This document shows positions 1 through 64,000 of a DNA stretch of 64,000 bases, piece after piece; position 1 is the first letter of the stretch; each line of letters opens with the position of its first letter. This stretch comes from Victivallales bacterium (GTDB lineage: Bacteria; Verrucomicrobiota; Lentisphaeria; Oligosphaerales; Oligosphaeraceae): contig JAFZWH010000162.1 in assembly GCA_017617415.1 (NCBI GenBank), positions 1 through 64,000 on the forward strand, read 5' to 3'. The translations under genes and the position numbers were made by a program. Below the pieces are notes generated by a model. It did no database searches. It saw nothing but the letters and a program-made list of their open reading frames with translations, and was not told the DNA's origin.

Positions 1-1765
1 GGAAATAGGTCACGCCGCGGGGCAGCGCCTCGGCGTAGGGGCCGCTGCCGAGCCGGATGACATGGCCGTCGGTGGCGGCCGCCTCCTCTTCGGAGAGTTC
101 CCTAAGTCCGGCGGCGGCGAGACGCTCGACCATCGCCAGCGGCGCGTCGGGCAGACAGGTGAAGCCGACGGGGTCCAGGGCGAGGGCGTCCTCCGGCACC
201 AGCCTGACAATGGAGTGCGGGTTGCGGGCGCAGGTGACGGTGACCAGGCGCTCCAGGTCGAGATCCCACGGAAGTGCGTCGCCTAGAAGGTGGCCGCGCG
301 CGAGCCACAGCTCGTCGAAGCCGGGAAGTTCCCGCGCCTCGATGCGGCTCTTGAAGGCGAGCAGCTCGACGAGCATGGCGGCGGCCGCCGCGTCGTCCGG
401 ATAGACGCGCAGCTCCGTGTAGATGACCGGCAGCGTGCCCCAGGAGACCGTGAGCGTCGCCCTTCCGGGCACGTCACGGCTGAGGGCGACGGCGGAACTC
501 CCGCGGCCGAAGGCGATGGTGACCAGCCCGTCGCTGTCGCCCATCAGGTTCAGGAAGCGCAGGAGTCCGGGGGCCTCGGAGACGTCCTCGCCGGCGAGCC
601 GTCGAAGCCGCCAGTTCAGCTCCTCTTCGCAACGCGGATTGGTTCCCTGGTTGATGGCCTTGCTCCATTCCAGAGCGGAGAGGACGCCGAGGGCCTGCAC
701 CTGCCGGTCCGGCGCGGCGTCGTCTGTGGCTAGTCGTCCAATTTGGCGGGCGAGGGCCGACCGGTTGGAGACTTGGCCTGTCAGATGCCCCACAAGACCA
801 TCGGCCCGAGGCGGACGGGCGATCAGAAGCAGCTTGGGACGGTCCGAACACGGGATGACGGCGGCTTTTGTCGCCGGAACCTCGGCGAGAAGCTCACCGG
901 TGGCGGCGTCAAGAACTTCGTAGCGGACGGGTATCGGTGCGGCGAGCCGGAGGTGGTCGTCGGCCACCAGCCTTGGGAACGGGAGCGGATGGCAATAGGG
1001 GGTCAAGTCGTAGTCCCCCGTCTCCGGCACGAATGGCCCTTCGAGGCGGAAGGCGTACCATTTCGCCAGATCCCCTCGGTGGTCAATGCCATTGATGGTC
1101 ATGACGCGGGGCTGCATGGTTTCGCCGCCCGCGTCCCGCGAGTCATAGTCGTCCAGATGGATGTGGATACGGATGGCGTCCCCTTCCCGAAGCAGACTCT
1201 CCTTGCCGAAAAGGGCCCATCGCAGCAGCGCCCGAAGCTCGTAGCCGCCTGGCACGCGCCGCCCCGCGAGCCGGATGGCCTCGGGTTCCGGCGGCCGCTG
1301 GCTGTAGGAGTTATGGCGCACGGCGCCGCCGGGGTCAGGCGGCGCGCAGACCAGCTGAAGCGACGGCCCGAAGTCGAAAAGCTCTCCGGCGGTGGCGGGC
1401 GCGACCATGATCTCCAGCGCGTCGCGTTTCCACAGCTGCTCCTCCGGGAGGTCGGCGACAACCTCGGTGTCCTTTACGCATGCGCGGACGAGCACTCCCT
1501 CCTCGCACCAGCCGATCTGAAGCCGCGCGGAGAGGTCTTCGGGCCCCAGCCAGGTGTCGCCGCCGATAATCAGCGTGTCCCCGTCAAGGTCGATGACCGG
1601 CAGCGCCCATTCCGCGTCGAGGTCATTCCAGACGCAGTTTGTTAGGGCGAAGAGCGGTGGAAGAGCGGAGGGTAGTGGAGTGGCATCGGCGTGGCGAGAC
1701 CAAAGACCACCGCCCAAGAGGAGTGCCATCGTCAAAAGGATTGAAGGGAGTTTCTTTAGCGTCAT
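1..1765 (-). CDS. Secreted CBM9/DOMON-like protein, C-terminus cut by window edge
   Basis: Reading the minus strand from the ATG at 1765-1763 gives 588 codons with no stop down to base 1, so the gene runs off the left edge. The protein starts with a signal peptide (MTLKKLPSILLTMALLLGGG, ending near residue 28). Residues about 45-240 look like a family 9 carbohydrate-binding/DOMON-type beta-sandwich: a NDLDAEWALPVIDLDGDT opening, then W-KRDALEIMVAP near residue 110, the usual 'W..D.lEi' strand of such domains. The rest is not recognised. It lies downstream of, and in the same direction as, the pseudopilin gene at 1980-2741 and the AraC gene at 3129-4076. No Shine-Dalgarno sequence precedes the start. 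The open frame and the signal peptide are seen directly; the sugar-binding role is inferred and moderate. Confidence 0.72.
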   Translation of the reverse strand, partial: MTLKKLPSILLTMALLLGGGLWSRHADATPLPSALPPLFALTNCVWNDLDAEWALPVIDLDGDTLIIGGDTWLGPEDLSARLQIGWCEEGVLVRACVKDTEVVADLPEEQLWKRDALEIMVAPATAGELFDFGPSLQLVCAPPDPGGAVRHNSYSQRPPEPEAIRLAGRRVPGGYELRALLRWALFGKESLLREGDAIRIHIHLDDYDSRDAGGETMQPRVMTINGIDHRGDLAKWYAFRLEGPFVPETGDYDLTPYCHPLPFPRLVADDHLRLAAPIPVRYEVLDAATGELLAEVPATKAAVIPCSDRPKLLLIARPPRADGLVGHLTGQVSNRSALARQIGRLATDDAAPDRQVQALGVLSALEWSKAINQGTNPRCEEELNWRLRRLAGEDVSEAPGLLRFLNLMGDSDGLVTIAFGRGSSAVALSRDVPGRATLTVSWGTLPVIYTELRVYPDDAAAAAMLVELLAFKSRIEARELPGFDELWLARGHLLGDALPWDLDLERLVTVTCARNPHSIVRLVPEDALALDPVGFTCLPDAPLAMVERLAAAGLRELSEEEAAATDGHVIRLGSGPYAEALPRGVTYF

Positions 1766-1876
1766 AATCGGACTTTGCAAACGCTGTTTTGCATAGAAAA
1801 ATGATGAGATAGGGATTTCTGCGCTAACTTCCAGTATATACAATGATAGATTGTCCGTTGCCGATAAGACATGACA

Positions 1877-1913
1877 AAAACATCGGCAGGTCTTTGCAGG
1901 CCGCCGATGTTTT
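1877..1913 (-). terminator. Rho-independent terminator of the pseudopilin gene
   Basis: Perfect 11-bp inverted repeat AAAACATCGGC (1877-1887) and GCCGATGTTTT (1903-1913) with a 15-nt loop. On the minus strand the stem is followed by a T-run. It sits 67 bp past the stop of the pseudopilin at 1980-2741. A second small hairpin, CCAGGG/CCCTGG (1915-1920/1928-1933), lies just before it. Confidence 0.6.
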
Positions 1914-1979
1914 GCCAGGGCATTTGTCCCTGGTGACTGTCTCCAGAGTTCCCAGGCGACAAATGCCGAACGGGGATGG

Positions 1980-2741
<762 letters not shown>

Positions 2742-3000
2742 GGTTTGGATTTCCTTTGGGTTGATGGTTGAATGGGTTGAGAGACAAACGGGGAAACAAA
2801 ACAGTTTCAATGCACAAACAAAGCGATGGTTACTTTTTGGTTGTCTTTTCATCTCCTCCTTCAGTGGTGATGGGCAACAGAAACAAAATGCGCAAGGAAG
2901 GAAAGCAAAAACCTCCTTCAGGTCTGCACGAAAGTACCTTTTCCGGTTTATATTGTAATTATAGGCAAAAATAAGCGAATTTATAGAATAAAACAGGCGA

Positions 3001-3030
3001 ATTATAGGACGAAAAAAGCAAATTTGGCAA
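3001..3030 (-). promoter_or_regulatory. Putative sigma70-type promoter for the pseudopilin
   Basis: Minus-strand -35 TTGCCA (3025-3030), 18-bp spacer, -10 TATAAT (3001-3006). It implies a leader of about 250 nt before the MKKSF start. Two more TATAAT/TATAAA boxes follow at about 20-bp steps downstream but lack a good -35. The gap 2742-3128 holds otherwise only AT-rich leader. Confidence 0.4.
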
Positions 3031-3128
3031 AAAAATGTGAAAATGATACCACTAAATTGGATAATCCGTGGTGGGCACGGCAATGCGAGAGAGCGCCCCA
3101 CCCGTTCTTGCCTCCAGATAAAGTAATA

Positions 3129-4076
3129 TCATTCCCCTTTTATGTGTGAGAAACCGGTTTCCTGTTTTATTCCGGCGTTGCCTTTTGAGAGCCGCCACTT
3201 TTGTGGCGTGACTCCGGTGACCAAACGGAATTTTCGGCTGAAATAGGCGTTGTCGATGAATCCGCAGGCAAAGCCGATTTCCGCGATGGCGAGGTCAGGC
3301 TCCTTGAGTAGTAGCGTCTGCGCCATCGTGATTCGCTTTCGGATAATGTACTCGGTTGGGCGATAGCCGGTGAGTTTTTTGAATCTCCTCTGGAAGGTGG
3401 AGGGGGAACAGGCAGCCATCTTGCACAGTTCGCGCTGAGAAATCTCGTGCATGTAGTTTTTGTTGAGGTAATCCAAAATCTTCCCCATGGTGAAATGGCG
3501 GTGTTCCTCTGGATCGTCTATCAGCGGTTGCCCGAACCTCAGGATCAGCGTGATGACAGAGAGAAGTCGGATGATGCTGCACATCATGTTGCCCGGCTTG
3601 AGGCTGGCGAGTTCCTGTCCCAGCCTTCGTGCGTCGGCGGCCACGTACTCCATGTCCTCGTGAGAGGTAAAGTGGAGGATGGGTTCGGCGTTAGACCGGA
3701 ACTCGTTTGGGCTCTGTTCCATGGGGAAGAAACGTTGGAAGAGTGGCATTCGGTCGCCATCCAGCACGGGGAACGGCAATCTGGAGGGGACATACATGAT
3801 GTTGAGTAACCCCAGCGTCTTGCACTCGGTGAAGCCATGAATGTCGTGCGGATAGAGCAACAGCACATCGCCCTCCCGAATCGGTGCGCTGTGACCATTC
3901 ACGATATGGTTTCCTGTGCCGTTATACACCACCACTACCTCGATGAACTCGTGGTCATGGAAGACCTCCGGAACCTGTCTCCCCGGAATCATTTCATAGA
4001 AGCTGATGGGAAAGTCCGCGATAGTCCCTTTGATGACCTTGGACATGCGCATTAAGGTGTAGATTTCACGTTGCAT
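3129..4076 (-). CDS. AraC-family transcriptional regulator
   Basis: 315 residues. The N-terminal part is a cupin sensor domain with a His-rich first strand (EVFHDHEFIEVVVVYNGTGN) and 'REGDVLLLYPHDIHGF', typical of AraC proteins that sense a sugar or glycan signal. Residues about 205-310 form the double helix-turn-helix: ISQRELCKMAACSPSTFQRR then IAEIGFACGFIDNAYFSRKF, followed by the family ending GVTPQKWR. It should bind DNA and probably activates nearby genes. It is transcribed in the same direction as the pseudopilin and secreted protein below it and divergently from the AAA/PD-(D/E)XK gene, so the pseudopilin/CBM pair is the likeliest target (inference). A start at MRMSKV nine codons later is possible. 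Confidence 0.9.
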   Translation of the reverse strand: MQREIYTLMRMSKVIKGTIADFPISFYEMIPGRQVPEVFHDHEFIEVVVVYNGTGNHIVNGHSAPIREGDVLLLYPHDIHGFTECKTLGLLNIMYVPSRLPFPVLDGDRMPLFQRFFPMEQSPNEFRSNAEPILHFTSHEDMEYVAADARRLGQELASLKPGNMMCSIIRLLSVITLILRFGQPLIDDPEEHRHFTMGKILDYLNKNYMHEISQRELCKMAACSPSTFQRRFKKLTGYRPTEYIIRKRITMAQTLLLKEPDLAIAEIGFACGFIDNAYFSRKFRLVTGVTPQKWRLSKGNAGIKQETGFSHIKGE

Positions 4077-4388
4077 CTTGGCAGTTAGTAGATTTTACGG
4101 AAAGGCAAGGACCCAAGGCATGAGGTTAGATTGACCGGCAATGGTCGAACCAGCACGTGCAGGGAAATCGCGCAGGAATACATGATGGGAATGCAATCGA
4201 TTGACGGCATTTTGGCTTTTGCGATAACATAATGCGGTTCTGATGACTTTCCCCCGTCTTCTCCAACCGGAGAATGACAAATCTTCACCTTTGAAGCAAC
4301 TTGCAAAACCATTGTCCGATTTTTGGGAAAGGCATTATCTTATAGACAATAACGAGATTCTGCAATGTATCACGAAAAAGGACCTGCC
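4077..4388. other. Divergent intergenic region, 312 bp
   Basis: Lies between the AraC gene (minus) and the AAA/PD-(D/E)XK gene (plus). The only structure I see is a short inverted repeat TTCTCC-4-GGAGAA (4259-4274), which could be an operator but is not convincing. Open frames here are short and unlike proteins. Confidence 0.3.
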
Positions 4389-5960
4389 ATGCCCCAACCC
4401 ATCCTCATCGACTCCAGTTCGTTTTCGGAAATCCGAAGGAAAGGCTGCGTTTACGTGGACAAGACCGCCTATCTCCATCGGCTGGCCTCCGGCTCCAACG
4501 CGCGCTTCTTCCTGGCGCGCCCTCGGCGCTTCGGCAAGTCGCTGATGATCTCGACGCTGAAGGCGCTCTTCGAGGGAAGGCGCGAACTCTTCGCGGGCCT
4601 GGCCATCGAGAAGACCGACTGGGCCTGGGAGAAGTGCCCCGTGATGCATTTCAATTTCGGCTTCGCGGCAGCACCGACCGACGAGGAGTTCTCCCGAAGT
4701 TTTCCCGCCGCTGTCCGAGGTGCGGTTGAGGGAGCCGGGGGGCGATACGATTCCCGTGAAACCCCGTCTGTAAACTTTGGAAATGCCATCGACGAACTCT
4801 CTGCCACGAATGACGGCAAGGGCGTGGTGGTGCTGATCGACGAGTACGACGACCCCGTGGCAAGGCTTCTCCACAAGCCCGACGAAGCGGAAGCGGTCCG
4901 AGAGAGGCTGGCCGGTTTCTACGGCCAGATGAAGGACCGCACTGACAAGATTCGCTTCCTGATGATCACGGGCGTCTCGAAGTTCACCAAGATGTCGGTC
5001 TTCTCCGCGCTCTCGAACCTCATCGACCTCTCTTTCATGGACGACTGCGCCACGATGCTGGGCTACACGGAAGAGGAACTCGATGCCTTCTTCTCCGAGC
5101 ACCTCCATGCCCATGCGGCCATCATGGGAATGGACTACGGCACCTACCGTGCGGAACTCAAGCGCTGGTACAACGGCTACCGCTTCGGCAGGTATTCCGA
5201 CGCGACGGTTTACAACCCGGTCTCCATCGGCCAGAACCTCGCCTTCCCGGAACCGGCCCTCTCCAACTACTGGACCACCACCGGCAAGGCCTCGATGCTC
5301 ATGAACTTCCTGAGACGCGAGGAATATCTGGCGGTGGATCTGGACAACGTCAAGGGGGTGGACGAAACGGATTTCGACGTGACGAACATCCGGAACCTTC
5401 GCACTGTCCCGATGCTCTTCCAGACCGGCTATCTCACCATCGACAAGTATGACCCTCTTACGCAGGCGTATGACCTGAGAGTACCGGACGAGGAGGTGCG
5501 CCAGGACCTCGCCAAACTGACCACGGCCTACATGGCACAGCAAGGCACCGAGTGGGTGGTCTCGCTTGGCAAGAAACTGCTGCTCGCCAAATGGGACGAG
5601 TTCTTCGCAGGCCTCAAGGCGCTTTACGCCGGACTGCCCTACGGGTCCAAGGAGGCCACCGTCCACGAATTCGCCTTCGAGCGCGTGTTGGTGACGCTGC
5701 TGCGCTCCCAAAGCATCCAGTGTCGGGTGGAGGACCGCCAGGCCGACGGGCAGGCGGATGTGGTCGCCGGGCATCCCTGCGGAATCTATCTTTTCGAACT
5801 CAAGGTGGATGAATCCGCCGAGTCCGCGCTGAGACAAATCAGCAAGAAAGGCTACGCCGAGCCCTATCGGGCGGACGGGCGGCCTGTCTGGCTCGTTGGA
5901 CTTAACTTCGACCGCAAGACGCGCCAGCTCACCGATGCCAAAGCCGAGAAACTCGGTTGA
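4389..5960 (+). CDS. AAA-ATPase-like protein with C-terminal PD-(D/E)XK nuclease-like domain (DUF1703 family)
   Basis: 523 residues from the ATG at 4389, preceded 6 nt away by AAAAAGGA; an in-frame ATG at 4365 has no such site. The N-terminus (IDSSSFSEIRRKGCVYVDKT) and the degenerate Walker A FLARPRRFGKS are the signature of the AAA-ATPase-like family. A Walker B-like strand VVVLIDEYDDP follows near residue 160. The C-terminal 120 residues carry a PD-(D/E)XK core: QADGQADVVAGHPCGIYLFE then LK, the D...ExK set. Members are highly multicopy in anaerobic gut bacteria and their biological role is not established; nuclease activity is predicted, not shown. It stands alone, between an AraC gene and a glycan locus. 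Length is normal for the family. Confidence 0.9.
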   Translation: MPQPILIDSSSFSEIRRKGCVYVDKTAYLHRLASGSNARFFLARPRRFGKSLMISTLKALFEGRRELFAGLAIEKTDWAWEKCPVMHFNFGFAAAPTDEEFSRSFPAAVRGAVEGAGGRYDSRETPSVNFGNAIDELSATNDGKGVVVLIDEYDDPVARLLHKPDEAEAVRERLAGFYGQMKDRTDKIRFLMITGVSKFTKMSVFSALSNLIDLSFMDDCATMLGYTEEELDAFFSEHLHAHAAIMGMDYGTYRAELKRWYNGYRFGRYSDATVYNPVSIGQNLAFPEPALSNYWTTTGKASMLMNFLRREEYLAVDLDNVKGVDETDFDVTNIRNLRTVPMLFQTGYLTIDKYDPLTQAYDLRVPDEEVRQDLAKLTTAYMAQQGTEWVVSLGKKLLLAKWDEFFAGLKALYAGLPYGSKEATVHEFAFERVLVTLLRSQSIQCRVEDRQADGQADVVAGHPCGIYLFELKVDESAESALRQISKKGYAEPYRADGRPVWLVGLNFDRKTRQLTDAKAEKLG

Positions 5961-6015
5961 TTTTTCCATTCAAGCCTGAATCACAAGTATATAACTCAAT
6001 GCATATTGGCGACCT

Positions 6016-9000
6016 ATGCTGAAGTATCAGAGAACAGCCCTTTGGGGCATTGGAGTGTTGCTTATGAGCACGATGCTGTCGGCCAGCGAACTCGTCTGGG
6101 ATTTCCGTGAAGGTCTTCAGGGATGGCGGTGCAACGGCTTCCTGGAGGCGTCGGTCTCGGAGGAGCGCGGGCTGCTCGGGCGCACGGACGCCGCCTCCGC
6201 GCTGGACTCGCCGCCGCTGGCCATTGCTGCGGACGAATACGACACCATCGAACTCCAATTCGCCAGCAGCCGGAACGACGTCTTCGGCATCTGCGTCGGA
6301 ACCGAGAACGAGCCCCTGGACGACAACTACAAGATGCTCAAATGCCTTCCGGAGGCGGGCAGGCTGTGCCTCTTCCGGCTGCGCCTCACTCCCGCGATGA
6401 ACTGGCAGGGCAAGGTGAACGCCATCCGCATCACCCCCAGCAAGGCCGAATCGGAAATCCGCATCGCCGCCATCCGGCTCCTCAAGAGCGACGAGAACGA
6501 ACTGGTCAATGGCGACCTCCGCATCATGCTGGATGGCCAGCCCGCCCTCTGGAGCCTCTCCGGCACCGCCAGACTCGCGTCGGACGCCCCCGCCCGCGTG
6601 GTGCTTGACGGTCCCGACGCCAAGGCACAGGTGCCCTTCGCCCCCGTGGACACCATCGGCACTTTCCGCTTCTCCTTCGAGACCCGCGGTTCCGCCGTCC
6701 AGGCCACCGTCACCTTCTATGACGCGGAGGACCTGCCCTTCGCCTGCCAGAAGGTGAGTGCGGAGCCATCGGACGACTGGCGCACCTGCGAGGCGGAGGT
6801 CGCGGTGCCGGAGTACGCCTACCGCGCGATGGTGGAGTTCGCCAGCCAGGGCGGCAACGCGTCCCTGCGGAATGTCCGCGCCGTGTGCCTCTCCACCGCG
6901 CCGCTGAAAGGCGCGGCGACGGAGTGGACGCCCTCGCCGGAAGCCACGGCCCTCGCCGAGACGGTTCCGCGCGAACTGCCGGAGTGCCGCGTCGCGCTGG
7001 AGAATGGCGTCGCAACGCTCTACATCAACGGGCGGCGCCACACCGCCATCCACAGCTGGTTCTCCGGCTTCGACGCCGGGCACTCCCAGAACGCCGACCG
7101 CATCTGCGGCATCGAGCTGGAGGCCGTCTCCATCGGCGACGCCGGCTTCACCGAACACGGCTTTGACTACAGCGAGCTGGACAGGCTGATGGAGCGCCAT
7201 TGCCAGGCGAACCCCTCCGCCTACTTCATTCTCTACATGGGCTTTGAGGGCAACTGCCATCAGTGGTGGTGCCGACAGCATCCCGAGGAACTCTGCCGTC
7301 CCGAGGACGGTGCCGACACGGTCGGCGCCTACGGCGGCGGCCTGACCCTGCGTCCCTCCATCAGCTCGCAGGTCTGGCAGGCGACTTTCGAGGAGGTACT
7401 GCGTCGGCTCATCCGCCACGTGAAGGAGTCGCCCTACGCCAGCCGCGTCGCCGGCTTCCAGACGGCTGCGGGCATCTCCTTCGAGTGGATGCACTACGGC
7501 AGCCAGAACCGGCAGTTCGTGGACTACGCGCCCTGCGCACAGAAGGACTTCCGGAACTTCCTCAAGGAGCGCTATCAGACCGACGAGACCCTCCAGACCG
7601 CATGGCACGACAACCAGGTGACTTTTGAGACCGCCGCCGTGCCGAGTGCGGCAAGGCGCTCCAAGCCCGCCAACGGCCTCTATTTCGACGTGAACGCCGA
7701 GCGGGACGTCATCGACTACAACGACTACCAGCACTACGTGATGAGCCACTGCATCACGCGCTTCGGAAAGGCCATCAAGGAGGAGACGGGCGGGCGCAGC
7801 CTCAACGGGGCCTTCTTCGGCTACACGGTCGTCTCCAGCGACATGGTCTTCATGGGACAGGCGATGGGCCACAACGACTCCCGCCATGTGCTCGACTCGC
7901 CATACGTGGACTACCTGATCGCGCCGGTCGCCTACAACCAGCGCCGCCCCGGTGCCTTCACGGAGTCGATGCTCTGCCCGTGGTCCTGCAACGCCAACGG
8001 GAAAATCTTCTTCAACCACATCGACTTCCGTCACCACCACGCGCCCGGAAACGAGTTCTACCGCACAGACAACATTGACGAGACGCGCTCCGTGCTCATC
8101 CGCGAACTGGCGCGCAACCTCGCCCAAGGGAACCCCTTCCAGTTCTACGACTTCTCCTACGGATGGACCTTCGGCGACAGGCGAATCTGCGAAATCGTGA
8201 AGCGGATGCAGGACCTCTGCCGCCAATACCGCTGGACCGTCAGGGACTTCGATAGGAAGGACTACCTGCTGGTCGTCATCGACGAGAAGCTGATGGGGCG
8301 CTTCGACCCCTTCAACCCGCCCTTCGGACGCGAGCTGGTCTATAACCAGATGACCTATCTCGACGCAGCCGGCATCCCTTACCGATGCGTGCTCTTCTCC
8401 GACCTGATGAAATATCCCGAACTTCAGGAATACAGGGTCTTCCTCTTCCTGAACCAGTTCCGGCTGGACGACGAGATGACGTCGTTCCTCCAGGAGAAGA
8501 TCCTGACCGGCGACCGCTTCGCGGCCTTCGTGGGTCCCGTGGGAATCCTCACGCCGGAGGGCATCAGCACCAAATACGCCGAACGGCTCTTCGGAAGGGC
8601 GTTCACGGTCTCCCCGGAGGAACGCGACGCCCACTGCACCGCGACGGCGCTATGGCCGGAACTCGGCGGGCAGACCTGGGGCACGAAGGCAAGGGACAAA
8701 TATCCGTTCATCATGCTGCCTGAAACCGCCGCCTCGGAGGAGACCGTGGGCACGATGATTGGCGACCATGCGCCCGGCGCACTCTACCTCGGGCGCCCCG
8801 GCTGCCGCATCTACTGGAGCGCCGTGCCCTCCACCACGCCCGAGATGCTGCGGGCGCTGGCGCGGCGCGCGGGCATTCCAGTGGTCGCCGACACGAATGA
8901 CGCGCTCTATATCGGCTGTGGCTTCATCGGCATCCACGCCCACTCGAACGGCCCCCGGACCATCCGCCTCATCGGAGAAGGCACGCCCAGGGACATCCTC

Positions 9001-9084
9001 ACCGGGCAGACCTGGCCAAAGGGAACCACCGAAATCACCCTCGACATGAAGTTCGGCGAAAACCGCATCTTCATCCTGGAGTAA
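6016..9084 (+). CDS. Large secreted GH42-like (beta-galactosidase-type) glycoside hydrolase
   Basis: 1022 residues. Signal peptide at 1-24, cleaving near LSA-SELVW. Two jelly-roll-like regions (about 25-165 and 170-290) start with 'LVWDFREGLQGW' and 'NELVNGDLRIML', typical of sugar-binding modules. The barrel region begins around residue 325 (YINGRRHTAIHSWFSGFD) and contains GFQTAAGISFEWMHYG, where the Glu of FEW is a candidate acid/base, then DFRNFLKERYQTDETLQTAW, a stretch characteristic of GH42 and related beta-galactosidases. The C-terminal 250 residues (LLVVIDEKLMGRF ... FVGPVGILTPEG) resemble the GATase-like domain that follows the barrel in GH42. Exact family and substrate are uncertain. 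It heads a carbohydrate block with xylB and a rhamnosidase downstream on the same strand. Confidence 0.75.
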   Translation: MLKYQRTALWGIGVLLMSTMLSASELVWDFREGLQGWRCNGFLEASVSEERGLLGRTDAASALDSPPLAIAADEYDTIELQFASSRNDVFGICVGTENEPLDDNYKMLKCLPEAGRLCLFRLRLTPAMNWQGKVNAIRITPSKAESEIRIAAIRLLKSDENELVNGDLRIMLDGQPALWSLSGTARLASDAPARVVLDGPDAKAQVPFAPVDTIGTFRFSFETRGSAVQATVTFYDAEDLPFACQKVSAEPSDDWRTCEAEVAVPEYAYRAMVEFASQGGNASLRNVRAVCLSTAPLKGAATEWTPSPEATALAETVPRELPECRVALENGVATLYINGRRHTAIHSWFSGFDAGHSQNADRICGIELEAVSIGDAGFTEHGFDYSELDRLMERHCQANPSAYFILYMGFEGNCHQWWCRQHPEELCRPEDGADTVGAYGGGLTLRPSISSQVWQATFEEVLRRLIRHVKESPYASRVAGFQTAAGISFEWMHYGSQNRQFVDYAPCAQKDFRNFLKERYQTDETLQTAWHDNQVTFETAAVPSAARRSKPANGLYFDVNAERDVIDYNDYQHYVMSHCITRFGKAIKEETGGRSLNGAFFGYTVVSSDMVFMGQAMGHNDSRHVLDSPYVDYLIAPVAYNQRRPGAFTESMLCPWSCNANGKIFFNHIDFRHHHAPGNEFYRTDNIDETRSVLIRELARNLAQGNPFQFYDFSYGWTFGDRRICEIVKRMQDLCRQYRWTVRDFDRKDYLLVVIDEKLMGRFDPFNPPFGRELVYNQMTYLDAAGIPYRCVLFSDLMKYPELQEYRVFLFLNQFRLDDEMTSFLQEKILTGDRFAAFVGPVGILTPEGISTKYAERLFGRAFTVSPEERDAHCTATALWPELGGQTWGTKARDKYPFIMLPETAASEETVGTMIGDHAPGALYLGRPGCRIYWSAVPSTTPEMLRALARRAGIPVVADTNDALYIGCGFIGIHAHSNGPRTIRLIGEGTPRDILTGQTWPKGTTEITLDMKFGENRIFILE

Positions 9085-9446
9085 GAATGAGGTAATTACA
9101 AAAGTGGTCGGCGGCAGTCAAGGTTGGCGGCGGAAAGCATGGCTTTCCAGACGACGCCCGACGGACGGCCCAGCGGACGAAAGGTCCGCTGGTGGCAGGC
9201 GCGATGCAAGCCTTTTTTTCGCGTGTTTCGTGTGTTTTGCGGGAAATGGCTTTATGGTAAGGCTACAGCATCATTCCCTAAAGTATCTCCGTCTAGGTTA
9301 AATGCGGCACCGGGGCTTTTTCGCGCCCTTTGACCTCTGATGGCATGCTCCCGCTCCTCTTTATGAGCACATCCCACGGCAAATCCTCAAAGGCAATATA
9401 CAGTACATATCCGTTCGTTTCACCACCTTTATTCTCCTATTGAATC
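9085..9446. other. Intergenic region with twin hairpins and a T-run, 362 bp
   Basis: Two perfect hairpins follow the GH42-like gene: GGAAAGC-3-GCTTTCC (9132-9148) and CCAGCGGAC-5-GTCCGCTGG (9170-9192), then CCTTTTTTTC near 9211-9220; together they could end transcription. A 65-codon open frame (9104-9301) includes LFFACFVCFAGNGF, which resembles the signal peptide of the secreted protein at 16383-19229, but the rest is low quality. I see no convincing gene. Confidence 0.4.
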
Positions 9447-10976
9447 ATGGCATACTTTCTAGGCATTGATGCAGGCACCCAGAGTCTCAAAGGCATACTC
9501 ATCGAGCCGGCGACCGGATGGACCTCGAAGCCCGTCTCGGTGCATTTCGGGCGCGACTTGCCACAATACGGCTCGACGGACGGGTTCCTGCCCTGCCTCG
9601 ACCCGCAAATCCGCCGCGCGAATCCACGGATGTGGCTGGATGCCCTCGACCTCCTGCTGGAACGCATGCAACAGGCCGGTCTGCCGATGGCGCAAGTCGC
9701 CGGCGTCTCCGGCTCCGGTCAGCAACATGGAACCGTCTATTTGAACCACCTGTTCCCTCTGGCATTGAAGACATTACAACAGGGACAGTCGCTGGCCACA
9801 CAACTCGTCCACGCCTTCAGCCGTCAGGAAGCGCCCATCTGGATGGACGCCTCCACCACGACGCAGTGCGGGCAACTGCGGTCACGTTTCGGCGAACGAC
9901 TCCGGCAGGACACCGGCAGCGACGCCACCGAGCGCTTCAGCGGACCCCAAATCATGAAATTCGCATGTGAGTGTCCCGCGCAGTGGACCGAGACCGCGAC
10001 CGTCCACCTGGTCAGTTCCTTCCTGGCCTCCGTGATGGCTGGCGAGAACCTGCCCATCGACTATGGCGACGGCGCAGGAATGAACCTACTGAACCTCCAC
10101 ACGCTCGCCTGGGACGCCGAAATCGCGGAGTTCACCGCGCCTGGACTGCTGAAGCGGCTTCCGCCCTGCGTGCCCTCCACCCAGGCGCCTGGACGCCTCG
10201 CACCCTACTTCGCCAAATATGGCCTAACGCCTGGCATCCCCGTCAATGTGTGGTCGGGCGACAACCCGAACAGCCTCATCGGCACCGGCGGGTCGCTGGC
10301 GGGCCGCGCCGTGGTGAGCCTGGGCACAAGCGACACCTATTTCGGCACGCTGACGGAACTGCCCGCCACTCCGCCACGCTTCGGCCATGTCTTCGGCAAT
10401 CCCGCCGGTGGCTTCATGACGCTGGTCTGCTTCACCAATGGTTCCCTCACCCGCGAGCATTTCCGCAACCACTACGGCTTCTCTCGCGAAGAGTTCGAGA
10501 TCGCCGTTGTCCAGGCCGAACCGGGCCGACGCCAGCTCCTCCCCTGGCTCGTGCCGGAGGCCACCCCGCCTGTCCCCACTCAGAAAATCCTATGCAACTT
10601 TGACGCAAAGAACGCCACCCCCGGCGACTTCCTCCGCGCGCTACTGGAATCGCAGGTACTCACAATGCGCTACCACGCCGGTAACCGCCAGCGCCCCACC
10701 CAAATCCGCCTGACCGGCGGGGCCTCCGCCAGTCCCGTCCTCCGGCAAATCGTGGCAGATGTCTTCCAGGCACCCGTCGTCATCGGCGACTCCACCGAGG
10801 CCGCAGCGCTTGGCGCGGCGATGCGTGCCGCCAATGCCTGCGGAGGATACGGCTTTGACGAACTCACCGAGAGATTCTGCACCAGCCAGACCACCGTCAC
10901 GCCGAATCCCGCGCTCGGCACTACCTACGAACAGGCACTCGAACAATTCGCCGCGCTTCTAAAATCGATAAAGTAA
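9447..10976 (+). CDS. xylB: Xylulokinase (FGGY carbohydrate kinase), animal XYLB-like type
   Basis: 509 residues. FGGY kinase N-terminus FLGIDAGTQSLKGILIEPAT carries the phosphate-binding loop. The family motif reads VSGSGQQHGTVY rather than the usual bacterial SGQMHG, and WMDASTTTQC, ERFSGPQIMKF, PIDYGDGAGMNLL and NVWSGDNPNSL follow the layout I recognise from the xylulokinases of animals. The C-terminal ATP-binding lobe has RLTGGASASPVLRQIVADVF and AALGAAMRA. It should phosphorylate D-xylulose to xylulose-5-phosphate for the pentose phosphate pathway. It lies in the middle of secreted sugar-degrading genes on the same strand. No xylose isomerase is present in the window, and no Shine-Dalgarno sequence precedes the start. 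Confidence 0.87.
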   Translation: MAYFLGIDAGTQSLKGILIEPATGWTSKPVSVHFGRDLPQYGSTDGFLPCLDPQIRRANPRMWLDALDLLLERMQQAGLPMAQVAGVSGSGQQHGTVYLNHLFPLALKTLQQGQSLATQLVHAFSRQEAPIWMDASTTTQCGQLRSRFGERLRQDTGSDATERFSGPQIMKFACECPAQWTETATVHLVSSFLASVMAGENLPIDYGDGAGMNLLNLHTLAWDAEIAEFTAPGLLKRLPPCVPSTQAPGRLAPYFAKYGLTPGIPVNVWSGDNPNSLIGTGGSLAGRAVVSLGTSDTYFGTLTELPATPPRFGHVFGNPAGGFMTLVCFTNGSLTREHFRNHYGFSREEFEIAVVQAEPGRRQLLPWLVPEATPPVPTQKILCNFDAKNATPGDFLRALLESQVLTMRYHAGNRQRPTQIRLTGGASASPVLRQIVADVFQAPVVIGDSTEAAALGAAMRAANACGGYGFDELTERFCTSQTTVTPNPALGTTYEQALEQFAALLKSIK

Positions 10977-10994
10977 TTATATAACTCATTTATA

Positions 10995-13900
10995 ATGAAA
11001 GAGTTAATTATAATTTTTATGGCGATTGCGCCATTTGTGTTCGCAGGCGACCGCCTCATCAACGGCGACTTTTCGGGGGGACTTGCGAACTGGACGGTGC
11101 GCCAGCCCGAAATCACATCGCTCGACCCGGCAATCTGCATCTCCGCTCCTGGCGCCTTGCGGTTGGACGGCACGACATTTATCTCGCAACCGCTTGACCT
11201 GGAACTCCATACCGTCTATGAAATCAGCGGCTACATGAAAGGCGAAGGGATTTCGGGCGACGCCAATGCAGGTGCACGTATCATTTTGGAGGGAAATCAG
11301 AAGTGGAAGCGCGTGGTGCCCAATGACGAAGGCAACGCCGAAACCGGCACCTTCGACTGGAAATTCTTCCGCACAACCTTCACACCCGACGACTTGAACA
11401 GCGCACGGATTATCGTCCATTGCGACCTCCACGGCACCGGCACAGTCTGGTATGACGACTTGCAGGTGGTCAAAAAGACTCTCACGCCCCCCCCTGTCCC
11501 CGTCCAAACCGCCGAGAGTTTCCGCGTCCCCCACAACGGCGGACTGGGCTGGGTGACCTTCTGGGCACTTGGCGAACGTGGCTTCTTCGCGCCTGGCGAG
11601 CCTCTTCGCTTCTCCTTGAAAGTCAATGACGCGGGCAAGGCCCTCCGCGTGGAAGCCACCCTGCGGGACGAACTGGGTGTCGAACGCGCCCGCGCAACTC
11701 AGGACTCCTTCGCCACGCCAGGCACCATCGAACTGACCTTCCCCGGCGTCGAGCAGGGCTACTACATCGCCACCGCCGAACTCTACGAGGGCGAGACGCT
11801 CCTCTACGCCATCCAAGCGGGCGCGGCGGTCTTCCCGCCACCCGTCGAGCGCGACCCATACTACGCGCTCGGCTTCAGCGCCTTCCAAAGTCTCCACGAC
11901 GCCTACAAGTACCTCGGCGTCGGCACCATCAATCTCAAGTTCCAAGTCACCGAATTCAGTCAGTTCAACCGCGACGAGGCGGTCGCGAAATTCTTCAAGG
12001 ACTACAAGCCCTTCCTGGAGAACGGCGCCTTCCGGCTCTGCTTCACCTACCCCTTCGCCATCCGGCGCACCGCCCGCACGGAGGAGGAACTCGCCCAGGG
12101 ATGGCCGCTGCTTCCGGACGCCTTCCTGAAGGAGGTCATCCCCGCCATCCGCACCATCGCGGAGCGCACGAAGGGACTCATCCAGGACTGGTGCGTGCAG
12201 CAGGAGATTCCCTCCAGCGCCACAATGACCTTTAAATATTGCGGGACCTGGAGCGAGGCGATGATGCACCAGGTCATCATGACCCGAATGATTTCCCGCG
12301 CGGTGAAGGCCGTGGATCCCGCGAACCGCGTGTGGACAGGCGGCAACAACCAGGCGGACAAGGTGGAGTCCATCGAACGGCTCGTGATGGCGGACCTCAA
12401 AGGCGAGGTGGACGGCTATCTCGTAGACGCTTACACCGGCGACTGGGATCTCCGCCATGGCGAGAATGCGATGCTACCCGAAACGCGGCTCTTGAAGTTC
12501 CTGCGCGACTCCTCCTCGCTCTCCAAGAGCATCGGCCTGGGAGAACTCATCCGCAACGACGAGACGGGCTACGCAATCTACTACGGTGCGCCCTACGACC
12601 ACGGGATGGCGTGGGATCAGGCCGAACTCACCGCGCGTTCTATGGTTATCATGCGCGCCGCGCCCGTCTGCCTCTTCGAACTCTTCACGCCCAATCGCTG
12701 GTATCCGCCAGGAACCCAAATTCCTGATGACGAGATGTATATGGCGACCTGCTGGCGCACTGTCACGGATGGCAAGCGCGTGAACCACGTCCCCCTCCCC
12801 GGCGGCGCGATGTACGCCACGCTCGCCCGCGAGTTCACCTTCACGATTTTTCATCGCGAAATCATCTGCGACAAGCTCTACTGCTACGTCTTCACGCGGG
12901 GCGACGGAAAGACCTTCGCCGCTCTGTGGTCCACTGCAGACCCCGCCGAAGTGCGTCCCGCCCTCCCCGCCGACACCCGCACGCTCACCATGACCGGGCG
13001 CGAGGGGACTTTGGGAACCGATGCGATAACACTCACGCACGCACCAATTTATCTTGTCAGCGACCGTCCTGCTGACGAAGTGGCCGACGCCCTGGAGGCC
13101 GCGATGCTCGAGGTCGCCCCGCGCTTCCGCCTCGCCGTTGAACCCGCCACAACTCCGGACGAAGTTCTATTATATATTTTGAATTGCAGTAGCGTGACTG
13201 TCCCCGGACTTGTCATCGTGGACGATGGGGGGGCTGTCCCCACCCAAGAGACAGTGGACGATAGGGGGACTGTCCCCACCCAAGAGACAACAGGGACTGT
13301 CCCCACCCAAGAGACAACAGGGACTGTCCCCGGACTAGTCGCGGCTAGCAAAAGCGCTCCGCTGGAAGTCAACCTCCTTCCTCAACAGACCACTGCGGTC
13401 ACTCTCCCCGCCGGGAAAACCGCAACCCTGTTTGCAGATGGGCAGAAATATATCATTCAACTTTTTTATTTACAAGATAGTATAAAAATAAAAAGGATAG
13501 CCGAGAAGCCCCGTTTTGACGGCGCTCTCGCATGGACCAAGGGACTTACGCCCATCCAGCTCCGGCATCCCGACGACATCTACCCCAAGACCGCCCTCCA
13601 CCGCGAGAAGGCCTATTTCCGCGATGAACTCTACAACCCCGACGGCCATACCTTCACGGCCGACTGCTACCTCGCCTACGATGCCGAATGCCTCTATCTG
13701 GCCGCCGATGTGGATGACCCGACGCACATCCAGCACTTCGCCCCCGAACAGGCCTGGCGCGGAGACTCGCTGCAATTCGCCTTCGCCAGCCGTCCGGTTC
13801 CGCCCGCCGAGGTCCGTTCCCCCAACACGCCTGACAACATCGCCGAACTGGAGAACAACATCCTCGTCGCCCTGAAGGACGGCGAAGTCCTCCGCGTGCG

Positions 13901-14150
13901 CTTCGGCACCTCGCCGGAAATCGTCGATTTCCCTGCAAAAGTCACTCGCATAGAGGGCCATACGCGCTATGAAATCGCCCTCCCCTGGAAGCTCCTCGGC
14001 CTCACGCCAGAGACCTGTCAGCGCCTCGGAATGGTCCTCTTCGACAACAACTCGCCCGCCGACCAAGAACCGCCCTACTGGCTCGCTTTCGGACAGGGCA
14101 TCGCCGGCGGGCAGGATGCCGCATTGCTCAAACCCGTGAAGTTTGAATAA
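10995..14150 (+). CDS. Large secreted protein: N-terminal CBM, TIM-barrel-like core, C-terminal CBM9/DOMON domain
   Basis: 1051 residues. Signal peptide at 1-17 (MKELIIIFMAIAPFVFA). Residues about 18-165 form a carbohydrate-binding-like jelly roll (RLINGDFSGGLANWTV ... GTVWYDDLQVVKK). A central region has the feel of a GH5/GH39-like barrel: DWCVQQEIPSSATM near residue 400 could hold a catalytic Glu, and DPANRVWTGGNNQADKVES follows. Residues about 725-775 are a linker built from tandem repeats (VPTQETTGT). The last 230 residues resemble a CBM9/DOMON domain (FTADCYLAYDAECLYLAADV, WRGDSLQFAF). Enzyme family and substrate are not established. It starts 18 bp after xylB and is probably cotranscribed with it. 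Confidence 0.72.
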   Translation: MKELIIIFMAIAPFVFAGDRLINGDFSGGLANWTVRQPEITSLDPAICISAPGALRLDGTTFISQPLDLELHTVYEISGYMKGEGISGDANAGARIILEGNQKWKRVVPNDEGNAETGTFDWKFFRTTFTPDDLNSARIIVHCDLHGTGTVWYDDLQVVKKTLTPPPVPVQTAESFRVPHNGGLGWVTFWALGERGFFAPGEPLRFSLKVNDAGKALRVEATLRDELGVERARATQDSFATPGTIELTFPGVEQGYYIATAELYEGETLLYAIQAGAAVFPPPVERDPYYALGFSAFQSLHDAYKYLGVGTINLKFQVTEFSQFNRDEAVAKFFKDYKPFLENGAFRLCFTYPFAIRRTARTEEELAQGWPLLPDAFLKEVIPAIRTIAERTKGLIQDWCVQQEIPSSATMTFKYCGTWSEAMMHQVIMTRMISRAVKAVDPANRVWTGGNNQADKVESIERLVMADLKGEVDGYLVDAYTGDWDLRHGENAMLPETRLLKFLRDSSSLSKSIGLGELIRNDETGYAIYYGAPYDHGMAWDQAELTARSMVIMRAAPVCLFELFTPNRWYPPGTQIPDDEMYMATCWRTVTDGKRVNHVPLPGGAMYATLAREFTFTIFHREIICDKLYCYVFTRGDGKTFAALWSTADPAEVRPALPADTRTLTMTGREGTLGTDAITLTHAPIYLVSDRPADEVADALEAAMLEVAPRFRLAVEPATTPDEVLLYILNCSSVTVPGLVIVDDGGAVPTQETVDDRGTVPTQETTGTVPTQETTGTVPGLVAASKSAPLEVNLLPQQTTAVTLPAGKTATLFADGQKYIIQLFYLQDSIKIKRIAEKPRFDGALAWTKGLTPIQLRHPDDIYPKTALHREKAYFRDELYNPDGHTFTADCYLAYDAECLYLAADVDDPTHIQHFAPEQAWRGDSLQFAFASRPVPPAEVRSPNTPDNIAELENNILVALKDGEVLRVRFGTSPEIVDFPAKVTRIEGHTRYEIALPWKLLGLTPETCQRLGMVLFDNNSPADQEPPYWLAFGQGIAGGQDAALLKPVKFE
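13198..13340 (+). repeat. In-frame tandem repeats (27/36-bp spacing) inside a secreted protein gene
   Basis: The core CTGTCCCC recurs at 13198, 13234, 13270, 13297 and 13324, spaced 36, 36, 27 and 27 bp; the inner copies extend to CTGTCCCCACCCAAGAGACA. The unit includes the palindrome GGGACTGTCCC. All spacings are multiples of 9, so the reading frame is kept and a TVPTQETTG-like linker is encoded. Confidence 0.85.
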
Positions 14151-14165
14151 CACCCGCGGGGTGGT

Positions 14166-14280
14166 CACCCTACAATTCTACGGGGGCTGCGCCCCCGAAC
14201 CCCCTGTGGTTTCCATACCGCGCCGCCACCCTACAATTCTACGGGGGCTGCCGCCCCCGACCCCCTGCGGTTCCTCATTT
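14166..14280 (+). repeat. Two copies of a GC-rich palindromic intergenic repeat
   Basis: Copy 1 (14166-14212) and copy 2 (14227-14280) share CACCCTACAATTCTACGGGG, then GCTGCGCCCCCGAACCCCCTG-like sequence with a strong CGGGGGC...GCCCCCG hairpin. Related copies occur at 47968-48017 and 62307-62355, each just upstream of a gene start and followed by heptamer repeats. No transposase is near. Confidence 0.8.
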
Positions 14281-14281
14281 C

Positions 14282-14316
14282 ATTGCTAATTGCTAAATGC
14301 TAATTGCTAATTGCTA
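14282..14316 (+). repeat. Heptamer tandem repeat ATTGCTA x5 before a start codon
   Basis: Five 7-bp units (ATTGCTA, ATTGCTA, AATGCTA, ATTGCTA, ATTGCTA), then ATTCC and the ATG at 14322. There is no Shine-Dalgarno sequence. Confidence 0.9.
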
Positions 14317-14321
14317 ATTCC

Positions 14322-16376
14322 ATGAACTACACGCTTTTCGATTACCATCAGGCCGGAAAGGCCAATTGGACCTGGCTACCTGGACACCACGCTGGAAAAG
14401 AAGGCTTTTACTTATTTCGTAAGTCATTTATTTCTAATAAATTAGATAAAATAAATCTCTATGTTGCTGGCGATTGCCGCTTTAAGTTGTATCTCGACGG
14501 CAATCTCGTCGGCACTGGTCCCGTCAAGAGTTTCCCATTATTCACGCAACTTCTTCATCTGCAACTGAAAGTCACTCCTGGCGAGCATCTTCTCTCAGCC
14601 GAGGTCCTGGTCTGGCCGGAGGGCTGGCGGAACTCCCCCGCCCCCTGGAGCGAGATGCACATCGGCGGCGGCTTCTACCTCAGCGGCGGCTCGGAGGAAC
14701 TCGACCTCTCCACTCCGAAAGGCTGGAAGTGTTTGGAGGACACCTCGCGCCACACTCTCGACTGGAAGGACAGCGGTGCCGAACTCTTCCCCGCAGGTCC
14801 CCGTGACGGCGTGGACTTCCAGAAGTCACCAGGCAATTGGCGCTCAATGGATTATGACGACTCCAACTGGGCGAACGCCGTGGCCACGGGTATCTCGGCA
14901 ATCTGGGGCACCAGCATGGGCGATCTCAACTGCCCCTGGCAACTCGAAATGCCGCAGGTCGCCCACCAGCGTTTCACCCACGAGCCCATCGCCGCCATCC
15001 GCCATTGCTCCAATGCGGAGACCGTCTTGGCACTTGACACCAACGGCGTTCTCTCCGGCATCCTCCCCGCCGGCAAGTCCCTCACGGTCCTGAAACTCAA
15101 CCGCTACTTCACGGGGCTGGTCCATCTCGCCGGCAAAGGTGCGTCTGGAACCATCAAGGTGATTCTCTCCGAAGCACTTGGCGAGGATGGCGTAACGCCT
15201 TTCCGCATCCAGAACGACATCCTCCAGGTCACCCCGACACCCTGGTCCTTCGACTCCTTCGAGATGCGGGCAGGACAGCACCTCGCACTGGAATGCGACA
15301 TCGACGCCCCCCTCACGCTGACCGAGCTCTCCCTCCAATTTCAGACCTACGACTTTGGAGAATTCAAGGACTACCGGAATCCGCAGGACCCCGAACTGGA
15401 GCACATCTATCAAGTCGGCATCCACACCGCAAGATGTTGCGCTCATGATACTTATGAAGACTGTCCGTATTTCGAGCGCTTGCAGTACTCCGGGGACAGT
15501 CGCATCCAGGCGCTCATCTCCTATGAGGGCACTGGCCATGGTGCCCTCGGCCGCAAGGCCCTGCGTGACTTCCAGCGCTCCCTGATGCCCTGCGGACTCA
15601 CCCGCAGCCGTTTCCCTGACATCCTCCCGCAGGTGATTCCCGGCTATAGCCTCATCTGGATTCTGATGGTCGAGGACTACGACAACTACTTCCACGACGA
15701 GGCCATCGTCAAGGAGTGCTACACCGCAATGCGGAGCGTCCTGACCTACTTCGAGAACCGCATCGAGGCCGCCACCGGTCTCTCCGGGAACCCCGGCTTC
15801 TGGGACTTCACGGACTGGCAGCCCGAATGGCCCTCCGGCGACGCCGCCCGCAAGACCGGCCTGCCCACCACGGTCAATAATCTCTTCTTCATTCTCGCGC
15901 TACAGGCCATGACGCGCTTCGCCATACAACTCGGCGAAACTGCGGACGAGCTGCGCTTCACCAACCTCGTCCGCCGACTCTCCGACGCCATCAACGCCCA
16001 TTGCTATGACGCGACGCGGCAGAGTTACACCGACGTCCCCGGCAAGCCGTGGTACTCCCGTCATGCCAACGCCTTGGCCATACTTTCCGGAGTCGCCACC
16101 GACGACCGCCTCTCCGCCGCCCACGCCATGCTCTTGACCGACGCCCCGGACGTCACGCGCTGCTCGCTCTACTTCCAGTTCTATGTGCTGGAGGCACTGC
16201 GCAAGCTCGGCGACCGCGAGGGAATGTATCAGGCATTGCTCCCCTGGCGCGAAAGCCTCCGGCGCAATCCCGACATCACCACTTTCCCCGAGGTACCCGA
16301 CCCCGCCCACAACCGCAGCGCCTGCCACGCCTGGAGCGCAGGCCCCGTTTACGAAATCCTCGTGGCAGGGTTATAA
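14322..16376 (+). CDS. GH78-type alpha-L-rhamnosidase-like protein
   Basis: 684 residues from the ATG at 14322; an upstream in-frame TTG (14304) lies inside the heptamer repeats and is rejected. The N-terminal part has jelly-roll modules (FRKSF, LYVAGDCRFKLYLDGNLVGT) like the rhamnosidase N domain. The GH78 signature is seen as DTYEDCPYFERLQYSGDSR near residue 385, matching the family pattern D..DCP.RER..W.GD with the general-acid region. The six-hairpin (alpha/alpha)6 core continues with GFWDFTDWQPEWPSGDAARK and ends HNRSACHAWSAGPVYEILV. It should release terminal L-rhamnose from glycans. No signal peptide is visible, so it may act in the cytoplasm. It lies downstream of xylB and the large secreted protein. 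Confidence 0.83.
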   Translation: MNYTLFDYHQAGKANWTWLPGHHAGKEGFYLFRKSFISNKLDKINLYVAGDCRFKLYLDGNLVGTGPVKSFPLFTQLLHLQLKVTPGEHLLSAEVLVWPEGWRNSPAPWSEMHIGGGFYLSGGSEELDLSTPKGWKCLEDTSRHTLDWKDSGAELFPAGPRDGVDFQKSPGNWRSMDYDDSNWANAVATGISAIWGTSMGDLNCPWQLEMPQVAHQRFTHEPIAAIRHCSNAETVLALDTNGVLSGILPAGKSLTVLKLNRYFTGLVHLAGKGASGTIKVILSEALGEDGVTPFRIQNDILQVTPTPWSFDSFEMRAGQHLALECDIDAPLTLTELSLQFQTYDFGEFKDYRNPQDPELEHIYQVGIHTARCCAHDTYEDCPYFERLQYSGDSRIQALISYEGTGHGALGRKALRDFQRSLMPCGLTRSRFPDILPQVIPGYSLIWILMVEDYDNYFHDEAIVKECYTAMRSVLTYFENRIEAATGLSGNPGFWDFTDWQPEWPSGDAARKTGLPTTVNNLFFILALQAMTRFAIQLGETADELRFTNLVRRLSDAINAHCYDATRQSYTDVPGKPWYSRHANALAILSGVATDDRLSAAHAMLLTDAPDVTRCSLYFQFYVLEALRKLGDREGMYQALLPWRESLRRNPDITTFPEVPDPAHNRSACHAWSAGPVYEILVAGL

Positions 16377-16382
16377 ATCCAT

Positions 16383-19229
16383 TTATTTCTCGAAGTCGCG
16401 GGTACAATCGGCTGAGACGTAGGGGGCAGCGTAAACATTATTGCTCCACGGTTCACAGCCGAAGGCACCCAGGTTCTCGGCCTTCACCCAGCCGTTCTGA
16501 CCATTCTTCGAGGCCTGGGTGCCCTCGCCGGAGAGAATCAGCGTGCCGTCCGAGAGCGCCAGCGCGAAGAGCGCACCGCAGGGTCCACCGGCATTTATGC
16601 CCTTGACCACCAGCTCGTTCTCGCCTTCGTGCAAGTACTTGAGGACATCCAAGGTCCAGGCGCATTGCCAGAGTTCCTGACGCATCACTTCGTGCCCATT
16701 GATGGTGCAGGTGAAATAGTCGTCCACCGCAACGGCGAGAAAGGCGCTCTTTAATTTTGACAAGTTCTTTATTTTAAAGCAGTTGCGTAAATATGCAACA
16801 CTTTCGTCCTCCTGGTTCTCTCCGGGATACCAGACCCAGCTGGCCTTCGTGTAAGCCGAAGGCAAATCGACCTTCTCGGTCAGCCGATGCGTCGCCGGGC
16901 GTTTCAACGGCGGTGCGATGGTCTTGGCGGCATCGCGATAGATGTGGATACCATAGGGACCGAACTCCTCGGTAAAGGAGCCATTCTCCGTGAGCACATT
17001 TCGTCCCTCGCTGACCGCCCGCAGTTTCGCCGGAAGTTTTCCCGTGAGCGTGGCGGTGACGGGTTCGGGGGACTCGTTGAGGACAATCCACAAATCATCG
17101 CCCTCGGCGGTGCGCTTCTGGAAGACAAGGATGGACTCCGCATCGCAGGTGACTTCGCCCTCGATGGTATCGCCCACCAGGTAGCGCGAAAGCGCCTCGA
17201 CCTCGTGGAGATTCGCCGCCAGGTCCGCGACAAACGGGTGGTCCGTCGGCACCGTGTAGGTTCCCCAGTACATCAGACCGGTCGCGCCGTGGGAAATCGC
17301 CTCGTAGATCATGAAGCGCGTCTCCTCGCGAGTCGGGTAGATGGGTTCCTTGCCGTGGAGGGCACCCCAGGCAAAGCCCTGGAGGGTCATCCACAGCGGC
17401 TTGCGACCGCGCACGACTTCGTCGCAGATGTCGGTATATTTTCCCACGGAGGTCATCGTCTTGTCCACCAGGTCGGAATGTGAGTTCGGGCTGGGAATCG
17501 GATAGATGTCCACGCCATAGGTATCGCAGACATTCGCGTAGGAGCGCAGGTCCTCGACCTTGCCACGCGGGGCCTCATTCAAGAAGACGGGGTGGTAGGG
17601 ATCCAGCAGGCTCATCGCTTCGTAGAGGCGCTGATACGGCGCCACCGGACGCCCGCCCCAGGCGGGCTCGTCGGTGGAGAACCACGCGATGGTGGACGGG
17701 TGGTTCATCGCCTCAATGATTTTGCCGGTCGGCTTCTCCAGCCACGCGGCCTGCTCCTCCGGCGAACGCTCTTTCTGCGCATCGGCGGGCACCTGCACCA
17801 TCGCCAGCAGACCGAAATCCGCCAGTTTGTCAATCTGCGTGTAATTGCACATCACCATATTGAAGCCCATCCTGGACATCATTTCTGCGGCCTCGGTGAC
17901 CGTGTTTCCTTTGCCAAGATAATTCCAGCTGCCAATCGGAAAGAAGGGCTCGCCATCCACATACATCACTCGCTTGGCATCGAAGGTGACCACATGCGCG
18001 TCCTCCGCCAATTGCGGTGCGGGCACCACGCGGAAGACCTTCTCAGCGGAAGCGATTGTCTTGCCGTCCGCATCCAAAGCCACAGCTTCGATGGGATATT
18101 CGCCAACCTTCGCGGGCACCGCGAACTCGAAGGGAACCTCCGCTCCGCCAGGCAGTGAAACCGTTTTGCCATTGAAGGAGATTTTCACCGTGGCGGCGGG
18201 GATGCTCAGGAATGCCGCGCCGGAAAGCGTCCCCGGCGTGCCGACCACCGTCGCGTCGTGGTAGCCCCACGGGCAGGACAGCGCAAGTTCCACTGGCAGG
18301 ACAGGCGAGGTCGTGGGCGTCAGCATGATGTTGTCGAAAAAGACCGTCCCCGGAGCCTTGAGTTCGCCGACGATGGTCACTTCCATATCGTGGTCGGACA
18401 TGAAGGTCAGGGACTTGTGCTGCCAACTGGAGAACGAGTCCTGCCAGATCTCGTTGCCGGGCACCAGCTGGTCGCCCTCGTAGGCGGCCACGCGGAACCA
18501 CGTCGCGCCTTGGATGTCCTGGAACTGGCGGTCGGTGCCGCCTTTCACGTCGTATTCGAGTTTGTAGAGTTGTCCGGCTTTCACCTGAACTCCCGCCTGG
18601 GCAACCCGCGCGGTCGCGGAGGTGCCATTGAGCTTTACGAGGTTACCGTGCGCCTTGTCGCCCGATTCCTCGACCACGGCGTTCTCCAGCGTCCAGCACT
18701 TCTCGCCTGCGTTGAACGAGCCATTCTGCAACTTGCCGGGCGTGACCTCCAGCACGGGCGCGGTAAACTCCACCTTCGAGCCCTTCTTCGCGCGGAAGAC
18801 CGCGTAGGGCTTGCTCCCCTGGTCGGGCATGACTCCTGTCACCACGACTTCCTGCCAGTCGCCATTGCAGGTGAAGTCCTTCAGCATGCACCAGTAGGAG
18901 GGGGAGCTACGCTCCACATAAATGCATCCCTGGGCGCCGGCCGCGCCGCGCACCTTCGCCGTGAAACGGTACTCCACGCCGGCCTCCATCGAGATGCCGT
19001 ATTGCACCACATTCGCGTTGCCGTCCTCACGTGAAATCACAATGCCTTTCGTGCCATCTTCATACGCGACGACCTCAAACGCCACGCCGGACTGCGGTTC
19101 CCACGCGGACGGCCAGGCGCCGTTGGACGCCTGCTCCGCCAACGATGCATTCCGCAGCAGATTCTCTGCCAGAACGCCAAAACACACGAAAAAGGCAAAA
19201 AAAAGCAAAGAAAGTCGTTTGGTCATCAT
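16383..19229 (-). CDS. Secreted GH2/GH5-like barrel protein with CBM-like N- and C-terminal domains
   Basis: 948 residues. AAGGAG precedes ATGATG, so the start is at or 3 nt after 19229. Signal peptide MMTKRLSLLFFAFFVCFGVLA. Two jelly-roll-like modules cover about 22-170 and 170-310. The barrel begins VMYVDGEPFFPIGSWNYLGK near residue 425 and has AMNHPSTIAWFSTDEPAWGG, where the Glu of DEP is the likely acid/base, then VCDTYGVDIYPIPSP and SHGATGLMYWGTYTVPTDHP. The last 150 residues (ASWVWYPGE ... DYFTCTINGHEVMRQELW) look like the N-terminal jelly roll of rhamnosidases/GH2. The architecture matches the protein at 45810-47828, which lacks the C-terminal module. Substrate unknown. It converges with the rhamnosidase, 6 bp from its stop. 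Confidence 0.75.
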   Translation of the reverse strand: MMTKRLSLLFFAFFVCFGVLAENLLRNASLAEQASNGAWPSAWEPQSGVAFEVVAYEDGTKGIVISREDGNANVVQYGISMEAGVEYRFTAKVRGAAGAQGCIYVERSSPSYWCMLKDFTCNGDWQEVVVTGVMPDQGSKPYAVFRAKKGSKVEFTAPVLEVTPGKLQNGSFNAGEKCWTLENAVVEESGDKAHGNLVKLNGTSATARVAQAGVQVKAGQLYKLEYDVKGGTDRQFQDIQGATWFRVAAYEGDQLVPGNEIWQDSFSSWQHKSLTFMSDHDMEVTIVGELKAPGTVFFDNIMLTPTTSPVLPVELALSCPWGYHDATVVGTPGTLSGAAFLSIPAATVKISFNGKTVSLPGGAEVPFEFAVPAKVGEYPIEAVALDADGKTIASAEKVFRVVPAPQLAEDAHVVTFDAKRVMYVDGEPFFPIGSWNYLGKGNTVTEAAEMMSRMGFNMVMCNYTQIDKLADFGLLAMVQVPADAQKERSPEEQAAWLEKPTGKIIEAMNHPSTIAWFSTDEPAWGGRPVAPYQRLYEAMSLLDPYHPVFLNEAPRGKVEDLRSYANVCDTYGVDIYPIPSPNSHSDLVDKTMTSVGKYTDICDEVVRGRKPLWMTLQGFAWGALHGKEPIYPTREETRFMIYEAISHGATGLMYWGTYTVPTDHPFVADLAANLHEVEALSRYLVGDTIEGEVTCDAESILVFQKRTAEGDDLWIVLNESPEPVTATLTGKLPAKLRAVSEGRNVLTENGSFTEEFGPYGIHIYRDAAKTIAPPLKRPATHRLTEKVDLPSAYTKASWVWYPGENQEDESVAYLRNCFKIKNLSKLKSAFLAVAVDDYFTCTINGHEVMRQELWQCAWTLDVLKYLHEGENELVVKGINAGGPCGALFALALSDGTLILSGEGTQASKNGQNGWVKAENLGAFGCEPWSNNVYAAPYVSADCTRDFEK

Positions 19230-19449
19230 CTTCTCCTTGTAAGTTCAGGAAATCTGGAAATACGAAACGATAATACTATACCGTTTGTTCGCGGGAACGT
19301 TCTCAAATCCGCAACATTTCCACAGAAAACCGCTCCAGGGGAAAGTGCAATACCATCGACCTCCCTGGACTTTGATGGCAAGGGCGTAAATTTCGTGCGG
19401 AAGAACTCTCACCAGTGGCAATTCACTTCTCCAGAGCAAGGGCACGTCA
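19230..19449. other. Gap between RHS gene and secreted GH, 220 bp
   Basis: Contains a minus-strand GTG-initiated frame of 66 codons (19245-19445) starting 4 bp after the RHS stop. It resembles no family I know and has no Shine-Dalgarno sequence. I do not call it a gene. Confidence 0.3.
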
Positions 19450-22400
19450 CTACTTGCGACAATTCAACCAGATTCCGTATTCCGGAAGGCAGTAGTCGCC
19501 ATCGCAGTAGAGCAGACCTGTCTCCGCGTCAAAGACGCTCTGCCCGGCGCGGAGCAGATTGACCGCAAACGACGGCGAAAGCATCTCGCCGTGCGGGTCG
19601 TCGAAATTCTCCGTGAGGTGTCCAGCAGCATCCACCTTGGCCACAAGATCACCGCAGCGCCCCGTAACGCAGAACTCCTCTCCGTTGCGAAGCAGCAGTC
19701 CGCCAGGCCATGTTGGATGCCAGAGATAGGTCGCCATTGGAACGCTACCCTCAAGCACATCGTACTCGGCGAGTGGCAGGTCCCCGTCATAGACCAGAAC
19801 GCGATGGCTCACCAGCGTGTTTTGCGCAAAGACCTTCTTGGAAAAACGCCGACCTTCGTAATCATAGCCGAACTCCAGCCGAAGACCATCCTTTTCAGCG
19901 GAAGTCAGCTGATTTTCGGCATTCCAAGTGTAGTTCCAGCCCCGCCAGGCAAGTAGATTTCCGTCTTCATCGTAAGCAAGGGTTTCGGTGCCGATGGGGG
20001 ACTCCATTGTAATGCATTGATTCGTGGCATTGACAAGATAGCGCACCGTCTGCTCCGGCGAGCCTGCCTGGAACGAGATGCGGTTGTCCGCATCGTCATA
20101 GGAGTAGCGGTAATCGCCTCCCGGTGCGAGGTCGCCAGTCGCATCGAGACGTTCTTCGGCAACGAGCCGCCCCCGACGGTCATAGGCGAGACGCCGGGCG
20201 GTCCCGTCCGGAAACTCCATTTTCACGCATTGACTGGCAAGGTCATAGGCATAACGGATTTCCCGCTGGCTGTCGCCGACCGAATAACGCAAGGTGAGAG
20301 CATTGGGCCATTGCTCACGCGAAATGCCCGTTTCGGCAAGCAGTTTGCCCTCACGCCACCACTGCGTGTCGATAGAGAGCTCTTTGTCCAACAGGCGAAA
20401 CTCATCCATACCGGTACGCACTGCGCCAACCCGGCCATTCTTATCATAAATGACACTAAAGGAATACTCCGGCTGTTCCCCTTTCGCCAATGTCACGCCA
20501 CACCGCCTGCCGAATTCGTCATAGGCATACAGAAGGACAAAGCCGGGCAGTTGTGGCAGTGTCTCGAAGACGCAGTTGTCGTGCTCGTCATAGCGGAAGA
20601 GGTGCGTGCCGGCGGCATCTTCAACCTGAACCAGCCGTCCGCCTTGGTCGTATTGCCAAGACACGCCCGGCGTCTGGTCGGAATAGCCGGTCGCGATGTG
20701 TTGGCAAGCCGCATCGTAAGTGAGGGACTTCACGATGCCGCGCGCGGTGGTGCAGGTGGTCAGCAATCCGTCCTCATCGTACTGGTAGTCCAGATGGGTT
20801 CCGTCCGCATAGGTGCATCGCAGGCAATGTCCAAATGCATCGTAGTCCTGCCGAGTAGTATCGCCTTCGGCGGCCTCGTTTCGCCATGTGGTTCTGGCGA
20901 TGCGACGACCATGATGGTCGTACTGGTATGCGACCTTGCGTGTGTCACCAAACTCCAGCACCAGATTGCCGTTATCATCGTATTGGTAGTGGTGTTCCCG
21001 GCCAGCCGGGTCGCGTTCAACGGTCATCCGGTTGTTCGCATCATATTCGTACCGAGTCGTGCGAGTCTCTTCCCCACGCTGGCTGATGACGGCTTTCGTA
21101 ACTCCATTCTCGTCACGGACATAACGCATCCGGAAAGACCGTCCGTCGCTCACTTCGGAAAGACGGTTGAACTCATCGTATTTGTATTTTATATGACTTC
21201 CGTCCGCCGTGAGTTGCAATTGCAACAAGCCATTCCACCATTCGGTCTCACTCATCGTGCCATCGCCATGAAAACTCCGCATGGTGCGCGTGACACCCTG
21301 CTGAGTGATTTCTTCGTGCGTAACCACCTCTCCCAGACGATTCAAGCTGTGGAAACTGCCGTCTTGCGCAGTATCCGACTGCGTGGTAAGCTGTGCCACG
21401 CCGTCCATGAATCGCCAGGAGAGACTGCGATGCACTACCCGCCCATCCGAAGTCTTCAAATAGACATCGTTGCTGGCGTGAACCAAGTCTGGTCCGTCGA
21501 AGTCAATGACGCCGTTCTGATTCATGTCGGTGGCGACAATGGCTCCGTACTGCGGGTGGTCGTACGCATAGAGCGTCACGCGACCAGCCGGAGAGACGAC
21601 CTTGATCAGCCGCCCGAAGGAGTCGTATTCGCGGCTTTCGCAACCGCCATCCGATTTTCTTATGCGGACTACCCGTCCAAGAAAATCCCTGGTCGTCTCC
21701 TCCCATTTTTCCGGCACGTCTTCTCCGACGGACCAGCTGATGCGGGTGGTCTGAGAACCATCCTCTTCGACGGAGTAGTGGTATTCGACCGTCTCATCGC
21801 CTGTGCCGGAACGTCGGGCGACACTTCTGTCCCGGTTGAATTCCACCCATTCGGAGGAACCGTCGGGCAGCACTGTGGTTTCGCGCCGCCGACCATCTGG
21901 CAACAGCTGTCGAGTGGTCTCGGTACGCCGTCCGTCTGGTGTGACCTCTGCCGTCTGCTTGCCTGACTCGTCATACTCGTAGGAAGTCACCAATCTGCCC
22001 CCCTCCCGTCCGATGACGGTTTCGCGGATGAGATTCCCCTCCTGGTCGTAGTCATTTGCAGTAGTCACCATCGCGGACTTCGATTCGACAACGCGGTCAT
22101 TCGGGTCGAGAACCATTGAGACCTCGCGGTCCGACCACTCGGTTCGCTGCCCAGTGCCGTCCGCTCCATAACTGGTTATCCGACGGCGGCCATCGCTGTG
22201 TGTCGCGGAGAGTTCGCGGCCATAAAGATCATACTCATAGTTCGCCGAGGAAATCTCTAGCCCACTGGCCACATCAAACACCTTTCGGTCAAGCACTTGC
22301 CCGTTGGAGGCGCACAGCTCCACCGTGCGCTGCCCCGAGACGAATTCGGGCTCCTCGTCCGGTTCGGTGGGGCGGGCCAGGCGTCCGGACCGCGTCACGA

Positions 22401-23940
22401 CGGTGAATTTTCCGTCCGCTTCCTCGGTAATCGACCGATAGTACCCATGGCCGTCCGCAGAGACTCTGGCCATGGCGCTATCGCTGTCATCCAAAAGATA
22501 GAAAGCGCGTGGCCACTGGTCGTCAAAACGCTCCCAGGAGTGGAGGTTACGCGGGTCTTTCATATCCGCGCCAGGTGCCCAGGCCTGGATTTGATGAACC
22601 TCCTTGCCGTTGCCTTTGCCAAGCTCGCCTTCCCACTTGCGTGCGACTTCAATGCCCGCAATACGTTTGATAATGCATGTCCAGCCCGGCGGACACCGTG
22701 GGTCCTGCGCATTGCCAAAAATGACTTCCTCCACCCGGCACTGGTCGTCTGGCGCATTGGGGGGAGCATTCAGCCAGGGCTCGATGGTAGTCTGGATGGT
22801 ACCTGTGTGGTTCAGGCGCCACCAACTTCCATCCTCCCAGACCAACTCTTTTGCCGTACCGTAGTTGTGGCCGTCGCGCTCCCTATCATCATAGTAGTAG
22901 TGGGTGCGCAAAACACGGACGGGGGAAAGGCCAATGCGTTCCTGGACAACCTCCACCCCCCAGGGATACAGCCGACAGAGATTCTCGCTGTAGAAGACCG
23001 TCTTGCCATCCTCGTCATCGACCCTTCGCCAGAAACGCCGGTCGCCCACACGCTCCAACGGCCCCCCGAACGCATCCTTTTCCTCGGAGTCCTTTTCCAC
23101 TGGCGTGTAACCAGTGTAATCCACATGACGCTTCCCGTCTTTCCAACTCCAGCGACGCCATCCGGCATTCTCTCCCTCGTGATATTCCAACTCGGTAACC
23201 TCTGGATCCATTCCTTCGGCCAGCCGAACAACCTCCACTCGGTTGAAATGTTCCGGCTCCGGGGAGATATCATGGATACGCCAAGTCACGAAGGGCTTGC
23301 CTGTGAAATCGCCCAACGGTTCCGAGGGATTCTTTTCCTGTCCCCTGTTGTAGAAGCGGATTTCATAGCCTCGCTCGATATCTACGATATCCGCCACGCT
23401 GGTACTGGTGACCACGCGACGGGGCACCAACCGGGAACGTTCCGACCACGGAATGCTCGCCGTGCCATCCAGCTGCACAAATTTCCGTTTCGTTGGTTCC
23501 CAGCATACCAGCGCACCGTCAAAATCTTCATAATAGGAACGCACCGTCTCTTCCGCGTTCCCCAGCAGCTCCATCTCGAACTCCAACCCTGAACGCTGAA
23601 CCAGCTTCGGATCTGGACCATAGTACTCGAACTTGAGCTCCCCGCCTGGCCAGCCAAATTCATCGGTGCCTACATTGCAGTGGAATGCCGCCGGTTGACT
23701 GGCGAAATTCTCCGGCCAGGACGCCGCTTCCTTCATGAACGGATTATAATAGCTCGTGACGTGCTGGTTTTGAGGTGGCGGGCTAGAATAGCTCGTGGTG
23801 GGCTGGTTTTGAGGTGGCGGGCTTTCCGAACGCTTCTTCTCTGGCTTGCAGGAGAAGAAAAGAAAAAGCACTCCAGAAAGAAGTATCAGGAGAACAAAAA
23901 AAGTGCGAGTCATGCGGAGCGGAAGGGAATTCTGGCTCAT
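19450..23940 (-). CDS. RHS/YD-repeat lipoprotein
   Basis: 1496 residues. AAGGAG lies 7 nt before the ATG. A lipoprotein signal is seen: hydrophobic FFVLLILLSGVLFLFFSC with Cys-31 as the lipidation site, then a Pro/Gln repeat (SSPPPQNQ twice). From about residue 570 on there are many YD repeats (YEYDLYGRELSATHSDGRRR, YQYDEDGLLTTCTTARGIVK and others), the beta-cage shell of RHS proteins. The C-terminus is a weak RHS core end (DAETGLLYCDGDYCLPEYGI) and the protein stops six residues later, so no polymorphic toxin tip is present. It is probably exposed on the outer membrane or in the periplasm; the role is unknown. No VgrG, PAAR or immunity gene is nearby. Residues 70-560 are not recognised. Confidence 0.88.
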   Translation of the reverse strand: MSQNSLPLRMTRTFFVLLILLSGVLFLFFSCKPEKKRSESPPPQNQPTTSYSSPPPQNQHVTSYYNPFMKEAASWPENFASQPAAFHCNVGTDEFGWPGGELKFEYYGPDPKLVQRSGLEFEMELLGNAEETVRSYYEDFDGALVCWEPTKRKFVQLDGTASIPWSERSRLVPRRVVTSTSVADIVDIERGYEIRFYNRGQEKNPSEPLGDFTGKPFVTWRIHDISPEPEHFNRVEVVRLAEGMDPEVTELEYHEGENAGWRRWSWKDGKRHVDYTGYTPVEKDSEEKDAFGGPLERVGDRRFWRRVDDEDGKTVFYSENLCRLYPWGVEVVQERIGLSPVRVLRTHYYYDDRERDGHNYGTAKELVWEDGSWWRLNHTGTIQTTIEPWLNAPPNAPDDQCRVEEVIFGNAQDPRCPPGWTCIIKRIAGIEVARKWEGELGKGNGKEVHQIQAWAPGADMKDPRNLHSWERFDDQWPRAFYLLDDSDSAMARVSADGHGYYRSITEEADGKFTVVTRSGRLARPTEPDEEPEFVSGQRTVELCASNGQVLDRKVFDVASGLEISSANYEYDLYGRELSATHSDGRRRITSYGADGTGQRTEWSDREVSMVLDPNDRVVESKSAMVTTANDYDQEGNLIRETVIGREGGRLVTSYEYDESGKQTAEVTPDGRRTETTRQLLPDGRRRETTVLPDGSSEWVEFNRDRSVARRSGTGDETVEYHYSVEEDGSQTTRISWSVGEDVPEKWEETTRDFLGRVVRIRKSDGGCESREYDSFGRLIKVVSPAGRVTLYAYDHPQYGAIVATDMNQNGVIDFDGPDLVHASNDVYLKTSDGRVVHRSLSWRFMDGVAQLTTQSDTAQDGSFHSLNRLGEVVTHEEITQQGVTRTMRSFHGDGTMSETEWWNGLLQLQLTADGSHIKYKYDEFNRLSEVSDGRSFRMRYVRDENGVTKAVISQRGEETRTTRYEYDANNRMTVERDPAGREHHYQYDDNGNLVLEFGDTRKVAYQYDHHGRRIARTTWRNEAAEGDTTRQDYDAFGHCLRCTYADGTHLDYQYDEDGLLTTCTTARGIVKSLTYDAACQHIATGYSDQTPGVSWQYDQGGRLVQVEDAAGTHLFRYDEHDNCVFETLPQLPGFVLLYAYDEFGRRCGVTLAKGEQPEYSFSVIYDKNGRVGAVRTGMDEFRLLDKELSIDTQWWREGKLLAETGISREQWPNALTLRYSVGDSQREIRYAYDLASQCVKMEFPDGTARRLAYDRRGRLVAEERLDATGDLAPGGDYRYSYDDADNRISFQAGSPEQTVRYLVNATNQCITMESPIGTETLAYDEDGNLLAWRGWNYTWNAENQLTSAEKDGLRLEFGYDYEGRRFSKKVFAQNTLVSHRVLVYDGDLPLAEYDVLEGSVPMATYLWHPTWPGGLLLRNGEEFCVTGRCGDLVAKVDAAGHLTENFDDPHGEMLSPSFAVNLLRAGQSVFDAETGLLYCDGDYCLPEYGIWLNCRK

Positions 23941-24130
23941 TGTTCACTCCTTAATGCACCCAGGGGCCTGCACAAGCCTGCACCATGTCCACTGCACATG
24001 CCTTGCCCGCAAATGCACATTTACTTGATATGTGGGATGTTAAAACAATCGGAAAATTAAATTTTGGGTTAATATAGTCGTTTATAACGCATCTGTCCAG
24101 TACGATTTGGAATTTTCAAAACACGCTGGC

Positions 24131-24352
24131 TTACTTTTGTTTACGGCGTTTTCGGATAATACGGAAAACCTGTACAATCATGTAGATTACCAGCCCTGTG
24201 GCAAGCACCGCCATGGCAATGCGAGTGGCAAGAATGCCACGCTGAAGCATTCGGATGTAGTTGTTGACCACCCTCTCGGCATCATCGTCCATGCTGGTCA
24301 GGGCATCAGCACACTTGCCCAAAAAAGTCAGCATCGGCACCCAAAAGACCAA
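24131..24352 (-). CDS. Small two-helix membrane protein
   Basis: 73 residues if started at the TTG at 24352. The frame is open further upstream (ICFIARVILVLILVFWVPM), adding a complete first membrane helix, but without an ATG, GTG or TTG there, so the true start is unclear. The second helix is IAMAVLATGLVIYMIVQVF, followed by a basic tail IRKRRKQK. Between them, CADALTSMDDDAERVVNNYI looks amphipathic. It lies 75 bp downstream of the EamA transporter gene on the same strand and may belong to that operon. No family recognised. Confidence 0.5.
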   Translation of the reverse strand: MVFWVPMLTFLGKCADALTSMDDDAERVVNNYIRMLQRGILATRIAMAVLATGLVIYMIVQVFRIIRKRRKQK

Positions 24353-24427
24353 TATAAGAACCAGAATAACCCGCGCGATGAAGCAGATATGACTTGAAAT
24401 TCCGGTTATTTTCCATATATAAGTATT

Positions 24428-25360
24428 TCAACTGGCATTGGTCTTCGCGGGGTGTTTTTCGTGGTTCATCAGGGCGACGCCGCCCATCACCAGCGCGATT
24501 GCCACGAAGAAGCGCCAATCAAACGCCTCATGACCCACCAGGCGAGCAACCAACAGCGCAATGGTGGCAGAGAGGTATCCGTAGGCGCCCAGAGCGGCGG
24601 GGTCCACGTATGCCAAAGCGGTATACCACAGCGCAATCGCCCAGCCAGTATCCGCGATGCCCAAGAAGACCACGCCTGCCCAGACGCGCGGCGGAAGTCG
24701 TGTCAGACTGGCAACATCACCAAAGAGCAGGCACACGGGAAGCATCATCAAGCCGCCAAGAACAAGCATCACCACAGTGCAGGGGATTCCGCCATAACGC
24801 TGTGCGGTTCCAGTCCCCCAGACGGTGTAGGCCGCCCAGGCGACGCCGGAGCCGATCGCCATCAGGTCGCCAGGCAAAGTCTTGGGATTGACCGCATAGA
24901 GGTCGGAGGCGCGCGCCGTCAACGCAAAAACCAGTCCCGCAAAACCCAGGATCATCCCCAGATATTTGCCCCATGTCGGCCATTTTCGCGCCGCCAGTGC
25001 CGCGAAAATCACGGTGAAAATCGGTGACGCATTGCAGAGCAAGCTGCTGCGCGCCGCCGTCGTGAATTTCAGCGACGCGAAGGCCAATACGCCCTCCAGG
25101 ATGCAGACGACAAACGCCACGGCGACAAGACTTCGCGTATCCTCACGCACCGCCGAACGAACCTTCCCCCAGCCGCCGTTGAAGAACAGCACAGGCGTCA
25201 ACGCCAGCGCACCGAGGAAAAGTCGTATCGTCATCAGGCACATTGGATCCGCCTCGCCATCCACCGTTCCAAATAAAAAACGGGACACCGAATACTGGCA
25301 TCCCCAGATGATAGTGGAACATAGCCCGAAGGCAAGCCCTTTGACGCGATTCGAAACCAT
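24428..25360 (-). CDS. EamA/DMT-superfamily transporter
   Basis: 310 residues from MVSNRVKG; an ATG 10 codons earlier lies inside the preceding gene. About ten hydrophobic helices in two EamA repeats: KGLAFGLCSTIIWGCQYSVS opens the first, and PGDLMAIGSGVAWAAYTVWG opens the second, with the usual small-residue 'G..WA.Y.v' pattern. The C-terminus ends in a short soluble tail. Members export or import small metabolites such as amino acids, nucleosides or sugars; the substrate here is unknown. It overlaps or abuts the nitronate monooxygenase gene, so the two are likely cotranslated. Confidence 0.85.
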   Translation of the reverse strand: MVSNRVKGLAFGLCSTIIWGCQYSVSRFLFGTVDGEADPMCLMTIRLFLGALALTPVLFFNGGWGKVRSAVREDTRSLVAVAFVVCILEGVLAFASLKFTTAARSSLLCNASPIFTVIFAALAARKWPTWGKYLGMILGFAGLVFALTARASDLYAVNPKTLPGDLMAIGSGVAWAAYTVWGTGTAQRYGGIPCTVVMLVLGGLMMLPVCLLFGDVASLTRLPPRVWAGVVFLGIADTGWAIALWYTALAYVDPAALGAYGYLSATIALLVARLVGHEAFDWRFFVAIALVMGGVALMNHEKHPAKTNAS

Positions 25361-25368
25361 AGCCAAGA

Positions 25369-26415
25369 TCAGTCCAGCATTTTGCGGCAACGAGCGATTT
25401 CAGCATCGCAGTCACGCACCATCGAGTCGATGATTTCCTGGACGGTCTCCTCGCAGGAGACCAGCCCGACGGACTGGCCCGCCATTACGGAACCATGTTC
25501 CACGTCGCCATCCACTGCGGCACGCCGAAGCCCACCGATCCAAAAGTTTTCTATCTGTGCCTGCGCGTCCGCAGGGGTTATTTTTCCCGACTGGATCATT
25601 GCGATGAGATCAAGCTGAAGACGTTCGAAGTCCCGCGTGCCTTCGTTGCGCAACGCCCTCACCGCGACCACATGCAATGCAGGGTCGAACTGACCAGTGG
25701 CCTGAGCATCGCGGGCGGCGGCACGATAGAACGCCTCTTTGAACTGCGGATGTGTCTCGCATTCGCGGGCAACCGCAAAACGCGTGCCCATCTGGACGCC
25801 GCTAGCGCCCATCATCATCAGATGCGCCATCAGCCGCCCCGTGCCGATGCCACCTGCCACAAAAATCGGCACTTCGTCGGCAAAGTGGAAGAGAACCTGC
25901 TGCAACAGAACCGTGAGGCAGACCGGCCCGACATGCCCGCCAGACTCGGTGCCCTCCAGAATCAGCGCGTCTGTCCCGAATGCCAACAGTCGTCTTGCCA
26001 GGGACTCCGTGGAGGCGAAGCACATCACCTTGGCACCCGTGGCCTTCATCCGCGCAATCTCCGTGTCCCGCGGAAGCCCGCCGGCAAAGACCACGACGGG
26101 TGGCGGATTCTTTGCCAGGACATCCAGATGGCTCTGGTAGGCCGGCCCCAGAGTGATTACATTCACCGCGAACGGTCGGTCGCCTACGAGCGTACGCGTC
26201 TCGCCAATTGCCCGATCCAGCATCTCCGCAGGCATATTCCCGCCTGCCAAGGCACCAAAGCCGCCCGCCTGGGTGACTGCCGCCACCAGATGCGGGGTGC
26301 TCACCCACGTCATCGCACCGCAGAGGATGGGAACCTCAGTCCCCAGGAACGCATTCCCGCGAGCAAAAAGACGCCGTGTAGCCTGGCTCAAGGAACTATT
26401 TGATACTAAAGGCAT
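25369..26415 (-). CDS. Nitronate monooxygenase / FabK-like flavin-dependent TIM-barrel oxidoreductase
   Basis: 348 residues. The start is placed at the second of two close ATGs (26415) because AGGAGG ends 6 nt upstream of it; the first ATG abuts AGGAGG. Family landmarks: VPILCGAMTWVSTPHLVAAV near the N-terminus, GGFGALAGG for the flavin-phosphate loop, ALILEGTESGGHVGP with the conserved active-site His, then VPIFVAGGIGTGRLMAHLMM and ASGVQMGTRFAVARE. The family includes FMN-dependent nitronate monooxygenases and enoyl-ACP reductase FabK; sequence alone does not decide. No fatty-acid genes are adjacent. It overlaps the 3' end of prc by 20 bp, indicating one operon. Confidence 0.85.
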   Translation of the reverse strand: MPLVSNSSLSQATRRLFARGNAFLGTEVPILCGAMTWVSTPHLVAAVTQAGGFGALAGGNMPAEMLDRAIGETRTLVGDRPFAVNVITLGPAYQSHLDVLAKNPPPVVVFAGGLPRDTEIARMKATGAKVMCFASTESLARRLLAFGTDALILEGTESGGHVGPVCLTVLLQQVLFHFADEVPIFVAGGIGTGRLMAHLMMMGASGVQMGTRFAVARECETHPQFKEAFYRAAARDAQATGQFDPALHVVAVRALRNEGTRDFERLQLDLIAMIQSGKITPADAQAQIENFWIGGLRRAAVDGDVEHGSVMAGQSVGLVSCEETVQEIIDSMVRDCDAEIARCRKMLD

Positions 26416-28639
26416 TATCATCCTCCTGATTAAGTTTGATTGCCTCGCCTAAAATCGCCAGGGATGCATTCAGCACAACATCTTCCTGGGGAAGCTGCTC
26501 CTTCTCAAGGAGCATTTCCTCGTCGCTCTTGAGTATTTCGGGTTCTTCGTCTTCTTCCTTGGGACGCTTTGGCTGAAACCGCCGAATCATCTGCACGGAA
26601 TGATGATCCCGCGACCGGTAGTCGCGCCGTGCGTTGATTTCCAGCGGAAGTTCTTTCAACTCCCGCAACTGCCGATAGGCTTCCACTTCGGTGGCATATT
26701 CGGAAAAACCTGGGTCATGCGTCATGAAATCACTTGCAACACCTTGCAATTTAACAAGATGTTTCCGAAGTTCAGTCTGGCTGGCATAATTCACGGGCTT
26801 GATTTCGTCCCACGGCAAGCAATGCGGAAGATTCTTTTCAGAGGTCTCCGTGTATTCCAGGAAGGACGGGAAGATGATATCCGGCTCCACCCCACGCTCT
26901 TGGGTAGAGCCGCCGTTGATGCGGTAGAATTTTGCAAAGGTAAGCTTCAGCGAACCAGGCTCCTGCTTGCCCAGCAGAGCCTGCGACTTGGCCAGCTGCG
27001 GCTGCTCCCGCAAATCAATGAGCGACTGGACCGTGCCTTTGCCGTGCGTGGAGCAGTCCCCCACGATTACCGCGCGTTCAGAATCCTGCAGGCACGCCGC
27101 AACAATTTCCGAGGCAGAGGCGCTGTTGCGATCCACCATCACCATCAGCGGTCCCGTGTAGATAGGCACACGGCGGCTGGCACGCATCAGCCTCACGCCA
27201 TCCTGTTGGTTGCGCACCTGCACCACTGGCACATTGCCGGAAAAGAGCCCGCAGAGTGCAACCGCCTCGTCCAGCGACCCACCGCCATTGCCACGCAAAT
27301 CGAGAATCACGCCGTCCACGGGACCGGTCTCCAGTGCTTCGTAAAGCAACCTCTTCAGGTCAGTGGTCGTACTCTTGTAGTTCTTGTCACCCCGGTCCCG
27401 TGCGCCGAAATCGCTGTAGAAAGACGGCAGATACAGCTGAATCACCCGCGCCAGCCGATCCCAACCATCCACAGGAACTTGATGTTCAAATAGTTGAGCC
27501 TCAGAGTCCTTCAGGACAATTTGATCCCGAACCAGACGGTAAATCATGACATCACCGGAACCTTCAGGCAGTACGGTGAGAAAAACTTCGGTCCCTTTGG
27601 CCCCCCGGATATGCTGAACTACCCGCGTCAGCTTCATTCCGACGACATCCAGCGGCTCCTCATCCGCACTTTGGGCAACTGCGATAATGCGGTCACCCGG
27701 CTTGAGACGACCATCACGGGCGGCGGGACCACCTGGTACCAGGTTGGAGACCGTGGTATATCCGTCCTTCCAACTCAATGTCGCGCCGATTCCCTGCAAC
27801 GAGAGGCTCATCGAGATGTCGAAATCCTCTTTGCTTTCTGGGGCCATGTATGAGGTATGGGGATCAAAAAGTTGCAGGAAGGCATTGAGATAGATCTCCA
27901 AGATATCCATCGAATTGGCCTCCGTGCGAACCCGGAACGAGCTAATCAGCGACCGAACAGTGCGCACGCGAACATCCTCGCGGCGACGGGACGGCTTCGC
28001 ATTCTTCTCACCGTCCTCCTTCGCAAGCTGCTCCTGGGTCAACGCATCGCTCAGGAGGGTATTTTTCACCAGACGACGCCAGCGGTCATGAAGTTCGGCA
28101 ACCGTAGTCGCCCATGGCATCTCCTCGGCCTTGCGGCTACCGGGAAGCGACTCATCCACGGTAAAGTCTTGGGGACGGAAAAGTTCATCGGCACAGAAAA
28201 GGACATATTCGCGGTTCCGCTCCAAAAACCTCAAATAGACCTGATAGGGGAAATCCAGCTGCACGCGGCGAGAATTTTGTATAAACAGCGTATCCGCCAC
28301 CTCCTGGAACTCATCTAAGTCACTCTGCAAGAAGAAATTCTTATTTGAGTCCAGCATTTCGAAATACCCCTGGAACCATTGGCTGGAAAGCTGTGGCGTA
28401 AACGGCTGGTAATTGTAGTGCAAGGACAATGTCGTTTGTACCACCGTCCTTGCAATCAGTTGTTCGGCAGTGCCTGGGCAAAGCTCCTTCAACTGAGTCT
28501 GCCGCAATGACTCCAGCTTGGTCGCCAGCTCGCCATCCGGCAGAGCATCGCCATATACAGTCCAGACCACTCCAAGCAAGGCAAAAGCCACCAACAGTCT
28601 CAGGCCGCACGGAAAAATATTCACAGAATGGAATTTCAT
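26396..28639 (-). CDS. prc: Carboxy-terminal processing (tail-specific) protease, S41 family
   Basis: 747 residues. Signal peptide 1-31. An N-terminal helical region (HYNYQPFTPQLSSQWFQGYF, MLDSNKNFFLQSDLDEF) is typical of long Prc/Tsp proteases. A PDZ domain follows (GIGATLSWKDGYTTVSNLVP, LKPGDRIIAVAQ). In the S41 core, DGVILDLRGNGGGSLDEAVA is followed by DRNSASASEIVAACLQDSE with the catalytic Ser and DCSTHGKGTVQ with the catalytic Lys. The C-terminal extension is charged. It acts in the periplasm, trimming or degrading proteins with hydrophobic C-termini. It is downstream of the DciA-like gene in the same direction with a 70-bp gap. Confidence 0.93.
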   Translation of the reverse strand: MKFHSVNIFPCGLRLLVAFALLGVVWTVYGDALPDGELATKLESLRQTQLKELCPGTAEQLIARTVVQTTLSLHYNYQPFTPQLSSQWFQGYFEMLDSNKNFFLQSDLDEFQEVADTLFIQNSRRVQLDFPYQVYLRFLERNREYVLFCADELFRPQDFTVDESLPGSRKAEEMPWATTVAELHDRWRRLVKNTLLSDALTQEQLAKEDGEKNAKPSRRREDVRVRTVRSLISSFRVRTEANSMDILEIYLNAFLQLFDPHTSYMAPESKEDFDISMSLSLQGIGATLSWKDGYTTVSNLVPGGPAARDGRLKPGDRIIAVAQSADEEPLDVVGMKLTRVVQHIRGAKGTEVFLTVLPEGSGDVMIYRLVRDQIVLKDSEAQLFEHQVPVDGWDRLARVIQLYLPSFYSDFGARDRGDKNYKSTTTDLKRLLYEALETGPVDGVILDLRGNGGGSLDEAVALCGLFSGNVPVVQVRNQQDGVRLMRASRRVPIYTGPLMVMVDRNSASASEIVAACLQDSERAVIVGDCSTHGKGTVQSLIDLREQPQLAKSQALLGKQEPGSLKLTFAKFYRINGGSTQERGVEPDIIFPSFLEYTETSEKNLPHCLPWDEIKPVNYASQTELRKHLVKLQGVASDFMTHDPGFSEYATEVEAYRQLRELKELPLEINARRDYRSRDHHSVQMIRRFQPKRPKEEDEEPEILKSDEEMLLEKEQLPQEDVVLNASLAILGEAIKLNQEDDNAFSIK

Positions 28640-28709
28640 CGTATGATTCTATTGGTTATCGTTTGATTACAGAGTCTTGTGGAACTGCCACGCCTCCCGG
28701 CCTGACAGG

Positions 28710-29156
28710 TCAACGGCCCTTCACCACAATCCGCAGCTGCCGAACCTCCCCTTGGGAGAACTCCCCAATTCTTTCCAGCAGAAGATTTTTCAGACGTGGC
28801 TGCTGAAAGACATAGAGCAACGTGGCATCCGGAACCTCGATGGTCATGGTTCCCCGAACCAAGCGGACGGCACGCAGCTTTAGAATGGATTCATCGTTAT
28901 TGGCAATCTCCTTCCAGTGGACCTGTACTTCGCTCAAGATGCGCTCCTCCGGTCCCCCCTGAATCTTGTCCAGGACCTTGTCCACGAGTTCGGAAAGCCG
29001 TTTACCCTGCGGATGCATCCCCGCCAGCACGTCGAATTGATTACCCGCACCAAAGAAATCCGTCACGAGCTCCTCTTTTTCTCGTTTGTCGGCGGACAGC
29101 TTAGGACCATGACGGGGAAGTATTGTCGAATCAGGGGTTTTATGGGAAGTCGGCAT
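28710..29156 (-). CDS. dciA: DUF721/DciA-like protein
   Basis: 148 residues. The C-terminal half fits the DUF721 pattern: W-KEIA near residue 80, LRAVRLVRGTMTIEVPDATL, then YVFQQPRLKNLLLERIGEF and the final QLRIVV strand, the KH-like fold of DciA, which loads the replicative helicase in bacteria lacking DnaC/DnaI. The N-terminal 50 residues are charged and probably disordered. The match is by pattern only and the family is divergent. It is divergent from yggS, with about 90 bp between the starts, and heads the minus-strand run toward prc. Confidence 0.6.
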   Translation of the reverse strand: MPTSHKTPDSTILPRHGPKLSADKREKEELVTDFFGAGNQFDVLAGMHPQGKRLSELVDKVLDKIQGGPEERILSEVQVHWKEIANNDESILKLRAVRLVRGTMTIEVPDATLLYVFQQPRLKNLLLERIGEFSQGEVRQLRIVVKGR

Positions 29157-29246
29157 TTTTCAAGCACTCGCGCGTACATGCGCGGTTTCGCAGTTTACAT
29201 TATGGCAAATGTTCACAACGGCTTTTTACATAACATACACGGGCGA

Positions 29247-29933
29247 ATGAAAATTGCTGAGAATTTAACCGCAATTCAGTCGCGGGTGGCTGAAGTGGCT
29301 CGCGCCGCCGGACGGAATCCCGCCGAGGTGAAGCTACTGGCGGTCTCCAAGACCTTTCCCGCCGAGTCGGTCGCCGAGGCATACGCTGTCGGTCAGCGGT
29401 GCTTTGGCGAGAACCGCGTGCAGGAACTTGAGGCCAAGGCGCCAATTCTTCCGCGAGAAATCGAGTGGCATCAGATTGGACACCTCCAAGCCAATAAAGT
29501 TCGCGGTGCGCTGAAATTTGCCTCTTGGATTCACGCCGTGGACTCGCTTTCGCTGCTCCAACGCATCGAGCGTCTGGCCAACGAGATGAATGCACATCCC
29601 AAGCTGCTCCTGGAAGTGAACATTTCCGGCGAGGGAAGCAAATTCGGTCTCCGTCCGGAGGAGGTCGCGCCGTTGCTCGAATGGCTACCGGAGGACGCAC
29701 CCGCGCCGATTGTCGGGCTGATGACCATGGCGCCGTTCGATGTCCCGGAAACCACTCTCCATGAGGTCTTTGGAGGACTCAGGGCACTCCGCGACCGCCT
29801 CCAACAGGAGACCGGGCACCCCCTCCCCGAACTCTCGATGGGAATGTCCGGCGACTTCGAGGTCGCCATCCAGGAAGGCGCAACCATTGTCCGTGTCGGC
29901 AGCGCCATCTTCGGACACAGGGAATACACCTAG
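29247..29933 (+). CDS. yggS: YggS/PLPBP family pyridoxal-phosphate-binding protein
   Basis: 228 residues from MKIAENLTAI; an open frame upstream is not conserved-looking. The PLP lysine is in VKLLAVSKTFPAESV. Other family marks are RCFGENRVQELEAK, IEWHQIGHLQANKV, LLEVNISGEGSKFGL, VGLMTMAPF, SMGMSGDFEVAIQEGATIVR and the closing VGSAIFGHREY. The protein handles PLP homeostasis in the cytoplasm and has no known catalytic activity. It is first in a plus-strand run yggS-lgt-rluD. Confidence 0.93.
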   Translation: MKIAENLTAIQSRVAEVARAAGRNPAEVKLLAVSKTFPAESVAEAYAVGQRCFGENRVQELEAKAPILPREIEWHQIGHLQANKVRGALKFASWIHAVDSLSLLQRIERLANEMNAHPKLLLEVNISGEGSKFGLRPEEVAPLLEWLPEDAPAPIVGLMTMAPFDVPETTLHEVFGGLRALRDRLQQETGHPLPELSMGMSGDFEVAIQEGATIVRVGSAIFGHREYT

Positions 29934-29974
29934 CCCTTCTAGCCATACTAGCCGCTCTAGCCCTTCTAGCCGAC
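29930..29974 (+). repeat. Nonamer tandem repeat CTAGCCNNN x5 between yggS and lgt
   Basis: Five 9-bp units (CTAGCCCTT, CTAGCCATA, CTAGCCGCT, CTAGCCCTT, CTAGCCGAC). The first overlaps the yggS TAG stop (29931-29933) and the last ends 13 nt before the lgt ATG. Confidence 0.9.
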
Positions 29975-29987
29975 CTGTTAATTCAAA

Positions 29988-30863
29988 ATGATTTGTCTTC
30001 CAAATCCAGAGTTTATTCGTCTTGGCCCGCTGGTCATCCGATGGTATGGCTTCTTCGCGGCAGTTTCCGCAGTGGTCAGCTACTTTCTTTTGCTCCGCCG
30101 CGCCAAACGCTTCAACTTGACCGAGCAACAAGTGCTGGATGTGATGGTGGCATGTGTGCTGGGCGGCGTGGTTGGTGCGCGCCTGGAGTATGTACGGCGC
30201 TTCTGGGATGTTTACTTTGCTGACGACTTCTGGGGAGCATTCCGCGTCTGGGAGGGCGGGCTGGTCTTCCAGGGCGGTTTCATTCTGGTAGTGCTTATTC
30301 TAGTGGTGATGTGCCACATCCGCAAATGGTCGTTGGGTGACATAGCGGATCTCACCGCGCCGGTCCTCCCGATTGCCCACGCCATTGCCCGCCTCGGATG
30401 TCTGTTCAACGGCTGTTGCTATGGGATGCCGTGGCATTGGGGAGTCTGCTACCCCGCCGTCGGCAACGATGTCCTCCATCAGCAAATCGCCAAGGGTTTT
30501 CTGCCTCCCGATGCCGTTGCGCCCTTGCCTGTCATTCCTGTACAATTGCTGGAATCCCTGCTTTGCCTAGGCATCGCTGGAATCATCTACTGGCTCGAGC
30601 GCAAACAGCGGTTCACGCACCGACGTTTTCTTATCTACGTATTATTGTACTCCATTGGACGTGTTGCACTGGAATTCCTCCGCGGAGACTATCCACAACA
30701 CGACGGACTTACCCCTGCGCAATGGACTACACTTCTGGTGGTCCTGCCCGTCACCATCGCCATCATCGCCTTTCTTTCCTGGCGGAGGCGCCGTCCAACC
30801 GCCATGCCAGTGCCCCAGGAGGACGTTGCCCCGCAACGCCCCAACAAGAAACACCAGAAATGA
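29988..30863 (+). CDS. lgt: Prolipoprotein diacylglyceryl transferase
   Basis: 291 residues with about seven membrane helices. Family marks: GPLVIRWYGFFAAVSAVVSY at the N-terminus, GGVVGARLEYV, VWEGGLVFQGGFI with the essential Gly-rich segment, HAIARLGCLFNGCCYGMPWHW with the conserved Asn/Gly-Cys loop, P-VQLLESL and IYVLLYSIGRVALEFLRGDY. It transfers diacylglycerol from phosphatidylglycerol to the Cys of prolipoproteins at the inner membrane; likely clients in this window are the RHS lipoprotein and the secretin. Its TGA overlaps the rluD ATG (ATGA), so the two are translationally coupled. Confidence 0.96.
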   Translation: MICLPNPEFIRLGPLVIRWYGFFAAVSAVVSYFLLLRRAKRFNLTEQQVLDVMVACVLGGVVGARLEYVRRFWDVYFADDFWGAFRVWEGGLVFQGGFILVVLILVVMCHIRKWSLGDIADLTAPVLPIAHAIARLGCLFNGCCYGMPWHWGVCYPAVGNDVLHQQIAKGFLPPDAVAPLPVIPVQLLESLLCLGIAGIIYWLERKQRFTHRRFLIYVLLYSIGRVALEFLRGDYPQHDGLTPAQWTTLLVVLPVTIAIIAFLSWRRRRPTAMPVPQEDVAPQRPNKKHQK

Positions 30864-31828
30864 CGACTCAACAGCCATTAGCGACTTTCTCTGTCACGCC
30901 GGAGGAGATTGGCTTGAGACTCGACCATTTTCTGGTGCGGCATTTCCCTGAATACTCGCGCAGCTATCTGCAACGCTGTGTCGAGGCGCAGATGATCACC
31001 ATGAACGGCGAGGCCGCCCGCGCCGGCGTGCGACTCGAAGGCGACGAGACCATCGACATTTGGGGCTGGTTAGACGAAACGCCCGAGGCAATCCAAGCCG
31101 CAAATATCCCGCTGGACATCCTTTTCGAGGACGACGACCTGCTGGTCATCAACAAGCCGGCCGGACTGGTCGTCCACCCCGCTCCAGGCAATCGACAGGG
31201 CACGCTGGTCTCCGCGCTGCTGAACTACGCACCGGAGACCTTCGGCGAACAAGCGGACGACGAGGAGGTCCGCCCAGGCATCGTCCATCGGCTGGACAAG
31301 GATACTTCTGGCGTGATGGTCATCGCCAAGACCACCGGCGCCTTCGACAAGCTCAAGGACGACTTCCGTAACCACCGTGTGGACAAGATCTACCTCGCCA
31401 TTGCCCGCGGACACTTCCGCGACGGCTTCGGCGTCATCGACCTGCCCATTGGCCATGACGAGAAGAACCGCATGAAGCGCACGGTCTGCGAAGCAGGTGG
31501 CAAGGAGGCACTCACCAAATACCGTCGCGTCGGCGAGGCGCATGGCTGCACGCTGCTGCAGGTTCGGCTCTACACCGGTCGCACGCATCAGATTCGAGTT
31601 CATCTGGCACACCTGGGACATCCTGTTTTGGGCGATCTTCTTTACAGCGGTGGTGCGCAATGTCCGCCCTTCCGCTACAAACGGCAGCTCCTCCACGCCT
31701 GGAAACTCGCCCTCCAGCACCCCCGAACTGGCGAACGCATGGTTTTCACTGCACCGCCCGCGCCGGACATGGCCTCGGAAATCAATCGCTTCGCCGATTA
31801 CTGCGACCTCTCGGTCCTTGAAGGATGA
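30860..31828 (+). CDS. rluD: 23S rRNA pseudouridine synthase, RluD-like
   Basis: 322 residues from the ATG at 30860, which overlaps the lgt stop. An S4 RNA-binding domain covers residues 15-75 (RLDHFLVRHFPEYSRSYLQR). The RluA/RluD catalytic motif PGIVHRLDKDTSGVMVIAKT contains the nucleophilic Asp. Further marks are LVINKPAGLVVHP, LYTGRTHQIRVHLAHLGHPV and GDLLYSGG. The length and the S4 domain favour RluD over RluA. A frame open far upstream within lgt is not coding. Confidence 0.92.
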   Translation: MTTQQPLATFSVTPEEIGLRLDHFLVRHFPEYSRSYLQRCVEAQMITMNGEAARAGVRLEGDETIDIWGWLDETPEAIQAANIPLDILFEDDDLLVINKPAGLVVHPAPGNRQGTLVSALLNYAPETFGEQADDEEVRPGIVHRLDKDTSGVMVIAKTTGAFDKLKDDFRNHRVDKIYLAIARGHFRDGFGVIDLPIGHDEKNRMKRTVCEAGGKEALTKYRRVGEAHGCTLLQVRLYTGRTHQIRVHLAHLGHPVLGDLLYSGGAQCPPFRYKRQLLHAWKLALQHPRTGERMVFTAPPAPDMASEINRFADYCDLSVLEG

Positions 31829-31932
31829 TTTTTTGCTTTCCCATAAAATAAAACCGCTGTCTATGCGTTATATTGGCAATTCCCGATACAAACTTCATAC
31901 CGCTGAGCCTTAGAAGGGCTCGCAACGTGTCC

Positions 31933-31998
31933 TCCCCGTCACACCTCTCCCCGTCACACCTCTCCCCGTCACACCTCTCCCCTCTAACCTCTAACCTC
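31933..31998 (+). repeat. 15-bp and 7-bp tandem repeats before the GspL-like gene
   Basis: Three 15-bp units TCCCCGTCACACCTC (31933, 31948, 31963), then TCCCCTC and two TAACCTC units ending about 6 nt before the ATG at 32004. The leader is purine-poor and has no Shine-Dalgarno sequence. Confidence 0.88.
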
Positions 31999-32003
31999 CC
32001 CCG

Positions 32004-33443
32004 ATGGGACTTTTCGCCCGCAACAACTCCATTGCCGTCACCTGGACGCCGAACTCCTGCCATGCAGTACGCATGGGCGTTTCCGGCAAGGACTGCACTG
32101 TCACTCAGTTCTGGCACGGAGTCCTGGGGAAAAATGGCGACTCGGTCGCTGAACTTGTCCTTAACGCCATTCGGGCACTTCAGGCGGACGACTCGATCTT
32201 CATCGTCGCCGGCGGTCAGGGGCAAGGCTGGGGCATGGCGGACATTATGGCACCTGCCCTCAAACAAGAGGACCTGCGAAATGCACTCGCCTTTGAATTG
32301 CGCAAGCAAACCCCGTTGCCGCTTGATCAACTGCGGTGGGGATACCGTATTTTGCCCGGGGGAGACAAGAATGACCAACGCAAACACGTGCGACTCTTTT
32401 TTATAAAGAACGACTACTGGACCAGCTGGATGAAGGCTATCGACGGTCTCCACCACCTGGATGCAATCCTGCCCGCCCCTGTAACGCTTGATCCAATATT
32501 GACTGGACAAAACTTGACAATTATGGACAATATTGCCTACGAGTATCGAACCACTCCGCAAGGACGTTTGGTGACACCGCTGGCCGACGGCACTCAAGTC
32601 ACCTTTGACCAGGCTTTCCCGATGACAAATTTCACATTGGGCAAATTGTCCACGCTTTCGGAAGAGGAAAAGCTTGCGTTCGTGCCCGCAATCACCTTGG
32701 GTGTCTATGCCCTGACCGAGAGTGTCAGCACGGACGCCAAGACGCTCATTCCATTGCCGGAACGTTTTGTGGCACATCGGAATATCGCACTCAAGGCCAT
32801 AGCACTGTGTTTGGCTATCTATCTGATTGGACTTGTGGTATATACAACTGCCGGCAACCTATCCGCCAAAGCCGCCCAAATCCGTCAGATTGACCTCGCC
32901 ATCCAGCAAACCCGTACCGAACTGGACAAATTGAATAAGCTCCTTGACCCCAAGGATCAAGAGAAGGCAAAGCTAATCCAAGACGAGCTGGTGGCCAATG
33001 CCCCCACCGGACCAGACTTCCCAACCGCGCTGCTTGCCATCACCCAGGCAGTCAAAGCGCCCTCCTGGGTCGCCCAGAGCCTCGAATGGAAAAATGGTTC
33101 CATCTCCTTTCAAGTTCAGGGTCCACAAAAAGACCTCGAACTGGCCAACCGTTTGGAGGCCTCGCCTTACCTCGGCGATGTCTCCGAGCGCATGAGCACC
33201 TACAACCAGGACAGCAACAACCATACTCAACGCTTTGAACTGCTTGCGCGTTTCGACACTCCCGCCGAGGCAGAGGCCCTGAAGGTCCAGCAACGCAAGG
33301 AGGCGGAACGCCTCGCCGCAGAACGCCGTAAGGCCAAGGAAGCCGAGGAAGAAGAGCTGGAAGAGGAGTTGGAGGAAGAAGAGGAAGACGCGGAGGAATT
33401 GGAATTCTCCGATGACGATGAACCTCCTCCCCCCGCCCCCTGA
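32004..33443 (+). CDS. GspL-like protein (PilM/PilN fusion) of a type II secretion/type IV pilus system
   Basis: 479 residues. Residues 1-250 have the actin-like PilM/GspL cytoplasmic layout (IAVTWTPNSCHAVRMGVSG; EDLRNALAFELRKQTPLPLD, the segment typical of PilM). One membrane helix lies near 260-282 (ALKAIALCLAIYLIGLVVYT), then a coiled segment (IRQIDLAIQQTRTELDKL) and a PilN-like periplasmic domain. The last 45 residues are a very acidic Glu-rich tail (EEEELEEELEEEEEDAEELE) ending in Pro. It should link the inner-membrane platform to the GspE ATPase. It heads a five-gene run toward gspE. The family call rests on architecture and context. Confidence 0.75.
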   Translation: MGLFARNNSIAVTWTPNSCHAVRMGVSGKDCTVTQFWHGVLGKNGDSVAELVLNAIRALQADDSIFIVAGGQGQGWGMADIMAPALKQEDLRNALAFELRKQTPLPLDQLRWGYRILPGGDKNDQRKHVRLFFIKNDYWTSWMKAIDGLHHLDAILPAPVTLDPILTGQNLTIMDNIAYEYRTTPQGRLVTPLADGTQVTFDQAFPMTNFTLGKLSTLSEEEKLAFVPAITLGVYALTESVSTDAKTLIPLPERFVAHRNIALKAIALCLAIYLIGLVVYTTAGNLSAKAAQIRQIDLAIQQTRTELDKLNKLLDPKDQEKAKLIQDELVANAPTGPDFPTALLAITQAVKAPSWVAQSLEWKNGSISFQVQGPQKDLELANRLEASPYLGDVSERMSTYNQDSNNHTQRFELLARFDTPAEAEALKVQQRKEAERLAAERRKAKEAEEEELEEELEEEEEDAEELEFSDDDEPPPPAP

Positions 33444-33457
33444 CCCACCCGCCAATC

Positions 33458-33478
33458 ATTGCTAATTGCTAATTGCCC
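33458..33478 (+). repeat. Heptamer tandem repeat ATTGCTA x3 before the PilO-like gene
   Basis: ATTGCTA, ATTGCTA, ATTGCCC, then ATTGC directly before the ATG at 33484. Same motif as 14282-14316 and 62411-62431. Confidence 0.88.
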
Positions 33479-33483
33479 ATTGC

Positions 33484-34134
33484 ATGAAGCCGAAGACTCG
33501 CCAAACCCTGTTGATCATCGCATTGATTGTGGTCACCTTGCTGGTGTTCTGCACCTACTTTCCGATCATCCAGTTGCCAACGCAGAGTCGCGTAGAGGAA
33601 AAACTACGTGAACTCAAGTCGTTGCGTGGTGATCTCGGCGTGGCGCGCAAAACCTACGAGGACCGAGTGGCGATGATCGAAGGCATGCAACAACTCACCG
33701 GTCCCTTCTGGATCACCACGGGTCCCATCAGCCGGCTGGACCAGGAAATCACTTCGGAGTTCAACCGATTGACCCGCATGGCCCAGGTTTCCTCCGTATC
33801 CGGCACCCAAAAAGTGGATGTCGCCCGTGACAAACCTGGCAGCGCTTTGCAGGAGGTCACGCTCGCCGTCGATTTCAAGAACATCTCCATGCGAGAACTG
33901 ACGCAGTTCTTCACCCAATTGCGCAAGGACCGAAATGCCAGCAAATTCCGCTGGGAATACGCAAAACTCACGCCGGACAACCCGCGCACGCCTAAGTCAG
34001 TCAATTTCAGTCTGCGGTTTCACATCTATGCCTTGAATGCCGACACCCTTTCCTTCCTGGGACTGAATGAGGACAAGACCGAGGCATCCCCGCCACCAAC
34101 CCCTGAACGCCGCGCCAACAAACCACATAAGTAA
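33484..34134 (+). CDS. PilO/GspM-like inner-membrane pilus/secretion protein
   Basis: 216 residues. One N-terminal membrane helix (LLIIALIVVTLLVFCTYFPI), then a coiled-coil region (VEEKLRELKSLRGDLGVARK) and a small alpha/beta domain (VTLAVDFKNISMRELTQFFT), the PilO/GspM layout. The start at 33484 is chosen over an in-frame TTG inside the heptamer repeats. It lies between the PilM/PilN fusion and the GspC-like gene, the position expected for the periplasmic platform. Confidence 0.7.
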   Translation: MKPKTRQTLLIIALIVVTLLVFCTYFPIIQLPTQSRVEEKLRELKSLRGDLGVARKTYEDRVAMIEGMQQLTGPFWITTGPISRLDQEITSEFNRLTRMAQVSSVSGTQKVDVARDKPGSALQEVTLAVDFKNISMRELTQFFTQLRKDRNASKFRWEYAKLTPDNPRTPKSVNFSLRFHIYALNADTLSFLGLNEDKTEASPPPTPERRANKPHK

Positions 34135-34176
34135 TTCCATACTTAAGAATTACGAATATAAGACTCACGATTTGTA

Positions 34177-35235
34177 ATGTCTGGACTTGCCTGGATCATC
34201 TTAAACATTGCGCTAGTCATTGGCGCCGCCTATGGCACGGTAAAGGTGCGCAACACTCCAGCGCCTAACCCCCTCCAGTTGGAAGAACCTGCCAAGTCCG
34301 AGGAGGAAAGCCAACACAAGACATCGGCACGCAACGAAAAACCTGCCGAATCCAAACTCTCCGCCTCACGCCCCTTGGCCGCCAACGCCCCAATGGACGA
34401 CCTCTGGAAGCAGACGCTCTTCCTTCCCACCCGCACCGAGGACACTGGCGAGGACAACGCCGAGCAGGCCAACCTCGAGCAGGCGGCCATGGCCGCCCGC
34501 AATATCGAGTTCGAATTGGTGGGCATTGCCCAAATCAACGTGGTAGGCGAAGAGGATCCTGTCCCGGTCGCCATTCTACGGAGCAAAATCGGTGCGGAAC
34601 GCGGCGGCCGTGGTACACCGCGCCGCGGTGGTCCGCCGTCTCGAGATCGCAACCCACGCAACAACCAGCCTCAACCGTCCAACCCAGCAGCGGATTCGCA
34701 AGCCAAGAGCGAGGAAAAACAGGTCTTCCGCGTTGGCGAGAAAATCAACCAAACGGGCTATCTCCTTGTAGATATCAATGCCAAAGAAAAGATGGTCGAA
34801 GTCAGCCGCAACGGCGAGACCGTGAAGCTGTATATCAATTTCATCGGCGAGGAAGCCACGCAACGCCGCGAAGCGGTCTCCCAGGCAACCGCCAAAAAAC
34901 ACCAAGAGCAGGCTCGGCGGATCGAACAGGAGAATCGCGAACGCCAGCAGGCAGCCCAGGCAGCCCAGACACAGGAAGCGCCCACCCAACCGGCCTCCAA
35001 TGCCAATCCAGGCGGTCCTCCTGCGCCCCCCGGCGCACCTGCCAACAGCACTTCGCCTGACAGCCGTGCGGCCAACGCCACCGGTCCCGCGTCACCAGAT
35101 GCCCGCGCCGAACGCCTCCGTCGTATCGCCGAGGCGCGACAGCAGCAGCAGGCTCGCCAACAACAGAACGCCAATACGCCGGCCAACAACCAGAATCAGA
35201 ATGCGGCTCCACCCCCACCGCCACCCGGCGAATAG
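34177..35235 (+). CDS. GspC/PilP-like protein with long Gln/Pro-rich tail
   Basis: 352 residues. One N-terminal membrane helix (LAWIILNIALVIGAAYGTVK), a Lys/Glu/Ser-rich linker, then an HR-like beta domain (FELVGIAQINVVGEEDPVPV ... QVFRVGEKINQTGYLLVDIN ... VEVSRNGETVKLYI) as in GspC/PilP, which contacts the secretin. A 40-residue Arg/Pro/Asn-rich insert splits this domain. The last 130 residues are low-complexity (Gln, Ala, Pro, Asn) ending PPPPPPGE. It sits directly before gspD. Only the fold pattern and context support the name. Confidence 0.68.
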   Translation: MSGLAWIILNIALVIGAAYGTVKVRNTPAPNPLQLEEPAKSEEESQHKTSARNEKPAESKLSASRPLAANAPMDDLWKQTLFLPTRTEDTGEDNAEQANLEQAAMAARNIEFELVGIAQINVVGEEDPVPVAILRSKIGAERGGRGTPRRGGPPSRDRNPRNNQPQPSNPAADSQAKSEEKQVFRVGEKINQTGYLLVDINAKEKMVEVSRNGETVKLYINFIGEEATQRREAVSQATAKKHQEQARRIEQENRERQQAAQAAQTQEAPTQPASNANPGGPPAPPGAPANSTSPDSRAANATGPASPDARAERLRRIAEARQQQQARQQQNANTPANNQNQNAAPPPPPPGE

Positions 35236-35286
35236 CCGCCAACCCCTTTCCAGCACAGCGCAACGCCCGACAACCCCGTAAAGACG

Positions 35287-37605
35287 ATGTCGAAACTCTC
35301 CCGTCAACTCTTTATCCTTCTGGCAGTAGTAGCATTGGTGCCACTGTCCGGCTGTCTATCCTCTAAGAATGCCAAGCAACCCGCCACCGGCGAGCAACGC
35401 CCATTGCCCTTTGACAACGGGAAACACACACGTACCGCCGCAACTTTTGACGATGCGCCCCTCGGCGTTGAGGCGACGGTTGACAAGGACACCGCCTCAA
35501 AGGACACGGAGCGCAAGGTGGTTTTCCCTGAGCGAACCTCGTCACGCGAGACCGGCGATGCACTCCTCCAGCCTTATCCGGACAACCTCATCAAGAACCT
35601 CCCCGACGCCAATGCCGAAGTCGAGGTCAAGGCCATCTTCAATGCGGCGGACATCTCCGAGGTGACAGCCGCCTTCGCCGCGCCGTCATTGCTTAATTTC
35701 AGTTATCTGATTGATCCGGCGGTAAAGGGCGCGGTCACCTTCTCGGTGGATACCACGATGACCGCCAAACAGGCATGGGAGACCTTCGAGCACATCTTGT
35801 GGCTCTCCGGCGCCTACGCCTCCATGAATACCGGTTTCATCCATATCCTTCCCTTTGAGAAGATGCCGCAGGAGCGCAAACTCTTCGCCCCACGCGAAAG
35901 CCAGCCGAATGTCGTGGTGGACTTCATCCCGATCCGCTATCGCAAGAGCGCAGACATCATCAACCAGATCCGGCCGTTCATCACTGACGGCGCATCCGTG
36001 ACCGACCAGACTGACGCCAATACCCTCATCATCGTCGAGGCGCCTGCCAATATCGAGAAAATCCGCGAATTGATCAGCCGGCTGGACAACAAGGGAGAAC
36101 GCGACTGGCCCACTGGCACTTACGCCTGCAACAATGTCGATGCGGACGTGTTGGCCACCGAACTGGCCAGCCTCTTGCCGGTGCTGGGTTTCCCTGTCGC
36201 CACCGGCACTGGCACCTCAGGCGGGGCTGTCAAGCTCATCGCCCTCCCGCGCGTGCGGTGCATCGTAGTCTCCGCGGCGCTTCCCGAAGTCGTCGAGGAG
36301 GTAGGGAAATGGGTCCGCAACCTGGACCGCAGCGACATGATGGACAAGGAGGAGATCTTCTTCTACAATGTGAAGCACACGACTGTGGACAAGCTGGCCA
36401 GCGCGCTGGAGACTTTCTTCAACGCCACCACCACTTTCAACAATTCCTCGCTCTCCAGCAACACAGGTTCCTCCAGCTCCTCCTCCAGCCGACGTTCTAC
36501 CAACTCCACGAACAACCTCTCTACTTCATCAAGCAATACATCCAATAATACCAACAATCGGCGCAACACCACCAGCACCGCAAACCGTGGCACCAACGGC
36601 AACAACACCGCCAACAACGCCACCCCGCAAAACCTGACCGTCTTCGAGACCGACGTGATTGTCTTCGCGGACCAAGAGAGCAACCGCCTCACTGTCAAGA
36701 CCACCCCGCGCACCTGGGCGGTCATCCAGGCTTTCCTCTCCCGCCATGACGTTCCGCCGCGCCAAGTCGCCATCAAGGCCATCATCACCGACATCTCGCT
36801 GGACAAGAACACGCAGTTCGGCGTGACCTACGCGGCATCCCAGATGCTCAAGCACAACGACTCTCAGGCCGGCGGTGCCTGGGCTGGCGCAGGAGCGCCT
36901 GCCCTATTGGCCGAAGACATCGCAAGCAACATCCAGGCCATTCAGGACATGGCATCGAATGGCATCAGCCTCATCCTGCGCAAAGGCGTCAACGACCCGC
37001 TGGCACTCATCACCGCGGTGGCTGGCAAGGGGCGGGCGAAGGTCCTCTCCGAACCTCAACTCATCGTGACCAGCGGAACGGAAGGAAACTTCAACAACGG
37101 CCAGCAAATCGCCGTGCCCACCGAATCCACCAGTTACACGAGTTCCAGCGGAAACACCTCCACCAATTACGAATACAAGGATATCGGCGTGATCATGACC
37201 GTCACGCCCTATATCACCGCTGGCAATCTCGTGCAGCTGACCATCAAGCAGGAAATCTCCTCGCTGGCCGCATCCTCCACCAACACCAACGGCACCAACG
37301 CCCCGAACTTCAACAAGAAAGAGGTCTCCACCACGCTCACCGTCGAGGACAACACCACCATCCTCCTGGGCGGGATGATCCAGACCACCGAAATCGCCAC
37401 CCGTTCTGGCATCCCATTCCTCAAGGACATCCCGTATCTGGGACTCCTCTTCGGCAATGACACCACCAACTATGTACGCAGTGAACTGCTTATCCTGGTC
37501 ACCGTCAATGTCATCGACACCGAGAACTTCCAGGAGGAGCTGATCCGGCGCTACAAGGTCTCCCTTGAGGAAATCGCAAAACACCAGCAGGATGAAATGT
37601 ACTGA
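35287..37605 (+). CDS. gspD: Type II secretion secretin GspD
   Basis: 772 residues. Lipoprotein signal with lipobox LSGC (Cys-23). N-terminal N0/N1-type domains: VKAIFNAADISEVTAAFAAP, NFSYLIDPAVKGAVTFSVDT and NVVVDFIPIRYRKSADIINQ then TLIIVEAPANIEKIRELISR. A Ser/Asn/Thr-rich insert of about 65 residues lies near 380-445. The secretin domain follows: RQVAIKAIITDISLDKNTQF, GKGRAKVLSEPQLIVTSGTE and TILLGGMIQTTEIATRSGIP with FLKDIPYLGLLFGND, a clear signature. It forms the outer-membrane channel. gspE starts 3 bp after its stop. Confidence 0.94.
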   Translation: MSKLSRQLFILLAVVALVPLSGCLSSKNAKQPATGEQRPLPFDNGKHTRTAATFDDAPLGVEATVDKDTASKDTERKVVFPERTSSRETGDALLQPYPDNLIKNLPDANAEVEVKAIFNAADISEVTAAFAAPSLLNFSYLIDPAVKGAVTFSVDTTMTAKQAWETFEHILWLSGAYASMNTGFIHILPFEKMPQERKLFAPRESQPNVVVDFIPIRYRKSADIINQIRPFITDGASVTDQTDANTLIIVEAPANIEKIRELISRLDNKGERDWPTGTYACNNVDADVLATELASLLPVLGFPVATGTGTSGGAVKLIALPRVRCIVVSAALPEVVEEVGKWVRNLDRSDMMDKEEIFFYNVKHTTVDKLASALETFFNATTTFNNSSLSSNTGSSSSSSSRRSTNSTNNLSTSSSNTSNNTNNRRNTTSTANRGTNGNNTANNATPQNLTVFETDVIVFADQESNRLTVKTTPRTWAVIQAFLSRHDVPPRQVAIKAIITDISLDKNTQFGVTYAASQMLKHNDSQAGGAWAGAGAPALLAEDIASNIQAIQDMASNGISLILRKGVNDPLALITAVAGKGRAKVLSEPQLIVTSGTEGNFNNGQQIAVPTESTSYTSSSGNTSTNYEYKDIGVIMTVTPYITAGNLVQLTIKQEISSLAASSTNTNGTNAPNFNKKEVSTTLTVEDNTTILLGGMIQTTEIATRSGIPFLKDIPYLGLLFGNDTTNYVRSELLILVTVNVIDTENFQEELIRRYKVSLEEIAKHQQDEMY

Positions 37606-37607
37606 CC

Positions 37608-39263
37608 ATGGCAGAGCCAACCGTCCAAACCTATCTGCAAGGCCAGCCACTGGTGGACAAAATCCGCGCCCTGACTGCCGAACGCCTTAAGGTCGCCGAC
37701 CCCGAAACCCTCGCCATCGGATCGCAGGCCCTTGACCAGGTCTTCGTCGAGGAGGGAAAAATCGAGGACACCGCGATGCTCGCCATCTACGCCAAGGCCT
37801 CCGGACTGCCGGCGCTGGACGAGCAGGAGACCCACGACGTCCCCTTCTATCCCGACGTCACCTACGATTTCCTCAACGCGAATGTCTGCCTCCCACTGCT
37901 CTGGAATGCAGACCGCACCATCCTGGCCCTCGCCTCGCCCTACGAGGCCGGCCATATTGCGCAACTCTGGCGGAGCCTCTACGAGACCGAAGTTGAACTC
38001 ATCCTCGCCCGACGTTCTTTCATCGACCGCTTCCTGGCCTCCAACTACGACCGACCCGACGAGACACTGGGTGCAGGCGGAGACGCGGACTCCGAGCAGG
38101 CGTTGCGCGACTTGGCCAAGGAGGCGCCCATCGTCCGTCTGGTTAACGATATCTTCACCCGCGCCCAGGAGACCGGAACCTCCGACATCCATATCGAACC
38201 CAACGAAAAGGATGTCCAGATTCGCTTCCGCATCGACGGCATGCTCCAGACAGTCCTGCGGCCGCCCATCGCCCAGTTCCCCGCCATCTCTTCGCGTATC
38301 AAGCTGCTCTCCAACATGAACATCGCCGAACGGCGACTGCCGCAGGACGGGCGTATCGAGCTTTCCGGCGGCGGGATGAACTCCATCGACGTGCGTGTCT
38401 CCACGATTCCCACCATGCACGGCGAATCCATCGTGCTGCGACTGCTTCAGAAGGACTCGTCGGTCTTCGAACTGGACAAGGTTGGACTCCTCCCGGACAC
38501 GATGGAGGAACTCACCGCGCTCTACAACATGCCCCACGGGATGATTCTCATCGTGGGACCCACCGGTTCTGGCAAGACCACCACGCTCTACTGCATCATG
38601 AAGCAGCTCAACGCGGACTTCCGGAAGATCATCACCATCGAGGATCCCGTGGAATACCAGCTGGAAGGACTCCAGCAGATTCAAGTGCGCGCCAACATTG
38701 GCCTGACCTTCGCCAACGGCCTGCGTGCCATCGTGCGACAGGACCCCGACGTCGTGCTGGTCGGCGAAATCCGTGACAAGGAGACCGCCGAAATCGCCAT
38801 CCACGCCTCGCTGACCGGCCACCTGGTGCTCTCCACCCTGCACACCAACGACGCAGCCGGAGCCATCTCGCGGTTGGTCGAGATGGGCGTCGAGGGATTC
38901 CTGATCTCTTCGGCACTCTTGGCGGTCGCCTCTCAGCGCCTCGTCCGTCGAATCTGCCCGGAATGTCATGGCACGGGACATATCGGCGAGCCCACGCCGG
39001 AGAACCCTCGCGGAAAACGCTGCCGGAACTGCATGGGAAGCGGCTACCGCGGCCGTATCGCCATCTTCGAATTGATGGTTATCAACGACGAACTGCGCGC
39101 CGCCATCAACCAGCACCAGGACACCTCCGTTCTCAACCAGATTGCCAAGCGCCACGGCATGCGTTCCCTCAAAGAGGACGGCGACCTCAAAGTGCAGAAG
39201 GGGCTCACCACCGCCTCCGAAGTCATGCGCGTCTGCCAGCTCGACCTCGGCGACTTGGGGTAA
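37608..39263 (+). CDS. gspE: Type II secretion/type IV pilus assembly ATPase GspE
   Basis: 551 residues. An N-terminal GspE-type domain precedes the core. The core has SDIHIEPNEKDVQIRFRIDG, Walker A GPTGSGKTTTLYC, the Asp box (TIEDPVEYQLEGLQQIQV), Walker B DPDVVLVGEIRDKETAEIA and the His box TGHLVLSTLHTNDA. A four-Cys zinc site CPECHGTG...CRNCMGSG near residue 450 is the GspE hallmark. It powers pseudopilus assembly from the cytoplasmic face. No gspF platform gene follows; hldD comes next. Confidence 0.95.
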   Translation: MAEPTVQTYLQGQPLVDKIRALTAERLKVADPETLAIGSQALDQVFVEEGKIEDTAMLAIYAKASGLPALDEQETHDVPFYPDVTYDFLNANVCLPLLWNADRTILALASPYEAGHIAQLWRSLYETEVELILARRSFIDRFLASNYDRPDETLGAGGDADSEQALRDLAKEAPIVRLVNDIFTRAQETGTSDIHIEPNEKDVQIRFRIDGMLQTVLRPPIAQFPAISSRIKLLSNMNIAERRLPQDGRIELSGGGMNSIDVRVSTIPTMHGESIVLRLLQKDSSVFELDKVGLLPDTMEELTALYNMPHGMILIVGPTGSGKTTTLYCIMKQLNADFRKIITIEDPVEYQLEGLQQIQVRANIGLTFANGLRAIVRQDPDVVLVGEIRDKETAEIAIHASLTGHLVLSTLHTNDAAGAISRLVEMGVEGFLISSALLAVASQRLVRRICPECHGTGHIGEPTPENPRGKRCRNCMGSGYRGRIAIFELMVINDELRAAINQHQDTSVLNQIAKRHGMRSLKEDGDLKVQKGLTTASEVMRVCQLDLGDLG

Positions 39264-39268
39264 TTGGA

Positions 39269-39323
39269 ACGTCGTGCGGGATGCGCGACTGCCCTCACAT
39301 GGTCTGGCAGGTGCGCGTCCCAC
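39269..39323 (+). repeat. Inverted pair of partial 35-bp repeat units upstream of hldD
   Basis: 39301-39323 GGTCTGGCAGGTGCGCGTCC matches the core of the tandem repeat at 49787-49943, and 39269-39291 is the same core in reverse orientation (its complement reads GGCAGTCGCGCATCCCGCAC). Together they could form a hairpin between gspE and hldD. Confidence 0.6.
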
Positions 39324-39349
39324 GCACCACCGTAAACAATCTTTTCATT

Positions 39350-40363
39350 ATGAACAAAGATTCATGGATTTTAGTGACTGGCGGCGCCGGGCTGATCGGC
39401 AGCGCCATCGTCTATGAACTCAACCAGCAGGGTTACGCCAATATCGTAATTGCCGACCACCTCGGCACCTCCGAAAAGTGGCAGAATCTCCGCGCCCTGG
39501 ACTTCGTGGATTACTACGAGAAGGATGATTTTTATAACTTATTGATTACAAACAAGTTAGATACATTATATAAATTCGATGTCATCTTTCACCTGGGAAA
39601 TTGCTCGGACACCACCGAGGCCGATGCGACCTATCTCATCAAGAACAATTTCAACTACGGCAAGGCGCTCACCGATTACTGCGAACGCAATGGCGCACGC
39701 ATGATTTATGCCTCCAGCGCCGCCACCTACGGCGACGGCGAGGCCGGCTTCCTTGACGACGAGAACGGTCTGCTGAAATTGCGTCCGCTCAACAAATACG
39801 GCTACTCCAAGCAAATCTTCGATCAGTATCTTCTGCGCACCGACCGCTTCGCCAAACCTGCTGGCGGCGCGTCTTTCGTTGGCGTGAAATACTCCAATGT
39901 CTTTGGTCCCAACGAGTACCACAAAGCACACATGCGCAGCATGCTCCTGCGTTGCTATGAGCAGATTTTCGCCACCGGTAGCGTGAAGCTCTTCAAGAGC
40001 TATCGTCCGGAATATGCGGACGGCGAGCAGGTACGGGACTTCCTCTATGTCAAGGATGCAGCGAAGATGACTATCTTCTTCATGGACAAGGGATCCGCCT
40101 GCACGGGGCTGTATAACATCGGCTTTGGCACCACACGCTCATGGAATGATTTGGCACGAGCGATGTTCGCCGCGATGGACAAGCCTGTGAACATCGAATA
40201 CATCGAGATGCCCGAGACGCTCAAATCCCGCTATCAGTATTATACTTGTCTGGACATCACCAAAATCCGTCAGGCCGGCTACGCCGCACACCTGACTTCC
40301 CTGGAAGACGCCGCTAAGGACTACGTGTCCTATTTGAAACGCGGCGCCCACCTCGGAGAATAG
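39350..40363 (+). CDS. hldD: ADP-L-glycero-D-manno-heptose 6-epimerase
   Basis: 337 residues from MNKDSWILVTGG at 39350; the longer open frame upstream is inside gspE and not coding. Rossmann motif VTGGAGLIGSAIVYELN binds NADP. The extended-SDR catalytic set is visible: FHLGNCSDTTE, YASSAATYGDGEAGF with Ser, and LNKYGYSKQIFDQYLL with the YxxxK pair. VGVKYSNVFGPNEYHKAHMR and GEQVRDFLYVKDAAKM are typical of HldD. It converts ADP-D-glycero- to ADP-L-glycero-manno-heptose for LPS inner core, matching the waaG-type gene at 62440. Confidence 0.95.
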   Translation: MNKDSWILVTGGAGLIGSAIVYELNQQGYANIVIADHLGTSEKWQNLRALDFVDYYEKDDFYNLLITNKLDTLYKFDVIFHLGNCSDTTEADATYLIKNNFNYGKALTDYCERNGARMIYASSAATYGDGEAGFLDDENGLLKLRPLNKYGYSKQIFDQYLLRTDRFAKPAGGASFVGVKYSNVFGPNEYHKAHMRSMLLRCYEQIFATGSVKLFKSYRPEYADGEQVRDFLYVKDAAKMTIFFMDKGSACTGLYNIGFGTTRSWNDLARAMFAAMDKPVNIEYIEMPETLKSRYQYYTCLDITKIRQAGYAAHLTSLEDAAKDYVSYLKRGAHLGE

Positions 40364-40407
40364 TTCCGGTGACCGCGCAGGTTCTTGCGCGGGTGAAGTG
40401 CGTGGGT

Positions 40408-40446
40408 AAAAAAACGCCCGGCATGGAGGAATTCCCCAGCCGGGCG
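40408..40446 (-). terminator. Rho-independent terminator of the pseudopilin array
   Basis: Stem CGCCCGGC (40415-40422)/GCCGGGCG (40439-40446) with a 16-nt loop. On the minus strand it is followed by seven T (40414-40408). It ends the gene at 40475-41296 and may also stop hldD transcription. Confidence 0.85.
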
Positions 40447-40474
40447 GTTCGCGTTTTACGACTCTCTGGGAGAT

Positions 40475-41296
40475 TTAGATATTCGCCCAGCCCCACTGAC
40501 TGCGCGGGAACCAGATGTAGTCGTTGTCCTGCTTGCGGTAGCAGTTGAAGCGCGTGTCACGCTCGCTGGCGTCAATCGGTGCCACATGACCATCGCCGAA
40601 GGACATGTTGAGCTTGTTGTTGTGGCGGAAGAAGCCAACCCAGGTCGTACCGGCGCGAATGATGTCCGGATGGATGAACTGGTTACCCGTCCAACCATTG
40701 TTTTCCATCGTGCCGTCCATGTAGCAAAGATAGAGCGCGGGCTTCGGGATGAGTCCCCACTTCTTCCAGTCGGCGTCCACGTCCCAGTGGTTGTTGTTCA
40801 GCGGGAAGCCATTCTCCCACTTCGCCTTGCCGGAACTGGTCCAGTGACCATGGGAATACCCGCAGCAGACATTGGCGACATAACCGAGGTTACCCCACAG
40901 ACGCTGTTCGGCGCGATGGGACGGGCACTGCATCAGCTTGTGCGCCGGAGTGGCGCGCTGGCGCTGTTCGGGCAGACGGGTGTCCCAGCAGGGATCCTGC
41001 CTCTGCCAGTCGGCCTCGGTAATGGGACCGGCGGGCAGACTGTAGTTGGCAGTGAACCACCAGTAACGCACGAGGCTACCATTTACGGTATAGTCGGCGC
41101 GCACGGGCGGGCTATAGCCGTCCGAGTCATCCGCATACAGGATGGCCCCCAAAATGATGGACTTCAGATTGCTGGTGCATTGGGTAGCACGGGCTTTTTC
41201 GCGAGCCTTGGAAAGCGCTGGCAGGAGCATGGAGGCCAAGATGGCGATGATGGCAATCACCACCAGCAGTTCAATCAGAGTGAAAGATTTTTTCAT
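40475..41296 (-). CDS. H-X9-DG pseudopilin 1 of the array
   Basis: 273 residues with [20 protein letters not shown], Glu at +5 and [20 protein letters not shown]. The H-X9-DG motif is [15 protein letters not shown] near residue 235. The middle is Trp-rich ([29 protein letters not shown]) and differs from the other four array members, which share a common body. It is only 60 bp downstream of the next pseudopilin, has no good promoter of its own and ends with a strong terminator, so it is probably the second cistron of a two-gene unit. Confidence 0.92.
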
Positions 41297-41356
41297 GGTA
41301 GTTTATAGGAAAGCAACTGGTATTGTTTGGAGAAAGTCACTTCAACAAGCACTATC

Positions 41357-42235
<879 letters not shown>

Positions 42236-42289
42236 GGTTGAAGTTAATCCTATGAAGTTTGGGGAATTTGGGAAAGTTTTATATATATA

Positions 42290-42318
42290 ATTATAAGTAA
42301 AAAAAGCTTAAATTTCAA
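42290..42318 (-). promoter_or_regulatory. Sigma70-type promoter of pseudopilin 2
   Basis: -35 TTGAAA (42313-42318), 17-bp spacer, -10 TATAAT (42290-42295), about 48 nt of leader before the ATG. Same -35, spacing and -10 as the promoter at 43630-43658. Confidence 0.7.
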
Positions 42319-42369
42319 GTCCCGGTAGTATAATCGGGTTATAATATTGAGGCAATTTTAAAGAGAATG

Positions 42370-42468
42370 GCTTTGTTCCCCAACAGGGTACCTAATCAAG
42401 GCTTTTCAGCCGCGAAGCGGCGATTCCGCCGCTTCGCGGCTATTAAGATACCCTCTTGGGAACAAAGC
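42370..42468. repeat. Nested long palindrome
   Basis: Outer arms GCTTTGTTCCC (42370-42380)/GGGAACAAAGC (42458-42468), a middle AGGGTA/TACCCT pair, and an inner perfect 15-bp stem AGCCGCGAAGCGGCG (42408-42422)/CGCCGCTTCGCGGCT (42427-42441) with a 4-nt loop. The three levels nest in one extended hairpin. Function unknown. Confidence 0.85.
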
Positions 42469-42627
42469 GATTCGTTTTACGCCGACCTCGCTGCCATGGG
42501 ACGCCTGAGACATTTGGGATGTTCGGGACACTTTCTCGTCTTGCCTTTCCGTTTGTCCCAGATGTCCCAATCGTCCCAGATGTCCCATTTGCCCCTCTTC
42601 CGGCAAGTTAACGATAGAATTCCCCAT

Positions 42628-42665
42628 AAAAAACAACTGCCGCAGACTCATGTCCACGGCAGTTG
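42628..42665 (-). terminator. Terminator of pseudopilin 3
   Basis: Stem CAACTGCCG (42634-42642)/CGGCAGTTG (42657-42665), 14-nt loop, followed on the minus strand by a six-T run (42633-42628). Confidence 0.85.
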
Positions 42666-42710
42666 GCAGATTATGCTTCTATGGGATACTTTCCCTCGAT
42701 GAAGGGCAAG

Positions 42711-43580
<870 letters not shown>

Positions 43581-43629
43581 GGTTACTCGTGTTTTGAAAG
43601 GACAAAAAACAAAACTGAAAATTACTATA

Positions 43630-43658
43630 ATTATAGAAAAGAAAGTCTCGAATTTCAA
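43630..43658 (-). promoter_or_regulatory. Sigma70-type promoter of pseudopilin 3
   Basis: -35 TTGAAA (43653-43658), 17-bp spacer, -10 TATAAT (43630-43635), leader of about 45 nt. Confidence 0.72.
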
Positions 43659-43668
43659 GTATGGACAC

Positions 43669-43712
43669 AAAAAACCCCCGAAAAACCAAACTTACCTGTG
43701 GTCTTTCGGGGG
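43669..43712 (-). terminator. Terminator of pseudopilin 4
   Basis: Stem CCCCCGAAA (43675-43683)/TTTCGGGGG (43704-43712), followed on the minus strand by six T (43674-43669). It lies only 11 bp upstream of the -35 of the next promoter. Confidence 0.85.
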
Positions 43713-43737
43713 AATATATATCCCGTATGTGCAAAAA

Positions 43738-44613
43738 CTAGTCGCTCGCTCCAATCATGATTGGAATCGGCTCGGTGCCCCAGGTCTTCCATGCCGGGCG
43801 AACTTTGCAACGCATCCAGCTGTAGCCAGTCACACTCGGATGGAACTGTTCATAGGCTAGCGTCTCCACATGCCCGTCCGCCATCAGGAAGTTGGCCTTG
43901 CCGGCATGGCGGATGTTGGTTGAGAAGTAGCCCGCGCCATTGACATGGCCAGGATAGACATTGCCGAACTGAACCATGTAGGCTTGACCGCCATTGAGCA
44001 GGGACTGCTGGTCGGCGGGAACCGAGTCAATCGGCGTGGAATCGGTGATGAAGATGAGGTTGGAGAGACGGCCACCATACATCAGGATGTTCGCCTCGGT
44101 ATTGGCGCTGTCATTGTTTTCGTACCAGTCGGAGTTGGAGTTGTTCGGATTGTGCAGCTGACGCTTGCCGAAGGCATTGAAGAAAATGCCATAGGAAGCA
44201 TTGCGCGCATATTGCTGCACATTAATGTAGGTGATTCCCTCGCTCAATGGGCGAGAGAAGACATACGCGAGGGGATTGTACTTGCCGGAGACCTGCGGGC
44301 AGGTCATCGCCTTCGCGCCCGTTCCGTAGAGTTCGTGAAGCACCAGTGGCCATGGGCACTGAGAGTAGGCGTTGTAGGAATTGAAGTACTGCTGCGGGCA
44401 GTTGACCAACTGCATGTAGGTAGATAAATACATGCCGTTGGAGTCCTGCATGTAGATGGCATTCATGAGGCCAATCTGCTTCATGTTGCTGGTGCAGGCG
44501 ATGGTTCGGGCCTTCTCGCGCGCTTTGGAAAGGGCTGGCAGAAGCATGGAGGCCAGAATGGCGATGATCGCGATCACCACCAAGAGCTCAATCAAGGTAA
44601 ATGACTTTTTCAT
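43738..44613 (-). CDS. H-X9-DG pseudopilin 4 of the array
   Basis: 291 residues from [13 protein letters not shown]; an upstream in-frame extension lies over the promoter and is rejected. H-X9-DG motif: [20 protein letters not shown]. Shares [26 protein letters not shown] and [19 protein letters not shown] with its neighbours, but its central region ([20 protein letters not shown]) differs from theirs. Own promoter (44657-44685) and terminator. Confidence 0.93.
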
Positions 44614-44656
44614 GGCGTATTCAGAGTTTAGAAGTGAATTAAAAAACTTTTTTATA

Positions 44657-44685
44657 ATTATAGGAAAAAAAGGATAATTTTTAAA
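44657..44685 (-). promoter_or_regulatory. Sigma70-type promoter of pseudopilin 4
   Basis: -35 TTTAAA (44680-44685), 17-bp spacer, -10 TATAAT (44657-44662), leader of about 40 nt. Confidence 0.62.
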
Positions 44686-44705
44686 GTCATGTAACCACAT
44701 TACAC

Positions 44706-44736
44706 AAAAAAACCGCCCCAAATAATCGGGGCGGTT
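44706..44736 (-). terminator. Terminator of pseudopilin 5
   Basis: Stem AACCGCCCC (44711-44719)/GGGGCGGTT (44728-44736), 8-nt loop, followed on the minus strand by a T-run. Confidence 0.87.
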
Positions 44737-44773
44737 AGCAGGGCATCAGACAAACAGTCCGAAAAATCCTGTT

Positions 44774-45661
44774 TTAATCTCTAAGCACGTGCATGGTGAG
44801 CTTAGCATCGTCCTCGCCGGAATCTTGGTTCCAGAAAGGACGGACCTTGCAACGGCTCCAGCTCGACCCCGTGACACTGGGATGGAACTGATTGTAGGCG
44901 AGGTTCTCCACATGCCCATCGCCCATCAGGAAGTTCGCCTTGCCGGCATGGCGAACATTCGTGGTGAAATAACCGGGCTGGGTCACCCAGCCGGGATATA
45001 CCTGGCCAATCTGCACCATGTGCGCATGGCCGCCATTGAGATATCCCTTGATCGTGGAGTCGCCCACGGAGTCGATTGGCGTGGAGTCAGTGATGAAAAT
45101 CAGGTTGGACAAGCGGGCACCCCAAGCCTCCAGGTCGGAGAGTTTGACGCCAGCGGGATGGCGATCCCACCAGCCACCAGAGCCAGCGGCATGAGGCTTC
45201 ATGTATTTGCCCCAGGTATTGAAATAGATGCCGTAGGAGACGTTCCGAGTATACTCATTGTTTTGGGTATCGCGGAAACTCGCGAACTGCTGATTGTCGT
45301 TCATGTTGAAGACCTCGGTAAGCGGATGGAACCGTCCAGTAACCGACGGGCACATCAGAGCTTTCGCGCCTGTGCCATACAGCTGATTCAGGAACAACGG
45401 CCATGGGCAACGCGATTGGCTAGTCGCATTGTAGCTGATATTGGGAGAATTCAGCCAGAAGTTGAAGACGGTGATGGAATAGCCGTCAGACTCCTGGATA
45501 TAGATGGCATTCATCAGGCCGATTTGCTTCATGTTGCTGGTGCAGGAGACGGTTTTGGCCTTCTCACGTGCCTTGGAGAGCGCGGGCAGGAGCATTGAGG
45601 CCAGGATGGCGATGATCGCGATCACCACCAGCAATTCAATGAGGGTGAAGGTTTTTTTCAT
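44774..45661 (-). CDS. H-X9-DG pseudopilin 5 of the array
   Basis: 295 residues from [13 protein letters not shown]; the upstream in-frame extension overlaps the promoter. H-X9-DG motif: [20 protein letters not shown]. Closest to member 3: both have [18 protein letters not shown] and RNVSYGI-FN-(A/T)-(F/W)-GKY. First gene of the array on the minus strand, downstream of the secreted GH-like gene at 45810-47828 but with its own promoter. Confidence 0.93.
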
Positions 45662-45719
45662 GGATGTTTTCTGTTTGGAGAGATGAATCAAGTATGAACA
45701 AATATGCAATACACTTATT

Positions 45720-45748
45720 ATTATAGGAAAAAAGTTGTTAAAAAACAA
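45720..45748 (-). promoter_or_regulatory. Sigma70-type promoter of pseudopilin 5
   Basis: -35 TTGTTT (45743-45748), 17-bp spacer, -10 TATAAT (45720-45725), leader of about 52 nt. The -35 region is part of the hairpin at 45733-45750. Confidence 0.55.
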
Positions 45749-45750
45749 CT
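45727..45750 (-). terminator. Weak AT-rich terminator of the secreted GH-like gene
   Basis: Stem AGTTGTT (45733-45739)/AACAACT (45744-45750), 4-nt loop, then six T on the minus strand (45732-45727). It follows the stop at 45810 by 60 bp and overlaps the next promoter. Confidence 0.5.
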
Positions 45751-45809
45751 CCTAATTGGAGAAATTATAAAAGAAAAGAAGTCGTTTCGAGTTATCAGGT
45801 GGATTGGGA

Positions 45810-47828
45810 TTAATTCTCTAGCACGTCGCTGGTGATGTCCACGCCCTCGAAGAGCCACGATCCGTTGGACTCTTCCACGCATTTGCCGTAACGGGAACGC
45901 AGTCCGGAAACCCCTGGCTGGAAGCGAACTTTGACCGGACCGGGACCGATGGAGGCAATCAGAATACGGACTTGTCCAGAATTGTCCATAAATGTCCGAA
46001 CCTCGGCCTGCCCCTCCAGGAGTTCGCAGGGCACCGGCTGGGAAACGTGGTCAGAGAGCAGGAAGGGCGCGAGTTCCTGGAGGAGTTTTGCGACCTCGCA
46101 GATGTCGCGCCAGCGATTGGCGAAGGTCTCAGGCGGTTCGACGGGCGTTTTGAAGGAGTTTGGGTCGGTGGGGCGTTTGAGGTCGAAGTCGGAGTAGTAG
46201 ATGAAGCCCTTGGCGCCGCGGATGGCCATCAGAAGCGTCATCGTGCGCATCTCGTCTTCGCTGGGTTCGACATATTCGGGGTAGGTCTCGGGCTTCCGGC
46301 GCGCCTGGTAGGTGCCCCAGTTGAAGAGCTGTGGCACGCACCAGCAGGCGGTCAGTCCGGAGGCATCAAAGGCGTCCATTGCGGTGATGACCTTTTGCTG
46401 TGAACGGGGCTCCGCCTTCTTCCCTAGCGGATAGGGGTCAACGCCGAAGACATCGCAGGCATTCGCGAAATAAGGCGCCTCGTTGTAGTCGCAGAGCACC
46501 CCCCAGGTCGGATGCCAGGGGTCCAGCCCATTGAGCAAGTCACGACGCTCATTGACCATGTCCACCTTCGCGAGGCTGATTTCGTCATTGAGGTACCAGG
46601 CGAGAATGGCAGGATGATCGCGCAGTTCGGTGACAAGGCGCGTCACCATCTCGTCCGGCGTGGCATCTGGCATTCCCAGATTCTGGGTCATGGCAGTGAC
46701 ATACTTCTCGAATTTTGCAGTGGGGAAGAAATCCTTGACGCTGAAGATGATTTTCTTGTCGTTGCGGTGCACCACATCCAACAGCGCACGGATTTTCTCA
46801 GGAGTAAGCGGCTTGGAAGGGACGCCGGGCAACCGCAGGCCGGGAGAATTGTATGGCATGAAGCAGTTGAAGGGGCTGCCCATGAGGCGCGCAAGGTCGT
46901 CAGGATTCCGCAGGTCGGAAAGATATAGTCCAATGGGCAGGAACGGCTTGCCGTCCACGATTGCGCGCCCGCGCTCGTCAATCACACAGGCACCTTGCGG
47001 ACGCTCCTGCGCCGCGTCCACCGCCTGGTAGGTGTGCTTCACCGCGTTGATGACTTCGCCGTCTGGATTCAGCAACTCGGCATTCAGCGTGACCCCTCCG
47101 GCAGACAATTCATCCAACGCAAATTCGAGAGTTCTGCTTTCGAGGGGCTGGACCTTGGTCTTCTCGCCGTCTGCGGTGCCCGTGGTCAAGCGCACGCTCC
47201 AGCCGTCAAAGTAGTCCGGACGGTCACTGCCCAGTTTGGCGACACGAACCCGTGCGATCTCGCCGTCGGTCTTCATCAGTCCCTGAAGCGGCTGCACCAG
47301 AAAGATGTCGGGGTTGCGGTCGGCGGGTTCCAGAGTCACGTTGTCAAACCACACATGGCCAGTGCCGCCCTTCTCCAAGTACAGCACCACCTGGCAGAAC
47401 TCCGTGCCAGGAACTGGGCACGCCGTGACCTCGCGGTAGGTCCAGTCGAAGGAGGCTTGCTGCGGGCCGATGTTGTATGCGCCGCCCAGCCATTTTTTCT
47501 CTGCGCTGTAGTATTCCACGCCATACGATGCCGTCGCGCGGTCACAGCCCTCGCCTTTCGTCCACAGGCTCAACTGATAGAGGCGGCCGACCTCCAGTTT
47601 GACCTGCTGAATAGGATAGGAATACTTTTCCGGATCATCACGCCAGACATGCAGTCCGCTGTTGCCGTTGTAGCCGCCATGGGCGTCAATCTCCGAACCT
47701 GCGGCCATCCGCCATCCGGTCTCGCCGTCCTCAAAGTCGCCATTCTTGAGCAAGGACGGAGCCGACTGGACAGAAATTGACAAAAGCAGACAAAACAGGG
47801 CAAACAAAGACAGAAGTGTGTGTTTCAT
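45810..47828 (-). CDS. Secreted GH-like TIM-barrel protein with N-terminal CBM
   Basis: 672 residues from MKHTLLSLFALFCLLLSISV (signal peptide, cleaving near VQSA). A jelly-roll module covers about 23-180 (LLKNGDFEDGETGWRMAAGS ... GTGHVWFDNVTLEP). The barrel begins GRAIVDGKPFLPIGLYLSDL near residue 300, with LRDHPAILAWYLNDEISLAK holding a candidate acid Glu, then CDVFGVDPYPLGKK and AIRGAKGFIYYSDFDLKRP. The layout parallels the protein at 16383-19229. Reaction unknown; GH2/GH5-like by pattern. It is divergent from the GH130 gene and upstream of the pseudopilin array. Confidence 0.74.
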   Translation of the reverse strand: MKHTLLSLFALFCLLLSISVQSAPSLLKNGDFEDGETGWRMAAGSEIDAHGGYNGNSGLHVWRDDPEKYSYPIQQVKLEVGRLYQLSLWTKGEGCDRATASYGVEYYSAEKKWLGGAYNIGPQQASFDWTYREVTACPVPGTEFCQVVLYLEKGGTGHVWFDNVTLEPADRNPDIFLVQPLQGLMKTDGEIARVRVAKLGSDRPDYFDGWSVRLTTGTADGEKTKVQPLESRTLEFALDELSAGGVTLNAELLNPDGEVINAVKHTYQAVDAAQERPQGACVIDERGRAIVDGKPFLPIGLYLSDLRNPDDLARLMGSPFNCFMPYNSPGLRLPGVPSKPLTPEKIRALLDVVHRNDKKIIFSVKDFFPTAKFEKYVTAMTQNLGMPDATPDEMVTRLVTELRDHPAILAWYLNDEISLAKVDMVNERRDLLNGLDPWHPTWGVLCDYNEAPYFANACDVFGVDPYPLGKKAEPRSQQKVITAMDAFDASGLTACWCVPQLFNWGTYQARRKPETYPEYVEPSEDEMRTMTLLMAIRGAKGFIYYSDFDLKRPTDPNSFKTPVEPPETFANRWRDICEVAKLLQELAPFLLSDHVSQPVPCELLEGQAEVRTFMDNSGQVRILIASIGPGPVKVRFQPGVSGLRSRYGKCVEESNGSWLFEGVDITSDVLEN

Positions 47829-47967
47829 AATCCGGCTCCAGCGTGGTAAGTGAATTGGGAACAAAACGATAGCATAAAATAACCTCTGTCTTCGATTTTG
47901 TCGCCCGATTTATTTTATATTATTTCATCTGTCGTTTTTTGACAATTCTCCCCCTGTCGGAACGCTG

Positions 47968-48017
47968 TACCCTGCAATTCCACGGGGGCTCAGCCCCCGA
48001 ACCCCCGCCAGTTTCCA
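47968..48017 (+). repeat. GC-rich palindromic intergenic repeat, third copy
   Basis: TACCCTGCAATTCCACGGGG then GCTCAGCCCCCGAACCCCCG; same family as 14166-14280 and 62307-62355. Leads directly into the CATTCCT heptamers. Confidence 0.78.
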
Positions 48018-48036
48018 TTCCTCATTCCTCATTCCT
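48016..48036 (+). repeat. Heptamer tandem repeat CATTCCT x3 before the GH130 gene
   Basis: Three exact units, then CATTT and nine bases to the ATG at 48046. No Shine-Dalgarno sequence. Confidence 0.9.
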
Positions 48037-48045
48037 CATTTGGTT

Positions 48046-49134
48046 ATGCGCAATCCCTTCAAAGATCTTCCGCAGCACGTCGGTGAACTGCACACCAGTC
48101 CCATCATCCGCCGCTACGAGGGCAACCCCATCCTCACCTCCAAGGACGTGCCCTACCCCGCGACCTACGTCTTCAACGCCGGCGTAAACCGCTATCACGG
48201 CAAATACTACATCGCTCCGCGCGTGGACCTCTTCAACGGCCGCGAGCGCCCTGCCCTCGACATGGGCACCGGCTTCGGCGTGAGCGACGACGGCATCCAC
48301 TTCGAGATGATGCCCGACTGGGTCCGCGTCCACTACAAGGGCGTGGTGCTACCATGGCTGGTGGACTCGCGCCTGACCGTGCTGGAGGACCAGCTCTACC
48401 TCACCTTCTGCTTCGAGAACCAGCACTCCGAGCGCCCCGGCATCGCCCGTTGGCGCGGCGAAGGCGTGGACTTCGACGCCGTGTGCATCGGCATCCCGCA
48501 ACAGCGCAACATGGTGCTCTTCCCAGAGAAGGTGAACGGGATGTACATGCGTCTGGAGCGCCCCTCCAACCAGTGGCACGATCCTTTCAGCATCTGGTAT
48601 GCCTTCTCGCCCGACCTGCGCTACTGGGGCGACCAGGAGCTCTATCTGGGCTGCGAGGACGTCCCGTGGGCCAACCGCAAGATCGGCGCGGCCGCCCCGC
48701 CCATCAAGACCGACCGCGGATGGCTGCTCCTCTTCCACGCTGTGGACTTTGACGCCGACCGCCATGTCAAGTGCATGGCCACCGACGACTGGCAGTTGCG
48801 CTACACCGTCGGTGCCGCGCTCTTCTCGCCGGAAAACCCCACGAAACTCGTCGCCATCACCAAACAGCCCATTCTGGTCGCCGAGGCACCCTACGAGACC
48901 GGGCCCGACGCCCACTGCTGGGTGGAAAACACCATCTTCCCCTGCGGCGCCTTCCTCGAAGACGACCAGAACACCCTCCGCATCTACTACGGCTCCGGCG
49001 ACAACAACACCTGCCTGGCCTTCACCACCCTGAAGGAACTCTGGACCGTGATGTCCCCCGCCACCCGTCTGGCCGACACCGCCACGGTGCATTTCCGCTA
49101 CGAGAAGTGGCAGGGCAATCCCACCAACGCCTGA
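48046..49134 (+). CDS. GH130-type glycosidase/phosphorylase
   Basis: 362 residues from [16 protein letters not shown]; an in-frame TTG two codons earlier is not used here. The five-bladed propeller family is recognised from [88 protein letters not shown] and [22 protein letters not shown]130 enzymes act on beta-linked mannosides, usually by phosphorolysis. No signal peptide, so cytoplasmic. The acetyltransferase gene starts 4 bp after its stop. Confidence 0.9.
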
Positions 49135-49138
49135 CACC

Positions 49139-49777
49139 ATGAACGAAGAAGATAAAATCCTGCGCGGCGAACTCTTCTGCCCTGGCGACCCGCTTCTCAA
49201 GGCGATGAAGTTGCGCTCCCACGACCTCAGCGCCCAATACAGCCGAACCAGCGAAAGCGAGACCGAGGCACGCGCACGCCTCGCTCATGAAATCCTTGCC
49301 GAGTTCGGCGAGGGCTCCTTCATGCAGGGCCCCGTCTTCTTCCACTACGGGAAGCACACCCGCATCGGCCTGCGCAATTTCATCAACTACAACTTCACCG
49401 TGCAGGACGACGCCCTCGTGACCATCGGCAACGACAACAACTTCGGTCCCAACGTCACCATCGTCACCCCCTGCCACCCCCTCCTGCCTGACGAACGCCG
49501 CACGATGCTCAACGAGCATGGCGAGCCTAAACACCTCTGCTACGCCAAGCCCGTGACCATCGGCAACGACTGCTGGTTTGGCGCCAATGTCGTGATTTGC
49601 CCAGGCGTGACCATCGGCGACAACTGCGTGATCGGCGCGGGAAGCGTGGTCACGCATGACATTCCCGCGAACTCCGTGGCCGTCGGCGTACCCTGCCGCA
49701 TGCAACGCACGCTCTCCGACGCCGACAGCATGGCCAATTATCCCGAAATTCTTGGTCACAACCAAGTAATGCACTGA
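49139..49777 (+). CDS. Hexapeptide-repeat sugar O-acetyltransferase (maltose/galactoside type)
   Basis: 212 residues. The N-terminal helical part ([20 protein letters not shown]) is like the Mac domain of maltose/galactoside acetyltransferases. The left-handed beta-helix follows: [34 protein letters not shown] with the catalytic His, [40 protein letters not shown] and [15 protein letters not shown]. It should move acetyl from acetyl-CoA to a sugar hydroxyl. Tight spacing with the GH130 gene suggests a shared glycan pathway (inference). Confidence 0.88.
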
Positions 49778-49786
49778 TATTTACCG

Positions 49787-49943
49787 CGCGCGTCCTACGG
49801 AAGGCGAACTGGTCTGGCAGTCGCGCGTCCTGTGGAAGGCGGACCGGTCTGACAGTCGCGCGTCACGCGGAAGGCGGGCCGGTCTGGCAGTCGCGCGTCC
49901 CGCGGAAGGAAGGCGGACCGGTCTGGCAGGCGCGCGTCCCGCG
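49787..49943 (+). repeat. Tandem 35-bp repeat, about 4.5 copies
   Basis: Units begin CGCGCGTCC at 49787, 49822, 49857, 49892 and 49931 (spacing 35, 35, 35, 39; the last carries a 4-bp insertion). The core reads GGAAGGCGGACCGGTCTGGC. Units are contiguous and without spacers, so this is not a CRISPR array. It lies between convergent genes; partial copies occur at 39269-39323. Confidence 0.9.
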
Positions 49944-49951
49944 CGACACGA

Positions 49952-52141
49952 TTACGAATTTCGCATGGCCCGCATAGCATTCAGCGTGGCCAACACCGCC
50001 ACCCCCACGTCGCCGAAGACCGCCAGCCAGAGATTCACATAGCCCAGCGCCCCAAGAACCAATATTATTGCTTTGACGCCCAAGGCAAAAGCGATATTCT
50101 GCCGGACAATCGCCAGCGTCCTGCGCGCGATGCGGATGGCCACCGCAACCCGCGAGGGCTGGTCGGTCATCAGCACCGCATCCGCGGCGGCGATGGCGGC
50201 GTCCGAGCCGATGCCGCCCATGGCGATGCCCAGGTCCGCGCGAGCCAGCACCGGCGCGTCGTTGATGCCATCGCCCACGAAGACCACCTTGGTTCCGACT
50301 GGCTTCTCCTGCTCCAGGCGTTCCACCTGCGCCACTTTGTCGGCAGGGAGCAGTTCCGCGTGGAAGCCGTCCAGTCCCAGCAAAGTGGCGGTCTCCTCGG
50401 CGACGGCACGATGGTCGCCGGTGAGCATCAGGACCTTGCCAACGCCCTCGCGGCGCAACGCCTCGACGGCGGCGGCGCTGTCGGTTTTCAGTTGGTCGGC
50501 AATGGTGATTGCGCCCGCATAGCGCCCCTCCACGGCGACATGCACCACCGTGCCGTCCTCCCGCGAGAAGACCTCCTCGATTTGATTCTCCACAAGGAAT
50601 CTGCGATTTCCTGCAAGGACCGCCTTGCCATCCAGACGCGCCTTCACGCCGTGGCCGGCGACCTCCTCCAGGTCCGTCACGCGGGCGGGCTCCAGCGGTC
50701 GCGGCGCAGCCTGACGCACCGCCACCGCGATCGGGTGATTCGAGGCGCTCTCCGCATGGGCGGCGTGGTCCAGCACCTCCTCGCGGCTGAAGCCAGGGGC
50801 GGGAGTGACCTCTTGCACGCGGAAGGCACCCTGCGTGAGCGTGCCGGTCTTGTCAAAGACCACCGTGGAGACCTTGGCCAAGGCATCAATGCACGCACTG
50901 CCCTTGACCAGGATACTCTGGCGTGACGCCGCGCCGATACCGCCGAAGTAACTCAGCGGAACCGAGATGACCAGCGCACACGGGCAGGAGACCACCAGGA
51001 ACACCAATGCGCGGTGCATCCACATCGACCACGCGCCGAAGCCAAACAGGGGTGGCAGAACTGCCAGGAGCAATGCTCCAGCCACCACTGCGGGCGTATA
51101 GTAACGCGCGAAGACCGTGATGAAACGCTCAGTCGGCGTCTTGAGGGCGCTGGCGTGCTGAACCAACTCGAGGATGCGCGAGACCGTGGACTCCCCGAAG
51201 GGCTTGGTGGTCCGTATCTTCAGTTGCCCCGTCTGGCAGATCGTCCCCGAAAGCACCTCATCGCCGGAAGCCACCTCGCGGGGCAACGACTCGCCAGTCA
51301 GCACCGAGGTGTCCAACAGCGAACGCCCAGCTGTGACCACGCCATCCAGCGGAATGCGCTCGCCGGGGTTCACCACGATGACTTCACCGACGGCGACCTC
51401 CTCCGGAGCAACCTCGCTCGTGCCATCCGCCGTCTCCAGACGCGCCATCTCCGGCCGCAGATCCATCATCGAGGCGATGGACTGACGGCTCTTCCCCACC
51501 GCACGACGCTGAAAGGCCTCGCCCACCTGATAGAAGAGCATCACCGCCACCGCCTCGGGGCATTCGCCAATCGCGAATGCGCCAAGCGACGCCACCGTCA
51601 TCAGGAAAGTCTCGTCCAGGAACTCACGGCTCCGCAAATTCTTTATAAAATTCAATATAACTTCTTGTCCTACAAGTAGATATGATATAAGATAAAACAC
51701 CCTGGCAACCGCCATTGGCAGCCAGCGGGCGGTCAGCATCGTGATCGCAAAGAGCACCGCGCCCGCAATCAGCATCGTCGTGCGGTGACGTGCGCAGAAC
51801 CCACCGCGATTATCATCGGCGTCTTCTTCGAGTTCGGAAGGCGCGACATACGTGCGCCGAACCGATGGCGCATGGTCCCTCAGCCATTGGGTGAGCGTGC
51901 GCAACGCCACCGGCAGACGGACGGCATCGCCATCTTGCACCGTGACCATCAGGGCATTCTTCTCCCATTCCAACTCGGCGGACGACACTACCGACTGGAT
52001 AGCATTCGACAGTCCCTCGCGGAACTCATCCACTGGTCCCTCGAAATAGACCGTCCGCTGATTTAATGCACGCGACGGCTGATTCGCCAGCGGCGCAGCA
52101 TGTCCACAGCACGCCGCCTGATTTTCGTGGTGACAACACAT
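49952..52141 (-). CDS. zntA: Zn/Cd/Pb-translocating P1B-type ATPase
   Basis: 729 residues. The N-terminus is Cys/His-rich (MCCHHENQAACCGH) in place of a classical GMTCxxC domain, then a short HMA-like region. Membrane helices and P-type motifs follow: TGESLPREV, the metal-site helix VVSCPCALVISVPLSYFGGI, phosphorylation site VVFDKTGTLTQG, SNHPIAVAVRQ with the HP pair and VFVGDGINDAPVLARADLGI. The CPC motif and overall layout point to a Zn2+/Cd2+/Pb2+ exporter. It is downstream of the ArsR/SmtB gene on the same strand with 57 bp between. Confidence 0.93.
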   Translation of the reverse strand: MCCHHENQAACCGHAAPLANQPSRALNQRTVYFEGPVDEFREGLSNAIQSVVSSAELEWEKNALMVTVQDGDAVRLPVALRTLTQWLRDHAPSVRRTYVAPSELEEDADDNRGGFCARHRTTMLIAGAVLFAITMLTARWLPMAVARVFYLISYLLVGQEVILNFIKNLRSREFLDETFLMTVASLGAFAIGECPEAVAVMLFYQVGEAFQRRAVGKSRQSIASMMDLRPEMARLETADGTSEVAPEEVAVGEVIVVNPGERIPLDGVVTAGRSLLDTSVLTGESLPREVASGDEVLSGTICQTGQLKIRTTKPFGESTVSRILELVQHASALKTPTERFITVFARYYTPAVVAGALLLAVLPPLFGFGAWSMWMHRALVFLVVSCPCALVISVPLSYFGGIGAASRQSILVKGSACIDALAKVSTVVFDKTGTLTQGAFRVQEVTPAPGFSREEVLDHAAHAESASNHPIAVAVRQAAPRPLEPARVTDLEEVAGHGVKARLDGKAVLAGNRRFLVENQIEEVFSREDGTVVHVAVEGRYAGAITIADQLKTDSAAAVEALRREGVGKVLMLTGDHRAVAEETATLLGLDGFHAELLPADKVAQVERLEQEKPVGTKVVFVGDGINDAPVLARADLGIAMGGIGSDAAIAAADAVLMTDQPSRVAVAIRIARRTLAIVRQNIAFALGVKAIILVLGALGYVNLWLAVFGDVGVAVLATLNAMRAMRNS

Positions 52142-52183
52142 TTGCCTAACTAACCACTCAACTATCTTATCTCAAGATACCTA

Positions 52184-52204
52184 ATTACGCATTACGCATT
52201 ACGA
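52184..52204 (-). repeat. Heptamer tandem repeat GCGTAAT x3 between arsR-type gene and zntA
   Basis: On the minus strand the units read TCGTAAT, GCGTAAT, GCGTAAT; the first overlaps the TAA stop of the repressor gene (52199-52201). The repeats lie upstream of the zntA ATG at 52141. Confidence 0.85.
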
Positions 52205-52588
52205 ATTGGTATGGTGTTTCTCATTGACGTGAACCAGCCCCTGATAGAAAAGGTTGTTCACATGCTCGTCGTCCAGAGAGTAGTAAATCACCTTGCCGTC
52301 CCGCCGCCATTTCACCAAGTCGCTCTGACGAAGTATCTGCAACTGATGCGACACGGCGGACTGGCTCATCCCCAGCAACGCCGCCAAGTCGCACACGCAC
52401 ATCTCCGAGAGTAGCAACGCATTCACAATCTTCAGACGGCTCGGGTCGCCCAGCACTTTGAACAAACTTGCGACCCAGCGAAGCACCTCCTCATCTGTCA
52501 GACCATGATGGACCCGTTGCAGCACCTCCGTATGCAACGCCGTTGATTCGCAGATTGGCGCTATTGACTTTCCTTTGCTCTTCGGCAT
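52199..52588 (-). CDS. ArsR/SmtB-family metal-sensing repressor (CadC/ZntR-like)
   Basis: 129 residues. Winged helix: LFKVLGDPSRLKIVNALLLS, EMCVCDLAALLGMSQSAVSH, QLQILRQSDLVKWRRDGKVI. Two metal sites can be read. The alpha3 site has CVC as in CadC, with Cys in PICES near the N-terminus as partner. The alpha5 site DEHVNNLFYQGLVHVNE matches the SmtB spacing D-x-H-x10-H-x2-E. It should repress the zntA operon until Zn2+, Cd2+ or Pb2+ binds. A candidate operator lies at 52611-52633. Confidence 0.92.
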   Translation of the reverse strand: MPKSKGKSIAPICESTALHTEVLQRVHHGLTDEEVLRWVASLFKVLGDPSRLKIVNALLLSEMCVCDLAALLGMSQSAVSHQLQILRQSDLVKWRRDGKVIYYSLDDEHVNNLFYQGLVHVNEKHHTNS

Positions 52589-52610
52589 CCTTCATCTCCG
52601 TTTTTATTGT

Positions 52611-52633
52611 TGAACAAATGAACACTCATTCAT
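52611..52633. promoter_or_regulatory. Candidate SmtB/ArsR operator
   Basis: Inverted repeat ATGAACACTCATTCAT (52618-52633; ATGAA-N6-TTCAT), plus a direct TGAACA repeat (52611-52616, 52619-52624). Similar to known SmtB/CzrA sites with a TGAA-N6-TTCA core. It sits 23 bp upstream of the repressor start. Confidence 0.55.
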
Positions 52634-52743
52634 ACTTTAATGCGAAAATCACGTTTTTCAAACTGCCCGTGCGGGTACAACTGAATCTTTTTCGGGAAAT
52701 ATATTAAGGCGAAAGTCCACTTCAGTCCATTTCCTATGTACCC

Positions 52744-53310
52744 GTGTCCAACGACCTCTCCAGTGCGATTGCCACGAAAGTGATTCGTTTTCAGGCATTG
52801 CTGCGTCAGCACGCGACTCCCTGGTCGGTCTTCGAGCGTCTTCATGCGGGCAGTGGTCTGTTGTTCGTCCTTCGGCTTCTCCTCTACGCCTTTGGCATCG
52901 GCTGTGTCCTCTCCTTTTTCGCACCGAAGATTTCCGCCTTCGTCTTCCATTGGGGCTGGCGGTTCTTTCTGAGTTACCCCATCGTGGTTCTTATCCACTT
53001 GGGATGGTGGAACCATTTTCTACGTGGCGCAACGACCTTTCCCTGCCGGGTGGCAAAAGGATGTCACATCCGAATTCCGGGGTTTGTCTTGCTTCCCGTC
53101 GAAGACCTGAATGGCAAGCGGCATGGGCGGCTCATCGTTCCCCACAAGATCTTCCTCTCCTATGGTTTTGCGCAACTTCGTCCCGCCGACCAACTCACCG
53201 CCTTGCAGACACGGTTCCTTTTCTGGCGGCTTCTCCTGCCGACCGAATTGGTCTTCGACTCCCTGCAACCCGAACTGACCAACCTCACCCAGCAATGGGA
53301 GGAGAACTGA
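52744..53310 (+). CDS. Hypothetical membrane protein
   Basis: 188 residues, GTG start (no better ATG nearby). Two hydrophobic segments near 40-62 (LLFVLRLLLYAFGIGCVLSF) and 68-90 (FHWGWRFFLSYPIVVLIHLG), the rest soluble with GCHIRIPGFVLLPVEDLNGK. No family recognised. It is divergent from the metal repressor and 34 bp upstream of a GH78 gene, with heptamer-like repeats between. Confidence 0.6.
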   Translation: MSNDLSSAIATKVIRFQALLRQHATPWSVFERLHAGSGLLFVLRLLLYAFGIGCVLSFFAPKISAFVFHWGWRFFLSYPIVVLIHLGWWNHFLRGATTFPCRVAKGCHIRIPGFVLLPVEDLNGKRHGRLIVPHKIFLSYGFAQLRPADQLTALQTRFLFWRLLLPTELVFDSLQPELTNLTQQWEEN

Positions 53311-53317
53311 CTTTTCC

Positions 53318-53345
53318 CTTTAACCTTTTAACTTTCAACTCATAA
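53318..53345 (+). repeat. Degenerate heptamers before the second GH78 gene
   Basis: CTTTAAC, CTTTTAA, CTTTCAA, CTCATAA run from just after the TGA of the upstream gene (53308-53310) into the ATG at 53345. No Shine-Dalgarno sequence. Confidence 0.6.
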
Positions 53346-54928
53346 TGAAACAGGATCCCCGGCGATTGAGTTACCGCGCTCCGGAGCGCGTGGTCTGGAA
53401 AAGTGACACTCTGAAGAACCCCGAATGGCTGTTGGGTCGCGCGGGTGAATTTCAGACCATCTGGAAGGACCCCGGAGTGAAACTGGGTCCCGGCGAGGGC
53501 TTCCTGCTGGACTACGGCGTCGAGGTCGCCGGCGGACTCCGGCTGGTCACCGCGCTGAACCAACCGGGCGGACCTGGCAAGGTGCGCGTGCGTTTCGGCG
53601 AGTCCGTCTCCGAGGCGATGGCCACTCCAAACCAGGACCATGCGATTCACGACTTCGAACTCGCCGTCCCCGCGATGGGCGAATCGCATGTGGGAAACAC
53701 CGGCTTCCGCTTCATCCGCATCGACAACCTCTCCAAGAAGCAGACCCTCGAGGTCCGCGAGTGTTCCGCCGCCGTCTGGGAACGCCCCGTCCCCCGCGTC
53801 GGCTCCTTCCGATGTTCGGACGAGTTGCTCAACCAAATCTGGGAGACCTGCGCACGTACCCTCGACCTCTGCGTGGCGCCACTGCTCACCGACGGCGCCA
53901 AGCGCGACCGCCTCGTCTGGATGGGCGACCTCTACAACGAAATCCGCGCGGCCGGCGTGCTCTACCGCAAGCATCCCGCCATCCCCGAAAGCCTGGACTA
54001 CATGCGGGACGAGGCAATGGGCACCGGTCTCTTCAACAACTGTGTCCCCTACACGCCATACTGGTTCCTCAGCCACGCCGAATACTACCGCTACTTCGCG
54101 GACCTGAACTATCTCAAGCGCCAGCGCAAAGGCTATCGCCGCTATGCGGACAAATTGCTCGCCGAGTTCGAGCAGAAGCCGGAACAGGTTCTCGAGGGCA
54201 CCATCATCGACTGGGGAGTGAAGAGCGGCTACGCACGGCACGGCTACGCGCCGCTCTACTACATCGGCGTGCGTGACTGCATCAAGATAGGCACGCTCCT
54301 GGGCGAAACTGAATTGGTCGCCCGCGCTCAAAAAGTGCAGAAGGCGCTTAAGAAGGCAGTGCGATTGACCGACCTGGACAAGTCCAGCGCGGCTTTCGCC
54401 GTCCTTGCCGGACTGCTTAATCCCGCCAAGGCATACCGCGAGATCCTCGCCAAAAAGCCCACGGAGACCATCTCCACCTTCCATTTTGACAACCTGATGC
54501 GCGCCTACACGCTGGCCGGCAAGTCCACCGAGGCGCTCGCACTCCTGCGCAAATACTACGGCGGGATGCTCAAACTTGGTGCCACGACCTTCTGGGAACA
54601 GGTCGATATGGACTGGTTCAAAGGCGCCGGACGCATCGACGAACTGCCGAAACCCGGCAAGCACGACATCCATGCGGAATACGGCCGGCGATGCTTCACC
54701 GGTCTGCGCAATAGCTTCTGCCACGGATGGGCCTCCACGCCCGTTGCCTGGATGATGGAGAATATCGCTGGCGTGACCCCGGTCGTGGACGGCTACGAGG
54801 AAATCCGCATCCAGCCGAACCTCTTTGACCTGGAGTGGTTTGAGGCGACCTGCCCCACCCCCTTCGGCCCCCTCAAAGTGGCGCAGAAGAAAGGTCAGAA
54901 GGAACCCGAAATCACCCTGCCGGACTGA
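53345..54928 (+). CDS. GH78-type alpha-L-rhamnosidase-like protein
   Basis: 527 residues. The N-terminal beta domain has FLLDYGVEVAGGLRLVTALN and NTGFRFIRIDN. The (alpha/alpha)6 core starts at FRCSDELLNQIWETCARTLD and holds APLLTDGAKRDRLVWMGDLY, the GH78 signature (family: D.P.RER..W.GD). The C-terminus has FCHGWASTPVAWMMENIAGV, the typical H-G-W-S/A closing motif, then the Greek-key domain. Shorter than most GH78 proteins and without a signal peptide, so probably cytoplasmic, acting on short rhamnosides. A hairpin terminator follows. Confidence 0.87.
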   Translation: MKQDPRRLSYRAPERVVWKSDTLKNPEWLLGRAGEFQTIWKDPGVKLGPGEGFLLDYGVEVAGGLRLVTALNQPGGPGKVRVRFGESVSEAMATPNQDHAIHDFELAVPAMGESHVGNTGFRFIRIDNLSKKQTLEVRECSAAVWERPVPRVGSFRCSDELLNQIWETCARTLDLCVAPLLTDGAKRDRLVWMGDLYNEIRAAGVLYRKHPAIPESLDYMRDEAMGTGLFNNCVPYTPYWFLSHAEYYRYFADLNYLKRQRKGYRRYADKLLAEFEQKPEQVLEGTIIDWGVKSGYARHGYAPLYYIGVRDCIKIGTLLGETELVARAQKVQKALKKAVRLTDLDKSSAAFAVLAGLLNPAKAYREILAKKPTETISTFHFDNLMRAYTLAGKSTEALALLRKYYGGMLKLGATTFWEQVDMDWFKGAGRIDELPKPGKHDIHAEYGRRCFTGLRNSFCHGWASTPVAWMMENIAGVTPVVDGYEEIRIQPNLFDLEWFEATCPTPFGPLKVAQKKGQKEPEITLPD

Positions 54929-54957
54929 CCAGAATCCACCCGCAGCGGCATTCGGTG

Positions 54958-54983
54958 CGCGGGGCGAAATGCTCCGCGTTTTT
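54958..54983 (+). terminator. Terminator of the second GH78 gene
   Basis: Stem CGCGGGGC (54958-54965)/GCTCCGCG (54971-54978), one G-T pair, GAAAT loop, then TTTTT. It overlaps the 3' end of the convergent antiporter gene by two bases. Confidence 0.75.
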
Positions 54984-55944
54984 ACCCCTGAAGGGCGTTT
55001 TTCACCAGCAGGGCGGTGTAGGCAATATAGATGGCCAGCAGCAGCGCCCCTTCCGCGCGGGTGAGCTTTTTGCCCGTGAGCATCATCGGCGGCAGCAGGA
55101 AGGAGACCGCCAGCATCGTGGCCAGGTCGAGCATCGTGATGTCCATTGCCGACAGTGGCTTGATGGTGGCGGTGACGCCCAGGATGCAGAGGATATTGAA
55201 GATATTGGAACCGACCACGTTGCCGATGGCGATGTCCTGCTCGCCCTTGATTGCAGCGACCAGGCTGGTGGCCAGTTCCGGCAGGCTCGTGCCCACCGCG
55301 ACCACCGTCAGGCCGATGACCGTCTCGCTCACGTGAAGCAGCCGTGCCACCGCCACCGCGCCATTTACGAACAACTTGCCGCCGAAAACCAGCGCGACCA
55401 GGCCCGCCAGCGCCAGCAGCAGCCATTGCCAGACCGGCCGATCCGCCGATTTCGGCACCTCGGAAGATGCTCCTTCATCACCCTGCCCCGAACGCGCCTG
55501 CCGATACTGCCACCACAGGAAGCCCGCCAAAAGTATCACGAAGAGCAACCCCTCCCAACGCGGAACGCCACCGAAATAGTAGCAGGAGGCCGTCAGCAGC
55601 ACCGCCGAACCAATCATCAGCGGGACATCCAGACGCATCATCCGGACATTCACAGGGATTGGCGTCACCAGCGCGGACAACCCCAGAATCAGCGCGATGT
55701 TGCAGATGTTCGAGCCGATGACATTGCCCATCGACAGACCGTCCAACCCCCGCAAGGCGGAGTCAAGGCTGACCGTCAGTTCCGGCGCGCTGGTGGCACA
55801 GGCGACCAGCGTCAACCCGATGACCAGGCGGCTGATCTTGAGTTTCAACGCCACTCCGCAACCGCCTTTCACCAGCCACTCCGCGCCATAATAGAGTAGA
55901 GCCAAGGCAATCAGGATAGATAAAATTGGAAGAAAAACCTGCAT
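54982..55944 (-). CDS. CaCA-family Ca2+/Na+ (K+-independent) antiporter
   Basis: 320 residues from MQVFLPILSILIALALLYYG; a 50-codon in-frame extension upstream has no family match. Ten membrane helices with two alpha repeats of opposite topology: GLTLVACATSAPELTVSLDS with GNVIGSNICNIALILG, and GLTVVAVGTSLPELATSLVA with GNVVGSNIFNILCILG. These G-T/A-S-x-PE and GNVxGSN signatures define the family. A hydrophilic loop lies between the halves. It exchanges Ca2+ for Na+ or H+ across the inner membrane. It converges with the GH78 gene and diverges from the NSS transporter. Confidence 0.92.
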   Translation of the reverse strand: MQVFLPILSILIALALLYYGAEWLVKGGCGVALKLKISRLVIGLTLVACATSAPELTVSLDSALRGLDGLSMGNVIGSNICNIALILGLSALVTPIPVNVRMMRLDVPLMIGSAVLLTASCYYFGGVPRWEGLLFVILLAGFLWWQYRQARSGQGDEGASSEVPKSADRPVWQWLLLALAGLVALVFGGKLFVNGAVAVARLLHVSETVIGLTVVAVGTSLPELATSLVAAIKGEQDIAIGNVVGSNIFNILCILGVTATIKPLSAMDITMLDLATMLAVSFLLPPMMLTGKKLTRAEGALLLAIYIAYTALLVKNALQG

Positions 55945-56272
55945 AGCGCATATACTATATTGTTTTAAGCAAAAACTTCTGAAAGAGGCTCTATATTTTC
56001 CCAATGGCAAAGCTGTGGCAACCTGACCGATGCCCCATCGGAGACTGCATTGACGTGCTGTGCGCCTTTCTCCCATAGGGAGGTATGCCCCCACCCCCTA
56101 CAAGAGTAATGTAACCTCCTTTTCACGGCTGTGCAAGTCGCTTCCCCGAAAAGGAAACCGAATCTTAGTTTTCCGATGATTTTTCGGGGTGTTCAAGTGC
56201 CTTCACAACTCAACCGGAAACTGATTAATAATCAGATAACATTTTAATTACAAAATAGTTAGATTTAATTTT
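55945..56272. promoter_or_regulatory. 328-bp divergent region with nested hairpin flanked by direct repeats
   Basis: CCCCGAAAA (56144-56152)/TTTTCGGGG (56181-56189) enclose GGAAA (56153-56157)/TTTCC (56170-56174). Imperfect direct repeats TGTGCAAGTCGCTTCC (about 56130) and TGTTCAAGTGCCTTCA (about 56190) flank the hairpin. It could be a leader RNA of the transporter gene at 56273, but it matches no riboswitch class I know. Confidence 0.4.
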
Positions 56273-57664
56273 ATGACAGAACAAGCAAACTCTCGCGAAA
56301 CCCTGGCCAGTCGTCTGGGCTTCATCTTTCTTTCCGCTGGTTGCGCTATTGGTTTAGGCAATGTCTGGCGTTTCCCCTTCATTGTCGGTCAATATGGCGG
56401 CGGCATCTTCGTCTTCCTGTATCTTTTCTTTCTCGTGATTCTGGGGTTCCCCATTTTGATGACCGAGATGGCGGTGGGACGCGGCGGCAAGTCGAACCTT
56501 GTCGGCGCCTTCCGAAACCTCGCCTCCAGCCACACAACCGCCTGGGTCTGGCTGGCACGAGTGATGGTCAGCGGCTGTCTCATCCTGATGATTTACTACA
56601 CCACCGTCTCTGGCTGGCTCTTTTCCTACGCGGGATACTACGCCAGAGGCAGCCTGACCGCCTGCGCCACGCCCGCCGAAAGCGGAGCTTTCTTCAACAA
56701 CCTGCTTGCCTCACCCGGACGATCCACGGGATATATGCTCCTGGCGGTCGCGTTGGGCACCATCATCTGCTGGTTCGGCGTGCAGAAAGGCGTTGAGCAG
56801 GTCGTCAAATATATGATGGGCGCACTGCTCGTGCTGATGGTCGTGCTGGCGGGATACGCCCTCACCTTGCCTGGCGCAAAGGAGGGCCTGGCATTCTACC
56901 TTAAACCCGACTGGAACCACTTCGCCCTGAACCCCTTGGAGACTACCTTCGCCGCCATGGGTCAGGCCTTCTTCACGCTCAGCCTCGGCGTCGGCTCCAT
57001 GACCATCTTCGGCAGCTATCTCAGCTGGAAGAAACCACTTGCCGTCGAATGCGCCTGGATCATCGCGCTGGACACCGCCGTCGCGCTCTGCGCCGGGCTC
57101 ATTATCTTCCCCATCTGCAAGGAATACGGCGTGGATGTGGCGCAGGGGCCCGGACTGCTCTTTGTCTCGCTCCCGAACGCCTTCCACAGCATGCCCCTCG
57201 GACGCCTCTGGGGGGTGCTCTTCTTCATCTTCATGTCTCTCGCCGCCCTCACCACCATCGTCGCCGTCTTCGAGAATCTCATTGCATACCTCCAGGACGA
57301 GCATCGGCTTGGCCGTCATACCGCCACGCTCGCCGTCGGTCTCGCGGTCGCCATCCTCTCCCTGCCTTGCGTCTTCGGCTACAACCTCTGGAACGCAGTC
57401 CACCCTCTGGGCGGCACCTCCACCATATTGGACTTCGAGGACTTCATCGTAAGCCAGAATCTCCTGCCATTGGGTTCGCTCTGCCTCTGCATCTTCGCCT
57501 TCGCCAAGTCCGGCTGGGGACAGGCGCGTTTCGTCGCCGAACTGGAGGAAGGCCAAGGCTGGCATTTCCCCAAGGCGGTGCTCCTCCATTGGCGTTGCCT
57601 GCTGCCCCTAATCATCCTCGCCGTATTCATTTTGGGCTACTGGCAGATGTTCTCCTGCAGTTAA
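56273..57664 (+). CDS. Sodium:neurotransmitter symporter (NSS) family transporter
   Basis: 463 residues with about eleven to twelve membrane helices. Family signature in helix 1: LSAGCAIGLGNVWRFPFIVG, with the Na+/substrate-site GLGN, then YGGGIFVFLYLFFLVILGFP and EMAVGR. Later marks are GQAFFTLSLGVGSMTIFGSY and SLAALTTIVAVFENLIAYLQ. Bacterial members (LeuT, TnaT, MhsT) carry amino acids such as leucine or tryptophan with Na+; the substrate here is not readable. It stands alone, downstream of a possible structured leader. Confidence 0.93.
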   Translation: MTEQANSRETLASRLGFIFLSAGCAIGLGNVWRFPFIVGQYGGGIFVFLYLFFLVILGFPILMTEMAVGRGGKSNLVGAFRNLASSHTTAWVWLARVMVSGCLILMIYYTTVSGWLFSYAGYYARGSLTACATPAESGAFFNNLLASPGRSTGYMLLAVALGTIICWFGVQKGVEQVVKYMMGALLVLMVVLAGYALTLPGAKEGLAFYLKPDWNHFALNPLETTFAAMGQAFFTLSLGVGSMTIFGSYLSWKKPLAVECAWIIALDTAVALCAGLIIFPICKEYGVDVAQGPGLLFVSLPNAFHSMPLGRLWGVLFFIFMSLAALTTIVAVFENLIAYLQDEHRLGRHTATLAVGLAVAILSLPCVFGYNLWNAVHPLGGTSTILDFEDFIVSQNLLPLGSLCLCIFAFAKSGWGQARFVAELEEGQGWHFPKAVLLHWRCLLPLIILAVFILGYWQMFSCS

Positions 57665-57751
57665 TGTCTATTCCACCGGAGGCTTCACAACAGGATGGGG
57701 CTTGCTCTCAGAGCATAAGCCCAATGCGACACCTTGTGGAAGACTATGACA

Positions 57752-57765
57752 ATTGCTAATTGCTA
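57752..57765 (+). repeat. Heptamer ATTGCTA x2 between convergent genes
   Basis: Two ATTGCTA units followed by ATTCGC; no start codon follows, unlike other sites of this motif. A hairpin GGGCTTGCTC/GAGC..AAGCCC (57698-57722) lies just before. Confidence 0.7.
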
Positions 57766-57797
57766 ATTCGCAAACGGCGTAAACTCTTTTCCTTGAC

Positions 57798-57837
57798 AAA
57801 AAAACGCGGCGCCCCCCCGTATGGGAGGCCGCCGCGG
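57798..57837 (-). terminator. Terminator of the gap gene
   Basis: Stem CGCGGCG (57806-57812)/CGCCGCG (57831-57837) with a further C-rich/G-rich inner pairing, followed on the minus strand by a T-run of seven (57805-57799). Confidence 0.82.
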
Positions 57838-57867
57838 TGCTTTCTGTGTCAGTTAGTCAGCCAACAA

Positions 57868-58917
<1,050 letters not shown>

Positions 58918-58966
58918 CTAAGGTTATTAGTTTTGGGGGAAACGGAAAAAAACAAGACAGTTCTTT

Positions 58967-58995
58967 AATATAATGCCTATTTGCTCGCCTGTCAC
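58967..58995 (-). promoter_or_regulatory. Promoter of the gap gene
   Basis: -35 GTGACA (58990-58995), 17-bp spacer, -10 TATATT (58967-58972), leader of about 52 nt. Confidence 0.6.
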
Positions 58996-59055
58996 CCTTC
59001 CCGGCGGGATTGTGGCAAATTCTCGCCTTTCACCGCCAAAATTCCATCTGTGGGC

Positions 59056-59083
59056 TTGAATAACCTGAAAAATCGGTTATAGT
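59056..59083 (+). promoter_or_regulatory. Putative promoter of tRNA-Ser
   Basis: -35 TTGAAT (59056-59061), 16-bp spacer, -10 TATAGT (59078-59083). A small hairpin TCCGC-ATTT-GCGGA (59106-59119) followed by a T-run lies in the short leader before the tRNA. Confidence 0.5.
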
Positions 59084-59132
59084 AAACAAACATACTGAAT
59101 CGGATTCCGCATTTGCGGAGCCTTTTTCATTC

Positions 59133-59224
<92 letters not shown>

Positions 59225-59741
59225 GTTTTACCTGAAAGCAAGCAGGATATGAATAGAACCAGGGACGCTTTAAGGCGTCCTTTTTTATTGCGCGTTATCT
59301 TCATAGTGGGCACCTGACGGACTGGCGAACTGAAAAGACCTGGCGGGACGTCGGACCTAAAGCCTTAAGCCCCATTGAATCCCTCGTCGGAAACCAAATT
59401 ATTCTAATTGCTAACAGCTGTGCCGGAGAGTGATTTGGCTGGAATATCCAGTCGAGGGGACCTCCCGAGGTCGGCAAAAATTGGCGATACGGACAAATGC
59501 TAAGCCGATGCAAAAAAAGAAATAGATTTGCCAGGGAAATCCATATTGTCATGAATTGTCATGAATTGTCCAGTTCATTTTCTATGCTAAAACGGTCTTT
59601 TTCCATCTCTTTTGCCACTTATGAAGAATCGTATCATTTAGAAAAACTTAGCCAACGCCCCTCGTCGTAAGGCTGATGTCGGGCGAAACTTTGGTTTGCA
59701 CCTATATTTTATCTCTATACCCAATTATTTGATTCAACCCC
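59225..59741. other. 517-bp region between tRNA-Ser and ispG
   Basis: Holds the tRNA terminator (59263-59286) and a tandem ATTGTCATGA repeat (about 59545-59571). I see no protein gene and no recognisable RNA; no integrase or att-like duplication of the tRNA 3' end was noticed. Confidence 0.5.
59263..59286 (+). terminator. Terminator of tRNA-Ser
   Basis: Stem GGACGC (59263-59268)/GCGTCC (59275-59280), 6-nt loop, then TTTTTT. Confidence 0.8.
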
Positions 59742-60800
59742 ATGACTAGGCAAATCCATCTTGGCTCTGTGCAAATCGGCGGCGGCGCACCGCTGGTCAT
59801 TCAGTCGATGTGCAACACCAAGACCAGCGACGCCGAGGCGACGCTGGCCCAGATCCATCGTCTGGCGGACCTGGGCTGCCAGGTCATCCGCGTGGCATTG
59901 CCCTCGTTTTCGGCAGTGCCTGGGCTGGCACGGATTTGTGCAGAAAGCCCTCTTCCCGTGGTGGCAGACATCCACTTCGACGCACGGCTGGCGCTGGAGG
60001 CGCTTTCCGCTGGCGCGCATGGCATCCGGGTGAACCCCGGTAATATTTCCGATTTTGGATTGATCCGTGAAGTCGCCGAGACGGCTGCGCGACTGGACCG
60101 CTGCGTTCGCATCGGGGTGAACATGGGAAGCCTCTCGCCGACCGCCTGCGAAAAATATGGACTGACTGCCGAGGCGATGGTCGCCAGCGCATTGGAATAT
60201 TTAAAGCTTTTTGAAGCTGCGACCTGCCGCAATCTGAAGGTCAGCCTCAAGTCCTCGGACCTGCGCATCTCCATCGAGGCCGCGCGCCGCTTCCACTCCG
60301 AATCCGACTGGCCGTTGCACCTGGGCATCACCGAAGCCGGTACGCCGATGTCCGGCACCATCAAGTCCGCCATCGGCTTGGGCGTGTTGCTGTTGGAGGG
60401 CATCGGCGACACCATCCGCGTCTCCCTGACCGCACCTCCTGAGGCCGAAATTACTGCCGCGCATCGGATTCTGGACGCACTGGGGCTGCGACCGGGCCGC
60501 CCGCAGCTGGTCTCCTGCCCGACCTGCGGGCGCACGCGCATTAATCTCATCTCCATCGCAGAGGCCGTCGAGAATGAGATCGACCGCCTGATGTCCGCAG
60601 GGAAGTCCATCGCTCTGCGCAAAATCGCCGTGATGGGTTGCGAGGTCAACGGTCCCGGCGAGGCAGCCGACGCCGACCTGGGGCTTGCCGGCGGAAATGG
60701 CACCGGCGTGATTTTCAAATTCGGAAAGCCCGTCCAACGCTGTCCAGAAGCCGAATTGCTCCCGGCTCTGCTTGAGGAAATCCGCACCGCCGCAAAATAG
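59742..60800 (+). CDS. ispG: 4-hydroxy-3-methylbut-2-en-1-yl diphosphate synthase
   Basis: 352 residues, the short bacterial form without the extra plant/Chlamydia domain. TIM-barrel marks are PLVIQSMCNTKTSDAEATLA, VADIHFDARLALEA, GIRVNPGNIS, RIGVNMGSL and HLGITEAGTPMSGTIKSAIG. The [4Fe-4S] ligands are in LVSCPTCGRTRI (two Cys) and AVMGCEVNGPGEA (third Cys, with the conserved Glu). It reduces MEcPP to HMBPP in the non-mevalonate isoprenoid pathway. No other MEP-pathway gene is in the window. Confidence 0.97.
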   Translation: MTRQIHLGSVQIGGGAPLVIQSMCNTKTSDAEATLAQIHRLADLGCQVIRVALPSFSAVPGLARICAESPLPVVADIHFDARLALEALSAGAHGIRVNPGNISDFGLIREVAETAARLDRCVRIGVNMGSLSPTACEKYGLTAEAMVASALEYLKLFEAATCRNLKVSLKSSDLRISIEAARRFHSESDWPLHLGITEAGTPMSGTIKSAIGLGVLLLEGIGDTIRVSLTAPPEAEITAAHRILDALGLRPGRPQLVSCPTCGRTRINLISIAEAVENEIDRLMSAGKSIALRKIAVMGCEVNGPGEAADADLGLAGGNGTGVIFKFGKPVQRCPEAELLPALLEEIRTAAK

Positions 60801-60906
60801 GACGACAAAAGCGCGGACCCAAGCAGTTGCATCCGGCAAATCGCAATGGCGGCGATACATTAAGTCAATGCCCTTTCATCCATTCATCCACCCAAAGCCA
60901 ACCACC

Positions 60907-62253
60907 ATGGAATCAAACATTCTCAACCAACTTTCGTCCTTTGATGCCTGGGAACGCGTGAATGCGCTCCAGACGCTCGCCACCATCACGGCCTTCCCGC
61001 CGGAGACCGCCGCGATGAACCTGCATGTGCACTCCTTCTTCTCCTACAATGGCGAGGGCTGGTCGCCCAGCCGTATCGCATACGAGATGAAGCAGTTGGG
61101 ACTCTACGGATCGGCACTGTGCGACTTCGATGTCCTGCAGGGCGTCGAGGAGTTCCTCATTGCGGGAGACCTGCTTGGACTGCGTACGGCGGCCTCCTTC
61201 GAGAGCCGGGTCTTCTTCTCGGAATACGCCGACCAGGAGATCAACTCCCCCGGCGAACCCGGCGTCTTCTACTTCATGGGCTCCGGCTTCGTGAAGGCGC
61301 CCGCCGGCGGTTCCAAAGCCGCACAGGGCTTCGGGCTGCTTCTGGAGCAATCCCACCGACGCAACCGCGAACTCATCGCACGCGTGAACGCCGCGTTGCC
61401 TGCGGCGAAACTCGACTATGAACGCGACGTCCTTCCGCTCACGCCGGACAAGAACGCCACGGAGCGCCACATCGTGCGCGCCTACTATGACCAGGCCATC
61501 AAGGAGCAGGGTTCCCCTGAAGCCGCAGCCGCTTTCTGGGCGAAGGTCTTTGGTGCCGACGCGGCGGAACTGGCCGCCAAGTCCCCCAACGCGATGAATG
61601 ACTATCTCCGCAGCAAGCTCATGAAGAAGGGCGGTTTAGGCTATACTCAGCCCACCAAGGACACCTTCCCGCCCATCGAGCAAGTCATCGAACTCATCCG
61701 CGAATGCCGCGCACTCCCCAACGCCGCCTGGCTGGATGGATCGCTCCCTGGCGAATCCGACCCCAAGACGCAGCTGGAATGCCTGGTCGCCAAGGGACTG
61801 GAGATGGTCAACATCATCCCGGACCGCAACTGGAACTTCAAAGACCCCGCCAAAGCCGCCGTGCGTGTCCAAGCCCTCAATGAATACATTGCCGCCGCGC
61901 AGGCGCTCGATCTGCCCATCATTGTGGGAACCGAATGCAACAAGCCCGGTCAGCGCAAGGTCGATGACTTCAAGGCGCCAGCTCTCGCCCCACATCTGGA
62001 CACATTCACTTTCGGCGCCAATGTCCTCTTCGGACATACGCGGCTCCTGCGCTACGCCGACTACTCCTACAGCGATGACCAAGCCAAAGCCGACTTCCCC
62101 ACCCGCAAAGCCCGCAACGACTTCTTCGCCGCCGTGGGTGCCCTGCCTCCGCCACCGCCAACCACCATCGCACTTCTCACCAACCGCGATGCCAAGGCAA
62201 ATTTCGACTACCTCAAGAAATCTGCCACCGCCGGCTACTGGCTGGAAGGGTAA
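60907..62253 (+). CDS. PHP-domain-like protein, probable metal-dependent hydrolase
   Basis: 448 residues from MESNILNQLSSFDAWERVNA at 60907; the frame is open further back into ispG, but those residues look non-coding. The N-terminal third has a PHP-type motif MNLHVHSFFSYNGEGWSPSR then GLYGSALCDFDVLQGVEEFL, like the H-x-H-S...D of PHP phosphoesterases. The C-terminal part has ALDLPIIVGTECNKPGQRKV, consistent with further metal ligands (E, C). Residues 140-280 form a helical insert. The substrate is unknown; conventional PHP members act on phosphates in DNA polymerases, histidinol phosphate or nucleotides. It lies between ispG and waaG. Confidence 0.7.
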   Translation: MESNILNQLSSFDAWERVNALQTLATITAFPPETAAMNLHVHSFFSYNGEGWSPSRIAYEMKQLGLYGSALCDFDVLQGVEEFLIAGDLLGLRTAASFESRVFFSEYADQEINSPGEPGVFYFMGSGFVKAPAGGSKAAQGFGLLLEQSHRRNRELIARVNAALPAAKLDYERDVLPLTPDKNATERHIVRAYYDQAIKEQGSPEAAAAFWAKVFGADAAELAAKSPNAMNDYLRSKLMKKGGLGYTQPTKDTFPPIEQVIELIRECRALPNAAWLDGSLPGESDPKTQLECLVAKGLEMVNIIPDRNWNFKDPAKAAVRVQALNEYIAAAQALDLPIIVGTECNKPGQRKVDDFKAPALAPHLDTFTFGANVLFGHTRLLRYADYSYSDDQAKADFPTRKARNDFFAAVGALPPPPPTTIALLTNRDAKANFDYLKKSATAGYWLEG

Positions 62254-62306
62254 GGGAAATACGGTGGTCGCACGCCAGGTCCGCGATGCCATTCTGCGGG
62301 GTGATG

Positions 62307-62355
62307 TACCCTACAATTCTACGGGAGCTGCGCCCCAAAACCTCTGCCGTTTTTT
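62307..62355 (+). repeat. GC-rich palindromic intergenic repeat, fourth (degenerate) copy
   Basis: TACCCTACAATTCTACGGGA then GCTGCGCCCCAAAACCTCTG; same family as 14166-14280 and 47968-48017, with the palindrome weakened. About 55 bp upstream of the heptamers at 62411. Confidence 0.75.
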
Positions 62356-62410
62356 GGCACTACAGCACCCTCGCATCATTACGCTCGCTTGCAACGCGAG
62401 CGAGAACTAT

Positions 62411-62431
62411 CATTGCTAATTGCTAATTGCT
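62411..62431 (+). repeat. Heptamer tandem repeat ATTGCTA x3 before waaG
   Basis: Three exact ATTGCTA units, then ATTAACA and the waaG ATG. No Shine-Dalgarno sequence. Confidence 0.9.
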
Positions 62432-62439
62432 AATTAACA

Positions 62440-63573
62440 ATGCGTCTCCTGATTTCCCTCTACAAATACTTCCCCTACGGGGGATTGCAGAAGGACACGC
62501 TACGCTTCGCCCGCGAGGCGGCGCAACGCGGCCATCAGGTGGATTTGCTCACGACCGACTGGCAGGGCGAACGCCCGACGGACACCAACCTGACCATTCA
62601 CTTCACTCCATCTATCCGTGCGTGGACCAATACCGCACGGATGGACGACTTCGCCAAGCACGTTGAGAAGTTCCGCCGACAGCACGCCTTCGATGTCACC
62701 CTGGCAATGAACCGCATTCCCGGTGCGGACTTCTATTTTGCGGCGGACTCCTGCCTGAAGCACTACCTCCGTCAAAAGCATTGGCCGGTTACGCTCGCCC
62801 TCTTGCCACGCTACAAGGCAATTCTTCGCCAGGAGAAGGCCGTCTTCTCGCCACTGGCAAAGACCAGAATCTTCACGATATCAGACGCTCAAGTGCATGA
62901 GTTTCAAGAGGAATACAGCACACAGCCAGAACGCTTTTGCCCTTTGCCGCCTGGCATGGACGAAGCGTGCCTCCCGCCACCGCCCGAACAAGCCGCCAAA
63001 CTCCGCAAGGACGCTCGCAAGAAACTCGGTGTCAAGGACGACGAGTTCCTCCTGCTGCTCGTCGGAACCAGTTTTTTCCGCAAAGGCGCGGACCGTGCGC
63101 TAGCCACATTGGGCGCCTTGCCCTCCGAACTGCGGCGGCGGACGCATTTTGCAATGGTGGGAAATAATCCGTCCGAGAAATTATACAGTTTTGTCAAGAA
63201 TTTACCAGTTTTGTCAAATTTTGTCCACCCAGTCCCTCCGCAAGAGCATGTCACCGAGTACCTATTGGCAGCTGATTTGATGGTACATCCTGCGCGCGAG
63301 GAAGGGACCGGGACGGTATTGGTTGAGGCATTGTCTTGTGGCCTGCCCGTTATTTGCACAGAAGTCTGTGGCTTTTCACCATATGTCGCTGCCGCAGGCT
63401 GCCCGGTCATTCCGGAGCCATTTTCGCAGGGTGTCCTCACCTCGGCGGTTGCTGCGGCGCTCGTATCTCTCCCTGAGTTGCGTGAACGCACCGCGACCTA
63501 CGCCGCTTCCCAAGACTTCTGCGCCCGCAGCCGTTCCGCCATCGATGCAATGGAGCGCTTTCTCCGCCAATGA
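62440..63573 (+). CDS. waaG: LPS core glucosyltransferase WaaG-like (GT4)
   Basis: 377 residues. The start MRLLISLYKYFPYGGLQKDT closely follows the WaaG/RfaG pattern (LYKYFPFGGLQRD). GT-B fold with the acceptor half carrying AADSCLKHYL, the donor half LLLLVGTSFFRKGADRALAT and the GT4 nucleotide-sugar motif VHPAREEGTGTVLVEALSCG with the paired Glu residues. In enterobacteria WaaG adds the first glucose to inner-core heptose II. Its TGA overlaps the ATG of the next gene. Confidence 0.92.
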   Translation: MRLLISLYKYFPYGGLQKDTLRFAREAAQRGHQVDLLTTDWQGERPTDTNLTIHFTPSIRAWTNTARMDDFAKHVEKFRRQHAFDVTLAMNRIPGADFYFAADSCLKHYLRQKHWPVTLALLPRYKAILRQEKAVFSPLAKTRIFTISDAQVHEFQEEYSTQPERFCPLPPGMDEACLPPPPEQAAKLRKDARKKLGVKDDEFLLLLVGTSFFRKGADRALATLGALPSELRRRTHFAMVGNNPSEKLYSFVKNLPVLSNFVHPVPPQEHVTEYLLAADLMVHPAREEGTGTVLVEALSCGLPVICTEVCGFSPYVAAAGCPVIPEPFSQGVLTSAVAAALVSLPELRERTATYAASQDFCARSRSAIDAMERFLRQ

Positions 63574-64000
63574 CCCCCGATTTTCTGCCATTTGAATCCG
63601 GTCCGTGGCGTGGTATTTGCCACCGGGACTTCGCCGTGCCCGACGGCAATTTGGATGACTGGCTGGCGCGCCTCGCCAAAACAAGCAATCGACACTACGC
63701 ATCGCGGTGGATTGCCGCCCCCAACATAGAGTGCCCGTGGTTTGTCAAGGTTCTCACCGCTGCCAGTGAACATGACAACCTATGGAATCGCCTCAAATGG
63801 CGGTTGCGCACCTCTCGCTCCCTCCATGTCTGGCGTATCTCTCAGGAACTTCAAGCCAATGGCTTCGGCTGTCCGGTGATTCAGCTGGCCGCGCGAAAGC
63901 GTGCGTGGCAACCGCTGGGCTGGCCGACTGACGTGCTGGTAATGTCGCCGGTCGAAGGTCAAATGGTGCAGACATTGCTCAAGAACGAGTCCGCCCAGGA
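63570..64000 (+). CDS. Probable LPS core heptose kinase-like protein, cut by window edge
   Basis: Starts at the ATG at 63570, overlapping the waaG stop (ATGA), and stays open for 143 codons to the right edge. It reads MTPDFLPFESGPWRGICHRD, then a lysine-containing strand IECPWFVKVL, and LKWRLRTSRSLHVWRISQEL followed by FGCPVIQLAARKRAW, the N-lobe pattern of WaaP/KdkA-type lipopolysaccharide kinases (VKxL, then R...E.. N-lobe helix and a 'G.P.P' turn). The catalytic loop lies beyond the window, so activity cannot be checked. Coupling to waaG fits the role. Confidence 0.6.
   Translation, partial: MTPDFLPFESGPWRGICHRDFAVPDGNLDDWLARLAKTSNRHYASRWIAAPNIECPWFVKVLTAASEHDNLWNRLKWRLRTSRSLHVWRISQELQANGFGCPVIQLAARKRAWQPLGWPTDVLVMSPVEGQMVQTLLKNESAQ

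What the first reader, a model, noticed from the sequence alone, without database searches (positions are those of the whole stretch)
19450..23940. RHS-type lipoprotein with no toxin tip
It has a lipobox, many YD repeats and a degenerate core end (DAETGLLYCDGDYCLPEYGI), then stops after six residues. Polymorphic RHS toxins continue with a variable domain. No VgrG, PAAR or immunity gene is near. It may be a lipid-anchored structural or adhesive protein.
Basis: partly seen in the sequence, partly recalled or inferred. Interest (0 to 1): 0.5.

Follow-up and report, generated by a model that had tools for sequence, protein, structure and literature searches.

The report
Toxin-less lipid-anchored RHS shell protein
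A rumen bacterium carries a large protein shaped like the hollow cage that normally holds a bacterial toxin, but the toxin and its release blade are gone and selection has kept the empty cage, apparently tethered to the cell envelope.

Summary
Window 19450-23940 (-) encodes a 1496-aa YD-repeat protein with a lipobox. It stops at the GRW-SRDP position of the RHS core end, so it lacks both DPxG motifs of the autoprotease and any toxin tip. AlphaFold2 gives an RHS cocoon (pLDDT 81.7; VIA Z 30.5 to an Rhs core). It is the only RHS gene in the assembled genome, and VipB, PAAR and Phage_GPD were not found.

It is not a recent truncation. The syntenic orthologue in a second species ends at the same residue. 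The C-terminal third has background divergence (dS 0.64-0.77; flanking genes 0.52-0.67) and dN/dS about 0.15. No tip remnant follows. A homologue in another genus is also tip-less. A toxin-tipped relative with an orphan-tip array points to toxin ancestry.

Best reading: a domesticated, toxin-free, lipid-anchored RHS cage, probably a surface recognition or scaffold protein; that function is inferred, not shown. Unexpected: the N-terminal two-thirds was recently exchanged between the two species. A third congener lacks the gene at this site, so it is accessory. New variant of a known kind.

The parts
19450..23940 (-). Toxin-less RHS/YD-repeat lipoprotein, 1496 aa; TAG stop at 19450-19452 followed at once by TGA
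23848..23940 (-). Signal peptide and lipobox (LFFS|C31); acylated Cys predicted at codon 31, followed by Lys
   Evidence: LspA present in genome; acylation itself not tested
22261..23709 (-). N-terminal family domain (residues 78-560), shared at about 35% with G003 and G005 and found in 22 of 197 genomes of the class
   Evidence: AlphaFold2 model of this part poor (pLDDT 45.7)
19621..22380 (-). YD-repeat beta-cocoon (shell), residues about 521-1440
19453..19530 (-). Degenerate, cut core end DAETGLLYCDGDYCLPEYGIWLNCRK: partial C-terminal plug without DPxG motifs, autoprotease or toxin
   Evidence: last residue aligned to Rhs1 residue 1317
20800..24060 (.). Recently exchanged tract (nt identity mostly 0.93-1.00 with the second species, against mostly 0.72-0.92 outside)
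19230..19449 (-). Downstream intergenic stretch with no toxin or immunity remnant in three frames; leads into the glycoside-hydrolase-like gene 16383-19229

Best explanation
The gene encodes a Sec-exported, lipid-anchored, empty RHS cocoon. It descends from a polymorphic RHS toxin that lost its aspartyl-autoprotease motifs and toxin tip before two present-day species of this victivallalean genus separated, and it has been kept by selection since. It most likely sits on the cell envelope, anchored by Cys31, and works by binding through the outer wall of the closed beta-cage (surface recognition, adhesion or envelope scaffold) rather than by delivering a cargo. Shown: predicted fold, absence of tip and protease motifs, conserved stop, purifying selection, a tract of low divergence. 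Inferred: acylation, outer-membrane surface location, adhesive or scaffold function, and closure of the cage by disulphides.
For: Predicted shell matches solved Rhs cores (Z 30.5, 3.0 A over 795 aa to 8qja_A; also Tse5, TLP and teneurins). Stop at the first DPxG position; 54 of 58 stop-terminated core ends have 76-314 aa beyond it. Orthologue in G001 with the same stop and the same flanking genes (S41 protease, FabK, EamA upstream; GH-like downstream), C-third dS 0.64-0.77 and dN/dS 0.15-0.16, like the flanking secreted GH-like gene (dS 0.67, dN/dS 0.14). All 13 cysteines of the C-third kept between the species, where amino-acid identity is roughly 80%. G005 homologue also has a lipobox and no tip, and groups with this pair (support 91/91 and 96/95). 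No other RHS fragment in the own assembly and no tip remnant downstream. LspA present.
Against: No direct evidence of surface location or binding. LolA was not found in the genome, so outer-membrane sorting is unproven. G002, close to G000 at the flanking genes, lacks the gene between the same neighbours, so it is accessory. The N-terminal domain model is unusable. The toxin-less proteins have long branches, so their grouping may be long-branch attraction. The G003 toxin-bearing relative also has an ambiguous LLAC motif, so a lipid anchor may not be special to the toxin-less forms.
Confidence: 0.55

Rival explanations
1. A truncated, decaying toxin allele: the tip was deleted and the remaining core is drifting.
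For: The relative G003 has a tip. The core end is degenerate (GIW for GRW, Cys for Tyr). The lineage has a long branch. G002 lacks the gene. In G053 an RHS gene cut right after its core end by a transposase-like insertion shows that truncation does happen.
Against: The same stop occurs in two species at flank-level dS with dN/dS about 0.15; 1496 codons are open; 24 of the last 26 residues are identical in both species; no displaced tip lies downstream, unlike the broken G053 gene, whose tip still lies beyond the insertion.
Confidence: 0.15
2. A cage that works in trans: it encloses a separately encoded cargo, or takes up a tip by recombination from elsewhere.
For: The cocoon fold is kept. The N two-thirds was recently exchanged by recombination. 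G001 holds another, tip-type RHS fragment at a contig end.
Against: No other RHS sequence found in the own genome or in the G005 assembly. The G001 fragment is only about 40-44% identical, far from what homologous exchange would need (inference). The DPxG cleavage motifs needed for release are absent.
Confidence: 0.12
3. A periplasmic or surface decoy or immunity-type factor that blocks related RHS toxins by mimicking their shell.
For: Toxin-bearing relatives exist in the same genus. Shell-shell contact is possible: dimerisation of RhsP and RhsA is mentioned in a passage of PMC13018210.
Against: Shell identity to the toxin-bearing relative is only about 38%. No positive evidence.
Confidence: 0.05

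Closest known systems
Rhs polymorphic toxins (e.g. Photorhabdus Rhs1, Tse5, RhsA, RhsP, Tse15)
   Same: YD repeats and beta-cocoon fold; start of the C-terminal plug
   Different: No DPxG motifs, no autoprotease, no toxin tip, no immunity gene seen, no VipB/PAAR/Phage_GPD in the assembly; Sec/lipobox N-terminus
Bacterial teneurin-like proteins (TLP) and metazoan teneurins
   Same: YD shell; Gram-negative TLPs are reported as predicted SPII lipoproteins (passages of PMC13018210); teneurins are RHS shells turned into adhesion receptors
   Different: TLPs and teneurins keep a C-terminal domain, and 96% of TLPs a TIP insertion; here nothing follows the core end, and the N-terminal domain had no family match above cut-off
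Victivallalean RHS locus of G003 (same genus) with an orphan-tip array
   Same: Same N-terminal family domain (35%) and shell (38%)
   Different: G003 has the full core end, a 167-aa tip, a small membrane protein next to it and a row of orphan tips, one with a Tle1-like lipase domain
Displaced and dissociated rhs tips of enterobacteria (Jackson et al. 2009, PMC2935791)
   Same: Core and tip are separable evolutionary units
   Different: In the passages read, a new tip displaces the old one, which stays downstream; here no tip is attached or downstream

Membership tests
RHS/YD-repeat shell proteins | YD repeats | tested here: met
   PF05593 E=1.2e-44, TIGR01643 E=2.4e-38
RHS/YD-repeat shell proteins | Beta-cocoon fold | tested here: met
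   AlphaFold2 model of residues 310-1496, pLDDT 81.7, pTM 0.74; Z 30.5 / 3.0 A / 795 aa to 8qja_A
Polymorphic Rhs toxins | Core end closed by a PxxxxDPxGL motif with autoprotease Asp residues | tested here: not met
   Protein stops at the first DP position; no Asp motif
Polymorphic Rhs toxins | Variable C-terminal toxin domain | tested here: not met
   2 residues beyond the core-end profile; no remnant in three downstream frames
Polymorphic Rhs toxins | Linked immunity gene | tested here: inconclusive
   Next downstream gene is a 948-aa GH-like protein; the 66-aa ORF between is not conserved. Unknown immunity families cannot be excluded.
Polymorphic Rhs toxins | T6SS delivery parts (VgrG, PAAR, sheath) | tested here: not met
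   PF05954, PF05488, PF05943: no match in the own assembly, 91% complete
Bacterial lipoprotein | Signal peptide with lipobox | tested here: met
   FFSC31 by a PROSITE-type rule written from memory
Bacterial lipoprotein | Processing and sorting genes in the genome | tested here: inconclusive
   LspA present; LolA not found
Bacterial lipoprotein | Acylation and membrane location | not testable with these tools
   Needs labelling or fractionation
Teneurin / teneurin-like protein | Teneurin N-terminal modules (FN-plug, propeller, TIP) | tested here: inconclusive
   No Pfam hit outside the repeats at the family cut-off; N-domain model too poor for a fold search
Teneurin / teneurin-like protein | C-terminal domain after the shell | tested here: not met
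   Protein ends at the core end

The most novel reading that the evidence does not exclude
A domesticated RHS cage: a polymorphic toxin became a permanently empty, perhaps disulphide-closed, lipid-anchored surface protein with a selected non-toxic role, an independent bacterial parallel to how teneurins arose from RHS toxins.
Probability: 0.3. Interest if true: 0.65.

Novelty: new variant of a known kind. Interest (0 to 1): 0.42.

Why it matters
RHS shells are studied as toxin containers. A toxin-free shell kept by selection across bacterial species would show that the cage has a use of its own. It would give a bacterial system for testing the step, toxin container to surface receptor, that is proposed for teneurins.

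Tried and rejected
Truncated or pseudogene allele: rejected on the divergence pattern. Assembly break: rejected, the gene is inside a 79.9-kb contig and the orthologue inside a 16.7-kb contig. Frameshifted or read-through tip: no conserved frame downstream in G000 or G001. Displaced tips elsewhere in the own genome: none found. T6SS effector: VipB, PAAR and Phage_GPD not found. Phage-borne relatives: 21 candidate stretches in viral contigs, none confirmed. Plasmids: 1201 records match, all under 60% identity and none covering 80% of the query; the 15 listed rows cover 61-69%, the shell only. PADLOC: no family. PHROGs: one hit to a family of unknown function. N-domain fold: AlphaFold2 model with pLDDT 45.7, not searched. 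Strict link between lipid anchor and tip loss: not claimed, because G003 has an ambiguous LLAC motif. Chimeric assembly as the cause of the low-divergence tract: not excluded, but it needs two false joins, and the tract is not identical (dS about 0.065). Weak OspA-like matches to model residues about 130-273 (Z about 6) were not pursued. The genome-contig scan gave 4 loci: the orthologue and three remote RHS genes.

Limits: loci were fetched because they match this protein, so the 58 core ends are not a random sample. The core-end profile was trained on 22 core ends that include the short ones. Rows running off a locus end, and matches not reaching the profile's end, were dropped. One EamA comparison used wrong coordinates and is dropped.

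Full report
Observation. The open frame at 19450-23940 (-) is 1496 aa with an ATG start. The N-terminus MSQNSLPLRMTRTFFVLLILLSGVLFLFFSC fits a lipoprotein signal. By a PROSITE-type rule it was the only match among 37 window ORFs of at least 150 aa, and LspA is present in the genome, though LolA was not found. Pfam RHS_repeat (E=1.2e-44) and TIGR01643 (E=2.4e-38) cover the middle and C-terminal part. The last 26 residues align with the RHS core end, and the stop falls where other family members have the DP of the first DPxG motif. In the assembled genome (3.2 Mb, 176 contigs, 91% complete) this is the only RHS gene: all 14 RHS_repeat matches lie in it. VipB, PAAR and Phage_GPD gave no match.

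Fold. AlphaFold2 on residues 310-1496 with 15 sequences gave pLDDT 81.7 and pTM 0.74, nearly all beta, with the last 50 or so residues less certain (block means 47-78). Foldseek and VIA-align place it with Rhs cores (8qja_A Z 30.5, 3.0 A, 795 aa), Tse5, RhsP, a bacterial teneurin-like protein and teneurins. Its last residue is aligned to residue 1317 of Photorhabdus Rhs1. In passages of PMC8636562 the Rhs1 C-terminal plug spans 1263-1357, with catalytic Asp1338 in the second of two DPLGL motifs. So about half the plug is present and the protease is missing. The N-terminal domain could not be modelled (pLDDT 45.7).

Is it a broken toxin? Among 58 distinct stop-terminated ORFs with a core end in all loci held, 54 have 76-314 aa after it and 4 have under 76: this gene (2), its G001 orthologue (1), the G005 homologue (12) and a G053 gene (12). 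The G053 case is a true breakage: transposase-like ORFs interrupt it, and a tip-like ORF starting at the RHS hallmark lies beyond the second one. By contrast no frame downstream of the window gene or of its G001 orthologue carries a tip. The loci were chosen by similarity, so these counts describe relatives, not all RHS genes.

Selection. G001 is another species of the genus; its contig has the same length as a public record titled Victivallales bacterium, sheep rumen (L031). The flanking genes are the same: S41 protease, FabK and EamA upstream, GH-like protein downstream, with an extra 710-aa gene between EamA and the RHS gene in G001. By NG86, the GH-like gene has dS 0.67 and dN 0.091, FabK dS 0.53, S41 dS 0.52 (an EamA comparison in the same call used wrong coordinates and is dropped). 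The C-terminal third of the RHS gene has dS 0.77 and 0.64 with dN 0.113 and 0.104, that is dN/dS about 0.15; the last 83 codons have dN 0.129 and dS 0.56, about 0.23. So the stop predates the species split and the stub is still constrained. All 13 cysteines in this third are kept. With identity of roughly 80% that is suggestive only.

Unexpected tract. Residues 1 to about 1031 have dS of only 0.065, and nucleotide identity in 150-base steps is mostly 0.93-1.00 between about 20,800 and 24,060, and mostly 0.72-0.92 outside. The simplest reading is a recent homologous exchange of the promoter region and the N-terminal two-thirds between the two species, leaving the C-terminal third with its old divergence. 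A chimeric assembly is not excluded.

Relatives and origin. With the N-terminal domain profile, 22 of 197 genomes of the class match. The closest outside the pair are G003 (same genus) and G005 (another genus of the family), each at about 35%. G003 has a full core end, a 167-aa tip, a 112-aa membrane protein and further orphan RHS tips downstream, one with a Tle1-like lipase domain. G005 has a lipobox and ends 16 residues after GR without DPxG. Trees put G005 with the window pair (91/91 on the N part plus shell, 96/95 on the C third), although G003 is the closer species. Long branches make this tentative. One loss of the tip before these genes diverged is the simplest account; two losses are possible.

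Accessory status. In G002, close to G000 at the flanking genes (GH-like protein 89% identical, EamA 86%), a small membrane protein gene and the GH-like gene adjoin with no RHS gene between. The gene is therefore gained or lost over short times, which argues against an indispensable role.

Mechanism. Shown by computation: a cocoon fold, no release protease, no tip, constrained C-terminal stub. Inferred: lipid anchoring and a role of the cage wall in recognition, adhesion or scaffolding. Precedents: teneurins are RHS shells used as adhesion receptors, and Gram-negative teneurin-like proteins are predicted SPII lipoproteins (passages of PMC13018210). YD-repeat proteins were found in the outer-membrane proteome of Akkermansia, also of the wider PVC group (one passage of PMC4960237). 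Tip displacement is described for enterobacterial rhs (abstract and passages of PMC2935791). Lipobox-bearing effectors with variable C-termini are described for Amoebophilus (passages of PMC3482391). I found no paper on a selected toxin-less RHS lipoprotein in the searches, judged from listings, abstracts' starts and the passages named; the library holds open-licence papers only.

Noticed in passing
L035:2665-3147 and L038 (G005 RHS N-terminus): An EF-hand-like protein is encoded just upstream of the G003 RHS gene (overlapping start), and a similar stretch is fused to the N-terminus of the G005 RHS protein; the EF-hand matches are below Pfam's cut-off. This suggests a calcium-linked partner of these shells; no such segment was seen at the N-terminus of the window protein.
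   Followed up: partly
window about 21490-21530 (-), residue 805 onward: DMNQNGVIDFDG, a calcium-loop-like motif inside the shell; the consensus DMDxNG is shared by the aligned RHS relatives.
   Followed up: no
window 24131 to about 24420 (-): Unlisted small two-helix membrane protein between EamA and the RHS gene; homologues of 94-96 aa sit in the same place in G002 and G003 and a similar frame in G001. The start codon in the window is unclear.
   Followed up: partly
L036:8371-10503: G001 has an extra 710-aa membrane-type protein between EamA and the RHS gene, next to the edge of the exchanged tract; no Pfam match.
   Followed up: no
L037:3265-4482: G001 also holds a tip-type RHS fragment with an intact DPLGE core end, cut off at its contig end.
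   Followed up: partly
L035:9039-16397: G003 orphan-tip array: three RHS core-plus-tip frames with possible immunity genes between them, one tip with a Tle1-like phospholipase domain.
   Followed up: partly
L113:2812-11207: A G053 RHS gene is split by two transposase-like ORFs, one in its N-terminal part and one after the core end, with the tip beyond it.
   Followed up: yes
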